DNA of 64,000 nucleotides from Antedon mediterranea (lineage: Eukaryota; Echinodermata; Crinoidea; Comatulida; Antedonidae). Shown one piece after another: positions 1-64,000 of this stretch. The stretch lies in contig NC_092679.1 in NCBI RefSeq assembly GCF_964355755.1, positions 20,140,932-20,204,931 of the forward strand, in the 5' to 3' direction. The translations under genes were made by a program, and so were the position numbers. Position 1 is the stretch's first letter. Every line of letters starts with the position of its first letter. The notes under the pieces were generated by a model that was not told the origin of the DNA, did no database searches, and worked only from the letters and a program-made list of their open reading frames with translations.

Positions 1-483
1 TTAAAATATATGAAAACAAAAACTGTGCCATTGCCATAACTAATATATCCACTTTCTAAAGAGAGATTATCATCACTATTATTAATAATATTTGTGACGA
101 TATTACATTAACAGTGTTTTATTTTTAGATACTGTACTGGAAAACACTAGGTATTATAGGCTTATTGCTGTGAATATAAAAACACGTCTAACACTTGAAT
201 ACAATAATAGAATTAAATTAAGTATTTATGTCATAATATACTAGGCCTCGTGAAATTTAGAACGAATTTACTATTAATTTGCTTAAATTCTTAATTCAGG
301 TAGCTTCTTCAATACGCACATTTTGCCACCGGAAATACGCACGCGTATAGTACGCGTGAATAAAGAACTAGGCCTATTCTCAAACTCTTTCTAATTTTCA
401 TATTTATATGACTGGAATTTTCTCAATGCATGTCTTATTTTAGATTAAATATTTTCACGTCTGAAGAACTTTGATTTGATAGT
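1..483 (+). promoter_or_regulatory. upstream flank and likely promoter of the first gene
   Basis: There is no coding signal before the ATG at 484. The stretch about 310-372 is richer in CpG than the rest, with ACGCGT-type words and a CCGGAA ETS-like core at 329-334. That would suit a promoter for the + strand gene that follows. No clear TATA box is seen. TAGGCCTA occurs at about 369. The promoter role is inferred from position and base composition only. Confidence 0.3.
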
Positions 484-3400
484 ATGTCAGGTGAGATGCA
501 GCGTGGTGTTGGAGAAGAGCACAATAATAGGCCTACTGAGTTACAAGGCAACCTTGATTCTGGGTACAGTATATACATTAAACATTAAGCATTATTTTGT
601 TCACAAAACATTTATTTATGGCCGTCGAAAGTCAGCATTAAAGGTAAAAATGGGTTAAAATTTCAGTTTTAATATTAATATTTATTTAGCCTAACCAGGT
701 CGGCTCTTTCGAATGGCCAAGAACACCCAGATGGTCGATCGTGGAACGATTTTGTAAAAGATTCAACGGAGACAATTGATGATTCCGTTATAGGCCTAGT
801 TGTAAGTAAGGTAATTTTGGTTTTATAACAGAACCAACCTAGACCTAGGCTAGGCCTATACCTATTGTGTCCCGCAATTCCGATGAAAGGAAGGTTCTAG
901 CCCTAGGCCTAGCCTAGACCTGTAACGATAAAGTAAACATTCCTGATATTTTCATTTCAGCCGACGAACAACTCAGCAGACATGGATCAGTCGGCGATCG
1001 ACAGAGAATCGGACGAGGATAACGAATCCAACAGTAGTACAGTCGTTGGGGGTGACGCCGATGATGAATTGTCCCCAAGCCCAGCTTTAAAACGTCGAAC
1101 TAAAAAACCAACGTAATTAACAAGTATTTTTAAATATATTTTCATTTAAACAACCACTTTTAAACTATCGTACGGTAGGCCTACTTTTATAGTTAAAACC
1201 CGGTTGTTCAACAAGACGTCTATACAATATACACGGTAGTAGAGTATGATCTCAACAACAAAAGTATGGATCGAAAAGCCTTTAATTTTTATTTTACCCT
1301 ACAATATTTATTTTTCCATAAATCAAATATACTATAAAGATAGATAGATAGTTGAACAATTCAATCTAAAATAAAAAACAGGTAATTTTTTCAAGTCATT
1401 GTTTCATACAATATCACATTGTTGCGGGTTGCAGTTCATTGGAAAGGTGTTGGACTTAGTTCAGTTTGCTAGCAAATAAGGCCTTTTACATTTGCTGAAA
1501 GTATACAAGGGGTCCCACATAGACGCAAGTAGGCGCAAAAGTGCTGACCAATCACAAGCGAAAGTCCGGATGATCGTGTGACGTGTCTTTGCGTTGCCTT
1601 AGTGAAAACCACTTTCAAGAATACATGGCTACGCAGTAATTCTAACATATTAAAAAATGCTAACATGAAGAACTGTAACAAACAGTCAAACTGTTAATTT
1701 TCCCCTCTTTTTAGGAGTATAAACGCTCTCGAATCCACCAAAATTTCCAAATTCGTTTTTCTTTTTGGTATTTTTTTCACAAACAGAAACGACTCTCCCT
1801 CTGCGGCGGTGGAGGAGGACCAAGAGTGTAGACAGATCGCAGAGATGATAAAGGGTAGGATGAAAACAAAGTCTTTAGCAGAAAAACCAGGTGCTGCTGC
1901 TTCGAACATAGATCCATTGCCGACCATCGAGGTAGTGGAGAATGCTGACTCACCATTTAATGTTAAATCGGAAGGGTATGTTTATCAAGGCAATCAAACA
2001 GCAGAAGAAGATGATTGGTTGATATTATTAATAATTTTTAGCCTATTAGGCCTATTAATACCAAAGATCGTATATCAGACAATCTTTGTTATTACTCCAT
2101 ACGCAATTTAGGCCTAATATTATTTTATTGTGCTCTGAGAAAGTTTAAATATTATGAGTAATGTAAGGGAATTTTGTAGGCCTACTACTTTAATTTTGTT
2201 TTTTTTCTTCAGAAAAGATGTCAAGAAGGAATGTGTACAGAAAAAACAGCCGCTGTCTTCTATTTTTGCTCAGATAAAAGGTGAGATTAAGTATAAAACC
2301 GGTCGTTCGATAAACAAAACACAACTCAACTTTATTTCAGATATAGGCAGCACGAAAATGGATTACAACCTACGGTACACTACAACAACCGGTTATTATC
2401 GTATGAGCCTAACAAAACTTAAGCCTTGTCTATACTATCAAACTTTTTGTGACAAATAAATGTGATGTGCCCATATATGGACATGATAACGTCATGTTAT
2501 TACCATATTTGAAAATATTTGGGCACATCACATTTTGTTTGTCAAACTAGTTTGAAAGTGTAGGCTTAGACAAAGCTTAAGTCTGTTTTATGATGGATAA
2601 ATCAACCCTTCAATTACGTCCTGTTTATTAATAATTCACCTTGTAAAAGGAATTAAACTATCTTTTTTTACTTTTTAATAGGGAATTCCCCTTCTGCTGC
2701 AGCGGCGGACGAAACTGGGCCAACAAGGGTACGTAAACATTTCTAAGAAAACGACAAACCGGAAATGAAACATAATGGAGAGAGAGAGAGAGGGTGGAAT
2801 AATATTTTTTTTTGTATAGAGATAACACTTTGTACAAGTTTTCGTTAAAAAAAAAAATATTTGATTGTTCAACTGCTTATCTTCATATTATTTGTATAAC
2901 AAATTAAAGAGCTAACAGAAATCAAAGGTTTTCCATACTTTTTTCAGGGACGTGAAAACAGTGTATTTGCACCAATGGCAAAAGGTAAGATGTGATAAGA
3001 AAAAAATATCTGGAAATAATAAAACGAAGAAAAAAGACAGAGAATTCAATGTTTCCATTAAAACGAATCTTAGGCAATTTACGGTAAATTGCGAACTTTG
3101 TTAAAATTGCGCATAATAGATAGGCCTATGTTGATCTTTTCAAAAACAAAATTTTGTTGATAGGCCTAATGTGTATGATTTAATAAAGAAAATAATTTAG
3201 GATCTCTACAAATGATGACAACGGTTTTTTTTAAACAATTAAACAATAATAATAATAGAGGCTGTGTACATGTTTTACCTTGTTTGAAATCGTATGTAAA
3301 TAAATAGTGTTCTTTATTTATTTGTTATTGTATATATAGCACCGATGGCAGCTTCGGCCGCAATGGTTACAGGCCTAAAAAAATGGCAAATAAGATCGAA

Positions 3401-4656
3401 AAGTTCGGATCTAACCAATACATTTTCCAAGGTAAGCTGGTTTAAGATGAATCTTATGCAAGGTAAAATGTAAGTATAGGCCTAGAAAAGAAGTCATTTT
3501 ACGTCATTTCCACATGGTCGGGGTGAACTTTATTCGTCATCATCAGTTACGCCTTTCGTCTTGGACGTTTCCACTATTATTTTACTCTGTTATAATGTGC
3601 AGGATGGTTATGTGTTGAATTATTCGAAGGACTGAAATCTGAAGAGTCGTATCAGTATGTTGTATACAATTATCGAAAAAATTGTATTTTGCGATAATTT
3701 CAAAATGTATTGATTGATACATAAATATAATAATCCATTTAATTGAATTGAATTGTTGACATTTTCCTGTACTAAAAGCATTCAGATTATTTTGTATTAC
3801 AAATCTTTTTTTAGAAATACTTTTTTTTATCTTGCGCCCGGCCCCCTATATCGACTTCACACGAATTACTAAATCTTTATAATAATATCGTAAATGTTTT
3901 GTTGTGAACCCGGCGGTGCGACAACCTTATTTTGTTTCATATGCCTGTATTTATATTCAACTGTAAGTACAGTAAATACAAATAGATTATGGTCTACACT
4001 GCTGGTAAACTCGGAGTTGTCAAGAAAAGTTTTAAAGTTTATCAGTGGAAACACTTTGGTAAACTTCAATTTGGTAACTAATGAAAACTCCGAGTAGGCA
4101 AACAACCTATACTTAAGTTACATTCACTCTTCACACGAAAGACGCTGTGTTGTTAAATAATGGAAAATCATATAAATAATTGAGTGAAAACTGAATTAAG
4201 TGTGAATATTGCTTTAATCGACACGTCTAAAGCTCTGAGCTGTCTACACTATCAAACTTTATGTGACAAAAAAATGTGATGTGCCCATAATGGATATGTT
4301 GATGCCATATCACTACCATATTTAAGCATATCACTACCATATTTTGACACTTTTTTTTCTTAAACTAGTTTGATAGTGTAGACATAGCTTAGAATAATAT
4401 AATTTTATTTAGGCATTTTTGTTTCTTCCAGCACCCGACTCACATGGCCGACATCCGAGAGAATTGGAAAGCAGAAAGAACCCGTCTGCCATTTCCGATA
4501 ATGTTACAAATTCAACAAGAAGCGGAACCTATTTTACAGAACATTGTTCGCACTTACAAGTCTGCTCTAGGTTCGAAACACAAACTTACTCTACAGGCTG
4601 TAGCTAAATTAGAACAAATGAAACTTCAAATACACGGAGATGGTGTTTATACTTAA
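484..4656 (+). CDS. nine-exon gene, about 333 aa, product not recognised
   Basis: Exons: 484-563, 690-801 (alternative acceptor 699), 961-1112, 1787-1975, 2213-2280, 2682-2728, 2948-2984, 3340-3431 and 4432-4656. All introns are GT-AG, the phases agree at every junction, and the exons total 1002 nt. The first ATG (484) follows an in-frame TGA; the stop is TAA at 4654-4656. The N-terminal half is polar and probably disordered. It has an acidic Asp/Glu/Ser stretch in exon 3 followed by a basic KRRTKK motif near residues 108-113 that could be a nuclear localisation signal. Two modules look duplicated: an SPSAA motif occurs in exons 4 and 6, and an EC...IKG motif in exons 4 and 5. The last exon (residues 260-333) is more ordered and helical. 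Its segment SALGSKHKLTLQAVAKL resembles a kinesin-light-chain-type TPR helix pair, but one motif is not enough to assign a family. A second GT at 1855 would shorten exon 4 and give a frame-compatible form if exon 2213-2280 were skipped. The gene is probably real; its function is unknown. Confidence 0.75.
1497..1620. repeat. partial copy of the TTAA-flanked GGTTCCCAC MITE family
   Basis: This intronic stretch contains words such as GTCCCACATAGACGCAAG, GACCAATCACAAGCGAAAG and TTTGCGTTGCC. They match, in diverged form, the 9.69-10.10 kb repeat cluster. Both ends are degraded. Confidence 0.45.
2419..2580. mobile_element. MITE, TCTACACTATCAAAC family, complete copy
   Basis: Inverted ends GCCTTGTCTATACTATCAAAC and GTTTGA...TAGACAAAGGC-like enclose the core GTGATGTGCCCATATATGG and its inverse GGGCACATCACATTT. 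The copy is bounded by TTAA at 2419-2422 and TTAA at 2577-2580. It lies in an intron of the first gene. It has no coding capacity and would be a non-autonomous DNA transposon. Confidence 0.75.
4228..4390. mobile_element. MITE, TCTACACTATCAAAC family
   Basis: Same terminal and core words as the copy at 2419: CTGTCTACACTATCAAAC at the left and TTTGATAGTGTAGACATAGC at the right. The internal ATATCACTACCATATT unit is present twice. It sits in the last intron of the first gene. Confidence 0.75.
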
Positions 4657-5658
4657 AGCTGCTGGTAGCCCAAGACAAAATTAAGATATTTGGTTTTTTT
4701 TACACATTAAATCTCAATAATGTTGAATGTTCTATTTTATTTTATTGGTACCCATTTCAAAAAGAACTATTTGATTATTGTATAGTCATGATTCAAGGTC
4801 TGACTACACTATCAAACTTGACTACGAAAGTGGTAGAAATATGACGTTATCGTGTCACATACAGTTTCATTTCATTTCATTTCATTTATTTCGTCTCACA
4901 TAGTTATATCAAAAAAATAACAAACAAAAGAGAGAGAGACAGGATTACCAAAAGCGAACTAAATCAAACTATCAAGTAGGTCTCCAAAGAAAGTTTGTCA
5001 TTATACACTATCAAATTCCGTGAGAAGAATGAAATTTAAGAAGAATCCCAAAGTCTAAATACAGTAATATATTTATGTCTTATTTAAGCAGTTTCGTCGA
5101 GAACATGTGATTATTTTTGCATGTCGCCCTCAATGAAATGCTAAACTTACAGATATTAATATTGCGATTATTTTGATAGGGAATGTAATCATTTTCCTGA
5201 AGCTACCTTTCAAACATAACACGTTTTTCTTTCCCGTATTCCTCTTCTCATCAATATTCACATAATTCATAATATTTTTATTCGCTATTAACTATCGACC
5301 CTTCTTTCGCTATACCACCATCATCATTTTTATTTAAATGTATATTTTTATCATCCGGGGCTCACCCAAGATGCCTCACTGCTATCGATTTATTTTAATT
5401 GTTACTTTGCTATCATATTCATAAAAACAGCTGTTACACAGACAATATTTGAATTTTGCTTTCTAATCTTCGTTTTATAAGAAATTGTTGAGTACTGCTT
5501 CACAAGACTACCAGACCTACCAAATCATTAATATATCTCTAATACTCTATTTAGTGGAAAATTATCTAAGTATAGGTACTATTATATGTTGTAGATTCCG
5601 TTAATATTAGAACCATTCTTTGATGTGACACCCCTATTTTCAGCAGGGACATCAATAT
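4657..5658. other. intergenic AT-rich stretch with repeat fragments
   Basis: A partial MITE end (4799-4860) is followed at once by a LINE 3' tail. The rest to 5658 is AT-rich with no ORF or splice pattern that I can support. No strong polyadenylation signal for the upstream gene stands out; AATAATG near 4715 is the nearest candidate. Confidence 0.4.
4862..4985 (-). mobile_element. LINE 3' end fragment with TGAAA-type tail
   Basis: Read on the minus strand, the fragment ends in ACGAAATAAATGAAATGAAA followed by further GAAAT units. Such short tandem 3' tails are typical of CR1/L2-like non-LTR elements. It abuts a truncated MITE end, which suggests insertion into that MITE. Only the untranslated 3' part is present. 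Confidence 0.45.
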
Positions 5659-5882
5659 TTAAAGCTCTGTCTACACTATCAAACTAGTAAAAAAAGTGTG
5701 ATGTGCCCAAATATGGTAGGGATAATATTCCCAAACAAGTGATATGATATTATCATGTCTATACTATGTGTACATCACATTTTAAAGTGTAGACAGAGCT
5801 TAGGCATAGGCCTATCACTACCATATTGTGGTACATCACACTTCTTTTTATCGAACTAGTTTTATAGTGTAGACAGAGCTTA
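5659..5882. mobile_element. MITE, TCTACACTATCAAAC family, compound copy
   Basis: A left end (AAGCTCTGTCTACACTATC) is followed by two right ends (GTGTAGACAGAGCTTA near 5787 and 5882). This suggests a copy that inserted next to or inside a second copy. Core words GTGATGTGCCCAAATATGG and GTACATCACA are present. Confidence 0.7.
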
Positions 5883-6068
5883 AGAAGGCAACTTTCCCGT
5901 CAAACAAAGGACATGCTTTAACACTAGGCCTATACGCCAACCCGGCTCCTATTGGGGGACACGTTCATTAAGGGTCTTTAGTGGGCCCGGGGCACGGAAT
6001 GTTCTCTTTTAATAAAGAGATTCTGCTGTATAAGTTACGGTCGACCACCTCTGTAAAACCATTTAATG

Positions 6069-6376
6069 ATCATCCCATACATCATGCATAAGTTTGTACT
6101 GAGATTTAATACTATAGTATTATATCTAAGTATTTTATTACCTGCGTACAAAAGACAAGGAACATGTGGTTCCACATATGTCTCAGTATACAAATTGAAT
6201 AAAGCTTTTGTAAACAAACAAAAGATATGATCAAACACTGTGGAGAATATTAAATTAAATTCACCGGCAAAATAATATGTTTATTGATATTGCATGATGG
6301 TAATACTAATATTAGGCTAGCACATTAGATGAGTAGCCAACTTAGTATCTTTCTACACTTACTATCCAACTTTATG
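6069..6376 (+). repeat. 308-bp direct repeat, left copy, flanking the LINE
   Basis: This segment recurs at 8027-8334 with no difference that I can see. It lies immediately 5' of the inserted LINE. Its last 20-25 bases are part of a TCTACACTATCAAAC-family MITE whose remainder continues only after the right copy. The unoccupied site was therefore one MITE-containing locus. Confidence 0.85.
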
Positions 6377-8026
6377 AATCCGAGATATTAGTTACCAAAA
6401 ATGAAAATGAAGACACAGAAATCCGCGAAAATGAGACTTCATTAGTAAACAATGCAGTCATAAATGTAGTTGATGTGCGTAATGTATTCGCCAAAGTAAA
6501 GCCTGGTAAAAGTACTGGCCCTGATGGAATTGGAAATCGTGTTATTAAATACTGCAACCAAGAGTTGGCACCGATATATACCAAACTTTTTAATGAGAGT
6601 TTAGCAAGTGGTACAGTGCCCAATCAATGGAAAACGGCCTGTATCTCACCTATTCCTAAGATAAAAAATCCCAAGGAACTTAATGACTATAGGCCAATAG
6701 CTATCACATCCAATGTTAGTAAGTGCCTAGAAAAGATTGTACTTAGGCAGTTGCTTGATCAGACCAAATTGTTTCTCGATCCTCTCCAATTTGCCTATCA
6801 GAGTAATAGAAGTGTTGAAGATGCTGTGCTCTTCCACTTACATAATATTTACCAACATTTAGATGTGCCTAAATCATATGTAAGATGTTTGTATATAGAT
6901 TTTTCTAGTGCTTTTAATACCGTTGAACCTGGTTCATTAGTACGCAAACTTAAAGAAATGAACGTAAACGACACATTGACTTCATGGATATATAATTTCT
7001 TAACAAAAAGGTTCCAGTATGTTAAACTAAACGGTATTTTATCTGATAAAAGAACTGTTAGCATTGGCACGCCACAAGGGTCTGTTATCTCCCCAATGTT
7101 GTTTTCACTGTTCACCAGCAGTTTCAGAGCCAATTCAAATGAATGTTGTATAGTAAAATATGCAGATGACACAGTCATCACTGGATACATTACTGGCAAT
7201 GATGAAACAAGCTATAGACAACTAGGATGTGATTTTTATCACTGGTGCTGCAATAACAACCTGAAACTAAACATAAAGAAAACAAAAGAAATGCAAATTG
7301 ATTTTAGGAAAATTAAAGAACCCTTAGAACCTCTGATTATAAATGAAAATGAGATTGAAGTAGTAAATGAGTACAAATATCTGGGTTGTATAATTGACAA
7401 TAAGCTAAATTGGATAAATAATGTAAATAAAGCCACATGCAAAGCCAACCAAAGGATGTTTATTTTAAGAAAAATGAAGTACCTACAAATTGACAAAACT
7501 ATACTTAAATTGTTTTATAACTCTGTAATTCTCAGTGTAATACTTTTTTGTAATGTTTGTTTTTATGGTAATACAATGCAAAAAGATAAAATTAAACTTA
7601 ATCGAATAGGAAATAGAGCAATTAGACTAGTAGGAGAGCACTTACCTGATGTTGAATCCTTGTATAAAGAAAATGTGTTAAAAAAAGTAAAAAGTATCAT
7701 TGATGATGAAACACATCCTCTTCACAAACAATTTGCTCTCATGAATTCTGGCATAAGACTACGTGCACTTAATACCAAAACAAAACGGTTTAGGTGCTCG
7801 TTTGTACCTAATGCTATACACTTATATAACTCCAGAGTACAAAGGTAAAATGTAATTGTAACCGATAATTTTTATCTAATTTTAACAATTTTTAGCCTCT
7901 TAACTTTTTGTGTGTGTTTTTGTAAATTGTATTTTATATTTTTGTATTTTGCCAGTTTTCAAATCACATTTCTGTTTTTTAAATGGACAATAAAGTATAT
8001 ATGACTATGACTATATGACTATGACT
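6377..8026 (+). mobile_element. 5'-truncated non-LTR retrotransposon (CR1/L2/Rex1-like), recent
   Basis: The insert is 1650 bp. It contains a reverse transcriptase ORF open from its first bases to 7848, a 3' UTR of about 150 bp, and a tail of TGACTA-type units (about 8001-8026). Class: the RT motif spacing and the short tandem 3' tail fit the CR1/L2/Rex1 branch of LINEs. There is no 5' UTR, endonuclease or ORF1, so the copy is 5'-truncated and cannot act on its own. The unbroken ORF and apparently identical 308-bp flanking repeats point to a recent insertion. Confidence 0.85.
6379..7848 (+). CDS. reverse transcriptase of truncated LINE, 489 aa open fragment
   Basis: The frame is open from the 5' truncation point. 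It has no native start codon, and the GTG at 6475 is internal. RT motifs are in order: GKSTGPDG (fingers), DYRPIAITS, LYIDFSSAFNT with the motif A aspartate near residue 174, GTPQGSVISPMLFSL (motif B), YADD (motif C, about residues 261-264), LKLNIKKTKE (motif D) and YKYLGCIIDNKLNW (thumb side). All catalytic aspartates are present. The C-terminal part, with NRIGNRAIRLVG, is typical of this LINE branch. The apurinic endonuclease domain expected upstream is missing. No frameshift or internal stop is seen. The protein would catalyse target-primed reverse transcription in an intact element. Confidence 0.9.
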   Translation, partial: SEILVTKNENEDTEIRENETSLVNNAVINVVDVRNVFAKVKPGKSTGPDGIGNRVIKYCNQELAPIYTKLFNESLASGTVPNQWKTACISPIPKIKNPKELNDYRPIAITSNVSKCLEKIVLRQLLDQTKLFLDPLQFAYQSNRSVEDAVLFHLHNIYQHLDVPKSYVRCLYIDFSSAFNTVEPGSLVRKLKEMNVNDTLTSWIYNFLTKRFQYVKLNGILSDKRTVSIGTPQGSVISPMLFSLFTSSFRANSNECCIVKYADDTVITGYITGNDETSYRQLGCDFYHWCCNNNLKLNIKKTKEMQIDFRKIKEPLEPLIINENEIEVVNEYKYLGCIIDNKLNWINNVNKATCKANQRMFILRKMKYLQIDKTILKLFYNSVILSVILFCNVCFYGNTMQKDKIKLNRIGNRAIRLVGEHLPDVESLYKENVLKKVKSIIDDETHPLHKQFALMNSGIRLRALNTKTKRFRCSFVPNAIHLYNSRVQR

Positions 8027-8334
8027 ATCATCCCATACATCATGCATAAGTTTGTACTGAGATTTAATACTATAGTATTATATCTAAGTATTTTATTACC
8101 TGCGTACAAAAGACAAGGAACATGTGGTTCCACATATGTCTCAGTATACAAATTGAATAAAGCTTTTGTAAACAAACAAAAGATATGATCAAACACTGTG
8201 GAGAATATTAAATTAAATTCACCGGCAAAATAATATGTTTATTGATATTGCATGATGGTAATACTAATATTAGGCTAGCACATTAGATGAGTAGCCAACT
8301 TAGTATCTTTCTACACTTACTATCCAACTTTATG
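8027..8334 (+). repeat. 308-bp direct repeat, right copy, flanking the LINE
   Basis: Exact counterpart, by eye, of 6069-6376, with a constant offset of 1958. After 8334 the MITE sequence resumes with TGACAACAAAATC, showing the original host sequence across the insertion point. Confidence 0.85.
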
Positions 8335-8456
8335 TGACAACAAAATCTGTATAGATATGTCCATATAAGGACATGCTGATGTCATATCACTAACATATTT
8401 TGGCATATCACTACCATATTAGGGCACATCACATTTTTTTTTGTCAAACTAGTTTT
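8311..8456. mobile_element. MITE, TCTACACTATCAAAC family, split by the LINE
   Basis: CTACACTTACTATCCAACTTTATG|TGACAAC continues into GGACATGCTGATGTC, ATATCACTACCATATT, GGGCACATCACATT and GTCAAACTAGTTTT. Its left 25 bp are duplicated before the LINE (about 6352-6376). Confidence 0.7.
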
Positions 8457-8486
8457 AATAACACAACAATGTATAAACGGTAAAGT

Positions 8487-8560
8487 TGAGGAAATATGTG
8501 AAAATGAAAAATTGCTGCCCCAACCGAAATTCTAACGCGGAACCTTTAGCTGTTTTATCT
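8487..8560 (-). repeat. degenerate tRNA-derived SINE remnant
   Basis: GAGGAAATATGTGAAAATGA followed by CTGCCCCAACCGAAATTCTAA and CGGAACCTTTAGC aligns by eye with the better preserved SINE at 56441-56545. The box B equivalent is mutated. Confidence 0.45.
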
Positions 8561-8639
8561 ATTTAAAGTAATTTTGTAAGAGCCGGCGGCATGATCAAAC
8601 AGCTTGATATACATTTTATTGATTATTAAATATTAATTA

Positions 8640-9680
8640 TTATTATTATTATTATTAATAATAGAATATAAACAAAATATTATTAACTATATTTACTAAA
8701 TTCGATAGAAGAATGACATTAAAATGTTATGTAAAATGTAGACGAAGTTGTTTAAAACAAATTATTATGTATGGGTGAAAACGAAAGATTGAGTGAACGA
8801 TCGCATTAAACGTGTTTATTGATGTTGAATGTAAACTTAATTTGCAATTAGCTACAGCAAGCATAACCACTTGAGTGGTCGTTTAAAATGTATCGTTCAA
8901 GATATTTCGTCCCACAAGTATAGAAATGACCTCAACGAAACTGTGAATGAAATTGCCACAAACAAAAATCAACACTTTAATAAAATTGCGACAAGTAAAC
9001 TCTTGCGACGGTCTATTAGACGCAAAGCAATATACTATATGTGATAAAGACTCATTTATTAGTGTAGAGTGATTATTCTAGCAGCAATGATTATCTAATA
9101 ACAAGCATTTTATGAAGAAGAATCTGCTAAAATCCCCCGCGGGACTTATAAGCAGGCAGCGCAAAGCAGGCATGTGTATCGCTAGGCCTAACAGTGAGAA
9201 TACGTTCATTGCCTAATATGAGATATAAACAAGTAATTCGTTTCTAATGAGATCGCGGTGGAGTCTTTAACCAACAGCTTGTTGTGACACAGCTTGTACA
9301 TAATCGATACAAAGTACAATAATATAGATTAGCTTTTCGTTCAAAGGTACATTAATACATTCTCTTGGTGGTTATTTAGCCACTTATTACTATCTGTTGA
9401 GAGATTACCATCACTTCGTCTTGAAAATGACAGTACACTGTCGGTTCAATTCGTCAAAAATAAACAGTGGAATGTACAGGCACTTAAGATAAATTTAGGA
9501 CGGGTCCGGAACAGTATGCTAGAGGGAAAGAACGTTGAATTATGCAACAATAAATGAATCATTGACAATAAATAATACTATAATAGTACACTTGAAAGTT
9601 ATACAGCAGTAAACAATATATTGAGTAACATAAATTGTTCATACTGCGCTTTGAGACTATATAACATAAAGCACAATGGT
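8640..9680. other. intergenic, no gene seen
   Basis: An ATT/AAT trinucleotide run (about 8637-8663) opens this stretch. The rest shows no coding exon that I can support. Around 9130-9190 it is slightly richer in GC (CCCCCGCGGGAC) without an identifiable element. Confidence 0.35.
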
Positions 9681-9689
9681 TAACCAATA

Positions 9690-10096
9690 ACAATCGACAG
9701 TTTGATTTATCCATCGCTTGTGATTGGTCAATTATTTGCGTTGCACTTACGTCCTTAAGCTTGGTTCCGACGCAACGCAAGGACATAACGCAACGTAAAG
9801 CTTGGTTCCCACTAGAACGTAACGCAAGGACGTAAACGCAACACAAGCGTTTTAACCAATGACAAGCGAAGTTATAGACAGTTAGCAATCACAAGCTAAT
9901 AAGCCATCGCTTGTGATTGGTCAATTCACTTGCGTTGCGTTACGTCCTTGTGTTGCGTCGCTAGTGGGAACCACGCTTAAGTGATTCGACCAATCACAAG
10001 CAATGGATTATTCGAACAGTGGCTTGGGATTGGTCAACTCGCTTGCGTTGCGCGTACTTGCGTTGCGTCTCTAGTAGAGTGGGAACCACGCTTTAT
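9690..10096. repeat. cluster of TTAA-flanked MITEs (GCTTGGTTCCCACTAG family)
   Basis: The central copy 9759-9976 starts GCTTGGTTCCGACGCAACG and ends GTGGGAACCACGC. It is bounded by TTAA (9755-9758 and 9977-9980). Inner words recur in both orientations: CAATCACAAGCGATGG-type, GCGTTACGTCCTTG and AACGCAAGGACGTAA. Half copies sit on both sides (9690-9755 and 9984-10096) and a nested left end starts at about 9800. TTAA target duplications are the signature of piggyBac and Kolobok superfamily elements. Which one applies is not determined here. Confidence 0.7.
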
Positions 10097-10099
10097 GTT

Positions 10100-11260
10100 A
10101 CGTCCTGGTGGAATCAAGCTTTATTACGATACTGCCAGACGCTTAGAACCGTATGAATCAGGAATTATATCAGAGTCAATATTATTATTGTAATTGTTTG
10201 TCTCTTTATTTGTTATATTAGAGACGAACTGATTGATCCATCTATATTAAAGTACTTTTGTCAACAGTTAGGCAAAATAATGAAGAATTAGAATCAGTGG
10301 TTTGGTTCAAACACAATCCTTTATTATGCAAAGATGTTACATATGGAGTGGAGAATAACAGTGGTAACATCTGCCTAATAAATACAAAGAATATACTTTC
10401 ATTTAGTATTATTTAATTCTTCCTACACGTTTCAGTCTATGCTTTCTCGTTTGAACATCCTATCGCGGGCCTAGCTAATAAATTGTGTGTGATATCATTA
10501 AAGACACATATTGTAAAATTACTAAGACAAAATTAACGCATAAGCAAATCAGGTGAAACTAGGCCTTGATAATGCGAGTTGGCCCGTGAACAACCGTAGT
10601 TAAAAATACTACTTAAGCTTAAATTCTAGTTAATTTACAAGCGTAACTTATGACACTTTTATATTGCTGCATTGATCACTTTCGCAGATGGAAAGACATG
10701 TATCTTGTAGATACTGGGAATAGTGTAGGAACAAAATGTAATTTAACGAATGCTCTGATGAAGATTATCAAAATCAAATATGCTATCAAAAAAAAGCTTG
10801 AGTCGTAATTCTCAAAAACATGTTAACGAGTTGTATGTAACCTGCTATATATAACGTAATGTATAATTTAGATGCAGAACGATTCCAAAGCTCAAAGAAG
10901 GGTTGACACATAACAAACATAAATAATTTAATTTATCAATATAATAGGTTATTATTTTAGATGTTATAGGATATTATAACCTGGGAAAAAAAGGCTGATG
11001 ACCGAAAATCATGGAAAAATTGTATTAAGGCAGGACTTGTACACAGCGAAGAAAGATATCGTATGGAAAATGAAGAGAGGTATCTGAAAAGAAAATCTAG
11101 ATCAGCCACTGCAACTCACACAGACTCACTGGAAAACGGATGAAATTCTCTCCAATGTCGCCTCCATAGTCAATCTTGACTGAAGGATGCCTGATGATGA
11201 TGATAATATATGCAGAAACATTCGGTATGGGGATGGTATAGAAAGCGCATGCGTTGAATA
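10100..11260. other. intergenic, no gene seen
   Basis: AT-rich, apart from a weakly purine-rich stretch at about 10980-11110. No exon, RNA gene or well-formed repeat is evident. Confidence 0.35.
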
Positions 11261-11263
11261 GGA

Positions 11264-11271
11264 TGACGTCA
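11264..11271 (+). promoter_or_regulatory. perfect CRE palindrome TGACGTCA upstream of a candidate first exon
   Basis: TGACGTCA lies 39 bp upstream of an ATG in good context, within a locally GC-rich block (about 11240-11340). The full CRE is the known CREB/ATF binding palindrome. A role here is inference from position. Confidence 0.4.
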
Positions 11272-11309
11272 TGTGGTGACGACATTCTTCAACTTTTCAC
11301 CCAATGAAA

Positions 11310-11336
11310 ATGGCCGACGCGTGCAGTGAGCAGGCG
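11310..11336 (+). CDS. candidate first coding exon (MADACSEQA)
   Basis: The ATG begins nine codons (MADACSEQA) and is followed by a strong donor, GCG|GTAAGT, at phase 0. Upstream lie CCAAT-like and CRE sequences, and the local GC content is high for this window. A possible second exon starts after the acceptor GTTACAG|GTATGG at about 11775 and gives 14 codons before TAA, for a 23-aa product. That continuation is weak. Other downstream + strand exons could be used instead. The product is not recognisable. Confidence 0.35.
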
Positions 11337-11604
11337 GTAAGTTTTGAACGTTTATTTGTTGTTACAGTTAATATGAATAACGTATATCCTGTGCGTGTTC
11401 TGTGTTAATTAACTTTGATTCTTATAGTATTTAAAAATAATAATTCTGGTACCTTTCATTTATGTTATGATTGTTTTGTATGGTTGTCTTAAGTACCTAC
11501 TCAAGACCTAGCTAAGCAGACCCACCAATCTGCAACGTGACTACCACTCAGAGAGAACGTTCTCAAACACACAAGGCTCGCGTGTACATGATGGCACCGG
11601 CCTA

Positions 11605-11621
11605 GGGGGGGGGGGGGGGGG
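11605..11621 (+). repeat. poly(G) tract, 17 G
   Basis: An uninterrupted run of 17 G follows CCTA. A C run of the same length occurs at 42763-42779. Confidence 0.9.
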
Positions 11622-12182
11622 CTAAACTTCCCGTCACATTTAGCAACAACAATGCGGTGATATTCTTACATTACACTACAAATACAATGTTTTGTTTTTA
11701 CATTGATAATAATATGACTATATAAACATAATAATTCACCATCAATTATTCGATTTTGAAGACTATGTTACAGGTATGGTTAAGAAGTATGACACGTCGT
11801 CAGCTTATAGAATCATAAAAAAATAGGTATACTGGCTTCATATTTGGATTTTCAAACGATTAAGTAGACGGCATATAAAGTATGAGCGCCAAGCTTCACA
11901 GTACGCACTACTTGTTATTAATGACATGCACTTAAGAACTCGCACTTATTAAATTGGCATTTACATCTATTTCCATTACACAGGATTAGTAAAGGAATAA
12001 ATCTAAGTCGGGCAATTTGAAGCTTAGCCACAGAACTCCCGACAGTTCATTATGAAACGTGCAAGATATTGCAGATGATTATTAACAACTATCTCGCTTA
12101 CGTCACACAAATTATTTTTCTTTATACTTGAACTAAATATTATTAACTCTGAAGACTATTAAAGGAACTAACAAAAATTACA

Positions 12183-12371
12183 TAAAGCTCTGTTTAGACT
12201 ATCAAACTAGTTTGACAAAAAAAAGTGTGATTTGCCCAAATATGGTGGTGATATGCCCTAATATAGTAGTGATATGCCCTAATATAGTAGTGATATGACA
12301 TCATTTCTGTCCATAATGGACACATCACATATTTTTGTCACATAAAGTTTGATAGTGTAGACAAAGCTTAA
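12183..12371. mobile_element. MITE, TCTACACTATCAAAC family, expanded internal repeat
   Basis: Ends are AAGCTCTGTTTAGACTATC and GATAGTGTAGACAAAGCTT. The inner 21-bp unit GTGATATGCCCTAATATAGTA occurs about three times in tandem (12248-12300), against one or two in most other copies. TTAA lies at the right edge. Confidence 0.8.
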
Positions 12372-13380
12372 GTGTCCACAATATTGGAAATCTGCATATT
12401 GTTAGAATCACAAAAATTATCTTGGTTTATGATGAAAAATTGTGGGTACAAGTTTTTATCCAATCAATAGTTTTCGATTTTACTACCTGGATTAGGTAAT
12501 TGGTTACTTTTATATTCAATATTATTTGTGTTTTATCTTTCGCATGGCATGATTGAAAAGATATTATGATGTTGACAACATACTTAAAAAAAGGCATGAT
12601 TAAGATAATGATGTGATTATAACACTGATGGAGAAGGTGATAATATATTTGTAAGAACATGGCCGACAAACAATACTCCATGAACCAGTACTATTTATTA
12701 AGGTACCAACAAAACATTGTATGGCATAATTATAATAATCATAACAATAACATAATGCTATATTAGTATGACAATGTAATAATGCTGATTAAAAGTGACA
12801 TTGCAAATTTAAAGGAACCATTGACAAAAATAATAAATATAACATGTTTATTTTCAATCAACAAAGGTTAATTAACCAATTAATATTCATGTGTAGTACA
12901 ATACCCAAATATAGGCATATTACTTCTATTTTTGGGTATTCCACAGTTTAAACACAATAGTATGAAATAGTATGATAGTCATACACTTTAATAGAGTACT
13001 CTCTTGATTAATGTAAAAATTCAGTTCTTAAAAAAGGAGATTTAATTTTCTTTACCAAATTGGCCATTAAATTACAACTTTGCCTACATATTTTAAAGTA
13101 AAAAAAAACGTATTGTACTTGAATTGGATATTGTAAATAAAAACCAGGTGAAATACAGTATATCACCTATCACTACATTATCTCCTGACCCAATAAGTGA
13201 AAGGAAAGATATTGATAGATTTATGAATATTCATCTTTTAAGAAATTAATTAACTCAGTAGATATTGCTAAAGCATGTGTCGATTTAAAAGTAATTTAAC
13301 TTTAATAGATAACAATGGTAATCAGCAATAATTTAATTTGAAACTTCAGTCAATCACCTAAGTTTATTCAGTAATTTTAG
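12372..13380. other. intergenic AT-rich stretch
   Basis: No supported gene. A short reading frame, MADKQYSMNQYYLL, starting at 12659 and ending at a GT donor (12703) was seen but has no further support. Confidence 0.3.
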
Positions 13381-13470
13381 GGACACCCCTATTAAGGGTA
13401 CATTTTCCTGTGAAACAAATAAGTTTGAACAGTATTCAGGGGACATCCCTACAAAGGAACACTTTGTTTG
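13376..13470. repeat. dispersed CCTATTAAGGGGACAC-type element fragment
   Basis: GGACACCCCTATTAAGGGTAC and GGGGACATCCCTACAAAGG are variants of a motif scattered over the window. Other occurrences lie near 5940, 15955, 19090-19236, 20450, 31050, 39480-39600, 39925-40020 and 48730. A palindromic short interspersed element is likely. Confidence 0.5.
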
Positions 13471-13663
13471 GTCTAAATAGGAGTTTTACTGTATTCAAAC
13501 CCACTTTAAATATTAATGAGATCAGTAGCAAAGAACTTATAACACAAGAATCTCCTGTTCTTCAATTTGCATTCAAAACACAGTATCGGAAGTACAGGGT
13601 TAAAAGGTCTGGGCTGGGCGACGCCATTTCACAGCATGGAGCAGCGCCCCCTCCAAACTAGGA

Positions 13664-13833
13664 AGTCAATTACTCTACCCCCCTAGAGTATTAGCAGATC
13701 CCCTCTATGATTTTGACTTTCTAATTTGATGTGGGCGCCCTACTCCTCAGTCAATTACTCTATCCCCCCTAGAGTATTAGCAGATCCCCTCTATGATTTT
13801 GACTTTCTAATTTGATGCGGGCGCACTACTCCA
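13664..13833 (+). repeat. 85-bp tandem duplication, two copies
   Basis: Two adjacent copies start at 13664 and 13749, each with AGTCAATTACTCTA, CTAGAGTATTAGCAGATCC and GATTTTGACTTTCTAATTTG. They differ at a few sites (ACCCC/TCCCC, GTGGGCGCC/GCGGGCGCA). The local GC is well above the surroundings. Confidence 0.85.
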
Positions 13834-13919
13834 TGGCTCACAATGGCGCCACCCATTAGCTGTATTCTATCCCACAATGCCTTTCGAAATTGTTACGCGC
13901 TTCGGACGAACAGGAGATT

Positions 13920-15600
13920 CTTGTGTTATAAGTTCTTTGATCAGTAGTAATAGTAGTGTTTAGTCATTAAATATTCAATATTTTATAAAAAGTCTAAATA
14001 TTTAACCAAATACAGTTCATGAATATTCATGATGTATTCATTAGAAAATACATTTTTTTAAAAAGCAGCAGGAGAAATTTAAATGTCATTGAATAAATTT
14101 ATATAATTTTCATATTCTATATTCTTAAAACTGGATTTTTATATTTTTAAAAAACAAATTACCAATTTCATGTTTAATGATTAAAAATACAAACATAACC
14201 TATTTAGCATGCATGCTTTTACAATAAATTCATGCACACGCATATATTAGCACATACGTACGTTGTGTAATGTAATATACAAATAAATTCAAAATATGCA
14301 AATGTGAAATTAAGGTATATATATAATATTACCTCTGTAAAATTATGCACAATTACACAAACACACATTAATATTTAAATGAGTTGTTTTTCTATATAAA
14401 TATGTATAATTTAAATGCAAAAAATTCCAGTTTAATCATATTCCATTTAATAATAATGTTATAGCAATTATAATATGTTAAAATCTACATTCACAATTAG
14501 TTAAAAAATTCTTTAACCCGAACTAATAAAAGTGAAAACTACGTAAAAAATATAAACATGCAGAAATAAATAATCTGACACAAACAAAAAAATAAACAAA
14601 TTAGCAGCAAATTCAATTATAGAACGCCAATGGAAGAACACTTTATTTGTAATATTTACAAAATACCTTTGCTTTTCTAAATACATCTGAAATAAATTAA
14701 TGTTAATTTAGTTCTAATAATTTGTAATCATATATAATTATAAACAAAACTAATCGATTTAATCTTTGCACATACCACGAACCTGGTCCCAAATTTGTAA
14801 TCAATTAAAATATTTAATATTAATTAAAATTTAATATTTAATGACATATGAATCTGACAATCTAACACTAAAGAATAAAATAAATAAATGTAATTGATAA
14901 TAGACAACAATATTTACAATAATACTGAGTTCTTGAAAGAACTTCACGCAGATCAATATACTAACTTTAATTAGTTGTAAAAAATTTAGTAGTGGAATGA
15001 AATGTGGTATTGTGGATGAGGTGCCCACCTTTTAATTCTACAGTCATAGGTTCGGTCATAGGTAAGTCATAAATGCCACTTCTACTGATGATGAAGAATA
15101 CATTTATAGGAAATAATGTAAATAAACCATTTTATAATTTTTCCCTAATCACATAGTTTTTTAGTTTCCTGAGGTAGGACTGACATGTTATCCCAGATAA
15201 TAAAATTATCGTTATTCAATAAGGCACAGAGATCATTTCTATCTACAAATTTGGAAGAAATTGGATAACAACATTATTTGAAATATTTACAAAAGGCACA
15301 TTTTTCTACAAATCGTCAAGTTAAAATTTACAAACATTATAATTAGGCACTTGATTATATGGAAGAAACATGTACAGTTATCAATAATTTGATCAAAATA
15401 TATATAATAATTACTATTTACTAATTGGAAAGACTTGATATCAGTTGCTACTTGTACTACGTCAAGATATTTATAGATAATCAAAAAAATGAAGGCTGAT
15501 ATTAAATAAGTAATATTTTTTATCTTTATCATATTGCATTGCAGTATTTATAAACAAAAACAAAAAAAGATATTTCTCTTCTTAAAGTACAGTAGAATTA
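13920..15600. other. very AT-rich intergenic stretch
   Basis: Nothing supportable was found. Part of it may belong to the 3' UTR or downstream flank of prox1, which ends transcription toward lower coordinates. Confidence 0.35.
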
Positions 15601-15622
15601 TCCTCATTTCAGACACCCATAT

Positions 15623-15912
15623 TTAGGAGACACTCCTATTAAGGGGACACTCCTATTAAGGGGACACTCCTATTTAGGAGACACTCCTATTAAGGGGACA
15701 CTCCTATTAAGGGGACACTCCTATTAAGGGGACACTCCTATTAAGGGGACACTCCTATTAAGGGGACACTCCTATTTAGGAGACACTCCTATTAAGGGGA
15801 CACTCCTATTAAGGGGACACTCCTATTAAGGGGACACTCCTATTTAGGGGACACTCCTATTAAGGGGACACTCCTATTAAGGGGACACTCCTATTAAGGG
15901 GACACTCTCCTA
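15623..15912 (+). repeat. 17-bp minisatellite, 17 units
   Basis: The unit AAGGGGACACTCCTATT is repeated 17 times. Units 1, 4 and 10 carry TAGGAG in place of AAGGGG, and unit 14 carries TAGGGG. The array ends in a degenerate ACACTCTCCTATG. The unit equals the terminal motif of the dispersed CCTATTAAGGGGACAC element, a copy of which sits just downstream (15955-16015). Confidence 0.95.
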
Positions 15913-15952
15913 TGTATAAATGAAGGAGGGGAAATATACATTTTAATACTAC

Positions 15953-16017
15953 AGCCAACCCCTATTAAGGGGACACGTTTGGGTCTTAAAGGTGTCCTCT
16001 TAATAGTGTTTTACTGT
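15953..16017. repeat. dispersed CCTATTAAGGGGACAC element, inverted pair
   Basis: CCCCTATTAAGGGGACACG and GGTGTCCTCTTAATAGTG form an inverted pair, followed by TTTTACTGTA. It adjoins the minisatellite and is its likely seed. Confidence 0.6.
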
Positions 16018-16019
16018 AA

Positions 16020-16276
16020 ACAAGACAGACCAATCAGAATCAGACTTTTGCAGCATGATTAATTTGTTCAAAACCCCAATTTTTCTAAATGGTGGTTTAA
16101 ACCACGATCAACAACAGTGTCTTGTCTTAGTGCTAGTCCGGATTGGGTCAATGGTGTGGAATCACGTGTCCCTTGAACTTTCAAAGGGCCAGCGGAAGCG
16201 AACCGGACACTGCAAGAGCTTTGGTGCTTTACTGGCCCGCATCCCCTATCTCTGGGCGAACTATGAATCACAACAT
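16020..16276 (-). other. prox1 proximal 3' UTR, GC-richer block
   Basis: Downstream of the stop on the minus strand, about 16090-16265 is clearly richer in GC than the surrounding DNA. It has short reading frames on both strands that resemble no protein. It is taken as 3' UTR or a conserved element by position. The end of the transcript was not located. Confidence 0.4.
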
Positions 16277-16456
16277 TTATTCTAGCTCGTCAAGGCAGTT
16301 TGCTGATTTGAAGAATTCAGGTAATGGTTCGTCTAGTTTGCTAATCACCTTATAGATGTTTTTCTTCCACGATGGCTCGCTGTCTTTATTAGCTTTGATT
16401 GCGTTAAAAAACTCAACTAAGGTGGCTTGTGAAACTGACAAGAAGCTTTCCGGAAC
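16277..16456 (-). CDS. prox1: prox1 coding exon 5 (Prospero domain C-terminus)
   Basis: The acceptor TTACAG precedes GTTCCGGAAAGC (VPESFLS). The exon encodes residues 606-664, ending SANCLDELE before TAA at 16279-16277. VPE-F, L-EFFNAI, SWKK-IYKVI and FKSANCL match the conserved Prospero domain. The phase 0 entry agrees with exon 4. The stop lies inside an AATAAA hexamer on the minus strand (GAATAAATG). Confidence 0.95.
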   Translation of the reverse strand, partial: VPESFLSVSQATLVEFFNAIKANKDSEPSWKKNIYKVISKLDEPLPEFFKSANCLDELE

Positions 16457-19400
16457 CTGTAACATATAATATAAAATAGTGAGTGAATAATATAATACTG
16501 TTAAATTGGTCAGATTTTTCCATACTCTTGACGTAATTGTACTTTAAGTACATACGAGAATACTTGCAAATAATTATTAACTTATCATATAGTATCGTAA
16601 TAATACAAACAAAAAAAGTAAGTTGGTGATCTTTACATCAGAATATTTTATCTTAAAATCTATAGATCATGCTACATTTGTGTCTGATCATGTAAGTTAT
16701 AGAAGACCTAAATGCATGGCGCGCCACTCTGGTCAGTAATATAAATCACCACCAAGATTTACGCCAGATTTACTCATCCCATCATTTTTTTTGGATAACT
16801 ATATTTTTTGGTGACGGCTTAAACTTGCCAATTGAACATGATAACATTTTTGTATTCAGTAGCACACCATGAATGTGGGCATTCCATACGGTGGTCAATA
16901 TGTACTGTGACCGCATGATGATTGTATCTTAGAGTGGCCAATATGAGTACTGACTGATTGAAATACAGCCAACCACCTATAATAGTTCAACTTATATATA
17001 GATACTAACTTCTTTGTCATACACTTGTCAAAGTTTGGCCACAGTCCTGGACGCTTGGTCTAAGTTGATCTAATTAGCATATTAGTGAGTACTTAGTGTA
17101 ACTAGCAAAAAACATACCTGGAAATCATTGCTTTTGTTGTAGTGAAGATTCAACGAACGGAATATTTCCGAGTCTGTCGACACATTAATCTGATCGGGAC
17201 TGTCAACTCCCTCGCTGAGAAACTGTCGGGAAAACTTCTCCATCTGAATGTAGTAGAACTCGCGGAAGTTACTGAACCATTTGATGATCTGCGAGGTGTT
17301 GTGTCGGTTGAATTTCACGTCTGGGAAGTGTTGTTTGAGGATGGACGAGCTTGGGTAACGAGTGTAGAAGAACATGAGTTTGGCCTTCTTCAAGTGAGAT
17401 GGCGTGAGTGTTGATGTTAGCGAGTACACTTTGGTTAAGGATTAAAACAATTTATTTTTAATTGCATACAACAAATATATCAAAATAACACTTGATAACA
17501 AATAAATATTTATCGCTTTATGCTAATGAACAACACTAAAATGTATATAGGAAATGTCGTTTCTTTCTCACTTTTATTTAATTTATGTTGTGTTTTATTT
17601 TTTATGTTTTTATGTAAAGGGTCCTGCAAAAACAGAATTGTAAACTTCTTTAATTATGCAGGATCCTTGCCATCAATTATTACTGAAATTGTAATTATAA
17701 ACTATGACTTAAATAAATGTGAATGAATTGAAAATTGAATTGAATTGAAATGTTATTTTATTTATTTTTAATTGTTTATGACATATATACTTGATGACCT
17801 TTTCTTTGATATTTAAAGTTTGATTTTAAATGTTTTATAATCACAAAATAAACTTTGATTAACTTCAACCATAGAGATCTCTATGCTTCAACCAAAAAGT
17901 AGGTGCAGTTTTCCCCATTGTGTTTTGACCTCAATTTCTTTAATTAAATTTAAGTAATTAACGAATGAAGAATTCATGCCTTTATCTATTGGTTTAATTC
18001 ACAATGGTCATTTGTTACGGTTGCCATTATACAGTAGTATCATTAAAAAAATTAAACAAGCAAATTATATCAGGGTTATCATCGATAAGTGACCGACCTA
18101 CTCTTAAGATCCAATGAATTTACCTGAGGTTTTGTGGATTAAAATGGTTGTGAAGTAATAATTTAAAGTCTGTTTTATGGGATATAAAGCTCCATTCATA
18201 TCCAAATCTTTATTTCCAAATATATTGTTTCATTTTAAAGATAAATTCCATGGGTAGTAATCTGCCATTCTTGGCAACCAAGTTTACAAAGACATCCTTT
18301 TTTTATTTTTGTAAAATTGTGAATTTTTTTTGTAATTAATTTTTTTCAATTTTAAAGAATTATTATGCTAATCTAATAAAAATGATGGAGAATTAATCTT
18401 TATGTTTTGTTTAATATCATAAATTTTTTCTACTGATCATCTTCATAATTTGAAAAAGGTGTTTATTGTGCTTAGAAGAATCATGATAATAATTACCACC
18501 ATGTAGCTTATGCCAGGGAGATAAGTTAATTAATCAGAGAGCCCTCATTTGTGTTTTTCCCTATTTTTAAAAAAGGCTTCAATATGTTATTAATTTGAAA
18601 TATAAAAACATGGCACGGAAATACTTTATAATCAGTATGTACAATTTCAAGTCATGGTTCTGGACCTGACAAAAACATTTTAAACCATTAATTTTCGTTT
18701 TTATATATGTCACCGCTGGTGTTTTTAATAGGACAACCAAATCCCTAGGTCAAAGTTGACAATCGCAACTACAAGACAAATAGTTATAATGTATTAATAA
18801 AGCAATAAAGATATTAATAAATAAACAATAAACAAAGGATATTGTTCCATTGGCGGCATTATAAATTGAAAGATCTGTAGTTCCGTCGTGGTAGTAACCA
18901 GAATCGCCCATATCGGTTTTTATCATTGGTACGGTCAACGCTTCGTAGTGTGGCATGTCACCGCTGGTAGCGTCAGTGTGTAGCATGCTAGCAGCATGGT
19001 GCGACATCAATGGACTACTTGAGAATCTAAAATAATAAATAAGTTTAAAATTTAGTACATAAATTAATCGTTTGCAAAAACTAGATTGATTGATTGAAGG
19101 GGACGCCTCCAGGAACCAACAGTGTCTCCTAAAGAGGTATTCCCTGAATAGGCGTTGACTGAAGTGTTAAAACTACATTATCCCTTTTTCATCTTATGGG
19201 GAAAAAGGTCCCCTTAATAGGAGTGTCTACTGTATAGTAGTAGTTCACCAATGAAAAATATATCAACTGTTTTAAAAAATGACATTAACTAATTGTTTTA
19301 ATAAGATACTGTGTATTCTTTACCATGCATACATAAACAATACGATAAATTGTACACAATATAACTGAATAATAAAAAAAAACCAAATATTTTTAATCAA

Positions 19401-22400
19401 ATATAGTATTTTTAATACCATATTATTATGCTTTTATATACAATATTTTGCAAAATAAAAGCAGATACAATACCAACGTCAACAATACCATTTAACAAAA
19501 TAATAAACCGTGATATTCAATGCAAATATGCTATTGTTCAGAATCCGTCATGCTAACAGATATTTTCACACAAAGAAATTAAGGTGGATCTGTTTAGTTT
19601 AAGCAATTATATCTTATATAATTACATCCGGATATGTCAGATACGGTGTCTTTTAAAATTCAATTAAAAAAAAGAAAATAAAAAGGGAATTTTCGATAAA
19701 TACCACCAAAATATTTAGTAAAACCAGAGATTGTATTGAGAAAATATATTTATTATTGAATGAATGAATTATTAAATGAATTTAATGACTTTTGCAATAT
19801 AATATTAAAGACCAATTAATTAAAAGACTAAATTGACATAAAACCAACAATTCCAACAAAAACATGCGCACCATATTTCCAAATTTTACAATAATTCATA
19901 AAAAAATACTAATTAACATTATGTGTCAATTGAAACTATTAACACAACTATACTCTGATATTGTTATGTATGTGTAATATAAATTGATAGAGAAACTCTG
20001 CCTCTGCTTCATAGTGAATATATACATATAAAATGTACAGTAATTATGTGTTTGTTGTGAGTTGTTATAGTTTAAATTGATTTCTGTATTTTATTTTTAT
20101 AAAGAAACAATAACAAATATTGATTTAACTGCAAAATAATAGTCTTAAATGCAAGCAATATGAAAAAAATATAAAATAACACAATTCCATAAACATACGG
20201 TACATAAGCATTCCCAAATAACATGAACACAAATATTTTGTTATAAGTTACTTACGGTCGGAAAAAATGAGCGGAAGAATATCTGATGATAGGTAGCAAT
20301 TAAAAGGGAAGAAAAAATACAATATATTTATAATATTAAAATAAACAATTATATAATTGTCATCCGATCATTAGGTCTATCTAAAAATATTAATTTCCAA
20401 CTAAAATATTAAATGATTAAAAAATTTAGCCATCCCCAAATAAAAGTACAACAGAACCTCTATTAAGGGGACACTTTGGGGTCCAAGAAAGTGTTGCCTT
20501 AATATGTGTTTACCCTGAATATTGGATGGCCATAGTGTTACAACATATTTCCCTTCATCCATTTCATGGCTGTTGTATGTTAGATTTAAGCGTTTTGAGC
20601 ACTAAGGACCAATTAAAAAATATCAAACATTTTAACATAAATATTAATTTTGTATGAATAAAAAAAATAAAAAAAAGTGCATCCCGATTTTTAGTGCTTT
20701 GCACAAAAAGGATGTAAAACAATATTTGATACTGAAATTAGACATTGTTGAAGGGGATGCTAAATCAAATTGACCTTACTACATAACAATTATTAAATCA
20801 TGGTTTTCTCGTGATAAATCGATTACAAATATCATAAACACAACACATCGTATCCTTCAAAGTGATGTAACATCGAACATATAAGTATATTTTCATGATT
20901 TTTTTATTGCACCTGATTGTACCTAATTACATGGTACAGATATAGAGACAAAGTAGTCGCCAGTTGAAGTTACGGAAATCAAATGAAGGATTGGCGACCT
21001 TCAACCTATTGCAGAGCGCACCATCACCTGTGCCCAATCATCATCTGTCGTTATAAATATGATATTAAAAATGGGAAACAATTCCATTACTTCTAATTCT
21101 TGACAGCTGTTAGGAATTTTCATTTTTCAATGAAATACATTTTTCTTGATGAAATTAATGCACATAATTATTGTTTTGATAAAACATGATGTTTTGTTTA
21201 TTATCGGTTTAAAAGTTTATGCTATTTTAATTATAAAGAAATTAATAGGCATAATATCAAATATTATTATGTTTAATTTATTATGAAGTAATAATTTAAT
21301 GTATGTTTTATTGCTATCATTTCTTATTATTGCTATTATTTTTTTTATTTCTCGAAAATTAAAAATGATTTTTATAGATAATAATTTGGTTTATTATGAT
21401 TTTTGAAGATGTCTTATTTCAATAGGAGTATTAACAAAAATTTGTCAAAATGTTTCATTTATTATAATAAATATTAAATTTATTGATTTTTTGTTTGTCT
21501 TATGAATACTAAAGAATTTAGTTATATTATTTTTTTATTTCTCCACAAATTATTCAAGTATGTTTGTAATATAGATTATACTTTTTTTATAAAATCATTC
21601 CTTTTTAATTTGCCCTTTGAACATTAATTCATTTTGTGCTTTTTACATTTTCTTGATCAGTTCTTAGAGGCACCCTGCATTTTGCGCTATATAAATTGAA
21701 CATTACTATTATTATATTATTAATAACATGAAATAACATTTAGTAAAGTAAAGCAATGTTCAGTTGATAATCTTCATATAAGTTGATATTTATTCAATAA
21801 CTAGAGATAAATTTGTTTTACATCTTCTTGGAATGTCTGATGAAAAGATTAGTTAAGTAGACAGGACTTGAAAGAAGACTTCCCTTTGGGCAGAGCTCTT
21901 TGAACTACTGATCATTATCACTTCCTGGTTGATGTACTTAGAAGACTTAATTACATTTAATTAATGTTAACAAATAGATAAACTATTTTGATAGTTTGAG
22001 AACACTAATAATTTACTCATTAATAATAAAGAATCCTTCTGAAGAGTGGTTTTTGTATAAATTGTTGTCATACAAAAAAAATAATTATTAAATTATTGAA
22101 TATAATTATTTAACCATAAAATAGTGAGATTCTATGATTCCAAATAGAAGCAAACGAAATTGAAGGGTGTGCCATGTAGAACAGTTCCATATGTTGAGTA
22201 TGAGTATAGCCCCAGGGGACTATGTTTAGAGTTTGGGAAAAATTATGGAGTAGGAAAATACTTTGACCAATTACCAATAGCAGTTTCTTTTTTTTAAAGT
22301 CTAAATTACGGGGTATAAGACTTGAGCATGGGATTATATATGTATTATTATTGGATGTGATATTCATCAGTTATTCAATGCACATGTTATGATTTGAACC

Positions 22401-25400
22401 CAAATCAAAAGGAATCACTGTAAGGCTGTGTACTCAGGACTACCACTATATTGTCATAGTTATATACGAGTTAAAGCTAAGTTAGGGATTTACCAAAACT
22501 AAACTATAAAAGTGACGTTTTCATGATTTACTTGAATCTATCAACAATTATTTGAAAAGGGTGTGGGGTTACTGATGTGAAACGAATCAATGAAACATAA
22601 AGATTAGCAAAGATCTTAGTAACTACCTCGCCTTATTCCTGTGGGTTTAAGTAGTTCAAAAGAAAATATACGATTACTCACAGACTCACCTATTTTTCTA
22701 TTATATTACAGATAGTTTTGACCTTGAAAAAAGTTGTTTGAATGGGAAGATTGCAGAGAGATGTAAAATATCGGATATAATACAAAACCAGGACAATGAA
22801 GACAACACAAGAAAATATTTTTCCTTGAGTGTTCTTAAACAGATTAATTACTAACCCTGAACTGTAAGTTTATTATTGTGTTGTACATCCTTTTATTTTC
22901 AAAACCTTTTTGTTATTATTTGTTGTTTAGACTCAGAGTTTGAAATATTTCGTATTTAGAGCAGAACTTGTTTCTCATTTATTCTTATCTGTGAAAAAAT
23001 ATTTAAAAAGATTTGGAGCCGATTATATAAAGTTTTGGTTAAATACACTTGAATAGAGGCATGAACGACGACGGTAAATCAATATGTCACAAGTTAACTT
23101 ACGTAAGATATAAAAGATATAAATAAGTTTAAATTTCTAGTTATAATGTTAAAGTTAATAGCTTTCAACCATTAAAAAAAAGAATGCTTTTAATCAATCA
23201 AAATGACACTTTAAAAAAAAATGACATATAAACTATTTTGACCCACCTGTGGCGGATCCAAGATTTTGAAATAGGGGCAGAAGGGTTGGGGGAGGCGATA
23301 TGGCTATATATATATATATTTCATTACACATCACATGATATAGACAACATTCAACTTTGTTTCACAATAGAAAGTACTAACCAGGTATTCAGGATATAAT
23401 TTAAATAGTCTATTCATTTTAATGCATTTAAAAATAACCTATTGAATGGTATGAGAATGCATATTCTAGGAATCTAAGTCAATTTATTACACTTCAAAAG
23501 AACAATACTTAAATGACGAAGGCTACCATCAATATAGTATGTTTCTATTACAGTTTAAAAAGGTGAACAAATTTAAGTGTATATATTATTTTGTGTTTAA
23601 AAATAAAATTCCCATCTTTTAGTATCGTAACTCTCTGGATGGTAGGATATCATCGGTTATTTAGTGGCACTCCTGTAATTACTGTAGTGCTACAACCTAG
23701 GATGCCTAATTTATCATATGCAAATTAGCTCATTATCATCACAAATAAATACAGTGTAAAATGTAAATATTTATACCAAACAAACCAGCATTAAAATTAA
23801 GATAACATCCATAAAAATAATGTCTTCCTCGTCCACTGGTACCTATACATACTTAAATAGAATAACTCATGGTATTAAAGTATAATTTTAGATGATAATT
23901 TTAATGTTTTCTTTTAGCTATTTCTCATTGGGTTTGTCATAGGCATGCCAAAAGTACACACTTGAAAACTTTTCATACATCTAAATAACTTTTAACAGAA
24001 ATCGTAGATAGTTTTGGGGAAACCCAAACTATAAGTATGATAGTATTTTGAACAATCAAACACGTTTTTTGACAATCAAATAGATGACAGATCTGACCTT
24101 ATGAATTTCCTTAATATTTGTTAAAATACAATAAAAGATCAAATCTATAGGCCCCTACTTTACTTTGTATTTGGTGGATTCATTAATTTTTTTTTATACT
24201 AACATTTTTGACATTTTATTCTTTTCTTGTTTAAATTGAATGTTTGAAATCATAAAATGAAATATAAATATAAAGCTTCAGTTTTGCTTTGCTCAGTACT
24301 AATCAGTTAAAATTAAATATCTATTTTAATTAATAAATAATTTAGTATAACTACCAACTTGATTTAAAGTGTATTCAACAAGTGATCTTTTCTGGTTTAA
24401 ACCGAATATATAAAATCACAAGTACAATATATAAGACAAAGTGTTGTTTTAAAAGCAACCAGGTAAATCTAATATTTGTATTAATTATTAAAATTGTATA
24501 TTATAAGGAAGTTTAATGTAGAGTATGCATATACCTGCATGCATTTATACATAAAGTAAACACTTAGGCTATACTTAATATTGATAAGAAATAAAATATT
24601 ACTACAATATACGATCTTAAATGAAAAATGCTAATTGGTTTAGTATACCATTTAGTTTTTTTGTTTAACGTACAGCGGAAGAAATACCAAAAAATATAAT
24701 CAAGTAATAAAAAAATTAATAAAAAATTAACTTTTCAAGTACTTGAAGAATTTCAAGATATTTTTTCTGTTTGAAACTATGCATAAAAAGTTAAATATTA
24801 TTTGTTTAATTTTCAACAATATGCATGTTGTAGAATTATGTGTAATTCAGACAATGAAACATTGTTTTTATTAGCTATATAATATTTTAATATTTCTATT
24901 AAAGATAATTATATTACCTATAAAACAAAATTCTTTTCTTTCGAAATTATAGTATAATAAAAAAATTATATGAACACAATAAATTTTATTGCATTTATAT
25001 ACAGAAAATGATTTTTAAATTATTTTAAAAAAATGTAATAATATATCTGATTTAAATCATTTACGTGGAGGCATTAAAGTAAATTCAAAGTGTGTACGTG
25101 GGAATTGATCAGATGTCGGGATGGCAACAAGTGATTCAGATCGTTTTTTTCTCTAAGCTACTCGTCCCAATGTGACAAGAAAACATATTATTTCAAAACA
25201 AGCTTTGCAACCAAACTTACGCCTCACTGACTACCAATAATCGTCCGCCTTACTTATATCGATTGGTTTAATCTCAGTTGGTAGACAAACATGGTTGAAT
25301 CACTCAAATGAATAAATCCAACAATAATAGCTACTAAAATTATTTTCAAATCTGCTTATTTCTCATCATATTTATCAATATTTTAAACTAAAATATTGAT

Positions 25401-27643
25401 TTTTAAATAGTAATCTTACTTAAAGCTTTTAGTTCCCACTAGAGCGCAACGGAAGGACATACACGCAAAGCAAGTTGCCAAATCCAAGTTTGGATGATTT
25501 GTTGATTGTGATTGGTCAAATTACTTATGATGCGTAATTTCTATTGCGTACTAGTGTGAACCATTGAGGTATAAAATTAGAAATAAAAAATCTAATTTTA
25601 TACCTCTATGCGTGAACCATGTGTATTAAGAAATAGTAATTCATTTTCAAATAAATTTCATGTATTTTTTAAACACCTATACAGTAATTGATAATTTTAT
25701 CATTTTTTTCTGTGGATAAATTTAATTTGTATATTGTTGTTTGGTATAAAAAAACCTACACATTTTAACAAGTAGGTTTATTGTTGTCTACTATTGTAAT
25801 TATCTGTTCTGTTGAATCACTAGTTTTTTTTTATAGAACAAATTCTCTGCAGGTATAACCATTTGTTTGTTAAATAAACCGTTACGAAAACAACATAAAT
25901 CCTACTTAAAAGTTCCAGTGTTTAAAAATAAATATGTTATCATAATTATGAACAATTGTAAGAATTAATTTCTAATATGAACTTCATTTTTGTGTTGGGG
26001 ATTATTTAGCTAATTTACTATTGGGTAACTTAACACAATACCTTTACAAAACTTCAAAAGAATAACATATGCTTTTGGTTTTGTTTGGTATTGACGTTTC
26101 TTTACTTTCACATGTTTTGAAACATACCAACTTATTGCATGCCATAGTATTGAGTACATTTTAACAATTAATTTATACCTTACAGTATTTTCTATCTATC
26201 TATAGTATTTTCATGATTATTGTTTAGTGTAGTTTAAAATAATAACAGTTTATTTGGAAATTTTTAAGCATTTATAAAGTTTTATAAATCTTGCTGAAAT
26301 ATAAAACAGTAGTAATTGATACAAATGATAGAAAGTTGTCCTTACCTCATATCTTCTAGAACATCTCGACTCTCTGGCATGGCACTATGCATCATTGCCA
26401 TTGATAAAGAATGATTGAGGCTCGGGTTTGGAATTGCTACACTAGTTGGCAAAGACGATGGTAGAGGCGTTTCAAACTCTGACTCGGTACGATGTCGGAC
26501 AGAAGCTGCCGCTGTCACGTTCGTATCACGAACTCGTGTACGATGTGGCACGATCAAAGGGATGGCTTCCATCTGTTCGGAAATGTCTTGATGAACTCTC
26601 GGAGTTGGCTTTAGTGGCATCTGATGGCTGGGTGGTGACGGTCTTTCATAATGATTGTTATTGTTGTTACCTGGGCTCGGGGTTGCAACTGGCTTTCGTT
26701 GTTTGGAAGACTTTTGTGATTCTGGTGCAGATGCCGGTGGCGGCTTAAACTGACTTAAGACAGAATCAACTGTTGCTGATACAACATTTGTTAGTTCTTG
26801 CTTTAGAGCATCTGTGAATTTTCCTGATTTCTGGCTGGCAGCCGTTAATTTCTGTAAGCTTTTGCTTAGATTAGGCACTTGAATTGGAGACTCTCTGATG
26901 TCATCGAGATCATCAGAGCTATCTGACAAGCTACTGTTGTCATCTTCGTAAAGATCAAAATACTTTTCTTGAAGCATATCTAGTTGTTGCTGAAGATGAT
27001 ATAAAAGATCTTTCAACTTACGTCTTTCTTCCCTGCGAGTCTGTTTACGTTCATCCAAAACCCTTTGCTGTTGAGGTTGCGATTGCTTACGTTTTTGTCG
27101 ACGCGATTCCAAAGGAGGAGTGTTTGACGGTTCTGGGATTTGACGCAGAGGTGACTGACGCATGGTGCTCAAGATGTTTTCAACTCGCGCTCTTTTCGCT
27201 TCCGCACTGTCTGGTGTGTTTTCATAAATAGGACTTTGATTTCCATTACATCGTCTTTCTATAGAATATTGTCCTCCATTATGCAAACTCTCTTCTTTTG
27301 TGTCCATCTCGTGAGTTGCTTCCGACGATGGTGATCGTTGCATCATATCTAAGTTATTTTGACTCGCTGCCTGCATTTTTGCTTTTAAAATATGTGACAT
27401 GATTGAAGAACCGTCGTGTGATTTATCTCCAAAAGATTGTTCCATTTCACTTACGTTTTGACCGTGTTTTAACAACTTGCGTAGAACCTCTGTCGTGTCG
27501 GAAGACGTTAAGGACATACTTCCGTTCCCGTTCATTAGCATGGCATTAGCGTGCAGCTTGTTTTGAGAATGAACACTTCTCGGCACGCCTACGTCGACTC
27601 TACGTCGTTTCTGCCTTATTACTTGATCGTCCACATCAGACAT
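16277..27643 (-). CDS. prox1: Prospero homeobox protein (Prox1/Prospero), 664 aa, five coding exons
   Basis: Coding exons: 26346-27643, 20256-20282, 18843-19026, 17118-17423 and 16277-16456. The product is a nuclear transcription factor of the Prospero family, which controls differentiation of neural and other cell types. In order: basic [10 protein letters not shown] at residues 10-19 (family N-terminus and NLS), VLRKLL at 53-58 (nuclear-receptor-box type), [10 protein letters not shown] at 149-158, a charged [11 protein letters not shown]...LQEKYFDLY helix at 204-232, ALKQEL...VDSVLSQF at 279-299, and a Ser/Pro/Gln-rich linker. The atypical homeodomain (about 510-575, with [15 protein letters not shown]) is fused to the Prospero domain (to residue 664, with [11 protein letters not shown]). 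Length is close to vertebrate Prox1 (about 737 aa). The start is fixed by an in-frame TAG 30 bases upstream. The homeodomain intron appears to be U12-type AT-AC. Identity is certain from the C-terminal homeo-Prospero domain. Confidence 0.95.
17118..17423 (-). CDS. prox1: prox1 coding exon 4 (homeodomain)
   Basis: Residues 504-605, from [19 protein letters not shown] to SNDFQ. The donor CAG|GTATGT at 17117 is strong. The exon carries the whole atypical homeodomain, including the three-residue-expanded Prospero type and the recognition helix [12 protein letters not shown]. If the upstream acceptor is the AC at 17424-17425, the exon opens in phase 0, matching the phase 0 end of exon 3. The only nearby AG (17429-17430) gives a phase that no good GT donor of exon 3 satisfies. 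Confidence 0.95.
17434..17441 (-). promoter_or_regulatory. U12 branch site TCCTTAAC
   Basis: This octamer matches the minor-spliceosome branch consensus and sits 11 nt from the AC acceptor. Such spacing is required for U12 introns. U2 branch sites are far more degenerate. Confidence 0.8.
17530..17745 (+). mobile_element. LINE 3' UTR fragment with TTGAA tail
   Basis: CTAAAATGTATATAGGAAATG, AAAGGGTCCTGCAAAAACAG, GCAGGATCCTTGCCATCA and a tail of TTGAATTGAATTGAA are shared with 61262-61455. It is a 5'-truncated 3' end of one LINE family, lying within the AT-AC intron. Confidence 0.7.
18843..19026 (-). CDS. prox1: prox1 coding exon 3 (linker before homeodomain)
   Basis: The acceptor TTATTTTAG|ATTCTC at 19027 is good. 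Phase 2 entry continues both from the microexon and directly from exon 1. The exon encodes [14 protein letters not shown]...[17 protein letters not shown]...NAANGT and ends in phase 0 at 18843. The IKT-MGD stretch corresponds in position to the IKSECGD-type motif just ahead of the homeodomain in vertebrate Prox1. The reading frame continues past the splice site for 31 further codons of intron. Confidence 0.9.
19088..19236. repeat. dispersed TATTAAGGGGAC element, near-complete copy
   Basis: Left arm AGGGGACGCCTCCAGGAACC and right arm GGTCCCCTTAATAGGAGTG form a loose inverted pair about 150 bp apart, with CCTGAATAGGCGTT inside. It ends TCTACTGTA. It lies in a prox1 intron. Confidence 0.5.
20256..20282 (-). 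CDS. prox1: prox1 27-nt microexon
   Basis: On the minus strand CTATCATCAG|ATATTCTTCC...CGACC|GTAAGTAAC has a good acceptor and a near-perfect donor. The exon is 27 nt, phase 2 to 2, adding YSSAHFFR and shared edge residues between exons 1 and 3. Skipping it also keeps the frame, so it can act as a cassette. Its AHFFRP product lies where vertebrate Prox1 has an FRHPFP-like motif; this resemblance is from memory and short. Confidence 0.75.
20930..21055 (-). promoter_or_regulatory. candidate intronic cis-regulatory block in prox1
   Basis: About 125 bp are richer in GC than the intron around them and contain three E-boxes: CAGTTG near 20962, CACCTG near 21027 and CATCTG near 21043. No ORF or repeat copy explains the block. 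An enhancer role is inference. Confidence 0.3.
22375..22440 (-). repeat. tRNA-like SINE remnant
   Basis: On the minus strand TGGTAGTCCTGAGTACACAG is followed by GATTTGGGTTCAAATCATAAC, a box B-like GGTTCAAATC. It is too short and mispaired for a functional tRNA. Confidence 0.35.
25433..25610. repeat. GTTCCCACTAG-family MITE remnant with perfect hairpin
   Basis: GTTCCCACTAGAGCGCAACG, GATTGTGATTGGTCAAATTAC and GCGTACTAGTGTGAACCA match the 9.7-10.1 kb family. At its right side a perfect 16-bp inverted repeat (25566-25581 and 25591-25606, GAGGTATAAAATTAGA) encloses a 9-nt loop. Confidence 0.6.
26346..27643 (-). CDS. prox1: prox1 coding exon 1 (N-terminal regulatory region)
   Basis: It encodes residues 1-432 plus two bases (AG) of codon 433. 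The donor ATGAG|GTAAGG lies at 26345. ATG at 27643 is preceded in frame by TAG. The exon contains the NLS, the LRKLL motif, the conserved helical segments and the low-complexity linker described for the whole gene. The coding frame runs into TAA four bases after the splice site. Confidence 0.95.
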
Positions 27644-27772
27644 TCTTCTCTGTTGTCTGCTTGATTTCTTCTATTGCACAGATTGAATGGTAAAGAACAT
27701 ATATAGCTGCTTGACTGCTGTTAATGAATGGTCTGTGCTGCTTGGTTGCAAATACACTATACTGACTAGTTT
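27644..27772 (-). other. prox1 5' UTR part of the first coding exon
   Basis: A strong acceptor, GTTTTTCTTTCAG|AAACTAG, sits at 27773, so the first coding exon very probably starts at 27772 and further leader exons lie upstream. One alternative frame is open through this 129-nt leader and stops (TGA, 27638-27636) eight bases inside the prox1 frame. Confidence 0.6.
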
Positions 27773-27839
27773 CTGAAAGAAAAACACAAAGTCTATATTT
27801 AACCTTGGTATTATAAACACAAAGCTTACACTGCTTCAA

Positions 27840-28560
27840 TACAACTTTAAGATGTACTCAATAACCATGCAATTTTGGAGAAAAGCCTGAATAAAGATAA
27901 TGTACTTATGTGCGGTTCACAGTCAGTTGACGTTGAATACCCCTTTAGAAAATAAACACGCCTTACGGCATTAAAGTCAATTTTAAACTCTTTAGTTTGC
28001 TCCTACAATATACTGTATACAGGTATATAAGCCCAGTCAGTTACAAAATCCATAAGAAGGTTATTGTTGTATGCTAATTAAACTCTATCTGTATTCTTAC
28101 TTGTCTGCTCTTGGTAAAAATTATCTCACAGTTTCTGAGTCATATGAAATCACAACGAAAGCAAGCTAGCTTTATAGATACAGAAGTGAGAAGGGATGAC
28201 GGACTAGCAAACTGACTCTAGGTTGGCTATTGATTCTCTCATGGATAATATAACAATAGACTGAATACACTTGAAAGGCATAGCTGTGAAGCATACTACT
28301 CAGCTGTCTCGCTTCCCAAGGTGCGGAACAGATTCCTTTCTTATTCTATTGATTAACCGTAATTGGATAACAAGACTACTTTCCTCTTAAAATAAAGAAA
28401 TCTTTAATAAGCGATAAAACAATCAGATACGTTGACTATTTACAAATGCGTGTAATGTAAACAAGTGTTAATACATCTGAAGTGAGAATGTAATACGTGA
28501 ATTCTCATCTAACTTACACGCTACGATACACACAGTAAGATTATTCAACTGTTGAACAAT
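27840..28560. other. upstream intron or flank of prox1
   Basis: No exon can be fixed. Sequence about 28170-28340 is less AT-rich (GACGGACTAGCAAACTGACTC, GCTGTCTCGCTTCCCAAGG) and might be regulatory. This is position-based only. Confidence 0.25.
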
Positions 28561-29806
28561 ATCAATCAAAGTCGATACACAGTACGCCTTTTAATAGCTT
28601 CATATTGACAATATGTAAAATTCCCACGCATGTCTTACAGAGTGCAAAATAATAAAATTTGATTTAATTTAAATATTTTAATATAAAGATAAATTATTCT
28701 TTATAATCATAACCAATTAAACTTTTAATTGTTAACGTTTAATCTAAGTCACAAATTCTTATTAAAGCAAATTCTGAAATAAAATATCTATAATTTGACT
28801 TTGTGTAAATTAAATTAAAAAAAAATTCTGATTCAATGCTATTAATTGAATACTAATGTTAAAAGGTAATATCGTTGTATGGTATGTTCTTAAATATGAA
28901 AAAATATGAAATAACAAAGTAGAATACAAAATAGTTATACTTGTAGTACTACTTTAAATCCTTTAATTAAAGGTATTACAAAAGAATTTAATATTAAAAT
29001 AACTACCTAACCACACACAAATAAAGGCTAGGATTAATTAATGACAAAGTACTGTTGAGGGAATGTAAAAACAACAAAATATTGTACAGTTAAAACTAAA
29101 AATAATTACCTTACCTAATGACTGTATTACCAACCACCATATGAGAAAATTATAAGATGCTTAGAGTTACAAAAAAGACAACAAGAGTATTAAACCAACT
29201 ACAAACAAATAATTTCAGGATTTCCTTGACACATTTGTGTTTCCTTTAGAATAATTCTAAGAAAGAAATAAGAAAATATCTATTGTTCAGATATAATTCA
29301 CTGTCTGCTGATACCATCTTGGCTTAGCTGTGATTTGTAAGTACCTGTTGATTATAAATCTCCAATATGTTTGATAGTCTCTTTTATTTACAATGTCCTT
29401 AAAGAACAATACAAGAATAAAGATCTAAATACCTTGTGTCCAATTTCCTTTTTTCCTAATTCCTCAGCAAGCCGTGACGGACTAACAGCCGGTGTTAAGA
29501 CAAGACTATAGCTACGTGAGAATAATGGCTGAGGTGTAAAATGATTAACAAAGAGAAACCAAAGTCCAAAGATGCTGTACCCTAAATACACCCCCTTTGG
29601 ACTAACTATCTTTGAGGAAATCAACAAAGTCACGTATGCACTTATTCAATCTTAGTTACTATTAAAATCATGTCTTTATTTAAGAACATAAATAGCGGCC
29701 TTAAGATTTTGGTGAGGTACAATGGGTGAAAACACCACCAAGGGTAAAAGTCATTGAGATTAGAAGCGAAAAGAGATCACAATAGTAACACGAAGAAAGA
29801 ACTCAC

Positions 29807-29839
29807 CAAGATTGTAACATTGTCGGCGGCTCAGTACCT
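29807..29839 (-). other. candidate 33-nt prox1 leader exon
   Basis: On the minus strand CTTTCTTTTCTAAG|AGGTACTG...CAATCTTG|GTGAGT has a polypyrimidine acceptor and a good donor. Its 33 nt are a multiple of three. Inserted between the 34525-34675 exon and 27772 it leaves the leader reading frame open. Non-coding or cassette use is equally possible. Confidence 0.35.
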
Positions 29840-30039
29840 CTTAGAAAAGAAAGGATTGGCTTTTGACTTGATCAAAAAACAAATGAGTCAATAAAGCTTG
29901 GTGTATTTTGAACTTTGGACGGCACTTAAAGTCCACTGTGTACTGTTAAGATTGGATACACTTTGACTCACAAGGGCAAGCGTACTCTATCCTTTATAGC
30001 TACATCTATAATACTGTTATACACTTTATGGTTAAGTGG

Positions 30040-30440
30040 GTTGTTTTAACTTTCTGGTGTCATAGGTTCAAATCCTACAATAGTTCAAATCCTACAATAG
30101 TTCAGATTATGGTATATTCGTTATACAGCCATATTGTATTCCGTATGGATTAGGCCTATATCTATACTTTATGTTTAAACTGGTTGCCGTACATTCTAGT
30201 ATCATAGGTTCGAGTCCCACGTCAAGTGTACTATGGTATTTTCTTTATGGCCTATATTTTTTTATGAATGTTAATATCTATACATATATACTTTGTGGTT
30301 AAATGGGTTGACCAGTATCATAGGTTCAAATCCTAGTAGTGGTACACTTTGACTCACAAGTACCATGTACAGTACAGTACAATGTATGGTAGTATCAACT
30401 GTACTGTTTAATTGTGGTGTAAATGTCATAGGTCCTTATC
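30040..30440 (+). repeat. cluster of tRNA box B-like repeats
   Basis: CATAGGTTCAAATCCTAC, CATAGGTTCGAGTCCCACG, CATAGGTTCAAATCCTAG and CATAGGTCCTTATCC recur, each preceded by TTAA-TGGGTTG-like words. This looks like several diverged SINE heads in tandem. No cloverleaf is complete. Confidence 0.45.
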
Positions 30441-31717
30441 CTGAATAAAAGCATACAAAATGTACACAGCACATTTCTTCTTTGTTAAATTTTTATCCAT
30501 TTACTCTATTTTGTTACACCTCATATTCAGGCAAATCCTATACTAACATAAGACTTAGCCCTAATAGTCTGTGCACATTTAAGTTAAATGAAACAACTTG
30601 TTACTTCTAAATTCAGATCTCAGAGTTTAAATTGATTAAAAGTACTTTGTAAATATAAAAGAAAGTACACTAGGTCTAATACAACAATCTATAAATAAAC
30701 TATACCATTTAAATTAATTTCTTATAACAAAAATTTGTTTTCACATGACAAAACAAAAAATTGCAATACAAACATATTTTAATATTACTTTAAATTAAAT
30801 TTAAGTACTATTTAGATAATAAAAATGCCCTCAAAATAATATTAATTTAAAAAAAATCTTTAAATACAATTATAATTTTTTCTTAATAAATGAAAATAAA
30901 TTAATATATACAGTAGTAGAACCACTTCTTTGGGACACACCTAATCAGTAAGTCTTGTGAAACGAACGAGGGTGAATATTATGTTTATACTGCACACTAC
31001 TGCCAACCAAATATTCACAGAACATCTTTATTAATTAACGGGACAGTTTGTTAGATCCAGAGGGTGTCCCCATAATAGGAGTTTTTACTGTGCTTAATCA
31101 ATAAGTGAAAATTGAAAACAAATACCTTTAATAAATGATAAACTCACAGCCTCGAAAAGAGCAGCCTAACTTCCCTAAAAGCAGAACACCAAGTAAAGAA
31201 GAATATGTGTAGTGTTTTCACTCACTTAGCATTTAAAATCCATCAATTGTTTGTTCTGGCTTCTTCATACCATCATTATGTTAATAAACTAAATATTTCA
31301 AACTGCATGATTGATTTTTGATTATTAAGTAGTTGTACAGAAGATTTCCCGAATTCATGCTGGTATAAGTACAACAATTCGCTACTTAACAAAATAATAG
31401 AATTCCAAAGCTTTTTGTGAAATAAATCGGTGATTTAGGCCTCTTAAACAGTCAAAAAGTTACTTTCAATTTAGGCTTAATAGCTTGGTAAGAAACCCGG
31501 GTTTAACCAATCGGAACAGAGGCTAAGATAATAATTTTAGACTCATAAAATAAATTTAGAAAGGAGACACAACAATAGAAAGATATAATATTCAACTGGT
31601 TCTGCTAATTAGTAATGTATTTATTTAGGACTAAGAAAACTAAATACTAACAAAAAGAATACTCAATCTTTAATATATACATATATAAAAAAAAATGAAA
31701 CTAGGCAAATTACTGAA

Positions 31718-31945
31718 AAATGACAATGCTGTAGTGGCGGGATCTCAATCGAGATACAAAATAAAATAAGCAAAAAGCTAAATCAAAACGATAAAGTAAA
31801 GCAGCCTAAAAAATTATATAAAAAATGAATATACTGTACTGTAAATGTGTATTCAAAGGCAAAGTACTGGAAAAAAATGACAATGCTGTGGGTATCGCTG
31901 GCGGGATCTCAATGACGAATAAAACAAAGCAAAAAGCTAAATCAA
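31718..31945 (+). repeat. dispersed GACAATGCTGTGGGTATC repeat, tandem pair
   Basis: Two copies about 158 bp apart share TGACAATGCTGT, GGCGGGATCTCAAT and AAGCAAAAAGCTAAATC. Related single copies lie at 35328-35400 and a close pair at 53886-54025. The family is not recognised. Confidence 0.6.
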
Positions 31946-32039
31946 AACAATAAAGTAACAGCCATTGAAAGAATGGAAATTTACCGATAAGTTTACAAAT
32001 TGAAGTGAAAGAAAAGAGAAAATAAAAACCCACTTAAGT

Positions 32040-34500
32040 AGTAGTTCTTGAGAAATGATAACATTATCTTTATAAAGAGAAACACTTTTATTAGTATTAT
32101 TATTATTACTCAATTAAATTTAAATTCAGAGAATAAAGCTGTAATTGAAGACGTAATTATGGAATGGCTTCTCACGCAACTGATACTAAAACAGAAGAAA
32201 CAAATATTGACAGAGCAAAACATGAGTTTCACTTAATTATTAAAGATACTAATTTACGTATAATTATGATATCAATATCAAATAAGAAACCAATTATTAT
32301 AACCAGGTGTTGGTTACTAGATACTTAACCCAATATTTATCAAGTTAAGATTCTTTCCAATCTTACTGGTATAAACTTACTGTACGTAACAATGCTACCG
32401 TAATTAATCTCAATTTACTTGTTAGTTTAATGAGTTACCAATTAAAAACAATTTTTCTGAGATAGATCTTTATTAATTTCAGTTTCATGTCAGGGTCGGA
32501 ATTTACATTTTGATTCTTATACAAATGAAAACCTTGATAATTAGGTCGAGTTGGAACTAATTGTGGATTCTAAGGTCATTTTTCAAATTATAATGATGAC
32601 ATAATATGAATTTAGATCTTGGAATAATTATGTTGGATAGAGGCACCTGTTACGACGTACATGGCTAGTCATAGCAACGCCAGCACATCCTCCCGTGTTC
32701 TGGTGTCAAAAGTGACATTAAATGATACTTTTTAATGATTATTTGTTTCTATGTTGTACCAGTGGGAGAGGGGTACCGTCTTAGAACAATGGGTTGAAAT
32801 CGACATAAAAATGGAAATGTTGGATTTTAAAAAATCCTCCGCCAAGGATAAAATCAAAGTGCAGTATAAAAGTTTAGAAATGCGGGAATAATTTGACTAA
32901 AAATAGAAGGGTCACTGAAAGGGTCAAGTACAATGTAAAACATTATTTGATTAAAACAATCCTTTGGCTTAAACATTAAAAAGGAAACATTGGATTTGCT
33001 AGAATACATTTGGGGCATGGATGGCATTGGTGCCTTACACCATGTATACCCTTAGGGCTGTAGACATTTTGTGAGAGTACTTCCGCTGAAGGGGCAAAGA
33101 CAATTAATTGATATACTAAAATCTTTTTCTTTACTTAAAAAAATACAATTTTTGGACATTGGAGATGATGAAAGTATAATTGATAAAATATTAAATTGAG
33201 ATATTTGGCAATGAAACTGATTAATTGATATTTTAATTCTCTGTAACTGCATATAAGAATGTTCTTGTATCATAGACAATTTCTGTGATGAAACATGTAT
33301 CATACAGTAGGCTAGATCAATGTTGTTAATGTTATCCTAATCTTAATGAGCATCGCATGTGACACACATGTGATGCTATGTCATGGAATTTGACTATGAT
33401 ACTGGACAATGCCATATTTATATTTCTAATGCTAATATTCTATTTAGAAGAAATGAGAACTATATCTTCTGGAAAGTTTTGAAAATTCTGAGATTGAGAT
33501 TGCAGAATAAACAATGGCTAATGATAATAACCCCCTTGCGTTTATGAACATCAATATATAATACTTTCACTCTCTTTCTTAATGTGTATGTAGTCTTGAA
33601 ATTACTATTTATATAGAATATGAAAGTTGAATTAAAAGTAGAATCATTGGGTTAAGACCATAAATGACATTTAAAAAACAATGTAAAAAAAACATTTTAT
33701 TTTCGAATTATTATACTTATAAAATACACACTACTGTACATTAAAATGATGGTTTATTTGTTATTAGGTTTTTTGTTAATATTAATGTTTGACTTATATT
33801 ACAAATATTAAATAAATATTTCGTGCTGTACACAAACAAAAAAAAGTCCATGAAATATCAAGACTAAATTGCCCAAAAAAAATAAAGAAACAATTTTCTC
33901 TGCTCCGTTCTCTAGCACTGAAGCTCCCAAATGAGAGCTTACCGTGCAAAGCATTGATTTCTGTAGTATAGTATAAAACAGAAAAAAAAATTATTTGTGT
34001 AAATATTAACAGTATCGTTATTATTATCATAACAGTCTGTTATTGAAATACATAAAAAAATATATTCAGCTTATAAAAAAAATGTGTAAAAATATACATT
34101 GTTTATTATTAATTATTATTAAATAATAATTAATTAAATGTTTATTAATTAAATACTAATTAAACATGGCAATAATTAAATAATACTTTTATTTATTAAA
34201 TTGCTCAATCTGTTGTTTGATACAGTATATATGCAAAAGTAAATCTAAAATAAAGTTATGAAAAAGCAAATAATTTAATGCACAGAAATTTAATATTTCT
34301 GTGCATAAGTATTAAGACTATAAGCTAAATTACAAAAAGTTTTAGTAAGTTTTCACCATAAAAAAGAAAACAAAAATTAAATATGCCAGATATACTTAAG
34401 GAAACATTGATTATCATAAAAGTTCCGTTTAGTTATCAAACTCGATAGCCTACAGCAATAGTTGTAATACGAGATAGGAATTAATTAATTAGCACAGATT
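32040..34500. other. AT-rich stretch, no gene seen
   Basis: Only short chance ORFs were seen. A perfect hairpin lies at 34277-34303 (TGCACAGAAAT, five-base loop, inverse). Confidence 0.35.
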
Positions 34501-34524
34501 ATGAGAGTGAAGATTTTATCTCAC

Positions 34525-34675
34525 CTAGTGTTGTAAATACGCTTAGTCCAGTGTGGCTCGCTTCAATGTGATCCCACTTTCCTGAGTATACTAAAAATAC
34601 GCTAGTATTTTCACCTTTACTGCTGCCACCATCCCAAAGACATTTTGCAGGAAGTGAAGGCGGGGAATCAAACAT
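34525..34675 (-). CDS. candidate leader exon with 50-codon ORF upstream of prox1
   Basis: ATG (34675-34673) follows an in-frame TGA by three codons. It opens 50 codons, starting MFDSPPSLPAKCLWDGG and ending SVFTTL, to a strong donor, CTAG|GTGAGA, in phase 1. Unspliced, the frame would end after 58 aa. Spliced to 27772 (or through 29807-29839) the frame stays open and would end just inside the prox1 start, giving a leader ORF of about 95 aa. Composition is less AT-rich than the flanks. I recognise no domain. It may be an untranslated first exon whose ORF is accidental. Confidence 0.4.
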
Positions 34676-34962
34676 TAAGATTCCTCAAGGATATAGGAAA
34701 TAGTCTTGTACGGATTGCATCGACAAACTCTGACATAAAAATGAATTAAACCACAACCTTTTACGTAATAAACTCGATAATAAATAGAAATAACACTTTT
34801 GATCACTCACGAGTCGGATTGTGAAGCTTACGGAATTTAATTTACGTAGGCTCCAAAATATTATTCCCTCTGTTTAAGGTCAGCATACAAGGATTTATTT
34901 GAAAGGAGTGTACAACCCAAATCAACCATAGTGAAGTTGCCCACGAATTCAAGGACCAATCA
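34676..34962. promoter_or_regulatory. candidate bidirectional promoter
   Basis: This interval separates the minus-strand leader exon (34675) from the + strand signal-peptide exon (34963), which point away from each other. It contains no repeat. Transcription start elements are not obvious, so the call is by arrangement only. Confidence 0.3.
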
Positions 34963-35048
34963 ATGACTAAGATTTTTTGTTTCCTCTTCGCCAGCTTCTT
35001 GGCCATCTGTTGCTACGTGTTAGCCATGCCTGACTGGCAGAGAATAAG
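34963..35048 (+). CDS. first coding exon of a small secreted protein or peptide precursor (signal peptide)
   Basis: The ATG starts MTKIFCFLFASFLAICCYV, continuing LAMPDWQRIR. This is a textbook signal peptide: Lys at position 3, a hydrophobic core of about 15 residues, and a small residue (Ala21) before a likely cleavage site. The mature part begins near MPDWQRI. The frame hits TGA right after a GT donor (ATAAG|GTGATG, phase 2), so either a 29-aa peptide is made or the exon is spliced. Third codon positions are GC-rich in a DNA of low GC, which supports real coding. Signal peptide followed by an early intron is common in neuropeptide precursors. A phase-compatible but weak continuation is at 37264-37330. 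Family unknown. Confidence 0.5.
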
Positions 35049-35049
35049 G

Positions 35050-36440
35050 TGATGAATGCCGGTGGATATTAGAATTCTATATTAAACAAATGATTAAGGA
35101 CATATGTGTACGATTGTCTTTGTAAACAATTGTCTAAAACCTTGTGTGCTGTGATATTAAATTAACACTGTCTACTCGAACACAAAATATTTCGGCATTA
35201 TTAATTGGAAGGTATATTTCAATTAACCGAAAGTGCAAGATCAAAAATATAATATAATAATAAAAATATGTCGCGAAAAATAACTTAGTTTAGTATTATA
35301 AATCCAAAGGAAAATTACTGACAAAAAATGACATTAATGCTGTGGGTATCAGTTGGTTGGATCTCAATGGAGATACAAAAATAAAATAAACAAAATGTAT
35401 GTAATAAAACTTAATTTATCTTTAACAACAAAAATAGTAATTTATAAATTTAATGTCAAACATTTATTAGTAAAATATATTATGTTTTAATAGTTGTATT
35501 AATTTGTTTAGTTCATGGACATGAAAGGGAATATTCCTATAAGAACTGAACTATCATAAAGTTGGTATTAAAACATTAATTAAATTAATTAACTCTTACA
35601 TTAGTTCAACAATGCAAAATATTGGGACTTGTAACCTCTTTTGGACACCCATATTTGATCATTTTCATATTAATGCTTTAACAACACTACAGCCAACCCT
35701 ATATTTGTTTGGTCACAAATGTGTCCCCTTACAAGTATTACAGGAGGATAATAAGAAATCACAACTGAAAGTCCGGTAAACATAAACTTATGTTAACAAT
35801 CCATTCAATTCCCTTTTTTTGTGGGGATTTTATTTCAATCCTAGGCCTCTGGCCCTTACATGTATATTTTACAAAAATCATAAGTAAAATCATAAGGTAG
35901 AAAAAGTTCATTTCTACAGGTGCTGTATAATGATTCGGACCAGACAAATATAAAAAAAAAAAACAAGAAATCTGAAACTTCATTAGATGCTCCTTGCTAT
36001 CCCAACATGCAAAGTTCAATTGACCTAAAATTATTTCCATCGTGCCTATGAAAAATGTTGTTACCTTTTGAATTTGTTGTTATTGTTTTTGTTTCATTAA
36101 TAGTTTGAACTTAACTTTATAAGGAAATGTAAATAAAAGTTAGGGATATAATATTTATTTATCAATTTAGCAATCATAAGATCTAATTTAAATTCAACAT
36201 CAGAAAATTTAACAATATCATTTCTACAAAAATGATCGCCAAATAGACATCATACCAGGATTCAGGATGTAATACTCTCTGTATGAGCTGTTTCTTAAGT
36301 ACGGCTTACGGATACAGCAAATTCAGCATAAGGTATCACAATGGACATTATAAGAACATTTACTTTCTTACTCACATATATTTTTTTTAAAAAGGAATGA
36401 CTTTACAATACTCAGCATTTTGATGGCAAGTAGGACCATA
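35050..36440. other. no supported gene
   Basis: AT-rich, with one copy of the GACAATGCTGTGGGTATC dispersed repeat (about 35328-35400) and a CCTATATTTG...GTGTCCCCTTACAAG fragment near 35690-35740. Confidence 0.35.
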
Positions 36441-36441
36441 A

Positions 36442-36735
36442 AGGTTAATAACCTTCCCAGAAATTGGTTTGTTTTGGTCAAAGTCAAATTTTCCCAGAAA
36501 ATATCATATATGAGATACTATTTAATTTTTAAATATAACACTCACACAATTTGAATATTGGGTTAATATCTTTACCAGTAATACCACATTAAAGTATTAA
36601 AAACGGTTTAACCGTCCCAGAAATTGGCTTGTTTTGGTCAGTCAAATTTTCACAGAAAATGTCATATATGAGATACTATTTAATTTTTAAATATAACTCA
36701 CATAATTTGAAAGGTTGGTTAATATATTTAGCAAA
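36442..36735 (+). repeat. 160-bp tandem duplication, two diverged copies
   Basis: CCCAGAAATTGG-TTGTTTTGG, AAATTTTCCCAGAAAAT/AAATTTTCACAGAAAAT and GTCATATATGAGATACTA recur at a spacing of about 160 bp, followed in both by TTTAATTTTTAAATATAAC. Confidence 0.8.
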
Positions 36736-37263
36736 TTAAACTATAATTATAAACAAGTATAACATAATGTACATACACACATAAATATGACTAGTATCTG
36801 AATAATGACCTTGTATTTAACATGGAAATGGGTCAATTCTATTGACAATTTAAATCATTAATTTTCTGGCAACTATGTGAATGCATATAGAATTCTTCCC
36901 AAAGTTGATTGCTTAAACCAAGTGTTTATAAAACTTTTAAAATTATGTAATGGGTTGCCACGAAGTCTTCAATAATTTACAAAATATGGGATAAAGATTA
37001 TATAGATTATGTTTTTTATATTTTTAATTTTAATACTTTCAAAAATTTAAACATTTCAAAGAAAAATAATTTTTTAATTTATTAATAAATTTTATATTTG
37101 AATAATAAATGATGAATACATACAAATGAATATAATAGATATAAAGATAAAAGATATTATAGAAATAACAACTAAATTACAATAAAACAATTTTACCTGA
37201 AATTTTTCAGTGAATCGTCTAAAAAACTATGTAATAACAATATTTTAAAATAATTATTTTTAG

Positions 37264-37330
37264 GCAAGAAACAGTCAACTACTGTATGTCCTGTTGGCAT
37301 GTACAGTATGTGGTCATCTGGACTTCTTGA
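37264..37330 (+). CDS. possible second exon of the secreted-peptide gene (weak)
   Basis: The acceptor TTATTTTTAG|GCAAGAAAC has a good pyrimidine tract. In the phase left by 35048 it reads RQETVNYCMSCWHVQYV and a few more residues before TGA. Two cysteines lie three residues apart. The opposite strand also has an open frame here, so support is slight. Confidence 0.2.
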
Positions 37331-37718
37331 GGCTCCTAGGACAAACATTGGTATAATTAGAAATGAAAATAACAAAACAAACACTTTATACAGATATTGT
37401 GATGTCACAGTACAGTAGCAGTAAATAAGGATCTATCAGTAAAACTGCATCATCTGACTAGAGTGTGACCATGCTATGAAAATGAAATTAAGTTTGAGAA
37501 CAGACGAAAAACCCTCCCAACACACGATATATATCCTGCTGTAAAAAATATACTTATTGAGAAGATAACAATAAATGCAATTATACTAACAAATATAGGC
37601 GTTTCTCTTCAAATCATTATGGTACTTAATCGTTTTGTTTCGGTGGTAGGGTTAATAAGTCTAATTTACTATAACCAAAACCATAGATCTGTATTTAAAC
37701 GTGAATTCAATGATAATA

Positions 37719-37785
37719 CTGACTCAAACCCGAACTTTGTGATTGATAAGCAAGCCTGTTAACCAAAAACCTACAGAACCACTAG
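37719..37785 (-). repeat. tRNA-like SINE remnant
   Basis: On the minus strand CTAGTGGTTCTGTAGG...GGTTAACAGGCTTGC is followed by AGTTCGGGTTTGAGTC. These are box A-like and box B-like words at roughly tRNA spacing. No full cloverleaf is seen. Confidence 0.35.
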
Positions 37786-38253
37786 GTAAAACTGATATTG
37801 AGATGATAAAATGGAAACAATCCGAAAGAAATCAGAATTGTAGGTGAGCCTAGGAGTAATCACTGAAGCTGAAAACTAGAGCTTTGTGTATGGTGTAAAT
37901 TTAGATAAGGATTACCCAAGGTTGGCGCACAGATGCAACCGAATCAATGTAATCAATATACATTTCACGATTTCATAACAGAAGAATAATACCTTGCGAG
38001 ATATACCTTCGCACCATAAGGAGAAATTGAATAACAATTGAATAGGCAAGCTGCCAAAGCTGTGTTCTTTCTCATGTTATGGAAAGGTGAGATTGTGTAA
38101 AGATGAAATATGAAAAAGACGAGATATGTGAGAATGAAAAAATCTTCTGGTTGGTATAAGCAGATATCCTGTCATCTGTAAATGTATTAATAATAATTGT
38201 CCTCAGCTTTTAACTTTGATTATGCCTTTTACGGACCCTTGGTATACTCACTG

Positions 38254-38388
38254 TAAAGTTCTGTCTACACTATCAAACTAGTTTGACAAAAAAGTGTGCA
38301 CAAATATGGTAGTGATATGACATCATCATGTCCATATATGGCCACATCACATTTTTTGTCACATAAAGTTTGATAGTATCGAGCTATA
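38254..38388. mobile_element. MITE, TCTACACTATCAAAC family
   Basis: Left end CTGTCTACACTATCAAACT, one inner unit GTGATATGAC, centre CATGTCCATATATGG, right end CACATAAAGTTTGATAGT. It is one of the shortest copies, and the right terminus has decayed. Confidence 0.75.
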
Positions 38389-39477
38389 GTCACAGTACAA
38401 CTCCTCAGTATCACGATCAACTCATTTTGAATAGTGTATCAATTTCTTTATTGTGTACATGTATGTATTTTATGTACCCAGGACCAACAGCCTTACATTC
38501 CATCTGAAGGACAATGAGACAACAAAATATGACACAGACATGTCTCAAACCTATGCTTTTCTTATGCTATTTAGATATCTATTACATACAGAGTACTAGC
38601 TTTTTATTTAAAATTCAATATTAGCGCTTTACAAATAAAGAAAGAATTATAATTGAAAAAAATAAAAGGAAAATTATAAAAGGGATTCATTTTGTTGGAA
38701 AAAAGCCCTTTTTTCAATTTAAATTAAAAAAAAGAAATTTGGAAATGTTGCTTCAGGAACAAAATCACAACATTTTATACAGTAATACTTTCAACCACTA
38801 ATAACAAAACTAAAACCACTTTAAACATAAGAGATGACATTGAAATAGACTCAGTGTTCTGGAACTATTGTACAATAACTGAAGCAGATTTCATATCTTA
38901 ATTTCCAATAAAAACCCCTACATTCCAACAAGAATAGCAGCACCTATGCAGAACAGCAAATTGTAAAGATTTGCGTGCTATAAGGAAACTACAATCTTCT
39001 TGAATAGTGAAGAGAGGAATTTTGTGCACAAAAGCATAGGAATTGGTTTGCGTGTCAACCATGAATGATTAGATACAAAAAAGGCTTAAGAAATCAGGGT
39101 AAACATAATACCTTCTTGAAAGGTCATTTTGTAAACAACCCACGAGTAACAATACGTCATCCTCACTGCCAAGTTCTTTTTGTGTATGCTCACTATTAAT
39201 GCGGAAAATTGTAAAAATACTTCAGAAATTGCGTTTTGAAATATATACCTTCTTATTTCCTGGATTTACTTTAGCCATATTTGTTTAAAAAACCATTTAT
39301 TTGAAGGTTGAGTTTCGGAAATAATGGTATTTCAGTTTTATTTTATTTTTTCGCTATTTGTTTTATGTATTGAAAATTTAAACTGAGATTCAGAACCTGT
39401 TGGTGTTGCACACAGCTTTAATTTTTATGTAATTACCCTTTTAATTTATACTACCTATAACAGTTCAATAAAATACA

Positions 39478-39598
39478 GTAGAATCCCTATTAAGGGAACT
39501 CCTTAGTTATCATGCAAAGTGTCCCTTTAATAGGATGCAGTGTTAAAAAATGTTTTCTCCCTCTGAATAGGGGCCCTTAATTGGAGTGTTACCTGAAC
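39478..39598. repeat. dispersed TATTAAGGGGAC element
   Basis: CCCTATTAAGGGAACTCC and AAGTGTCCCTTTAATAGGATG form an inverted pair, with CTCTGAATAGGGGCCC further right. Another fragment lies at 39920-40030 (GTCCCCTTAATAGGAG). Confidence 0.5.
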
Positions 39599-40674
39599 AG
39601 TGGTAGGGAAGGAGTCGTCGTTTATTGTATAAGATTTTTTATACATATCCAATGAATAAAAAAATGTAATACTATCAGGAATACTTTGCTAATTGATACA
39701 TTGTATCATAAACACATTGCCTATAACCTTATTAATTATGAAACAGGAAATTATCAAAAGCTTTTTAACAATCACAGATATCGAGATTACATAATAATAT
39801 TTGATTAATAAAACTATAGGAATAAACACATATAGGCCTGGTTATCAGTGATGTCGACGATTAAATGTAACTAAAAAGATTGAATAAATACATAAAAGGA
39901 TTGAACATGTTGAAACAAAACGTCCCCTTAATAGGAGTATCATTGGCTGTTAGTGTTCATTTATTGCCCCTTGTTGTTTTAACAGGAAAGTGTCTTTTGG
40001 ATTGTCCCTTGAAGGAGGGTTATATTGTACTATACCATTAATTCCTCTACAAATCTTTTTAACAGTGATTTTATGAGATACAAAATTCCTTGTTTACTAT
40101 AATAAACTACTGTAGGCATAAGTCAATAAACTAAAATATATATAAAAAAAAAACAACCAAATATGACACAATTTTAAATGACTTGTGACCTTGCTAATGC
40201 CATTTACAATTTTACTGCCCAGCGGCAAAATAAGACAGATTTTCCAAAATAGTTACAAATCAAAATATATATTATATTCAAATATGATTTCTGTTTAAAG
40301 CCTGGCCTTATACCACATGGACATGTCAATTAATAATTTCCTCTCAATGTTATAATAGTTACAGTATATCATATTATATATAATTTCTATGATCACATGA
40401 TGATGATAACACATGCTTTTAAACATAAATAGAAAATATTAAAATCTATGAAAGTTCTGCCTCTGTATTATTTGTATATATTACACTGCGGTCTGAATAG
40501 GAAATATGTATGAGATGATGAAGTATGAAAATGATTTTGATTGGTTCACAACATGATTGGGGGCGGGGCATGATCGTCCAATTATTAACCATTTAAAAGT
40601 TTCTGTTTACATGTTTCTGTTTTGCACCGTAAACTTCCATGTGGTGGATCCCAGGGCTTAAAATGTACTGAACT

Positions 40675-41010
40675 TTAAACCTAATGCTCTATCTTTAAAA
40701 TTGTATTTTTCTAAATTTAGAAGGGTCTAGCTGAGTGGAAATAGTTTATCCGTCAAAGTATGCAATGATAAAAACCTCAGGTCCCCAAGGCTGTGTCTTT
40801 ATATTTTCCTGAATATATTTTTATTAAAATTGTTTTTTTTTTTCATTTTTCTAAACTAATGTTCTATCTTTCAAATTGTATTTTGCAAAATTTAGGAGGA
40901 CCTACAGTAAGCCGAGAGGAAAGTATGTAATGATAAAAACCTCATGCCCCCACGCTGTGTCTTTATATTTTTGTTAATTCTATCAGAAAAACATCTTTTT
41001 ATTAAAAAAA
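40675..41010 (+). repeat. 175-bp tandem duplication, two diverged copies
   Basis: CTAATGCTCTATCTTT/CTAATGTTCTATCTTT, AATGATAAAAACCTCA and CTGTGTCTTTATATTTT recur with a period of 175 bp. Confidence 0.85.
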
Positions 41011-41650
41011 AAACAACTTGTCATTATTTTAAATTGTTGTTTTATTTATATAATGTTGTTGCCAATTTCAAACATGTGTCTCTTAAAAATGATATTATCA
41101 AGATGATATCAAACTTGCAAAAGTTTTTTTGTGTGAACCAATTAGAACAACCTTGGATTCAGTTCTTCAGGAAAGGGTGCCAAATAAATCAGTCATTACT
41201 GGGATAATTTTTTTCTGATATCATTTCCCTAAGCCTGCTCCTCAGACCTTGGGACTAAAGTTATTAAAGAACCCCCCGGCCTACTAAATTCAGCATGTGG
41301 TATCCAACATTTCCTTTCTGTCAAAAGTTTAATAAAAACGCTTGTCTTGAGAAGTAAAATGACTAACTATATACCTGAATTTCATTGGAAGTTCTTACTC
41401 ACGATAAGTTAGCCTCAAGGACGGGGCCAGTATTCAGCTGTTTAGCTTATAATAAAAGGCTAGAAAGATCATCTTTGGTGGTGATGAAATGAAATTGCAA
41501 AGAGAAACAGGATTGGGGAACGATTCAGCTGATTGGAAGTAAAGCAGATTTAAACCTAAAACCCAGTAATCACAACGTATGCTTACATAAACAGGGTTTT
41601 AAAGTCATGAGAGTGCGATCACACACTTAACATGTAACGTAACATGTCTG

Positions 41651-41815
41651 TAAAGCTCTGTCTACACTAACAAACTAGCTTGACAAAAAAAGTGTGATGT
41701 GCCCAAATATGGTAGTGAGAAGCCGAGATATGGTAGTTATATGACATCATCGTGTCCATATATGGGCACATCACATTTTTTTTGTTACATAAAGTTTGAT
41801 AGTGTATACAGAGTA
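41651..41815. mobile_element. MITE, TCTACACTATCAAAC family
   Basis: Left end AAGCTCTGTCTACACTAAC, core GTGATGTGCCCAAATATGG, inner unit duplicated in altered form, right end ACATAAAGTTTGATAGTGTA. It directly precedes a different MITE family at 41828. Confidence 0.8.
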
Positions 41816-41827
41816 GGAATTTCATTT

Positions 41828-42122
41828 AAGCCTGGTTTCCATAAAATCGCTACACCGTGTCGCCGACTGCTGTCGCCGACAGAGCGTAGCGATTCTATGG
41901 AAACGCTGGAATTTATCGGGGATCTAGTACGCGAGCGCTAAATATTTTTTGGTACACGCGTATACGACTCATCGCCGACAAAATCAGCAAAGTTGAACAT
42001 GGTTGAACTTTGCCGATTTGTCTGCGATGAATCGGGGAGACCTCCCCGATGCGCGTCGGTGACATCTGCGCGTGTAGCGATTTCAATGGAAACGGTGTAG
42101 CGATTTTATGGAAACCAGGCTT
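41828..42122. mobile_element. GC-rich foldback MITE, AAGCCTGGTTTCCATAAAATC family
   Basis: It is 295 bp. The termini AAGCCTGGTTTCCATAAAAT and ATTTTATGGAAACCAGGCTT are exact inverses over about 20 bp and continue as CGCTACACCGT/ACGGTGTAGCG. Nearly the whole element folds on itself; the centre CAAAGTTGAACATGGTTGAAC is also an inverted repeat. TTTAAG at the left and TTTA at the right resemble degraded TTAA duplications. No coding capacity. Confidence 0.85.
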
Positions 42123-42762
42123 TACAGCACACTTTCATTTTATAAACTTCTACACACCAATATAACAACACACAGAGCAAATGAATGTTTCTAGGAGCAC
42201 TATAGGCACACCTGCAATTTCCAACAGGCCTGAATAAAACCATCAAAAGTAGAACTAGCAACTTCAATTTAAATTTGCAATGAGATTTTTATATTCTTTG
42301 AGAGATAACATTGTATGTTTAACAATACTAATGACACTGAAAAGGAACTCAAATAATAGACTATTTGTGTTGCAATAGATAGTCAAGTGTGCATTTGCTA
42401 TGAAATAAGAAACAAAACAAATAATGAGAAAAGAAAGACAATGTAATTATTCAACAAACACTGTACTAAACTAACTTAAAGAATTTAATAACTAGTTACT
42501 TTTACTTCCATGTTTTTTAATCAGTTCTTTCATCTGTGTGTCTGCAAAGACATATTTTGTCTATTTACTTTTTTGTAAGTCAGGTTGTCCATTCACAATC
42601 TACACATAAGTACAGTATCAATGGGTTCCAAGATATTCTTCGAAAAAATTCTGTCAATACTTTGTATGTTGTCGCAAGAATATTCAGCATTAACCATATA
42701 GGACTTTCATATACTGTATATGATTGAGTTTAATCCCATGTTCCAATATGATCATCTTCCAA

Positions 42763-42779
42763 CCCCCCCCCCCCCCCCC
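42763..42779 (+). repeat. poly(C) tract, 17 C
   Basis: A run of 17 C is followed by TCTCACCTCCCCC. It is a possible transposon terminus, since similar C-rich ends occur at 49840-49875. Confidence 0.85.
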
Positions 42780-43275
42780 TCTCACCTCCCCCAACCACCA
42801 AATTCCTTATGGTAGATCCATTGTTGAAATCAGATTCTAGGATTGGGTGTCAACAGTGTTGCTTACAAACAAATAAAATAGGTATACCCACAAAAATTAG
42901 GCTGGGTAAAAGTTTTTAAAATAGGCTTTGGACTGGGTGTAATATATTGGCCAACTTTCCACCCACCCCGCTCCATCAAAATGATTGTATCCACGCTGTA
43001 CCTATGTATGACCCTTCATATTATAATTGAGAGACATCATCTTATTTTTATCAGTAAAATATACAGTAGGTATAAATGATCTAGTAATAATGACGATGAT
43101 GATCATGACATTTAGAAAGTATAACCTTCAATTGTGGAAATGTTTTTGTTGTTTTACTATTTTTAACCTTGGGAAGAGTCAGAAATTCCAATAATAATCC
43201 AGGATAAAATACTACATTTAATGTAAAAATAAACAAAACCGTTTTATTTTTAATAACAGCTTTTGAGTAGAGAAA

Positions 43276-43312
43276 TGTCACATAAAGTTTGATAGTGTAG
43301 ACAGAGCTTTAT
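43276..43312. mobile_element. solo end of TCTACACTATCAAAC MITE
   Basis: Only the right terminus TGTCACATAAAGTTTGATAG, GTGTAGACAGAGCTTTA is present. Confidence 0.7.
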
Positions 43313-44683
43313 TACGCGACATTTCGTCTTGTTTCACAACAAAGTGTTTTTTTAGGGATGTCTCAAGAGGGCTTCTACAGTACCTTCAGAAATCATTTTT
43401 TTCAGATTAAAAATTTTTTATGATGATTTCTTCAACTGGCAATGCAGTCTTTAAAACTAAAAAATTAAGGTGTTGAATCGTGAAACCTTTAAATACAAGG
43501 CTATAGCAATCCACTACGGTATTATATCACAATTACTTCCTTTACTAAATATATATTTAGATAACAATTGGGAACCGAATATATTCTTATTATTAAAACT
43601 CCAATTACTTCCTAGTAAAGGTAGCTGTTGGGTAATTTTTTTTTTGGTGTGTGTTCTTTCATGTTAGAATGACTTTTAGTATAATTTAACGTGCTATTTA
43701 AAAATTTCTTTTATTGTATTCCACTTTTAAAATCTTTTTAGTGGTACTTTTTAAAAGATTTTTATGTTCATCAATATTTTTAAATAACTGTACATTTTAA
43801 TCCTTTATCTTATGTTTATATCTCACTCTAAATTACCCAGCAATAATAAATGAGATGTATAATTAAATTTAGAAAAATAAAGTGTTATTTTTTTAAGCCA
43901 CTTGAATGTGGGTGGTGATGTGTGCGACACCTTAACACCAAGTCCAAAGTCCTGTGGACACTTCTTACCGAATAAGATTTTAATCTTATCAAAGGTCTAG
44001 TACGTTAGGGCATTAATAATGACACAATGACTTCAAGGGAACCCATGAGCAATAAATCTGTAACTAAAGTCTATATATTGTTCCTTTGAGCTATTGACTA
44101 AAGGCAAAATGGAATAAACCAAAGAAAAGAAATTAAGACTAATGAAATTCCAGAATATATTAGGTTTTTATTATTGTTAATTCAGAGAGTACTATGATAA
44201 TATTAACTTTACTATTAATAAATATTTAATTTAATATTTTAACTTTAAAATATTGTTTTCCTAATAACAAAGTATATGATTTCTTTTCATAAATAAAAAT
44301 AAAATTTTTTGCTGCTGAATTGGTTTTGTAGTTAATGTTTCATATCTTGAAATTTATATATCTATCTAGAAAATCTAGAAACAAAAAAATTACACATAGG
44401 AACATTTCATAACTTATCCTGAAATGAGCTAAATTATACCATGAAGCAATAATATAAGTATTTTTACCAACAGTTACCCTTGATATTACTATATATATCT
44501 AATTTAAATTATATAAACTTAACAGTCAAGGTTTGTTTTACTATGCCATACAATTCATTATCTTTTAAGGTGAACTTACTTACAACTTGCTATTGTCCAT
44601 TTCAGACAATGGACATAAAATCTGTTTAAATCTCTTCAGACTTAATCTCAGAGAAGATGCTTAACCAAACAATGGGTCCTTAC

Positions 44684-44790
44684 CTGTGTCAAAGACTGTC
44701 CCCTTTTGTTCCTCGTCAACAGGTTTTTCCGTGAGCTTCTTGTGCCCGCCAATATACAGCAGCAAGTCACAACTGTAGGTTCTTCAAAAA
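44684..44790 (-). other. candidate spliced exon of unknown minus-strand transcript
   Basis: On the minus strand CTCCTTTATAG|TTTTTGAAG...GACACAG|GTAAGG has both splice signals, and the donor is excellent. One frame is open throughout (FEEPTVVTCCCILAG...SLTQ), but it resembles no family. Its position and strand would suit a distal non-coding first exon of prox1. Confidence 0.3.
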
Positions 44791-45249
44791 CTATAAAGGA
44801 GATAAGAATATTTGTACTGTGTCTGGTTATTTGCATATTCACCAGCTGTTACAAGTGCGGCAATGTTTTCGTTATCACTTCAGAGTAACATCTTGGCGAT
44901 ACAATCGTTTCTTATTGACTCTAAACGTTTATTTTTAATATCAACATCTAATTAGGGATTCAGAGAGATAGACCTCCCATTATTGTTCTTAAAATAATTG
45001 AACGACCATCTGAGGAGATCTTTTCTTCCTTCCATATGGTGATGACTTGGTATCATCAAATATTGCCTCAGTCTTTGCTCTGTTGTATTCATTAACAAAG
45101 CCTTCAAACTATTATAAACATGTAATTAATACATTAGTTGCAAGTTGTCATCTACTTCCATATTCCATATTGTTTTTGAATGCCACTGTTTCAGAGCGCA
45201 ATCAATATAATATTGAGAAGGAAAGTAAGAAACAGCTTGTCTAAATATG

Positions 45250-47270
45250 GTTGAGAATTCTGAATAAACTATATCCAAAAAAAGCAATAACAAGGAGTGA
45301 CTGTTTTGATATAGAACATTTTTATTTAAGGATGTATTGTCCCCTGAAAAAATAATTGTTGTTGTTAAATATGCCATTTTAATGTCACATTATAGAATAT
45401 CCACTTTGAAAAATTGAATGGAAAAAAAACTTTAAAAAAATAATCAAATTTTTGATTGAATTTGACCACTGTCATTTTATATGAGAAAAACATTTTTTAT
45501 TTTTTTTACAGAAGGGATTAACTTTATTAAAACTACAAAATAACCTATTCAAGGTTATATTTATGATTTAAATAATCTTAATTTTTCATGTTTTTTGGGG
45601 ACAATACATCTTAACTTCAAATTGCCATGTAAATCAATGTTTTTTTTAATGTATTCAATTCAATATTAAAGAAGTAATATCATTCCATAAATTGTATTTA
45701 AAGGAAGATGTATATATAAATAAAATGCTTAAATATAGCCAATAATTGTTATTTTCCCTTTAAACCTAATGATAATATACATTTTAAGTATACACAAACC
45801 AGCCAGTGACTATATTTTGCATTGCTAAAGTATGTTTTTTAACACCACACATTCAAATGTGCAACTGATAAAAAAAAGTGCATTTACCAATAAATTATTG
45901 TATATTACATGGTTAAAATTAATAGTGTAGAGATGTTCTGGTCATAAAAATAATTATTCTAATTATATAGATATTGTTTGTTTTGCGTATGTGTTTTACC
46001 TAAACAGTTGCGTCTATACCGACATCTTTATTGCGTTTACACTGTACACATACGATGATACGTTTATTTACTTATTTAATTAGAAAACTAATCATGCACA
46101 AGCTAATGGAAATGTCTATTCAAAGTGAAGTGGCATAGAAATAAAACAATATTGAGCAAATTAATACAATATTTAATAAAAAGCAAATCAAATTATAATT
46201 TGATAGATTTAATAAAAATTACATGGATTGAATGTTTGTTACTGTATCGGTATTTTAATATGTTATTTTGTTTATTCTTGTATGCTTTATTTCACACAAC
46301 ATTTATTTTATTTCATTTTAAGTTATTACTTGGACGCATCTTTATCATCAAAGTGTGCCACTGTTGTAAAAGTGAAGTTTCCAATAAATTATTATTATTA
46401 TTATTATTATGTTAATTTCTATATGTAGATATTTTAGTATTAAAATAAGAATTGTTTGTATGTATATTTACTATGAAATTTTTTAAAGACAAATTAACAT
46501 TCAAGTTAAAAAGTAAAGTATACAATATTAAGAAGTGTAATTAATATTTTCTAATATGTCAATAACTCATAATTACTAATAGAGAAAGTACAAGAAAGAT
46601 ATCCTAAAAAATAAATAAATAATTATAACTAAAAATGCATCAAATACAAAATATAAATACAAAAATTGAAATGTTTAACTACAAATTATCAATTTGATAA
46701 ATGTAATAATATAAATTATATTAAATAACTGTATATGTATTTAAAGTATGTATTTCATTCATTTTATTTCAACTTTTATTTCGGAAAAAATAATAGAGAG
46801 TACAATATTGCATTGTACTGTATTTAAATAAAAAATATACAAGAAGAATTATTATTCTTATTGAAGAAAACCCAAATAATACCTGTACAATAAATGATAA
46901 TATTAAAATGGTTTCATTTAAAGAAAAAAAAGCAAAAATTAAATTATTTTTAATAAATTGAATACAAATTATATGAATTTAATAGGTGTGTTACAAGTAC
47001 TAACAAAATAAACAAATTCATTCATTTAAATAAAATTTACACTGTTTTGTGGCTTTAAAATAATACAGTACTAATTACTTAATATATGGTACATGTATTT
47101 CATTCTTTAAATTATTAGAGAAAAATAATTATAAAGTACTGTAAAATAATTTTTAAAAGGTATTCATTTGTCAATAATTCATAGTAATCTAGAATACCTA
47201 AATAGAAAAATGTATAAATTAAACAAAGATTGAAAAAAAAAAATAGAACAGAACAGTAAATACAAATTTA
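45250..47270. other. long AT-rich stretch, no gene seen
   Basis: Contains A/T runs and an ATT trinucleotide run (about 46389-46410), with many chance short ORFs. No repeat family of the window is represented here. Confidence 0.4.
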
Positions 47271-47276
47271 AACTCA

Positions 47277-47960
47277 CCAAAAATGTATCCCTGTATTTAG
47301 AAGAAGACTGGAAGAACTGAGCATCTCACCTACAAACAATATTCTTGAAGGAGACTTCCGTTAGCGCAACTCCTAACACAAGGAATGTGTGAAATCGTTC
47401 AAAAGTGATCACTCAATAACGTTAATGACAACACTTGACTAATAATATATTTGAATTATAATAATACGTGATTCATATCAAGTCCCTAGCGTTATGCAAC
47501 TTTTCCTCTCAAGCGTGTCTTTTGCACGGAACCTTCGCAACAACTGAGATAACTCTTGTTACGCACGACCTCATATAGGTGCGAACATCACTGAAGATGA
47601 CACTCGAATAAACACAAAAATAAGTTTTTTTTACATAATTATTCCACGAGACTGGAGTACTGCTTTTTGATATAAAATTGGATAGCCTACTAATCGTTTA
47701 AGACTGTAATTGATTCAACCCACTTAAGTAGACTTACATATAGCTTGATAGTGTTACATTAACTCGTCTTGTTTTATTCAGATCCCTAAGGTGAAGACAT
47801 GTGCGTTAATGAGTGTAAATTGCTTTTACAGTATCTCAAAACTGAGGCTGTGTGTAATATTACCACTTCATCTCCAAGTTACTGTTTTCGGCACACAGCT
47901 CGGTTTGATACGGCAAGTATTCCCAGCGGATAGGTTAACATATCCGAAACATCGTCATCA
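47277..47960 (-). promoter_or_regulatory. candidate minus-strand promoter region with leader-exon donors
   Basis: Two good minus-strand donors, TTTTTG|GTGAGT (47276) and TTTGTAG|GTGAGA (47328), lie at its edge. The next about 600 bp is less AT-rich with scattered CpG (GTTAGCGCAACTCC, GTTACGCACGACC, CAGCTCGGTTTGATACGGC). It is a plausible distal promoter for prox1 or another minus-strand transcript. Confidence 0.3.
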
Positions 47961-48418
47961 TATTTAATACTCCAAATGGCAAGTGTAAAATAAACTATAA
48001 AATATGATAACTTTGCTAGCAATGATATAAACAAAAATATGACATTTTTCGGAACATAAAAAGATATTTTTTATATCAGTGCAATAATGAAGTACGATTT
48101 TATTTTGCTATGGATTAAATCTAATCGCATTTTCCAGGAAATAAAATTTTGTGTTTTGATTAAGCTTTTTGGAAATTGTTGTATGGAATATAATAATATC
48201 AATTCAGAATATTGAAATTCATTAAACAATTAAAATTGTTTAATCTTTAATAATACCACTATTTTACTATCAAATCTATTAAGTACTGTATACTATTAGT
48301 ATTATGTCTGTGGTAGATATAAGCCTGCCTTTACCAATAACATTTTACAGTTTATTGCCAGAACTTCTGTATTTATGTTTAAATTCAGTAAATTTGTTAA
48401 TTTCAATTACTGCCAGAC

Positions 48419-48455
48419 ATTTAATTCTTTACACTGCCAGTGTAAAGAATTAAAT
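48419..48455. repeat. perfect 17-bp hairpin
   Basis: ATTTAATTCTTTACACT and its exact inverse flank a 3-nt GCC loop. It is intergenic with no T-run terminator context. Confidence 0.9.
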
Positions 48456-49139
48456 TGCAGGTGAAATAATTTTATCTAACAAATTGGTTTGTTGTCTTTA
48501 ATTAATGTGACCATACAGTAGGTAATAAATAAACATATTGAATAGTTAAAATTCTATGGCATAATAATAAAGTAATACTGTAGATAATTGTACATTACAA
48601 AAGTTAAGTTTTTAACAAAGACAATTTTCACCTGACGTGCTATGCAAATTTATGAAAAAAAATCACATCCGCTTTACACACACTCATCTTCTGTCATAGT
48701 GAATACGGAAGAACCCTTATCAATGGGATGCCTTCATGAACCAACAAAATGTCCCTTTAATAGGGGTGTCTTCGTCATAATTTTAAAACATTTTGCTCCT
48801 TATTTGGTTCACTAGAGAACCAGTCTTACCTTATATCCAGGGATGTCCTCTTGAATCTTAATATTGTCTGTTAACAGGGTTTTCATTTTTATAGGGGTGT
48901 ATTCAAAATAGGGTGTGCCTGAAAAAGGCTTGTCTATAAAATAGGTTGTCCCAGAATATAAGTTATTAGTATGCAAGCAATTAGCAACATAAACAGAATC
49001 ATTAATTGCCAAATTTACATTTCAAAAAAAGTTTCTAAACATTAATGCTAATTTACATATTTTACATTAATCATGTCTCTTCATGTAAAACGATTTCATA
49101 AATTATTAATTCTCCAAAAATGTTAAATAAATGTTACTA

Positions 49140-49880
49140 AATTTTTTTCTAGACGCCCGGAGATAGCACCTGAGGCGTTTTGGCCTGTCGATTCTAGTCA
49201 TATAATTTATAGACGATATTTGATATACAGAACTGTTTTTTTTGCGCATAAAGCCTGTTTTTCCGTTTTTTGTCCGATCTTTAATGGTTTCTTTGTTCTT
49301 TCGACGTTGCTGCTGGGAGGACACACCATGGACGTGAAGTTTTGCAAAGCCAAAGCCGGTCACGCGCAGCCGGGCCCGTGTGAAAATTGAAAAAGTTACG
49401 GGTTTTGATGCTTCAACCCAGCCGGCCTACAGTAGGACATGTTTTCGCTGATATCTTAATCTAGGCTTTACAAACATTAAATTAAATTGTTTTTATATTA
49501 AAATTTAGTTTTACTTACACTTGTTATTTTGAAATATCAGACTTTAAAAGAGTACAAAAACATCGTCGCGTTGTAAAAAATCAAGAATTTTCAGCGCGTA
49601 CGTATTTTTTCACAAACAATGATGACGTAATTTACGAACTATTTGATTGGTCAGTCAGTTTTACCGATCGTAACGTTGAAGTTGAACTCGGTTCAACTTG
49701 AAAAAAAAATTGAAGATTTTAACGATTTTTAATGTTGATTTGTATCCCCTTTTCCTGTAAAATCGTTGATAAAATCGTATGTAAATGGGTGCATAATATA
49801 TATACTGTATATATATTACAAAAGGGGAGGCCGGGGCTGGCCCGGCACCCCCCCCTCCCTAAATCCGCCCCTGCTTGCCA
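49140..49880. repeat. GC-richer unclassified repeat region
   Basis: 49140-49440 is GC-rich with no recognisable protein. About 49822-49875 reads, on the minus strand, CAGGGGCGGATTTAGGGAGG followed by G-rich sequence. This is a common terminus of hAT/Chapaev-like transposons in animal genomes. The partner end was not found. Confidence 0.35.
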
Positions 49881-50099
49881 GTTTATTTGAATGAAAGTGT
49901 ATTCAAGGGAGGATGTCCGTTGTTATTTTAAGAATATTTACTTTTAAATGTTTGGAGCCATTGCTTTGTTAGCAAATTGCATTTACTGAAGATGGAATAT
50001 GGTTTGAAAAGGTATTGTAGAAAATACTGAATATGCTGGTACTTGTGAATAAGAAAACAATAATAGAGTTTAAATATCTAATAGGATATTAAGAATATT

Positions 50100-50740
50100 G
50101 ATGAATATTGAGTCTCAATTCTATTAATTATTATTATTATTATTCAAGAACGTAGACTTTACCTGGTACTACTGAATACAGGTAGGCTTCTAATCAAAGA
50201 TCATAAATACGACTATGTCTAAAAGTTAAGAATATTAATATGAAAATGTGTTTGTATAGTATTATTTAGAAGAAATATTCATAGACAAATTCTGTTTATT
50301 TTCTACAATAAATAAAAACATAGAATTTACTTGGTACTACATACAGTTAGGATTCTAATTTTATATTTAGAACAAAATTATGATAGCTGGTTTAAGAATT
50401 TAATATAGAAATGTGTAATATTTAGAGGAAATCTTCATAGACAAGTTGAAATTCTGTTTATTTTCCACATGAATTAATAAAGTACTTGGTACTACATACA
50501 GTTAGGCTTTTATATCTACGACAAAACTACAATAGCTATTTACATAAGAAAATTAATTCAAATGTGTGTAGGCCCGAGTGTTATTTAGTGCAAGTCTGAG
50601 TTCTGTCATTATTTCCCACGATAAAATAGAACATGGAGTGTACCTGGAACAGTACTACATACAAGTAGGCCTCCAGACCAAACCAAACAAAATTTGAAAA
50701 TTCTTTTTATTCAATTGTCTATTTTCCACAATAATAAATA
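50100..50740 (+). repeat. about 165-bp tandem repeat, three to four diverged copies
   Basis: TTACCTGGTACTACTGAATAC, TTACTTGGTACTACATACAG, GTACTTGGTACTACATACAG and GTACCTGGAACAGTACTAC recur near 50160, 50327, 50485 and 50639. Each is preceded by CTGTTTATTTTC-like and followed by TTAGG-TTCTAAT-like words. Confidence 0.8.
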
Positions 50741-51590
50741 TACAAAAGTACAGTGTATACATGAATATAAATATATGCGTTTCCCTGGTTTCATAGAATA
50801 TTTTAATCTTATGTGGGTGGGAGGTTAGAGAAGTCAAAAATAAGTTTAAACGTCAATACAGTATATTGTGCAATATGGCATAATGGATGGAATTAAGCTA
50901 CTTGCATAAAAACCAAACAGGGGGTGCAGCAGCTACTTTTAGACATGAGGCACTGCCCTCTATGTATCATCGAGACCACGAGGCGAGGAGTTAATAGCGC
51001 AGTGTGAAAAATTATGATCTCAGATTGTTGTACAATGGCTCAAATTATATGTCTTTTTGTTATATTTATTGTAGAAAACTTTTTATAAAGTCTAATCTGG
51101 AAGAAAATGTTGAAAATCTAGAGCATATCAATGTTAAACAGGAGATGAGTACAAAATATGCGAGTCTCCTGGCCACAACGGGATTGTTGGCTTGTATAAA
51201 ATATGAAGACATGGAGATGAATCACACTGTTAAACATGTAATAAACATAAATTCGTTTACCATTCTCTATATTCTTTCTCAATTTAAAATATGTAATTTT
51301 CGGATGGATAGAGAACATAAAATATAATTGCGAATTCACACGCTTAAGCTGTTTTTAAACAAGCAAGAATGAGAGATATATCTTATAATATGTCTTCCAA
51401 TTTTCATCTTTCTTTGAGATCTACTTTGAAAACAGTTTTCTTAATGTTTTTTCATGATTTGTTGTGAACAATTTAAAAAACAAATGAAGTGTAAAATAAG
51501 ATGATTTCACATGCATTTTAAAGGGTTGTGGTGTATTTGTAGACAGAAATAAGTTTAAAAAAGTACTTTATATATAGTTTCAACGTTGTA

Positions 51591-51652
51591 GTGGCAATGT
51601 GGTTAACATTGTTGCTTAATCAAAATAGGATCTTGGGTTCAAATCCTGCCAC
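51591..51652 (+). repeat. tRNA-derived pseudogene or SINE head
   Basis: GTGGCAA...TGCCAC can pair as an acceptor stem. TGGTTAACATTG resembles box A and GGGTTCAAATCC is a perfect box B. At about 62 nt it is too short for a complete tRNA and has no proper anticodon arm. Confidence 0.5.
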
Positions 51653-51732
51653 AGTACTAGGACTTTAATCCAAAATTTATTACAAGAAGCCTCATTGAAG
51701 CTTGGTTGCCAATACAATTAGAATGTAAAGCT

Positions 51733-51860
51733 GAGCTCTGTCTACACTATCAAATTAGTTTGACAAAAAAAGTGTGATGTGCCCAAATACGGTAGTGATA
51801 TGCTCAAATATGGTAGATGATGTTTTTTATCACATAAAGTTTGATAGTGTAGACAGAGTA
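51733..51860. mobile_element. MITE, TCTACACTATCAAAC family
   Basis: Left end GCTCTGTCTACACTATCAAA, two inner units (GTGATGTGCCCAAATACGG, GATATGCTCAAATATGG), right end CACATAAAGTTTGATAGTG, TAGACAGAG. The central CATCATGTCC segment is deleted. Confidence 0.75.
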
Positions 51861-52591
51861 CATATAGGTGACTAGAGGTGAGGATATCGATAGAAGATAA
51901 AGTAGAAAACAAATATAGAGATAAACGATTTGTGGAAGTTCAAATTTGAAATAGGTTAACAAATAAAATTATCTGTTATTATCAAGGGTATAGAAAACAG
52001 TAAGAAAGACAGTGACATATTTTTTGATTTTTTTCGTCCTTGACCAAAAGTTCTCAAATTATGTTTGTTAAGCTGTTGGTGCAAGGTAGACACTGGTCCT
52101 ATGCATAAGTTCATTCTTAAAATAGTGTGGGGATACTCTTCCGGTGTAACCAACCATTTCCTGAAGGCATTCTAGGTCTGTGATGTGTGTTATTAATATT
52201 TGTAATTTTGATATGAATTCACAATTCAGAATAGAAGCCTTGACCTTCTGTGGTTTTGAGAAAAAGAAACAGTTCCCCTTTAATTATATTATTTTGAATT
52301 TATACAAGGTTCGCCCAAAGAGCTCTTATCATTATTACCTTAATCCAGAGCACCATTCCTAAAAATAACTTAAGATGCGTGGGTAAATGGGCGTACAATT
52401 GAATGAAAAACAACTGAAAAGCTTATTCTGTATGCACTTATATAGCAAAACACATTAAAAACATTTTCACATTCTGAAAAACCCAAGCAGTGGTCCATCT
52501 AAAGATATCACGATTGAACGCTTCGTTACTAACCCAAAATGTCATAACCTTTTAAAAGTAGGGTCGACAGCACTGACATATTTGAACCAAT

Positions 52592-52717
52592 TTGTGATGT
52601 GCCCAAAAATGGTAGTGATGTGCCCAAATATGGTAGTGATATGACATCATCGTGTCTGTATATGATCACATCACATTTTCATTGTCACATAAAGTTTGAT
52701 AGTGTAGACAGATCTCT
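52592..52717. mobile_element. MITE, TCTACACTATCAAAC family, left end lost
   Basis: It begins inside the core (GTGATGTGCCCAAAAATGG, repeated) and ends with CACATAAAGTTTGATAGTG, TAGACAGATC. Confidence 0.7.
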
Positions 52718-53879
52718 ATTGGAGCACTATTGATTAAAAGCCCATTCACATGGATTACTACTAAAAGAAAAACGCAGCAGTCCATTCTAAAGAAATCAGC
52801 CAGACGTATCTGGACATGACCCTCGACAAAATTCAGGGTCAATGACCTTGAATAACCTGGGTGGAAATTACTGACCAACACTTTTTTTTTACATTGTCTG
52901 CATTTCAAGATGGTAAATTATAAAAAAAATTTAATTGTTAATTACTTTTTAAACATTTTATTTTTATTTTGTCAGGCTTTCTCTTTCTTTATATATTTTA
53001 TTTAATTTATTCAATTTTGCGGTATGAAATCAAAAATCATAATAGAAAGTACAAAATCTACCAATTCTTACACATTTTTATAGTCAATCTTTTTTCGTCC
53101 TTTTTTATTTGACAAATTTGTTGTTATCCACACAGGTCTCATAATTTTAATAACCGCTTACTTGGCGTCGACAATAATTTCTTGCATCATGGCAGTTGAC
53201 ATAAAAACCAGTGATATCATAATAAAATTTCAATAGGATTTGTTTTGTAAATTTCTATTTATTCTCAGATTTACCTACTCACAAGGTGAAAGTAATTAAA
53301 TATGAAATTTAAATTATGATATTAAAGATCATTTGTGATTGATATTAGAAGTAAAATTAGTATTATAGTAATAATATTAATAGTGTCCTTGTACAGAGTA
53401 CACAACATGTTTTGGAATTCACGTAGCTTATAAAAAAAATAAAATCAGTAACAGACAGAACACAAATGAAATAATACAACGCACATTACAAAAGAATCTA
53501 TGCATAAAATAAAGCAGTTATATAGATCGTAAATTAATACAAATTTGTTCAGACAATGCCAACATTGGTATTAGTATTCACAGAAGATGGCGTCCACAGA
53601 TGGAAGGTCTCCCAGCAAATCTTAGGTGAATAGGAGCTTTATTGAATTGTAAACCAGTTTTTGTCTTGTGACATATTGTCTTTAAATATCAATAGTTCAA
53701 ATATTTAATAATTTATAAAGAATTGTGATTTATGAATTGGTAATTAATATTAAAATTTAAGAATATTATCTGATTTTTGTGGTAATAACCAATAATTGTC
53801 TTATTATTATCTAAATTATATACAAATATTTTTAATATTCAATATAATAATAATAATTATTATTATTAATTACCGAAAT

Positions 53880-54025
53880 AAAAAATGACAATGCTGTGGG
53901 CATCAGTGGCTTGATCTCAATAAGGATACAAATGAAATAAGCACTGAAAATAATGACAATGCTGTGGGCATCAGTGGATTGATCTCAATAAGGATACAAA
54001 TAAAATAAGCATAATGCTAAATCAA
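53880..54025 (+). repeat. dispersed GACAATGCTGTGGGCATC repeat, close pair
   Basis: Two copies 65 bp apart: ATGACAATGCTGTGGGCATC, AGTGG-TTGATCTCAATAAGG, ATACAAAT-AAATAAGCA. Related to 31718-31945. Confidence 0.75.
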
Positions 54026-54224
54026 CATAGTAGATTCTGATTTGGTTTTAATTTTATTTAATATATTTCTAATAATTTTTTTTGTCTATATAACAGCTCT
54101 ACATTAATTTACAGTAATAAAAAGTTATAAATTAAAACATACACGTAAACGGTATGCATTCTGAGGCCAATAACTTCAATCAGAAATTAATTCATTAATA
54201 AATAAATTAAGTAATAACAAACAT

Positions 54225-54690
54225 AAAGATATGTTCACATCACTTGGTTGGTTAAACCTTTGTGATGTATTTGATCTCAAACAATCGTCTTTAGTGTTTA
54301 AGTGTTTAAATGAAGATGTACCCGAATACCTTAAATCATATTTTAAATTTTCTAATGAAAATCATGATCATTTTACAAGAAATAGTTGCAAATCACTTTC
54401 CCTAGAAAAATGTAGAACAGAGTACTATAAGCATTCATTTAAATGGAAAGGTGCTGATCCTTTTAACACATTAAGTGAAGAAACTAAATTGTCAAGTAAT
54501 TTAAATGTTTTCAAAAGTAACTTTAAGGCATTACTGTAGTTTAAGTTTTATTGTGTTACTGTTATTTTTATATTTTAGTTTAAACTGTACTATTGTACCC
54601 ACGGCCCTAAAAGGGAGACCAGTCTTTTTGACTGATTGGGCCACCCTGGTTAAATATTGTTATAAATAAATAAATAAATAAATAAAAAAA
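54225..54690 (+). mobile_element. CR1-like LINE 3' end with AAAT tail
   Basis: A C-terminal RT-downstream domain is followed by a 3' UTR of about 110 bp and the tail (AAAT)n at about 54666-54687. CGGCCCTAAAAGGGAGACCAG and GACTGATTGGGCCACCCTGG are hairpin-like 3' UTR words typical of this LINE branch. It is 5'-truncated. Confidence 0.75.
54231..54539 (+). pseudogene. C-terminal fragment of LINE ORF2, 102 aa
   Basis: MFTSLGWLNLCDVFDLKQ, LVFKCLNEDVPEYLKSYF and FKWKGADPFNTLSEETK follow the LGW..., L..K.LN...P.YL... and R.G...WN.LP... pattern found at the end of CR1-type ORF2 proteins, after the RT. It is an unbroken frame to TAG but lacks everything upstream. Confidence 0.75.
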
Positions 54691-55561
54691 CCTAATTTAT
54701 TTATTTTTAAATAATTAAGTATAAATGTTTAAATATATATTTAAATCTTTACTCATCGTGTTCATTGTATCATGACAATAATTAAAAAATAACAAACAAA
54801 CTTATTTATTTTATTTATTTTTTAATAATTTTATATAAATGTTTATTTAATATATTTAAAAATCTTTACTTGTGTGTTCATTGTATCATGACAATTACAC
54901 ACCAATCAACTACAGTATCTTAAGTAGAAATAATAGAGGGCTCACTTTATTTCTAGTTACTGTACCTAAAAACAACGAATCATATCACTTGTCATTTTAA
55001 TAAAGGGATCTTAAACAAATTGGTTTTTGATTATTTACACGTGTTAAAGTGATTGCCGAATGAAAACACACAATAATAAGGTCAAGACGTACAAAGTTAG
55101 AAAGAATCGGATGTTATGGGATTAAGAAATAAAAACATTTTGATTTAATCCATTTAATTTGATACATCCATTGTTGTTTTATATTTTATACATTGTTGAT
55201 TTTATAGTGTAAATTATATTGTGCAAGGTGAGTCCTCTTTTTCAGACGTTTCGGTGCAGGTGCTATTCAAATTATTTTTATAATTTTCATACTTCCAATA
55301 TTGTATTTGTGATGTTTGAATAATGTATTTGTATGGTTTTTTATGAATGAATGTAATTAATGTAAAGTGTATTTTCATTAAATTACAATAAATAAATAAA
55401 ACTGGATTTAAATTAAGAAATAAATGATTTAAGAAATACTGGCGGAAGTTCATAAATGAATGAAATATACAAAATATGTGCAATTTATACTTTAATATTT
55501 AATAATAATAATAATAATAATCATCATACAAATAAACAGTAATATGATAAACTAAAGGGTA

Positions 55562-56152
55562 CTCCGAGAGTACAAACCTCCGCCTACTGTAAAATTCCTC
55601 TATATAAAATGCCCCCTGAATATTTTTTTTTAACATTTTTTTTTATTAGTTCTAAGTGTAAATATGTTAACTGCACACTACAAAGTTGTGGATGACAGTG
55701 TGGTGTAATGGTTATGTATCCAGCCTCTCACAGTTGAGGTCGCTGGTTCAAGCCCCACTGAGGGTTTTTTTTTTTTAATTATTTTTTTATTTTTTATTTT
55801 TTTTTTTTGGTGGACCTTGATCTTTGACCCTGACCCTTCAAAATGTAACCACAATTATATGATGTGTCATTGATCATTGTGGCTAAGTTTGGTGAGAATC
55901 GGATCAAAACTGTGGTCTCTAGACAGTAAAATAGTTTTTTGTTAGTTGTGACCTTGACCTATGACCTTTCCCCCTCAAATTCGAACACGTCCGAGCTTTT
56001 TGGGCATAGATCATTGTGTCCAAATTTGGTTAGAATCGGATAAAAACTGTGGCCTCCAGGCTGTTCACAGACACACACACAAACACACACACACAAACAC
56101 ACACACAAACATACAGGGGTGAAAACATAACCTCCTTGGCGGAGGTAATTAT
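55562..56152 (+). mobile_element. composite tRNA-headed SINE with ACCTCCGCC/GGCGGAGGT ends
   Basis: A tRNA-like head (about 55690-55770) has box A TGGTGTAATGGTTATG and box B GGTTCAAGCCC, then a T-rich stretch. The body contains repeated GACCTTGACC-like words and two copies of a TTTGGT-AGAATCGGAT-AAAACTGTGG module (about 55888 and 56024), a CA-rich tract (56069-56117) and CATAACCTCCTTGGCGGAGG. The CCTCCGCC motif at 55579 mirrors the end. The family is widespread in invertebrate deuterostomes; the exact name is not determined. Confidence 0.6.
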
Positions 56153-56440
56153 GATATTAATCATATACTCCATTAATAATATACACTATTAGTATAATGT
56201 ATGTTCCATAATAATTTAACTTTTTAACCTAATGTTTCCTAATATATAATTAACTTTATATAATTAATAGCTATTAAGATAAAAACAAATAACTAATGAT
56301 AAATTAATGTGTAATCTAATATACTATTACTATTGATATGTACCATAATGTATCCCATAGTTTTATTGGTTACTACCGAATAAATTCTAAACCACCCGGT
56401 GATATATAATGAAATTTAATTAATTAATTTTAAACAATAA

Positions 56441-56545
56441 AGATGAGGAAATCTGTGAGAATGAGAAAAATTCGCCCCAATCGAGATTCGAACCCGGAAC
56501 CTTCTGCTTGATATGAAGATGCCCTAACCATTAGACCACTGGTAT
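56441..56545 (-). mobile_element. tRNA-derived SINE
   Basis: On the minus strand ACCAGTGGTCTAATGGTTAG (box A) is followed by GGTTCCGGGTTCGAATCTCG (box B), CGATTGGGGCG and a tail TTTTTCTCATTCTCACAG. Spacing suits Pol III promotion, but no tRNA anticodon arm forms. A degraded relative lies at 8487-8560. Confidence 0.6.
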
Positions 56546-56928
56546 TGTTCAAATTCAATTTGATAGTGACTCTTTAATTTAACTTTATATATATACTGTA
56601 TTAATTACAATTGATTAATTATCACAGTATAACGTTATATTATTTTAATCAAGGTCACTCAATATTGTTAAAACAAAAGAAAATTAATAAGGTAGGAAAT
56701 TACCTTTAAATAATAATATCCTCTTTTTTTGATAAAGTATAAAATTTAAAAGTAGACTACTCTGTGGTCATAGACTTTGTACTAATTGATCAGAAATCCA
56801 CAAGCAGATATAAAACTTAAAAACAGACACTCTTAATGCAAGGAATACAAGAGCTAAGTGCTATAAATATTAGTGATTGCCAGCTGTGCTAAATATATCT
56901 GATTTAAAATCAGTATAACAATAAGTAA

Positions 56929-57505
56929 TTGTAGTAATTAAAACAATACAAAAACATTTTTATGAATTATTAAAATAGTAGAAAATATGTCTCCATGATT
57001 AAAATTAAATTGTCTTCATGAAAAAATGTATCTCATTCATAAAACAGTTTGTATATCTGATTTAATAAGGAAGGAATAAGGAATTGTAGTAATTATAACA
57101 TTAACAATATAAAAATATTTTTATGAATTATCAAAATCATGGAGAATATTATGTCTCCATGATAAAATTAAATTGTCTTCATGAAAAAATGTATCTCATT
57201 CATAAAACAGTTTGTATATCTGATTTAATAAGGAAGGAATAAGGAATTGTAGTAATTATAACATTAACAATATAAAAATATTTTTATGAATTATCAAAAT
57301 CATGGAGAATATGTCTCCATGATAAAATTAAATTGTCTTCATGAAAAAATGTATCTCCGATTTAAAATCAATATAACAATAAGTAATTGTAGTAATTATC
57401 AATACAAAAACATTTTTATGAATTATCAAAATTGTAGAGAATATGTCTCCATGATTAAATTAAATTGTCTGAAAAAATGTACTCCTTTATGATACAGTTT
57501 GTAGT
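56929..57505 (+). repeat. about 163-bp tandem repeat, four copies with internal palindrome
   Basis: GGAATTGTAGTAATTATAAC, ATTTTTATGAATTATCAAAA, ATTAAATTGTCTTCATGAAA and CATAAAACAGTTTGTATATC recur with a period near 163 bp. The middle two copies are nearly identical and the outer two diverged. Each unit contains ATCATGGAGA-ATATG-TCTCCATGAT or a variant, a perfect 10-bp hairpin in the third copy. Confidence 0.85.
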
Positions 57506-57551
57506 ATAAATGTTCATTTATAAATAATAACTTATGTAAAAAATATAAAGC

Positions 57552-57699
57552 TAAAGCTCAGTCTACACTATCAAACTTTATGTGACAAAAAAAATGTGAT
57601 GTGCCCATATATGGACATTATGATGTCATATCACTACCATATTTAGGTAAATCACACCTTTTTTGTCAAACTAGTTTTGATAGCATAGACAGAGCTTAA
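57552..57699. mobile_element. MITE, TCTACACTATCAAAC family
   Basis: Left end AAGCTCAGTCTACACTATC, centre CCATATATGGACATTATGATG, right end CAAACTAGTTTTGATAGCA, TAGACAGAGCTTAAG. Confidence 0.8.
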
Positions 57700-58011
57700 G
57701 AAATAGAATAATACCAAAAATAAAAATTTCCAAATTGAAAATATTAAAAATATCAAATAAAAAAAAAATTCATTAAAACAAAGTATATATTATGAATTTA
57801 TATTACAAAATATAAAAACAGAATGTACTTTTACATCCATCAGCAAAATAGTGTCAGAAAAAAAATAGCCATTCATTTAGGCAGGTCATACTAATCTACG
57901 CCTGTTATAGTAAAGCCCAGTATTCCTGGGTAGGGTTTTATGATAAAAAATGATAGCACAATATAATATATCCAACATGATAAGACCTAAAAAATCATAA
58001 ACACTGCAACA

Positions 58012-58238
58012 TATGGAAGGCAATCACCGCCAAAAATATAATTACAAACATACAACGTACTTGAAGAAAAGGACAACAAAAAGACGTTCACAAAAACGTA
58101 TGTGTTCGCAGAAACAGACAAACACAAAAACGTAGTCGCGAAAATGAATGCGTTGTACGTTTCTGTGAGTACGTTGTATATTTCCACGAATATATTGTAT
58201 GTTTGTAATTGTATTTTTGGCGGTGATTGCCTTCCATA
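58012..58238. mobile_element. MITE with 40-bp terminal inverted repeats and TA duplication (Tc1/mariner-like)
   Basis: TGGAAGGCAATCACCGCC...AAAAATATAATTACAAACA at 58014 is mirrored by TGTTTGTAATTGTATTTTT...GGCGGTGATTGCCTTCCA ending 58236, with one mismatch in about 40 bp. TA flanks both ends (58012-58013 and 58237-58238). Length without TA is 223 bp. TA target duplication suggests the Tc1/mariner superfamily. Confidence 0.85.
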
Positions 58239-59078
58239 GCAACACCATATATTGAAGAACATGTACTACATATTTATAGTAATAACATACTATACTGGGC
58301 CAAAAATAAAAAATAGAGGGCACTATAGAAATTTCACTACTCAATTTATTAATTAATTACCAAAAAATATAAAAAAAAATTAAATAAAAGTTGACTCTAG
58401 CAACAACATGTTTAGGCCTAATGTTAATTTAATCTTTCTTACACAAATACATGTGTTTGTTGCTACAGTATGTGACTATAGACTCTTTGTTTGAAATTCA
58501 CTTACTTGGACCTAAACTCCACATCACTAACATTTTTTGTATTATTCAGCCACAGTATGCCATGTTTTTGGAATGCATTTGATTTTTTCCAGTCACTCAC
58601 ATCTGAATATTAAAAGCATAATTATTACCATTTGAGAAAATAATATTAAAAGTATTTTTTTACAAATTTTGTTTTCTCCATTTAATGCCTAAATACAATT
58701 ATTTATTTATTCATTTAATCAATTAAAATGTTTCATAAGGAAAATATTAAAAAAATGTAAGATTATATATACAACAGGGTCACCTCTTAATCATAATTAC
58801 AGTATAACTTATGCCTATAACTAATTAATATTGTAATGTACAATTTCTTTGTTTGTAAACTTATTTTTCATTTTGTGTGTTTATATGGGGAAAATGTGTA
58901 CAGTACTCTGATCTGTACATGCAGCATGCTTATTATATATCTTTTACAAAAATATTCATGCAAACATTTCAGAATTTAATATGCAAAATACCAATTAGCC
59001 TAAATAAAGAAATTACTGTGCACATAAACATAAAATTATGTATTGAATTAAATTCACAAACAATTATAAAATGAAAAA

Positions 59079-59108
59079 CCATGTGTATGTGTATGTGTAT
59101 GTGTATGT
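59079..59108 (+). repeat. GTGTAT microsatellite
   Basis: About five units of GTGTAT/ATGTGT. Confidence 0.85.
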
Positions 59109-59658
59109 GCTAGCCTAACCCATTACCATCATGGCATTTGTATGTTATTGTCAGCCTTCTTCTTCGGTTCGCTAGTCAAGTCTGCCTACTAAACTAGGCC
59201 TAACAAAATACACATGGGGCTTAGATTTTACCAGCCATAAAACACTACATAGTTAAAAAAGATGTACTCCTCACATTGTTCATTATCTATTCATACTTCT
59301 TTCTCTTTAGTTGTGATTTTTGTGAATGTTTTGGGTTTAAATGTGATTTTAACGGGCCTTCGGATGTCATGTCATCCATATTTCGCGGAATTTTTACTAC
59401 GAACAAAACATGACCTATGACATTATAAGTAACACTTTATATAAGGTATCAGTTGAACATTATTACAAAGTATTATAATTTTCAAATGTTATGTTATATA
59501 TTTTATTTCTATATATGTTATTAAATATTAAATGTTTTATAAAAAGAAATTTAAATAATAAGTTGTATATAATTAAATTTGAAATCATAACAAATAATAT
59601 GTGAAAGAGGACAAATAAGTTTTAACCCTTGACCTTTTTTCTCACGGGCGATCGAAAA

Positions 59659-62276
59659 ATGTATTTCTCCCTGAGGAAAGCCGGGTCAATTCCAACTAAA
59701 TTATTTACTTATTGTAATCAAGTAACATACTGTAGGGTATGTAATGATATACATATAGTTATAGAATCAAAGTAATGAAAAATTATTGCTTGTTATGAAC
59801 CATAGGGCTGTGTTTGCAAATAAAATGTTAGGCCTATTTATAGCCAGATAGAAACGCCGGTCGCGGGGATAAAGGCACTTTCTGTGCCTGTTTGCATTCT
59901 ACTAATATAGGTTCTAGGCCTAGCTTGGATAGGTCCTACCAGTATGTAATCACACGATTATAATACCCCAACATAAATGATATCTAGACCTAGTGTAATA
60001 ATATATTATTCTTCGTAATAATTAATACATAGGGCCTACACTGTCTACAGTACAGACAGGTCACGACACAGGTGATATTATTTATTAATTATAATAAATA
60101 TAGGCTTATTAGCTCTAGGCTAGTATTTCTACTACATACAATAATACTTAATAGAGAACTTAGGAGTTTAGCTGGCTAAAATGTGCACATTTAATTAAAT
60201 ATTTTTTTATAATATATTAACTTTTAAGTAGTTTTATTTGTTTTCCATTTCCAGGTACTCCGTCCCCTATCTTCTGTGTGTAAAAGTGAGTACATTTTAT
60301 TAATTAAAAGTAACATTAAAATGCCCTACTAAACTAGGCCTACTCTACTAATGTATTTCAACAATAATATTATTTGTAAGTCTAAACTTGTACCAGCTTT
60401 TTATTTCATGTTCCGTCTTTAAATAATACATTTTATTTATTTTATTCAGTTCACAACCAATTTTACTGTACAATATCAACCAAAACAGAAAGTATAACAT
60501 TGATAGAAATAATTTAATTATGCTTTTGAGATTTTGTACATGTGTTTTTACCAGAATATTAAACAATTGAATTGTACTCTTCTAGTAGTACTGTAGTTGA
60601 TTGGATTTTATTTGTTGATATTGACAACAACATATGTACAATATGCATTCAAATTTAATTTTGAAGGTTATTGTAAGATCATCCGGTGTCCTTAAAAGCA
60701 GTTAATGTTTGGAATTATCATTTCAATTTTGGTAGTACTGACTCAGGTATAAGCCTACCCTGGGGTATAATACAAATTATGGTGAAAATTGGTGTAAAAG
60801 TTTTGAATAAGCCTACATACTAACACTCTCTGACTATGGAATACTATACTCTCTAACTGTGGAGTACTGTACTCTCTGACTATGGAGTACTGTACTATGG
60901 AATTTGCATAATTATCCACTGTGACTTGGGAATAAACATTTCACCTCTAACTCGGAAATAAGCCCCTCTACAGAAAGCATCCACTTTGACTTGGAATAAG
61001 CCCATCTGACTTTGGGGAAAATGAGCATGGAAACACACCAAATTTGTATACAGTCTACCAAAACTGAAATGATAAACAAAAATATTTAACATTTTCAAAA
61101 ATGATAAATAATGATCATTATTGAATAAGAATTAATTGATTTAAATTAAAATGTGAAAAGTAATTCTTTCATTTACCTTAGATCCACAACCATGTCTCTA
61201 ACTGCCGAGTTTTAATGTACAAAAAAAAGTGTGATGTGCCCAAATACAGTAGTGTATGCCCAACTCTAAAATGTATATAGGAAATGTTTTTTTTTATTTT
61301 GTATCTATTATGTTGTGTTTATTGTTTTGTTTTTTATGTAAAAGGGTCCGGCGAAAACAGAAGTGTAAACTTCTCTATGCAGGATCCTTGCCATCATTTA
61401 TGCTATGAAACTGTAGTTATAAACGATGAGTAAATAATTGTGAATTGAATTGAATATGACATCATCATATGATGTCGATATATTGGCACATCACATTTTT
61501 TTTGTCACATAAAGTTTGATGGTGTTGACATAGCTTTAGCCAATCATTGTTTCATTAATTTTAGTTTTAAAAAACAACAGAAGTTTATGCTTTGGGAATT
61601 TTAAATATTAAAAGTTTTTTTTTATCATCTAATTAAATCAGCCTGAGCATATCATAATGCACAATATTATTTGTCAAGCCTGTTCTGTATTTTGAGGATT
61701 TGGTTTTCATCTGACATTTTAGTCCTAACAGAATTTTAGCCACGAGGGATTGTGTAATTCTAACTTCATAACAGCAATAATTGACTTATTATATCTGTGT
61801 ACTATTTATATTGTTGACTGAGATTTTAGAATATTTTTCCATTAGGCAGTGTAAGTGGGAAGATTATTATTTTTACAAAATGGGACAAATAATTACAAAC
61901 AATTAAGTTAAATTGTATTAATCTTTGTTTTTGACATTTGGACATTTGATTTGAAAAAAAAAAAAAAAAAATGTTTTATTAATAATGATCATGATAATAA
62001 TAAAACTTTTTTTTTGGTCAAAATACAGCAAATATAAAAAGTTCATCGGACACTGAATTTAGGTATGTTTTTTTTTTATATTGTAATGTAAATTATGTAT
62101 TTTACATGTATATTTAAAACATAATTAAAGTTTATATACATCAGATGAAAAGTATAAATATACATCATGTACTTAAATGTACAGTATTTTCTCAATATTC
62201 AGGTTGCATTGTGGGAAGAAATATGTCAATAACCATGTGACCACTCAAAGATGGTTCCATTTTGGACGTCCCCTAT
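59659..62276 (+). CDS. candidate gene start, four small exons, 3' part beyond the window
   Basis: Exons: 59659-59736 (phase 0 out), 60255-60285 (0 to 1), 62029-62062 (1 to 2) and 62203-62276 (2 to 1). All have good AG acceptors and GTATGT/GTGAGT/GTATGT/GTGAGT donors, and all phases agree. The first ATG follows an in-frame TAA. Conceptual N-terminus: MYFSLRKAGSIPTKLF..., then VLRPLSSVCK, NIKSSSDTEFR, and LHCGKKYVNNHVTTQRW, FHFGRPL. The first about 38 residues have Arg/Lys/Ser/Thr but no acidic residue, resembling a mitochondrial presequence. I do not recognise the mature part. The next exon would enter in phase 1 and was not found before 64000. Confidence 0.45.
60822..60900 (+). repeat. 25-bp tandem repeat, three units
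   Basis: CTCTCTGACTATGGA-TACT units (CTCTCTAACTGTGGAGTACT, CTCTCTGACTATGGAGTACT) are repeated. Looser TTGGAATAAGCCC words continue to 61010. Confidence 0.7.
61218..61538. mobile_element. MITE, TCTACACTATCAAAC family, split by a LINE fragment
   Basis: The left part (GTGATGTGCCCAAATACAG, GTATGCCCAAC) ends near 61264. The right part (TATGACATCATCATATGATG to GTTTGATGGTGTTGACATAG) resumes near 61454. Confidence 0.75.
61262..61455 (+). mobile_element. LINE 3' UTR fragment with TTGAA tail, nested in a MITE
   Basis: Matches 17530-17745 through CTAAAATGTATATAGGAAATG, AAAGGGTCCGGCGAAAACAG, GCAGGATCCTTGCCATCAT and the GAATTGAATTGAAT tail. Confidence 0.75.
61954..61971 (+). repeat. poly(A) tract, 18 A
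   Basis: An uninterrupted run of about 18 A in AT-rich intron sequence. Confidence 0.85.
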
Positions 62277-62427
62277 GTGAGTAATTGTGACCTTGTTTTA
62301 TCATGGTGACATGTTTTTAGACATTATTGTGTGATGCTTATAAGTTATAATAATGATGTTCTTAGTCATTTTTAAGAGTGACACTTGTCACAGTAAGTGA
62401 TTTAAATATAGTTTATGTGTTTATCTC

Positions 62428-62515
62428 CATTGAAGGAGGTTATGTTGTAACCCCTATTTGTTTGTCTGTCTGTCCATCTATGTTGAAGATAAATTTCTTG
62501 TCAAAATGTTCATAA
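62428..62515. repeat. fragment of the AAGGAGGTTATGTT SINE/MITE family
   Basis: TTGAAGGAGGTTATGTTGTAA, then GTTTGTCTGTCTGTCCATC, is the inverted-orientation relative of the end of the composite element at 55562-56152. Confidence 0.45.
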
Positions 62516-62538
62516 CTTTTCTGGACACTCTCATTGTG

Positions 62539-62736
62539 CAGTAGCGTAACGTAGAGACCTGGGGCCTCTGGTTTAGGAACCCTAATTGGCCATCCAACGC
62601 TGGAGTCATCGGGTGTTTTTAGCCTCTTTTGTCACCTTTTAATGCTTGTTTTTTACTCTGGCCATGCCACTGCTCAGTGGCCCCAATAACTCCAGCACTT
62701 AAGTTTATCCAGTGAGCGTTCTCCGTAACGCCACTG
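62539..62736. mobile_element. short hAT/Chapaev-like MITE with CAGTAGCGTAACG ends
   Basis: CAGTAGCGTAACG at the left and CGTAACGCCACTG at the right are inverse at 11 of 13 positions, 198 bp apart. GTG occurs on both sides. CAGTGGCGTAACG-type termini are common among such elements in animals. No coding capacity. Confidence 0.5.
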
Positions 62737-62739
62737 GTG

Positions 62740-64000
62740 CACTGTGTAGTTGTTACGGTGTATGGATATTCTGTAATAGCCAGTCCTCTCTTATAAGCCC
62801 ACTTAACAGACTTGGTGGGCTTATAAACCTGTAGAACGCAAGTCGGTATGCATCTATGCAATTTACTATAACAATTAATTTTCTTATAATATAAATGAGT
62901 TTTGATGTAATTATGATAATTAAGTGAATACCATATTTATTTTAATAAACTCCATCCTAAAAAAAATGCCTGCCACATTCATAACACACAATTACTGTAT
63001 TTATGACACTTTATATCAAGTACACAGTAGTAGAATTTATTGACTGCGGATGATCTACAATTTACAAAGGATTTTTGATACAATTTGTATTGTATTGGTT
63101 TTATTGGTGGCTCTGCTCTGTAGCGACTATTGAATATTTTATGATTGGCCTTTAGCGTTTGTGCAATTTGATATATTTTTCTTGTAGTTATTGTCTTTTT
63201 TATTGTCTTAATATATGCCAAGAAAATTAATTTCCATTTTACAGTAAATGGACCAATACAATTTCTTGAATCTTGAATATTTGTGTTGTAATTTTTCATA
63301 TCAAAGGAGCATTTATTTGAGAATAATATATACTATCCATTTAAACAAAAATATGCCCTTAACTGATACTGATACAAACCAGGTTTTAAAATGTACTTAT
63401 ATAAAAGTTTATTTTTTAAAGAATGATATCAGGAGTCACTTAATACACTTTTATTGCAATTAATCTATTTGGCCTTATTTTTAACCGTCCATTAGTGATA
63501 TAGAAATTGAAAATCAAAGTACAAGCTAAACAGTACCAGTATATATTTCAAATGCATGAGCTTAAAACCTAGTAGTTCTATAGAGTATTCTGATATTCCG
63601 ACTTAATCCAAGCTTTTTTCGGGGTATTTACGCGCTCGAAAAGTAGTGTGCGACGGAGAAGTTGAACCATACAGCAGAGCGTATTGACAGATAGAGCTTT
63701 GTTTTTCAGCAGATTTATGATCTAAATTTCTCAAGATAGTTAATGTATCGCATCTACGGATGACACAGAGATTTAGGCAACGAATTCTCGTAGGAATAAA
63801 GCTTCATGCCGTATTAATAATTTAATGGAATGTTTTAAGTGACTACTTAGTAATAAGATACGCGCAATCCATTTGCGTGACGCGACAGGGTTGTCTTTAC
63901 GGATTTCTGCAATCACGGTTTCTGTCAAACGCTATCGAGTAATTATTATCGTGAATGTAGGTGTTTGTCGCTTTACTAAATTTTTTCTGTTGATGCCCAT
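62740..64000. other. no supported gene; GC-richer last 400 bp
   Basis: AT-rich to about 63590. From 63600 CpG words become frequent (TTTACGCGCTCGAAAAG, TGTGCGACGGAG, AGATACGCGCAATCC, GTGACGCGACAGG), as might be expected of a promoter region. No exon could be fixed. Confidence 0.35.

Follow-up and report, generated by a model that had tools for sequence, protein, structure and literature searches.

The window analysed here, a stretch of 64,000 nucleotides, carries on its minus strand a Prox1 gene whose coding sequence is broken just before the homeodomain, and the question raised by this locus is whether the break is a minor (U12-type) intron with AT-AC termini and, if so, how old such an intron would be. 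The gene belongs to the prospero class, with the homeo-prospero domain (Pfam HPD) found in both downstream exons. Comparison of the homeodomain exon with solved structures gave three matches with E <= 1e-10, two to prospero and one to Prospero homeobox protein 1. Throughout the genome (354 Mb in 18 contigs), HPD was detected in one gene only, its two matches being the two exons of this Prox1. The four exons listed in Table 1 can be joined in a frame that is open through to the stop codon, and both of the other Prox1 introns have ordinary termini (GAG/GTAAGG...TTTTAG and CAG/GTATGT...TTACAG). When viral contigs were searched for sequences related to the HPD exon, eight pattern matches were obtained, none of which was confirmed.

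Table 1. Features of the Prox1 gene in the window, listed from 5' to 3' of the gene (slashes mark exon-intron borders)
Feature	Position	Strand	Evidence or remark
Large upstream coding exon	26346..27670	-	ORF; 3' end at 26346, 5' limit is the ORF limit only
U2 donor of the large upstream exon, GAG/GTAAGG	26345	-	12.05 bits; phase 2 join to 19026
Acceptor of the MIKTD-bearing exon, TATTATTTTAG/A	19027	-	3' end of a GT-AG intron
Exon of 184 nt bearing the MIKTD motif, 5' of the minor intron	18843..19026	-	In-frame chain of four exons
AT-AC U12-type intron, 1,419 nt, phase 0	17424..18842	-	Motifs, open join, simulation
U12-type 5' splice site, ATATCCTTT	18834..18842	-	Exact consensus match; bases 4-9 complementary to U6atac AAAGGA and U11 AAAGGG
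U12-type branch site, TCCTTAAC	17434..17441	-	TCCTTA pairs with UAAGGA of the genome's U12
AC acceptor	17424..17425	-	The only AC, among six in this zone, that is in frame with the donor
Exon with homeodomain and start of prospero domain	17118..17423	-	Pfam HPD, 9.2e-55
GT-AG (U2-type) intron within the homeo-prospero domain	16457..17117	-	CAG/GTATGT...TTACAG/GTT, phase 0
Last coding exon, end of prospero domain to stop codon	16280..16456	-	Pfam HPD, 4.5e-22; open join

U12-type introns of the AT-AC subtype are characterized by the 5' splice site ATATCCTTT and by the branch site TCCTTRAC, located about 10-15 nt from the 3' end. The 3' end of the Prox1 intron reads TCCTTAAC-CAAAGTGT-AC, in which the second A of the branch site is at 17435, and 11 nt lead from there to the end of the AC at 17424. 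The letters at the borders are ...AATGGAACA/ATATCCTTTG...TTTTAATCCTTAACCAAAGTGTAC/TCGCTAACATC..., with phase 0 on both sides. When both strands of the window are counted, ATATCCTTT occurs once and TCCTTAAC twice. The stretch from the in-frame stop 5' of the HPD exon to the TPSHL codons contains six ACs, and only the one ending at 17424 keeps the frame with the ATATCCTTT donor. The original prediction had placed an AT-AC intron at 17424-18842 with the AC 11 nt past the branch and phases 0/0; the letters agree with it throughout, and the exons join openly. The donor, the branch site, the branch distance and the open in-frame join of the AT-AC subtype are all found at 18842-17424, together with a minor spliceosome in the organism. 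The phase is counted against the U12 reading, since phase 0 is less usual among minor introns, at about 22% on average (PMC10639083).

The chance occurrence of such a set of signals was estimated by simulation with a second-order Markov model of the minus strand of the window, using a donor zone of 210 nt and an acceptor zone of 120 nt. A perfect in-frame AT-AC set of donor, branch site and acceptor appeared in one of 2,000,000 simulated zone pairs, still in one of 2,000,000 when GT-AG U12 sets were also admitted, and in 192 of 400,000 when up to one mismatch per motif was tolerated, all of these figures being indicative because the zones were chosen after the site was seen.

The RNAs specific to the minor spliceosome are encoded in this genome. 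Rfam models detected, all over their cut-offs in the 354 Mb of the 18 contigs, U12 (125.7 bits), two copies of U11 (88.6 and 82.9 bits), U4atac (97.6 bits) and U6atac (136.6 bits), while the scan of the 64-kb window at gathering scores gave no RNA family. AAAGGA of U6atac (positions 11-16) pairs fully with bases 4-9 of the Prox1 donor (TCCTTT), AAAGGG of U11 (positions 3-8) pairs with the same bases with one G-U included, and UAAGGA of U12 (positions 19-24) pairs with TCCTTA of the Prox1 branch site. Partial matches over the Pfam cut-offs were also obtained for two protein families, one for PF18036 (33 bits, positions 13-52 of 89, the match being interrupted by one stop) and two for PDCD7 (33.1 and 32.8 bits), which we take to be families of the U11/U12 proteins SNRNP25 and U11-59K, respectively. 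The two U11 genes, on contigs C5 and C8, are diverged, with their first 13 bases identical. A weak second U6atac-like sequence lies on contig C7 (8523554-8523655; 33.7 bits, over the Rfam cut-off); its donor-pairing box is GAGGA, not AAAGGA, and it is probably a pseudogene.

Introns of the same kind were found in two of three control genes of the same genome. PHB2 and STX6 have AT-AC U12 introns that are conserved between fly and human, and LSM12 is a GT-AG U12 gene (Lin et al., 2010; PMC2831892). In the present genome, PHB2 has an AT-AC intron of the U12 kind, ATG/ATATCCTTTCT...ACCTTAACATTGATTTGTAC/CTG, joining ...AESAIMLGEAISQNPG..., and its exon matches a piece of human PHB2 at 83%. An STX6-like gene likewise has TTG/ATATCCTTGAT...TTCTTTAACATATTTGTTTTAC/GAATTG, joining ...EETIGIVEANPRKF... 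The exon joins of both genes presumably agree with the human proteins. For the third control, LSM12, a single exon was located, at a locus without a U12 motif. PHB2 and the STX6-like gene carry splice signals of the same kind as Prox1 in the same genome but in other genes, although the STX6-like intron differs from that of Prox1 in being of phase 1 and in having a weaker branch site (CTTTAAC).

The minor-spliceosome pathway, in which a U11/U12 di-snRNP acts first, followed by the swap to U6atac and by the attack of the branch, is established. It is the likely mechanism for Prox1, where the U11/U12 di-snRNP would bind ATATCCTTT and TCCTTAAC together, U11 at the donor would give way to U6atac, the branch A would attack, and the AC 11 nt downstream of the branch would be joined, after which NGT would read on into the homeodomain exon.

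An alternative is that the intron is an ordinary GT-AG intron, with U12 motifs that arose by coincidence or survive as relics. Six codons 5' of the HPD exon the frame is closed by a TAA ending at 17442, and the only AG between this stop and the TPSHL codons ends at 17429 (AACCAAAG). Because the in-frame stop bars AGs further upstream, a GT-AG route can retain the complete homeodomain only by way of this AG. The original prediction had denied that any GT-AG pair with a respectable donor preserves the frame. This was overstated, as six direct pairs keep the frame without a stop among 10 GTs at 19000-18750 combined with 51 AGs at 18700-17405; the best of them joins the donor at 18961 (GCG/GTGACA, 6.67 bits) to the AG at 17429, in an open frame, and its donor is fair, its score being reached or exceeded by 187 of the window's 6,909 GTs, counted over both strands. 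The acceptor at 19027 scores 1.28 bits, a value that 1,944 of 6,060 AGs equal or surpass, against 0.7 for the AG at 17429 (2,237 of 6,060); that Prox1's own acceptor is barely above its competitor makes the acceptor score a weak judge here and, like the in-frame GT-AG pairs themselves, counts against the U12 reading. The AG at 17429 is, however, preceded by AA and not by a pyrimidine. The 18961-17429 route would also lose net 114 nt (38 codons) of the upstream exon, MIKTD included, a stretch that in our judgement resembles the segment of human PROX1 around the sumoylated K556. This residue of human PROX1 is discussed in PMC7688453. As the route in addition offers no account of the near-perfect U12 signals, an ordinary intron from 18961 to 17429 is extremely unlikely.

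The same AG bears on a second GT-AG explanation, in which the 1.4 kb stretch conceals a cassette exon flanked by GT-AG introns on either side. The scan returned 187 in-frame cassette paths, the best of which (18932, 17624, 17571, 17429) reaches a summed score of 15.31 bits, but the scan was constructed so that all 187 go by way of the AG at 17429, given the upstream in-frame stop. Even in the best path the first donor scores -1.2 bits and a Lys/Asn-rich peptide is added, whereas the direct U12 join works without any insert, and a hidden exon is accordingly an exceedingly improbable solution.

Direct U12-type splicing from 18842 to 17424 is therefore preferred to both, and the remaining issue of structure is whether it is accompanied by nested U2 splicing as in Drosophila. 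The prospero twintron has been described in PMC3584512 and PMC8199999; it contains an AT-AC U12 intron adjoining the homeodomain, as in this Prox1, and a nested GT-AG intron. Alternation of the two modes of splicing here would yield two isoforms of the homeodomain. Four nested GT donors can be paired in frame with the AG at 17429. Of these, the longest option (18760) would add net 87 nt, i.e. 29 codons, which is the same as the 29-residue increment published for fly prospero (PMC3564746; PMC6865273). The nested donors nevertheless score only 0.12 (18772), -2.95 (18760), -3.49 and -6.67 bits, whereas the clear U2 donors of Prox1 reach 10.18 and 12.05 bits, and the agreement in length is probably due to chance because the donor at 18760 is so poor. 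In contrast to fly prospero, a nested U2 intron with a usable donor was not detected within 18842-17424 of this Prox1, the best of the four in-frame donors being that of 0.12 bits. The U2 sites of prospero have also been reported to have arisen early in insects (Janice et al., 2013; PMC3564746), and an insect-like twintron in this gene is very unlikely. Most simply, fly prospero acquired its nested U2 intron later, an addition that is not clearly present here, and the Prox1 result fits the view that this nested intron is derived.

A U12-type AT-AC intron is not new in the gene family. The pair pros/PROX1 is listed as AT-AC in row 15 of Table 2 of Lin et al. (2010; PMC2831892), where the fly intron is a twintron and the human intron is U12; PROX1 is paired with pros in a table of fly U12 genes (PMC2952598) and is among the few minor-intron genes that have been studied (PMC6717393). 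The prospero U12 intron is stated to be ancestral by Janice et al. (2013; PMC3564746). These sources agree with the original account of the Drosophila twintron near the homeodomain and support the proposal that the minor intron is ancestral to Prospero genes. The human intron and the present one are alike in gene family, AT-AC termini and U12 class, in different species, while the likeness in position rests on Lin et al. (2010). With this published pair added to the four minor-specific snRNA genes and to the AT-AC introns kept in PHB2 and the STX6-like gene, the U12-type class proposed originally is upheld, and, as read from the sequence, the interval 18842-17424 is very probably a U12-type AT-AC intron of the only Prox gene detected, for which the minor introns of fly prospero and human PROX1 are most likely the orthologs. 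It would on this reading actually be spliced, its position would be exactly orthologous, and it may exert some rate-limiting or regulatory effect.

The AT-AC minor intron of pros/PROX1 was already published for fly and human, and the present intron is a well-supported further example; what is added here is its retention in an apparent ambulacrarian, which joins the known cases and leaves the accepted picture of this intron unchanged. A survey of minor introns from 2023 takes in a sea star and an acorn worm (PMC10639083), and prox1 and prospero are absent from its main text, as are prox and prospero from that of PMC7367187. Among the matches listed from the open-licence literature, no mention was found of a Prox1 minor intron in an echinoderm or hemichordate.

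As to its age, the Prospero homeobox is placed among bilaterian-specific genes in a 2020 eLife study (PMC7535936), and no PROS homeodomain was found in Nematostella (PMC1779571). Since the class is reported to be bilaterian-specific, the Prox1 minor intron most simply dates to the common ancestor of protostomes and deuterostomes. A 2019 Frontiers paper assigns the PROX family to those minor-intron genes that postdate the last eukaryotic ancestor, by a method that dates genes and not introns (PMC6865273). From a bilaterian-specific class with a minor intron in fly, human and an apparent ambulacrarian, a gain in the bilaterian stem may follow, and it is possible, if somewhat doubtful, that the U12-type intron was gained there, as a rare dated minor-intron gain, instead of descending from the last eukaryotic ancestor. 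As the alternative to such a gain, an older U12 intron may have been brought in by an exon captured during the assembly of the gene. With this Prox1, a developmental regulator with a clean AT-AC intron is available for dating minor-intron gain.

The affiliation of the genome was assessed from its Hox genes; cytochrome oxidase I, which was looked for with the same aim, was not detected. A query of the Antennapedia type gave 37 homeobox matches in the genome, of which 16 loci were translated. Twelve of the 16 translated homeoboxes lie in one cluster of 0.38 Mb (contig C2, 7827797-8206135), with one inverted near the posterior end. The sequences of this cluster seem to us to resemble those of an ambulacrarian set, with Hox1-8, Hox9/10 and three Hox11/13 genes. 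The original description of the organism as a deuterostome fits this cluster of 12 Hox-like genes, whose posterior members look ambulacrarian, and is backed by it.

Several other features were noted in the window. The long ORF at 6349-7848 encodes a reverse transcriptase domain (Pfam RVT_1, 3.9e-32) and apparently belongs to a retrotransposon. Longer tandem repeats, whose periods are 163 and 132 bp, occupy 56942-57489, and related 21-bp units of the GTGATATGCCCTAATATAGTA and GTGATGTGCCCAAATACGGTA types form short arrays at 12227-12297, 51774-51823 and 52594-52640. Just 3' of the Prox1 stop codon, at 15612-15907, there is a 17-bp tandem array of 17.4 copies of GACACTCCTATTAAGGG, and single units similar to GACACTCCTATTAAGGG occur near Prox1, e.g. 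near 19220-19090 and 20500-20430.
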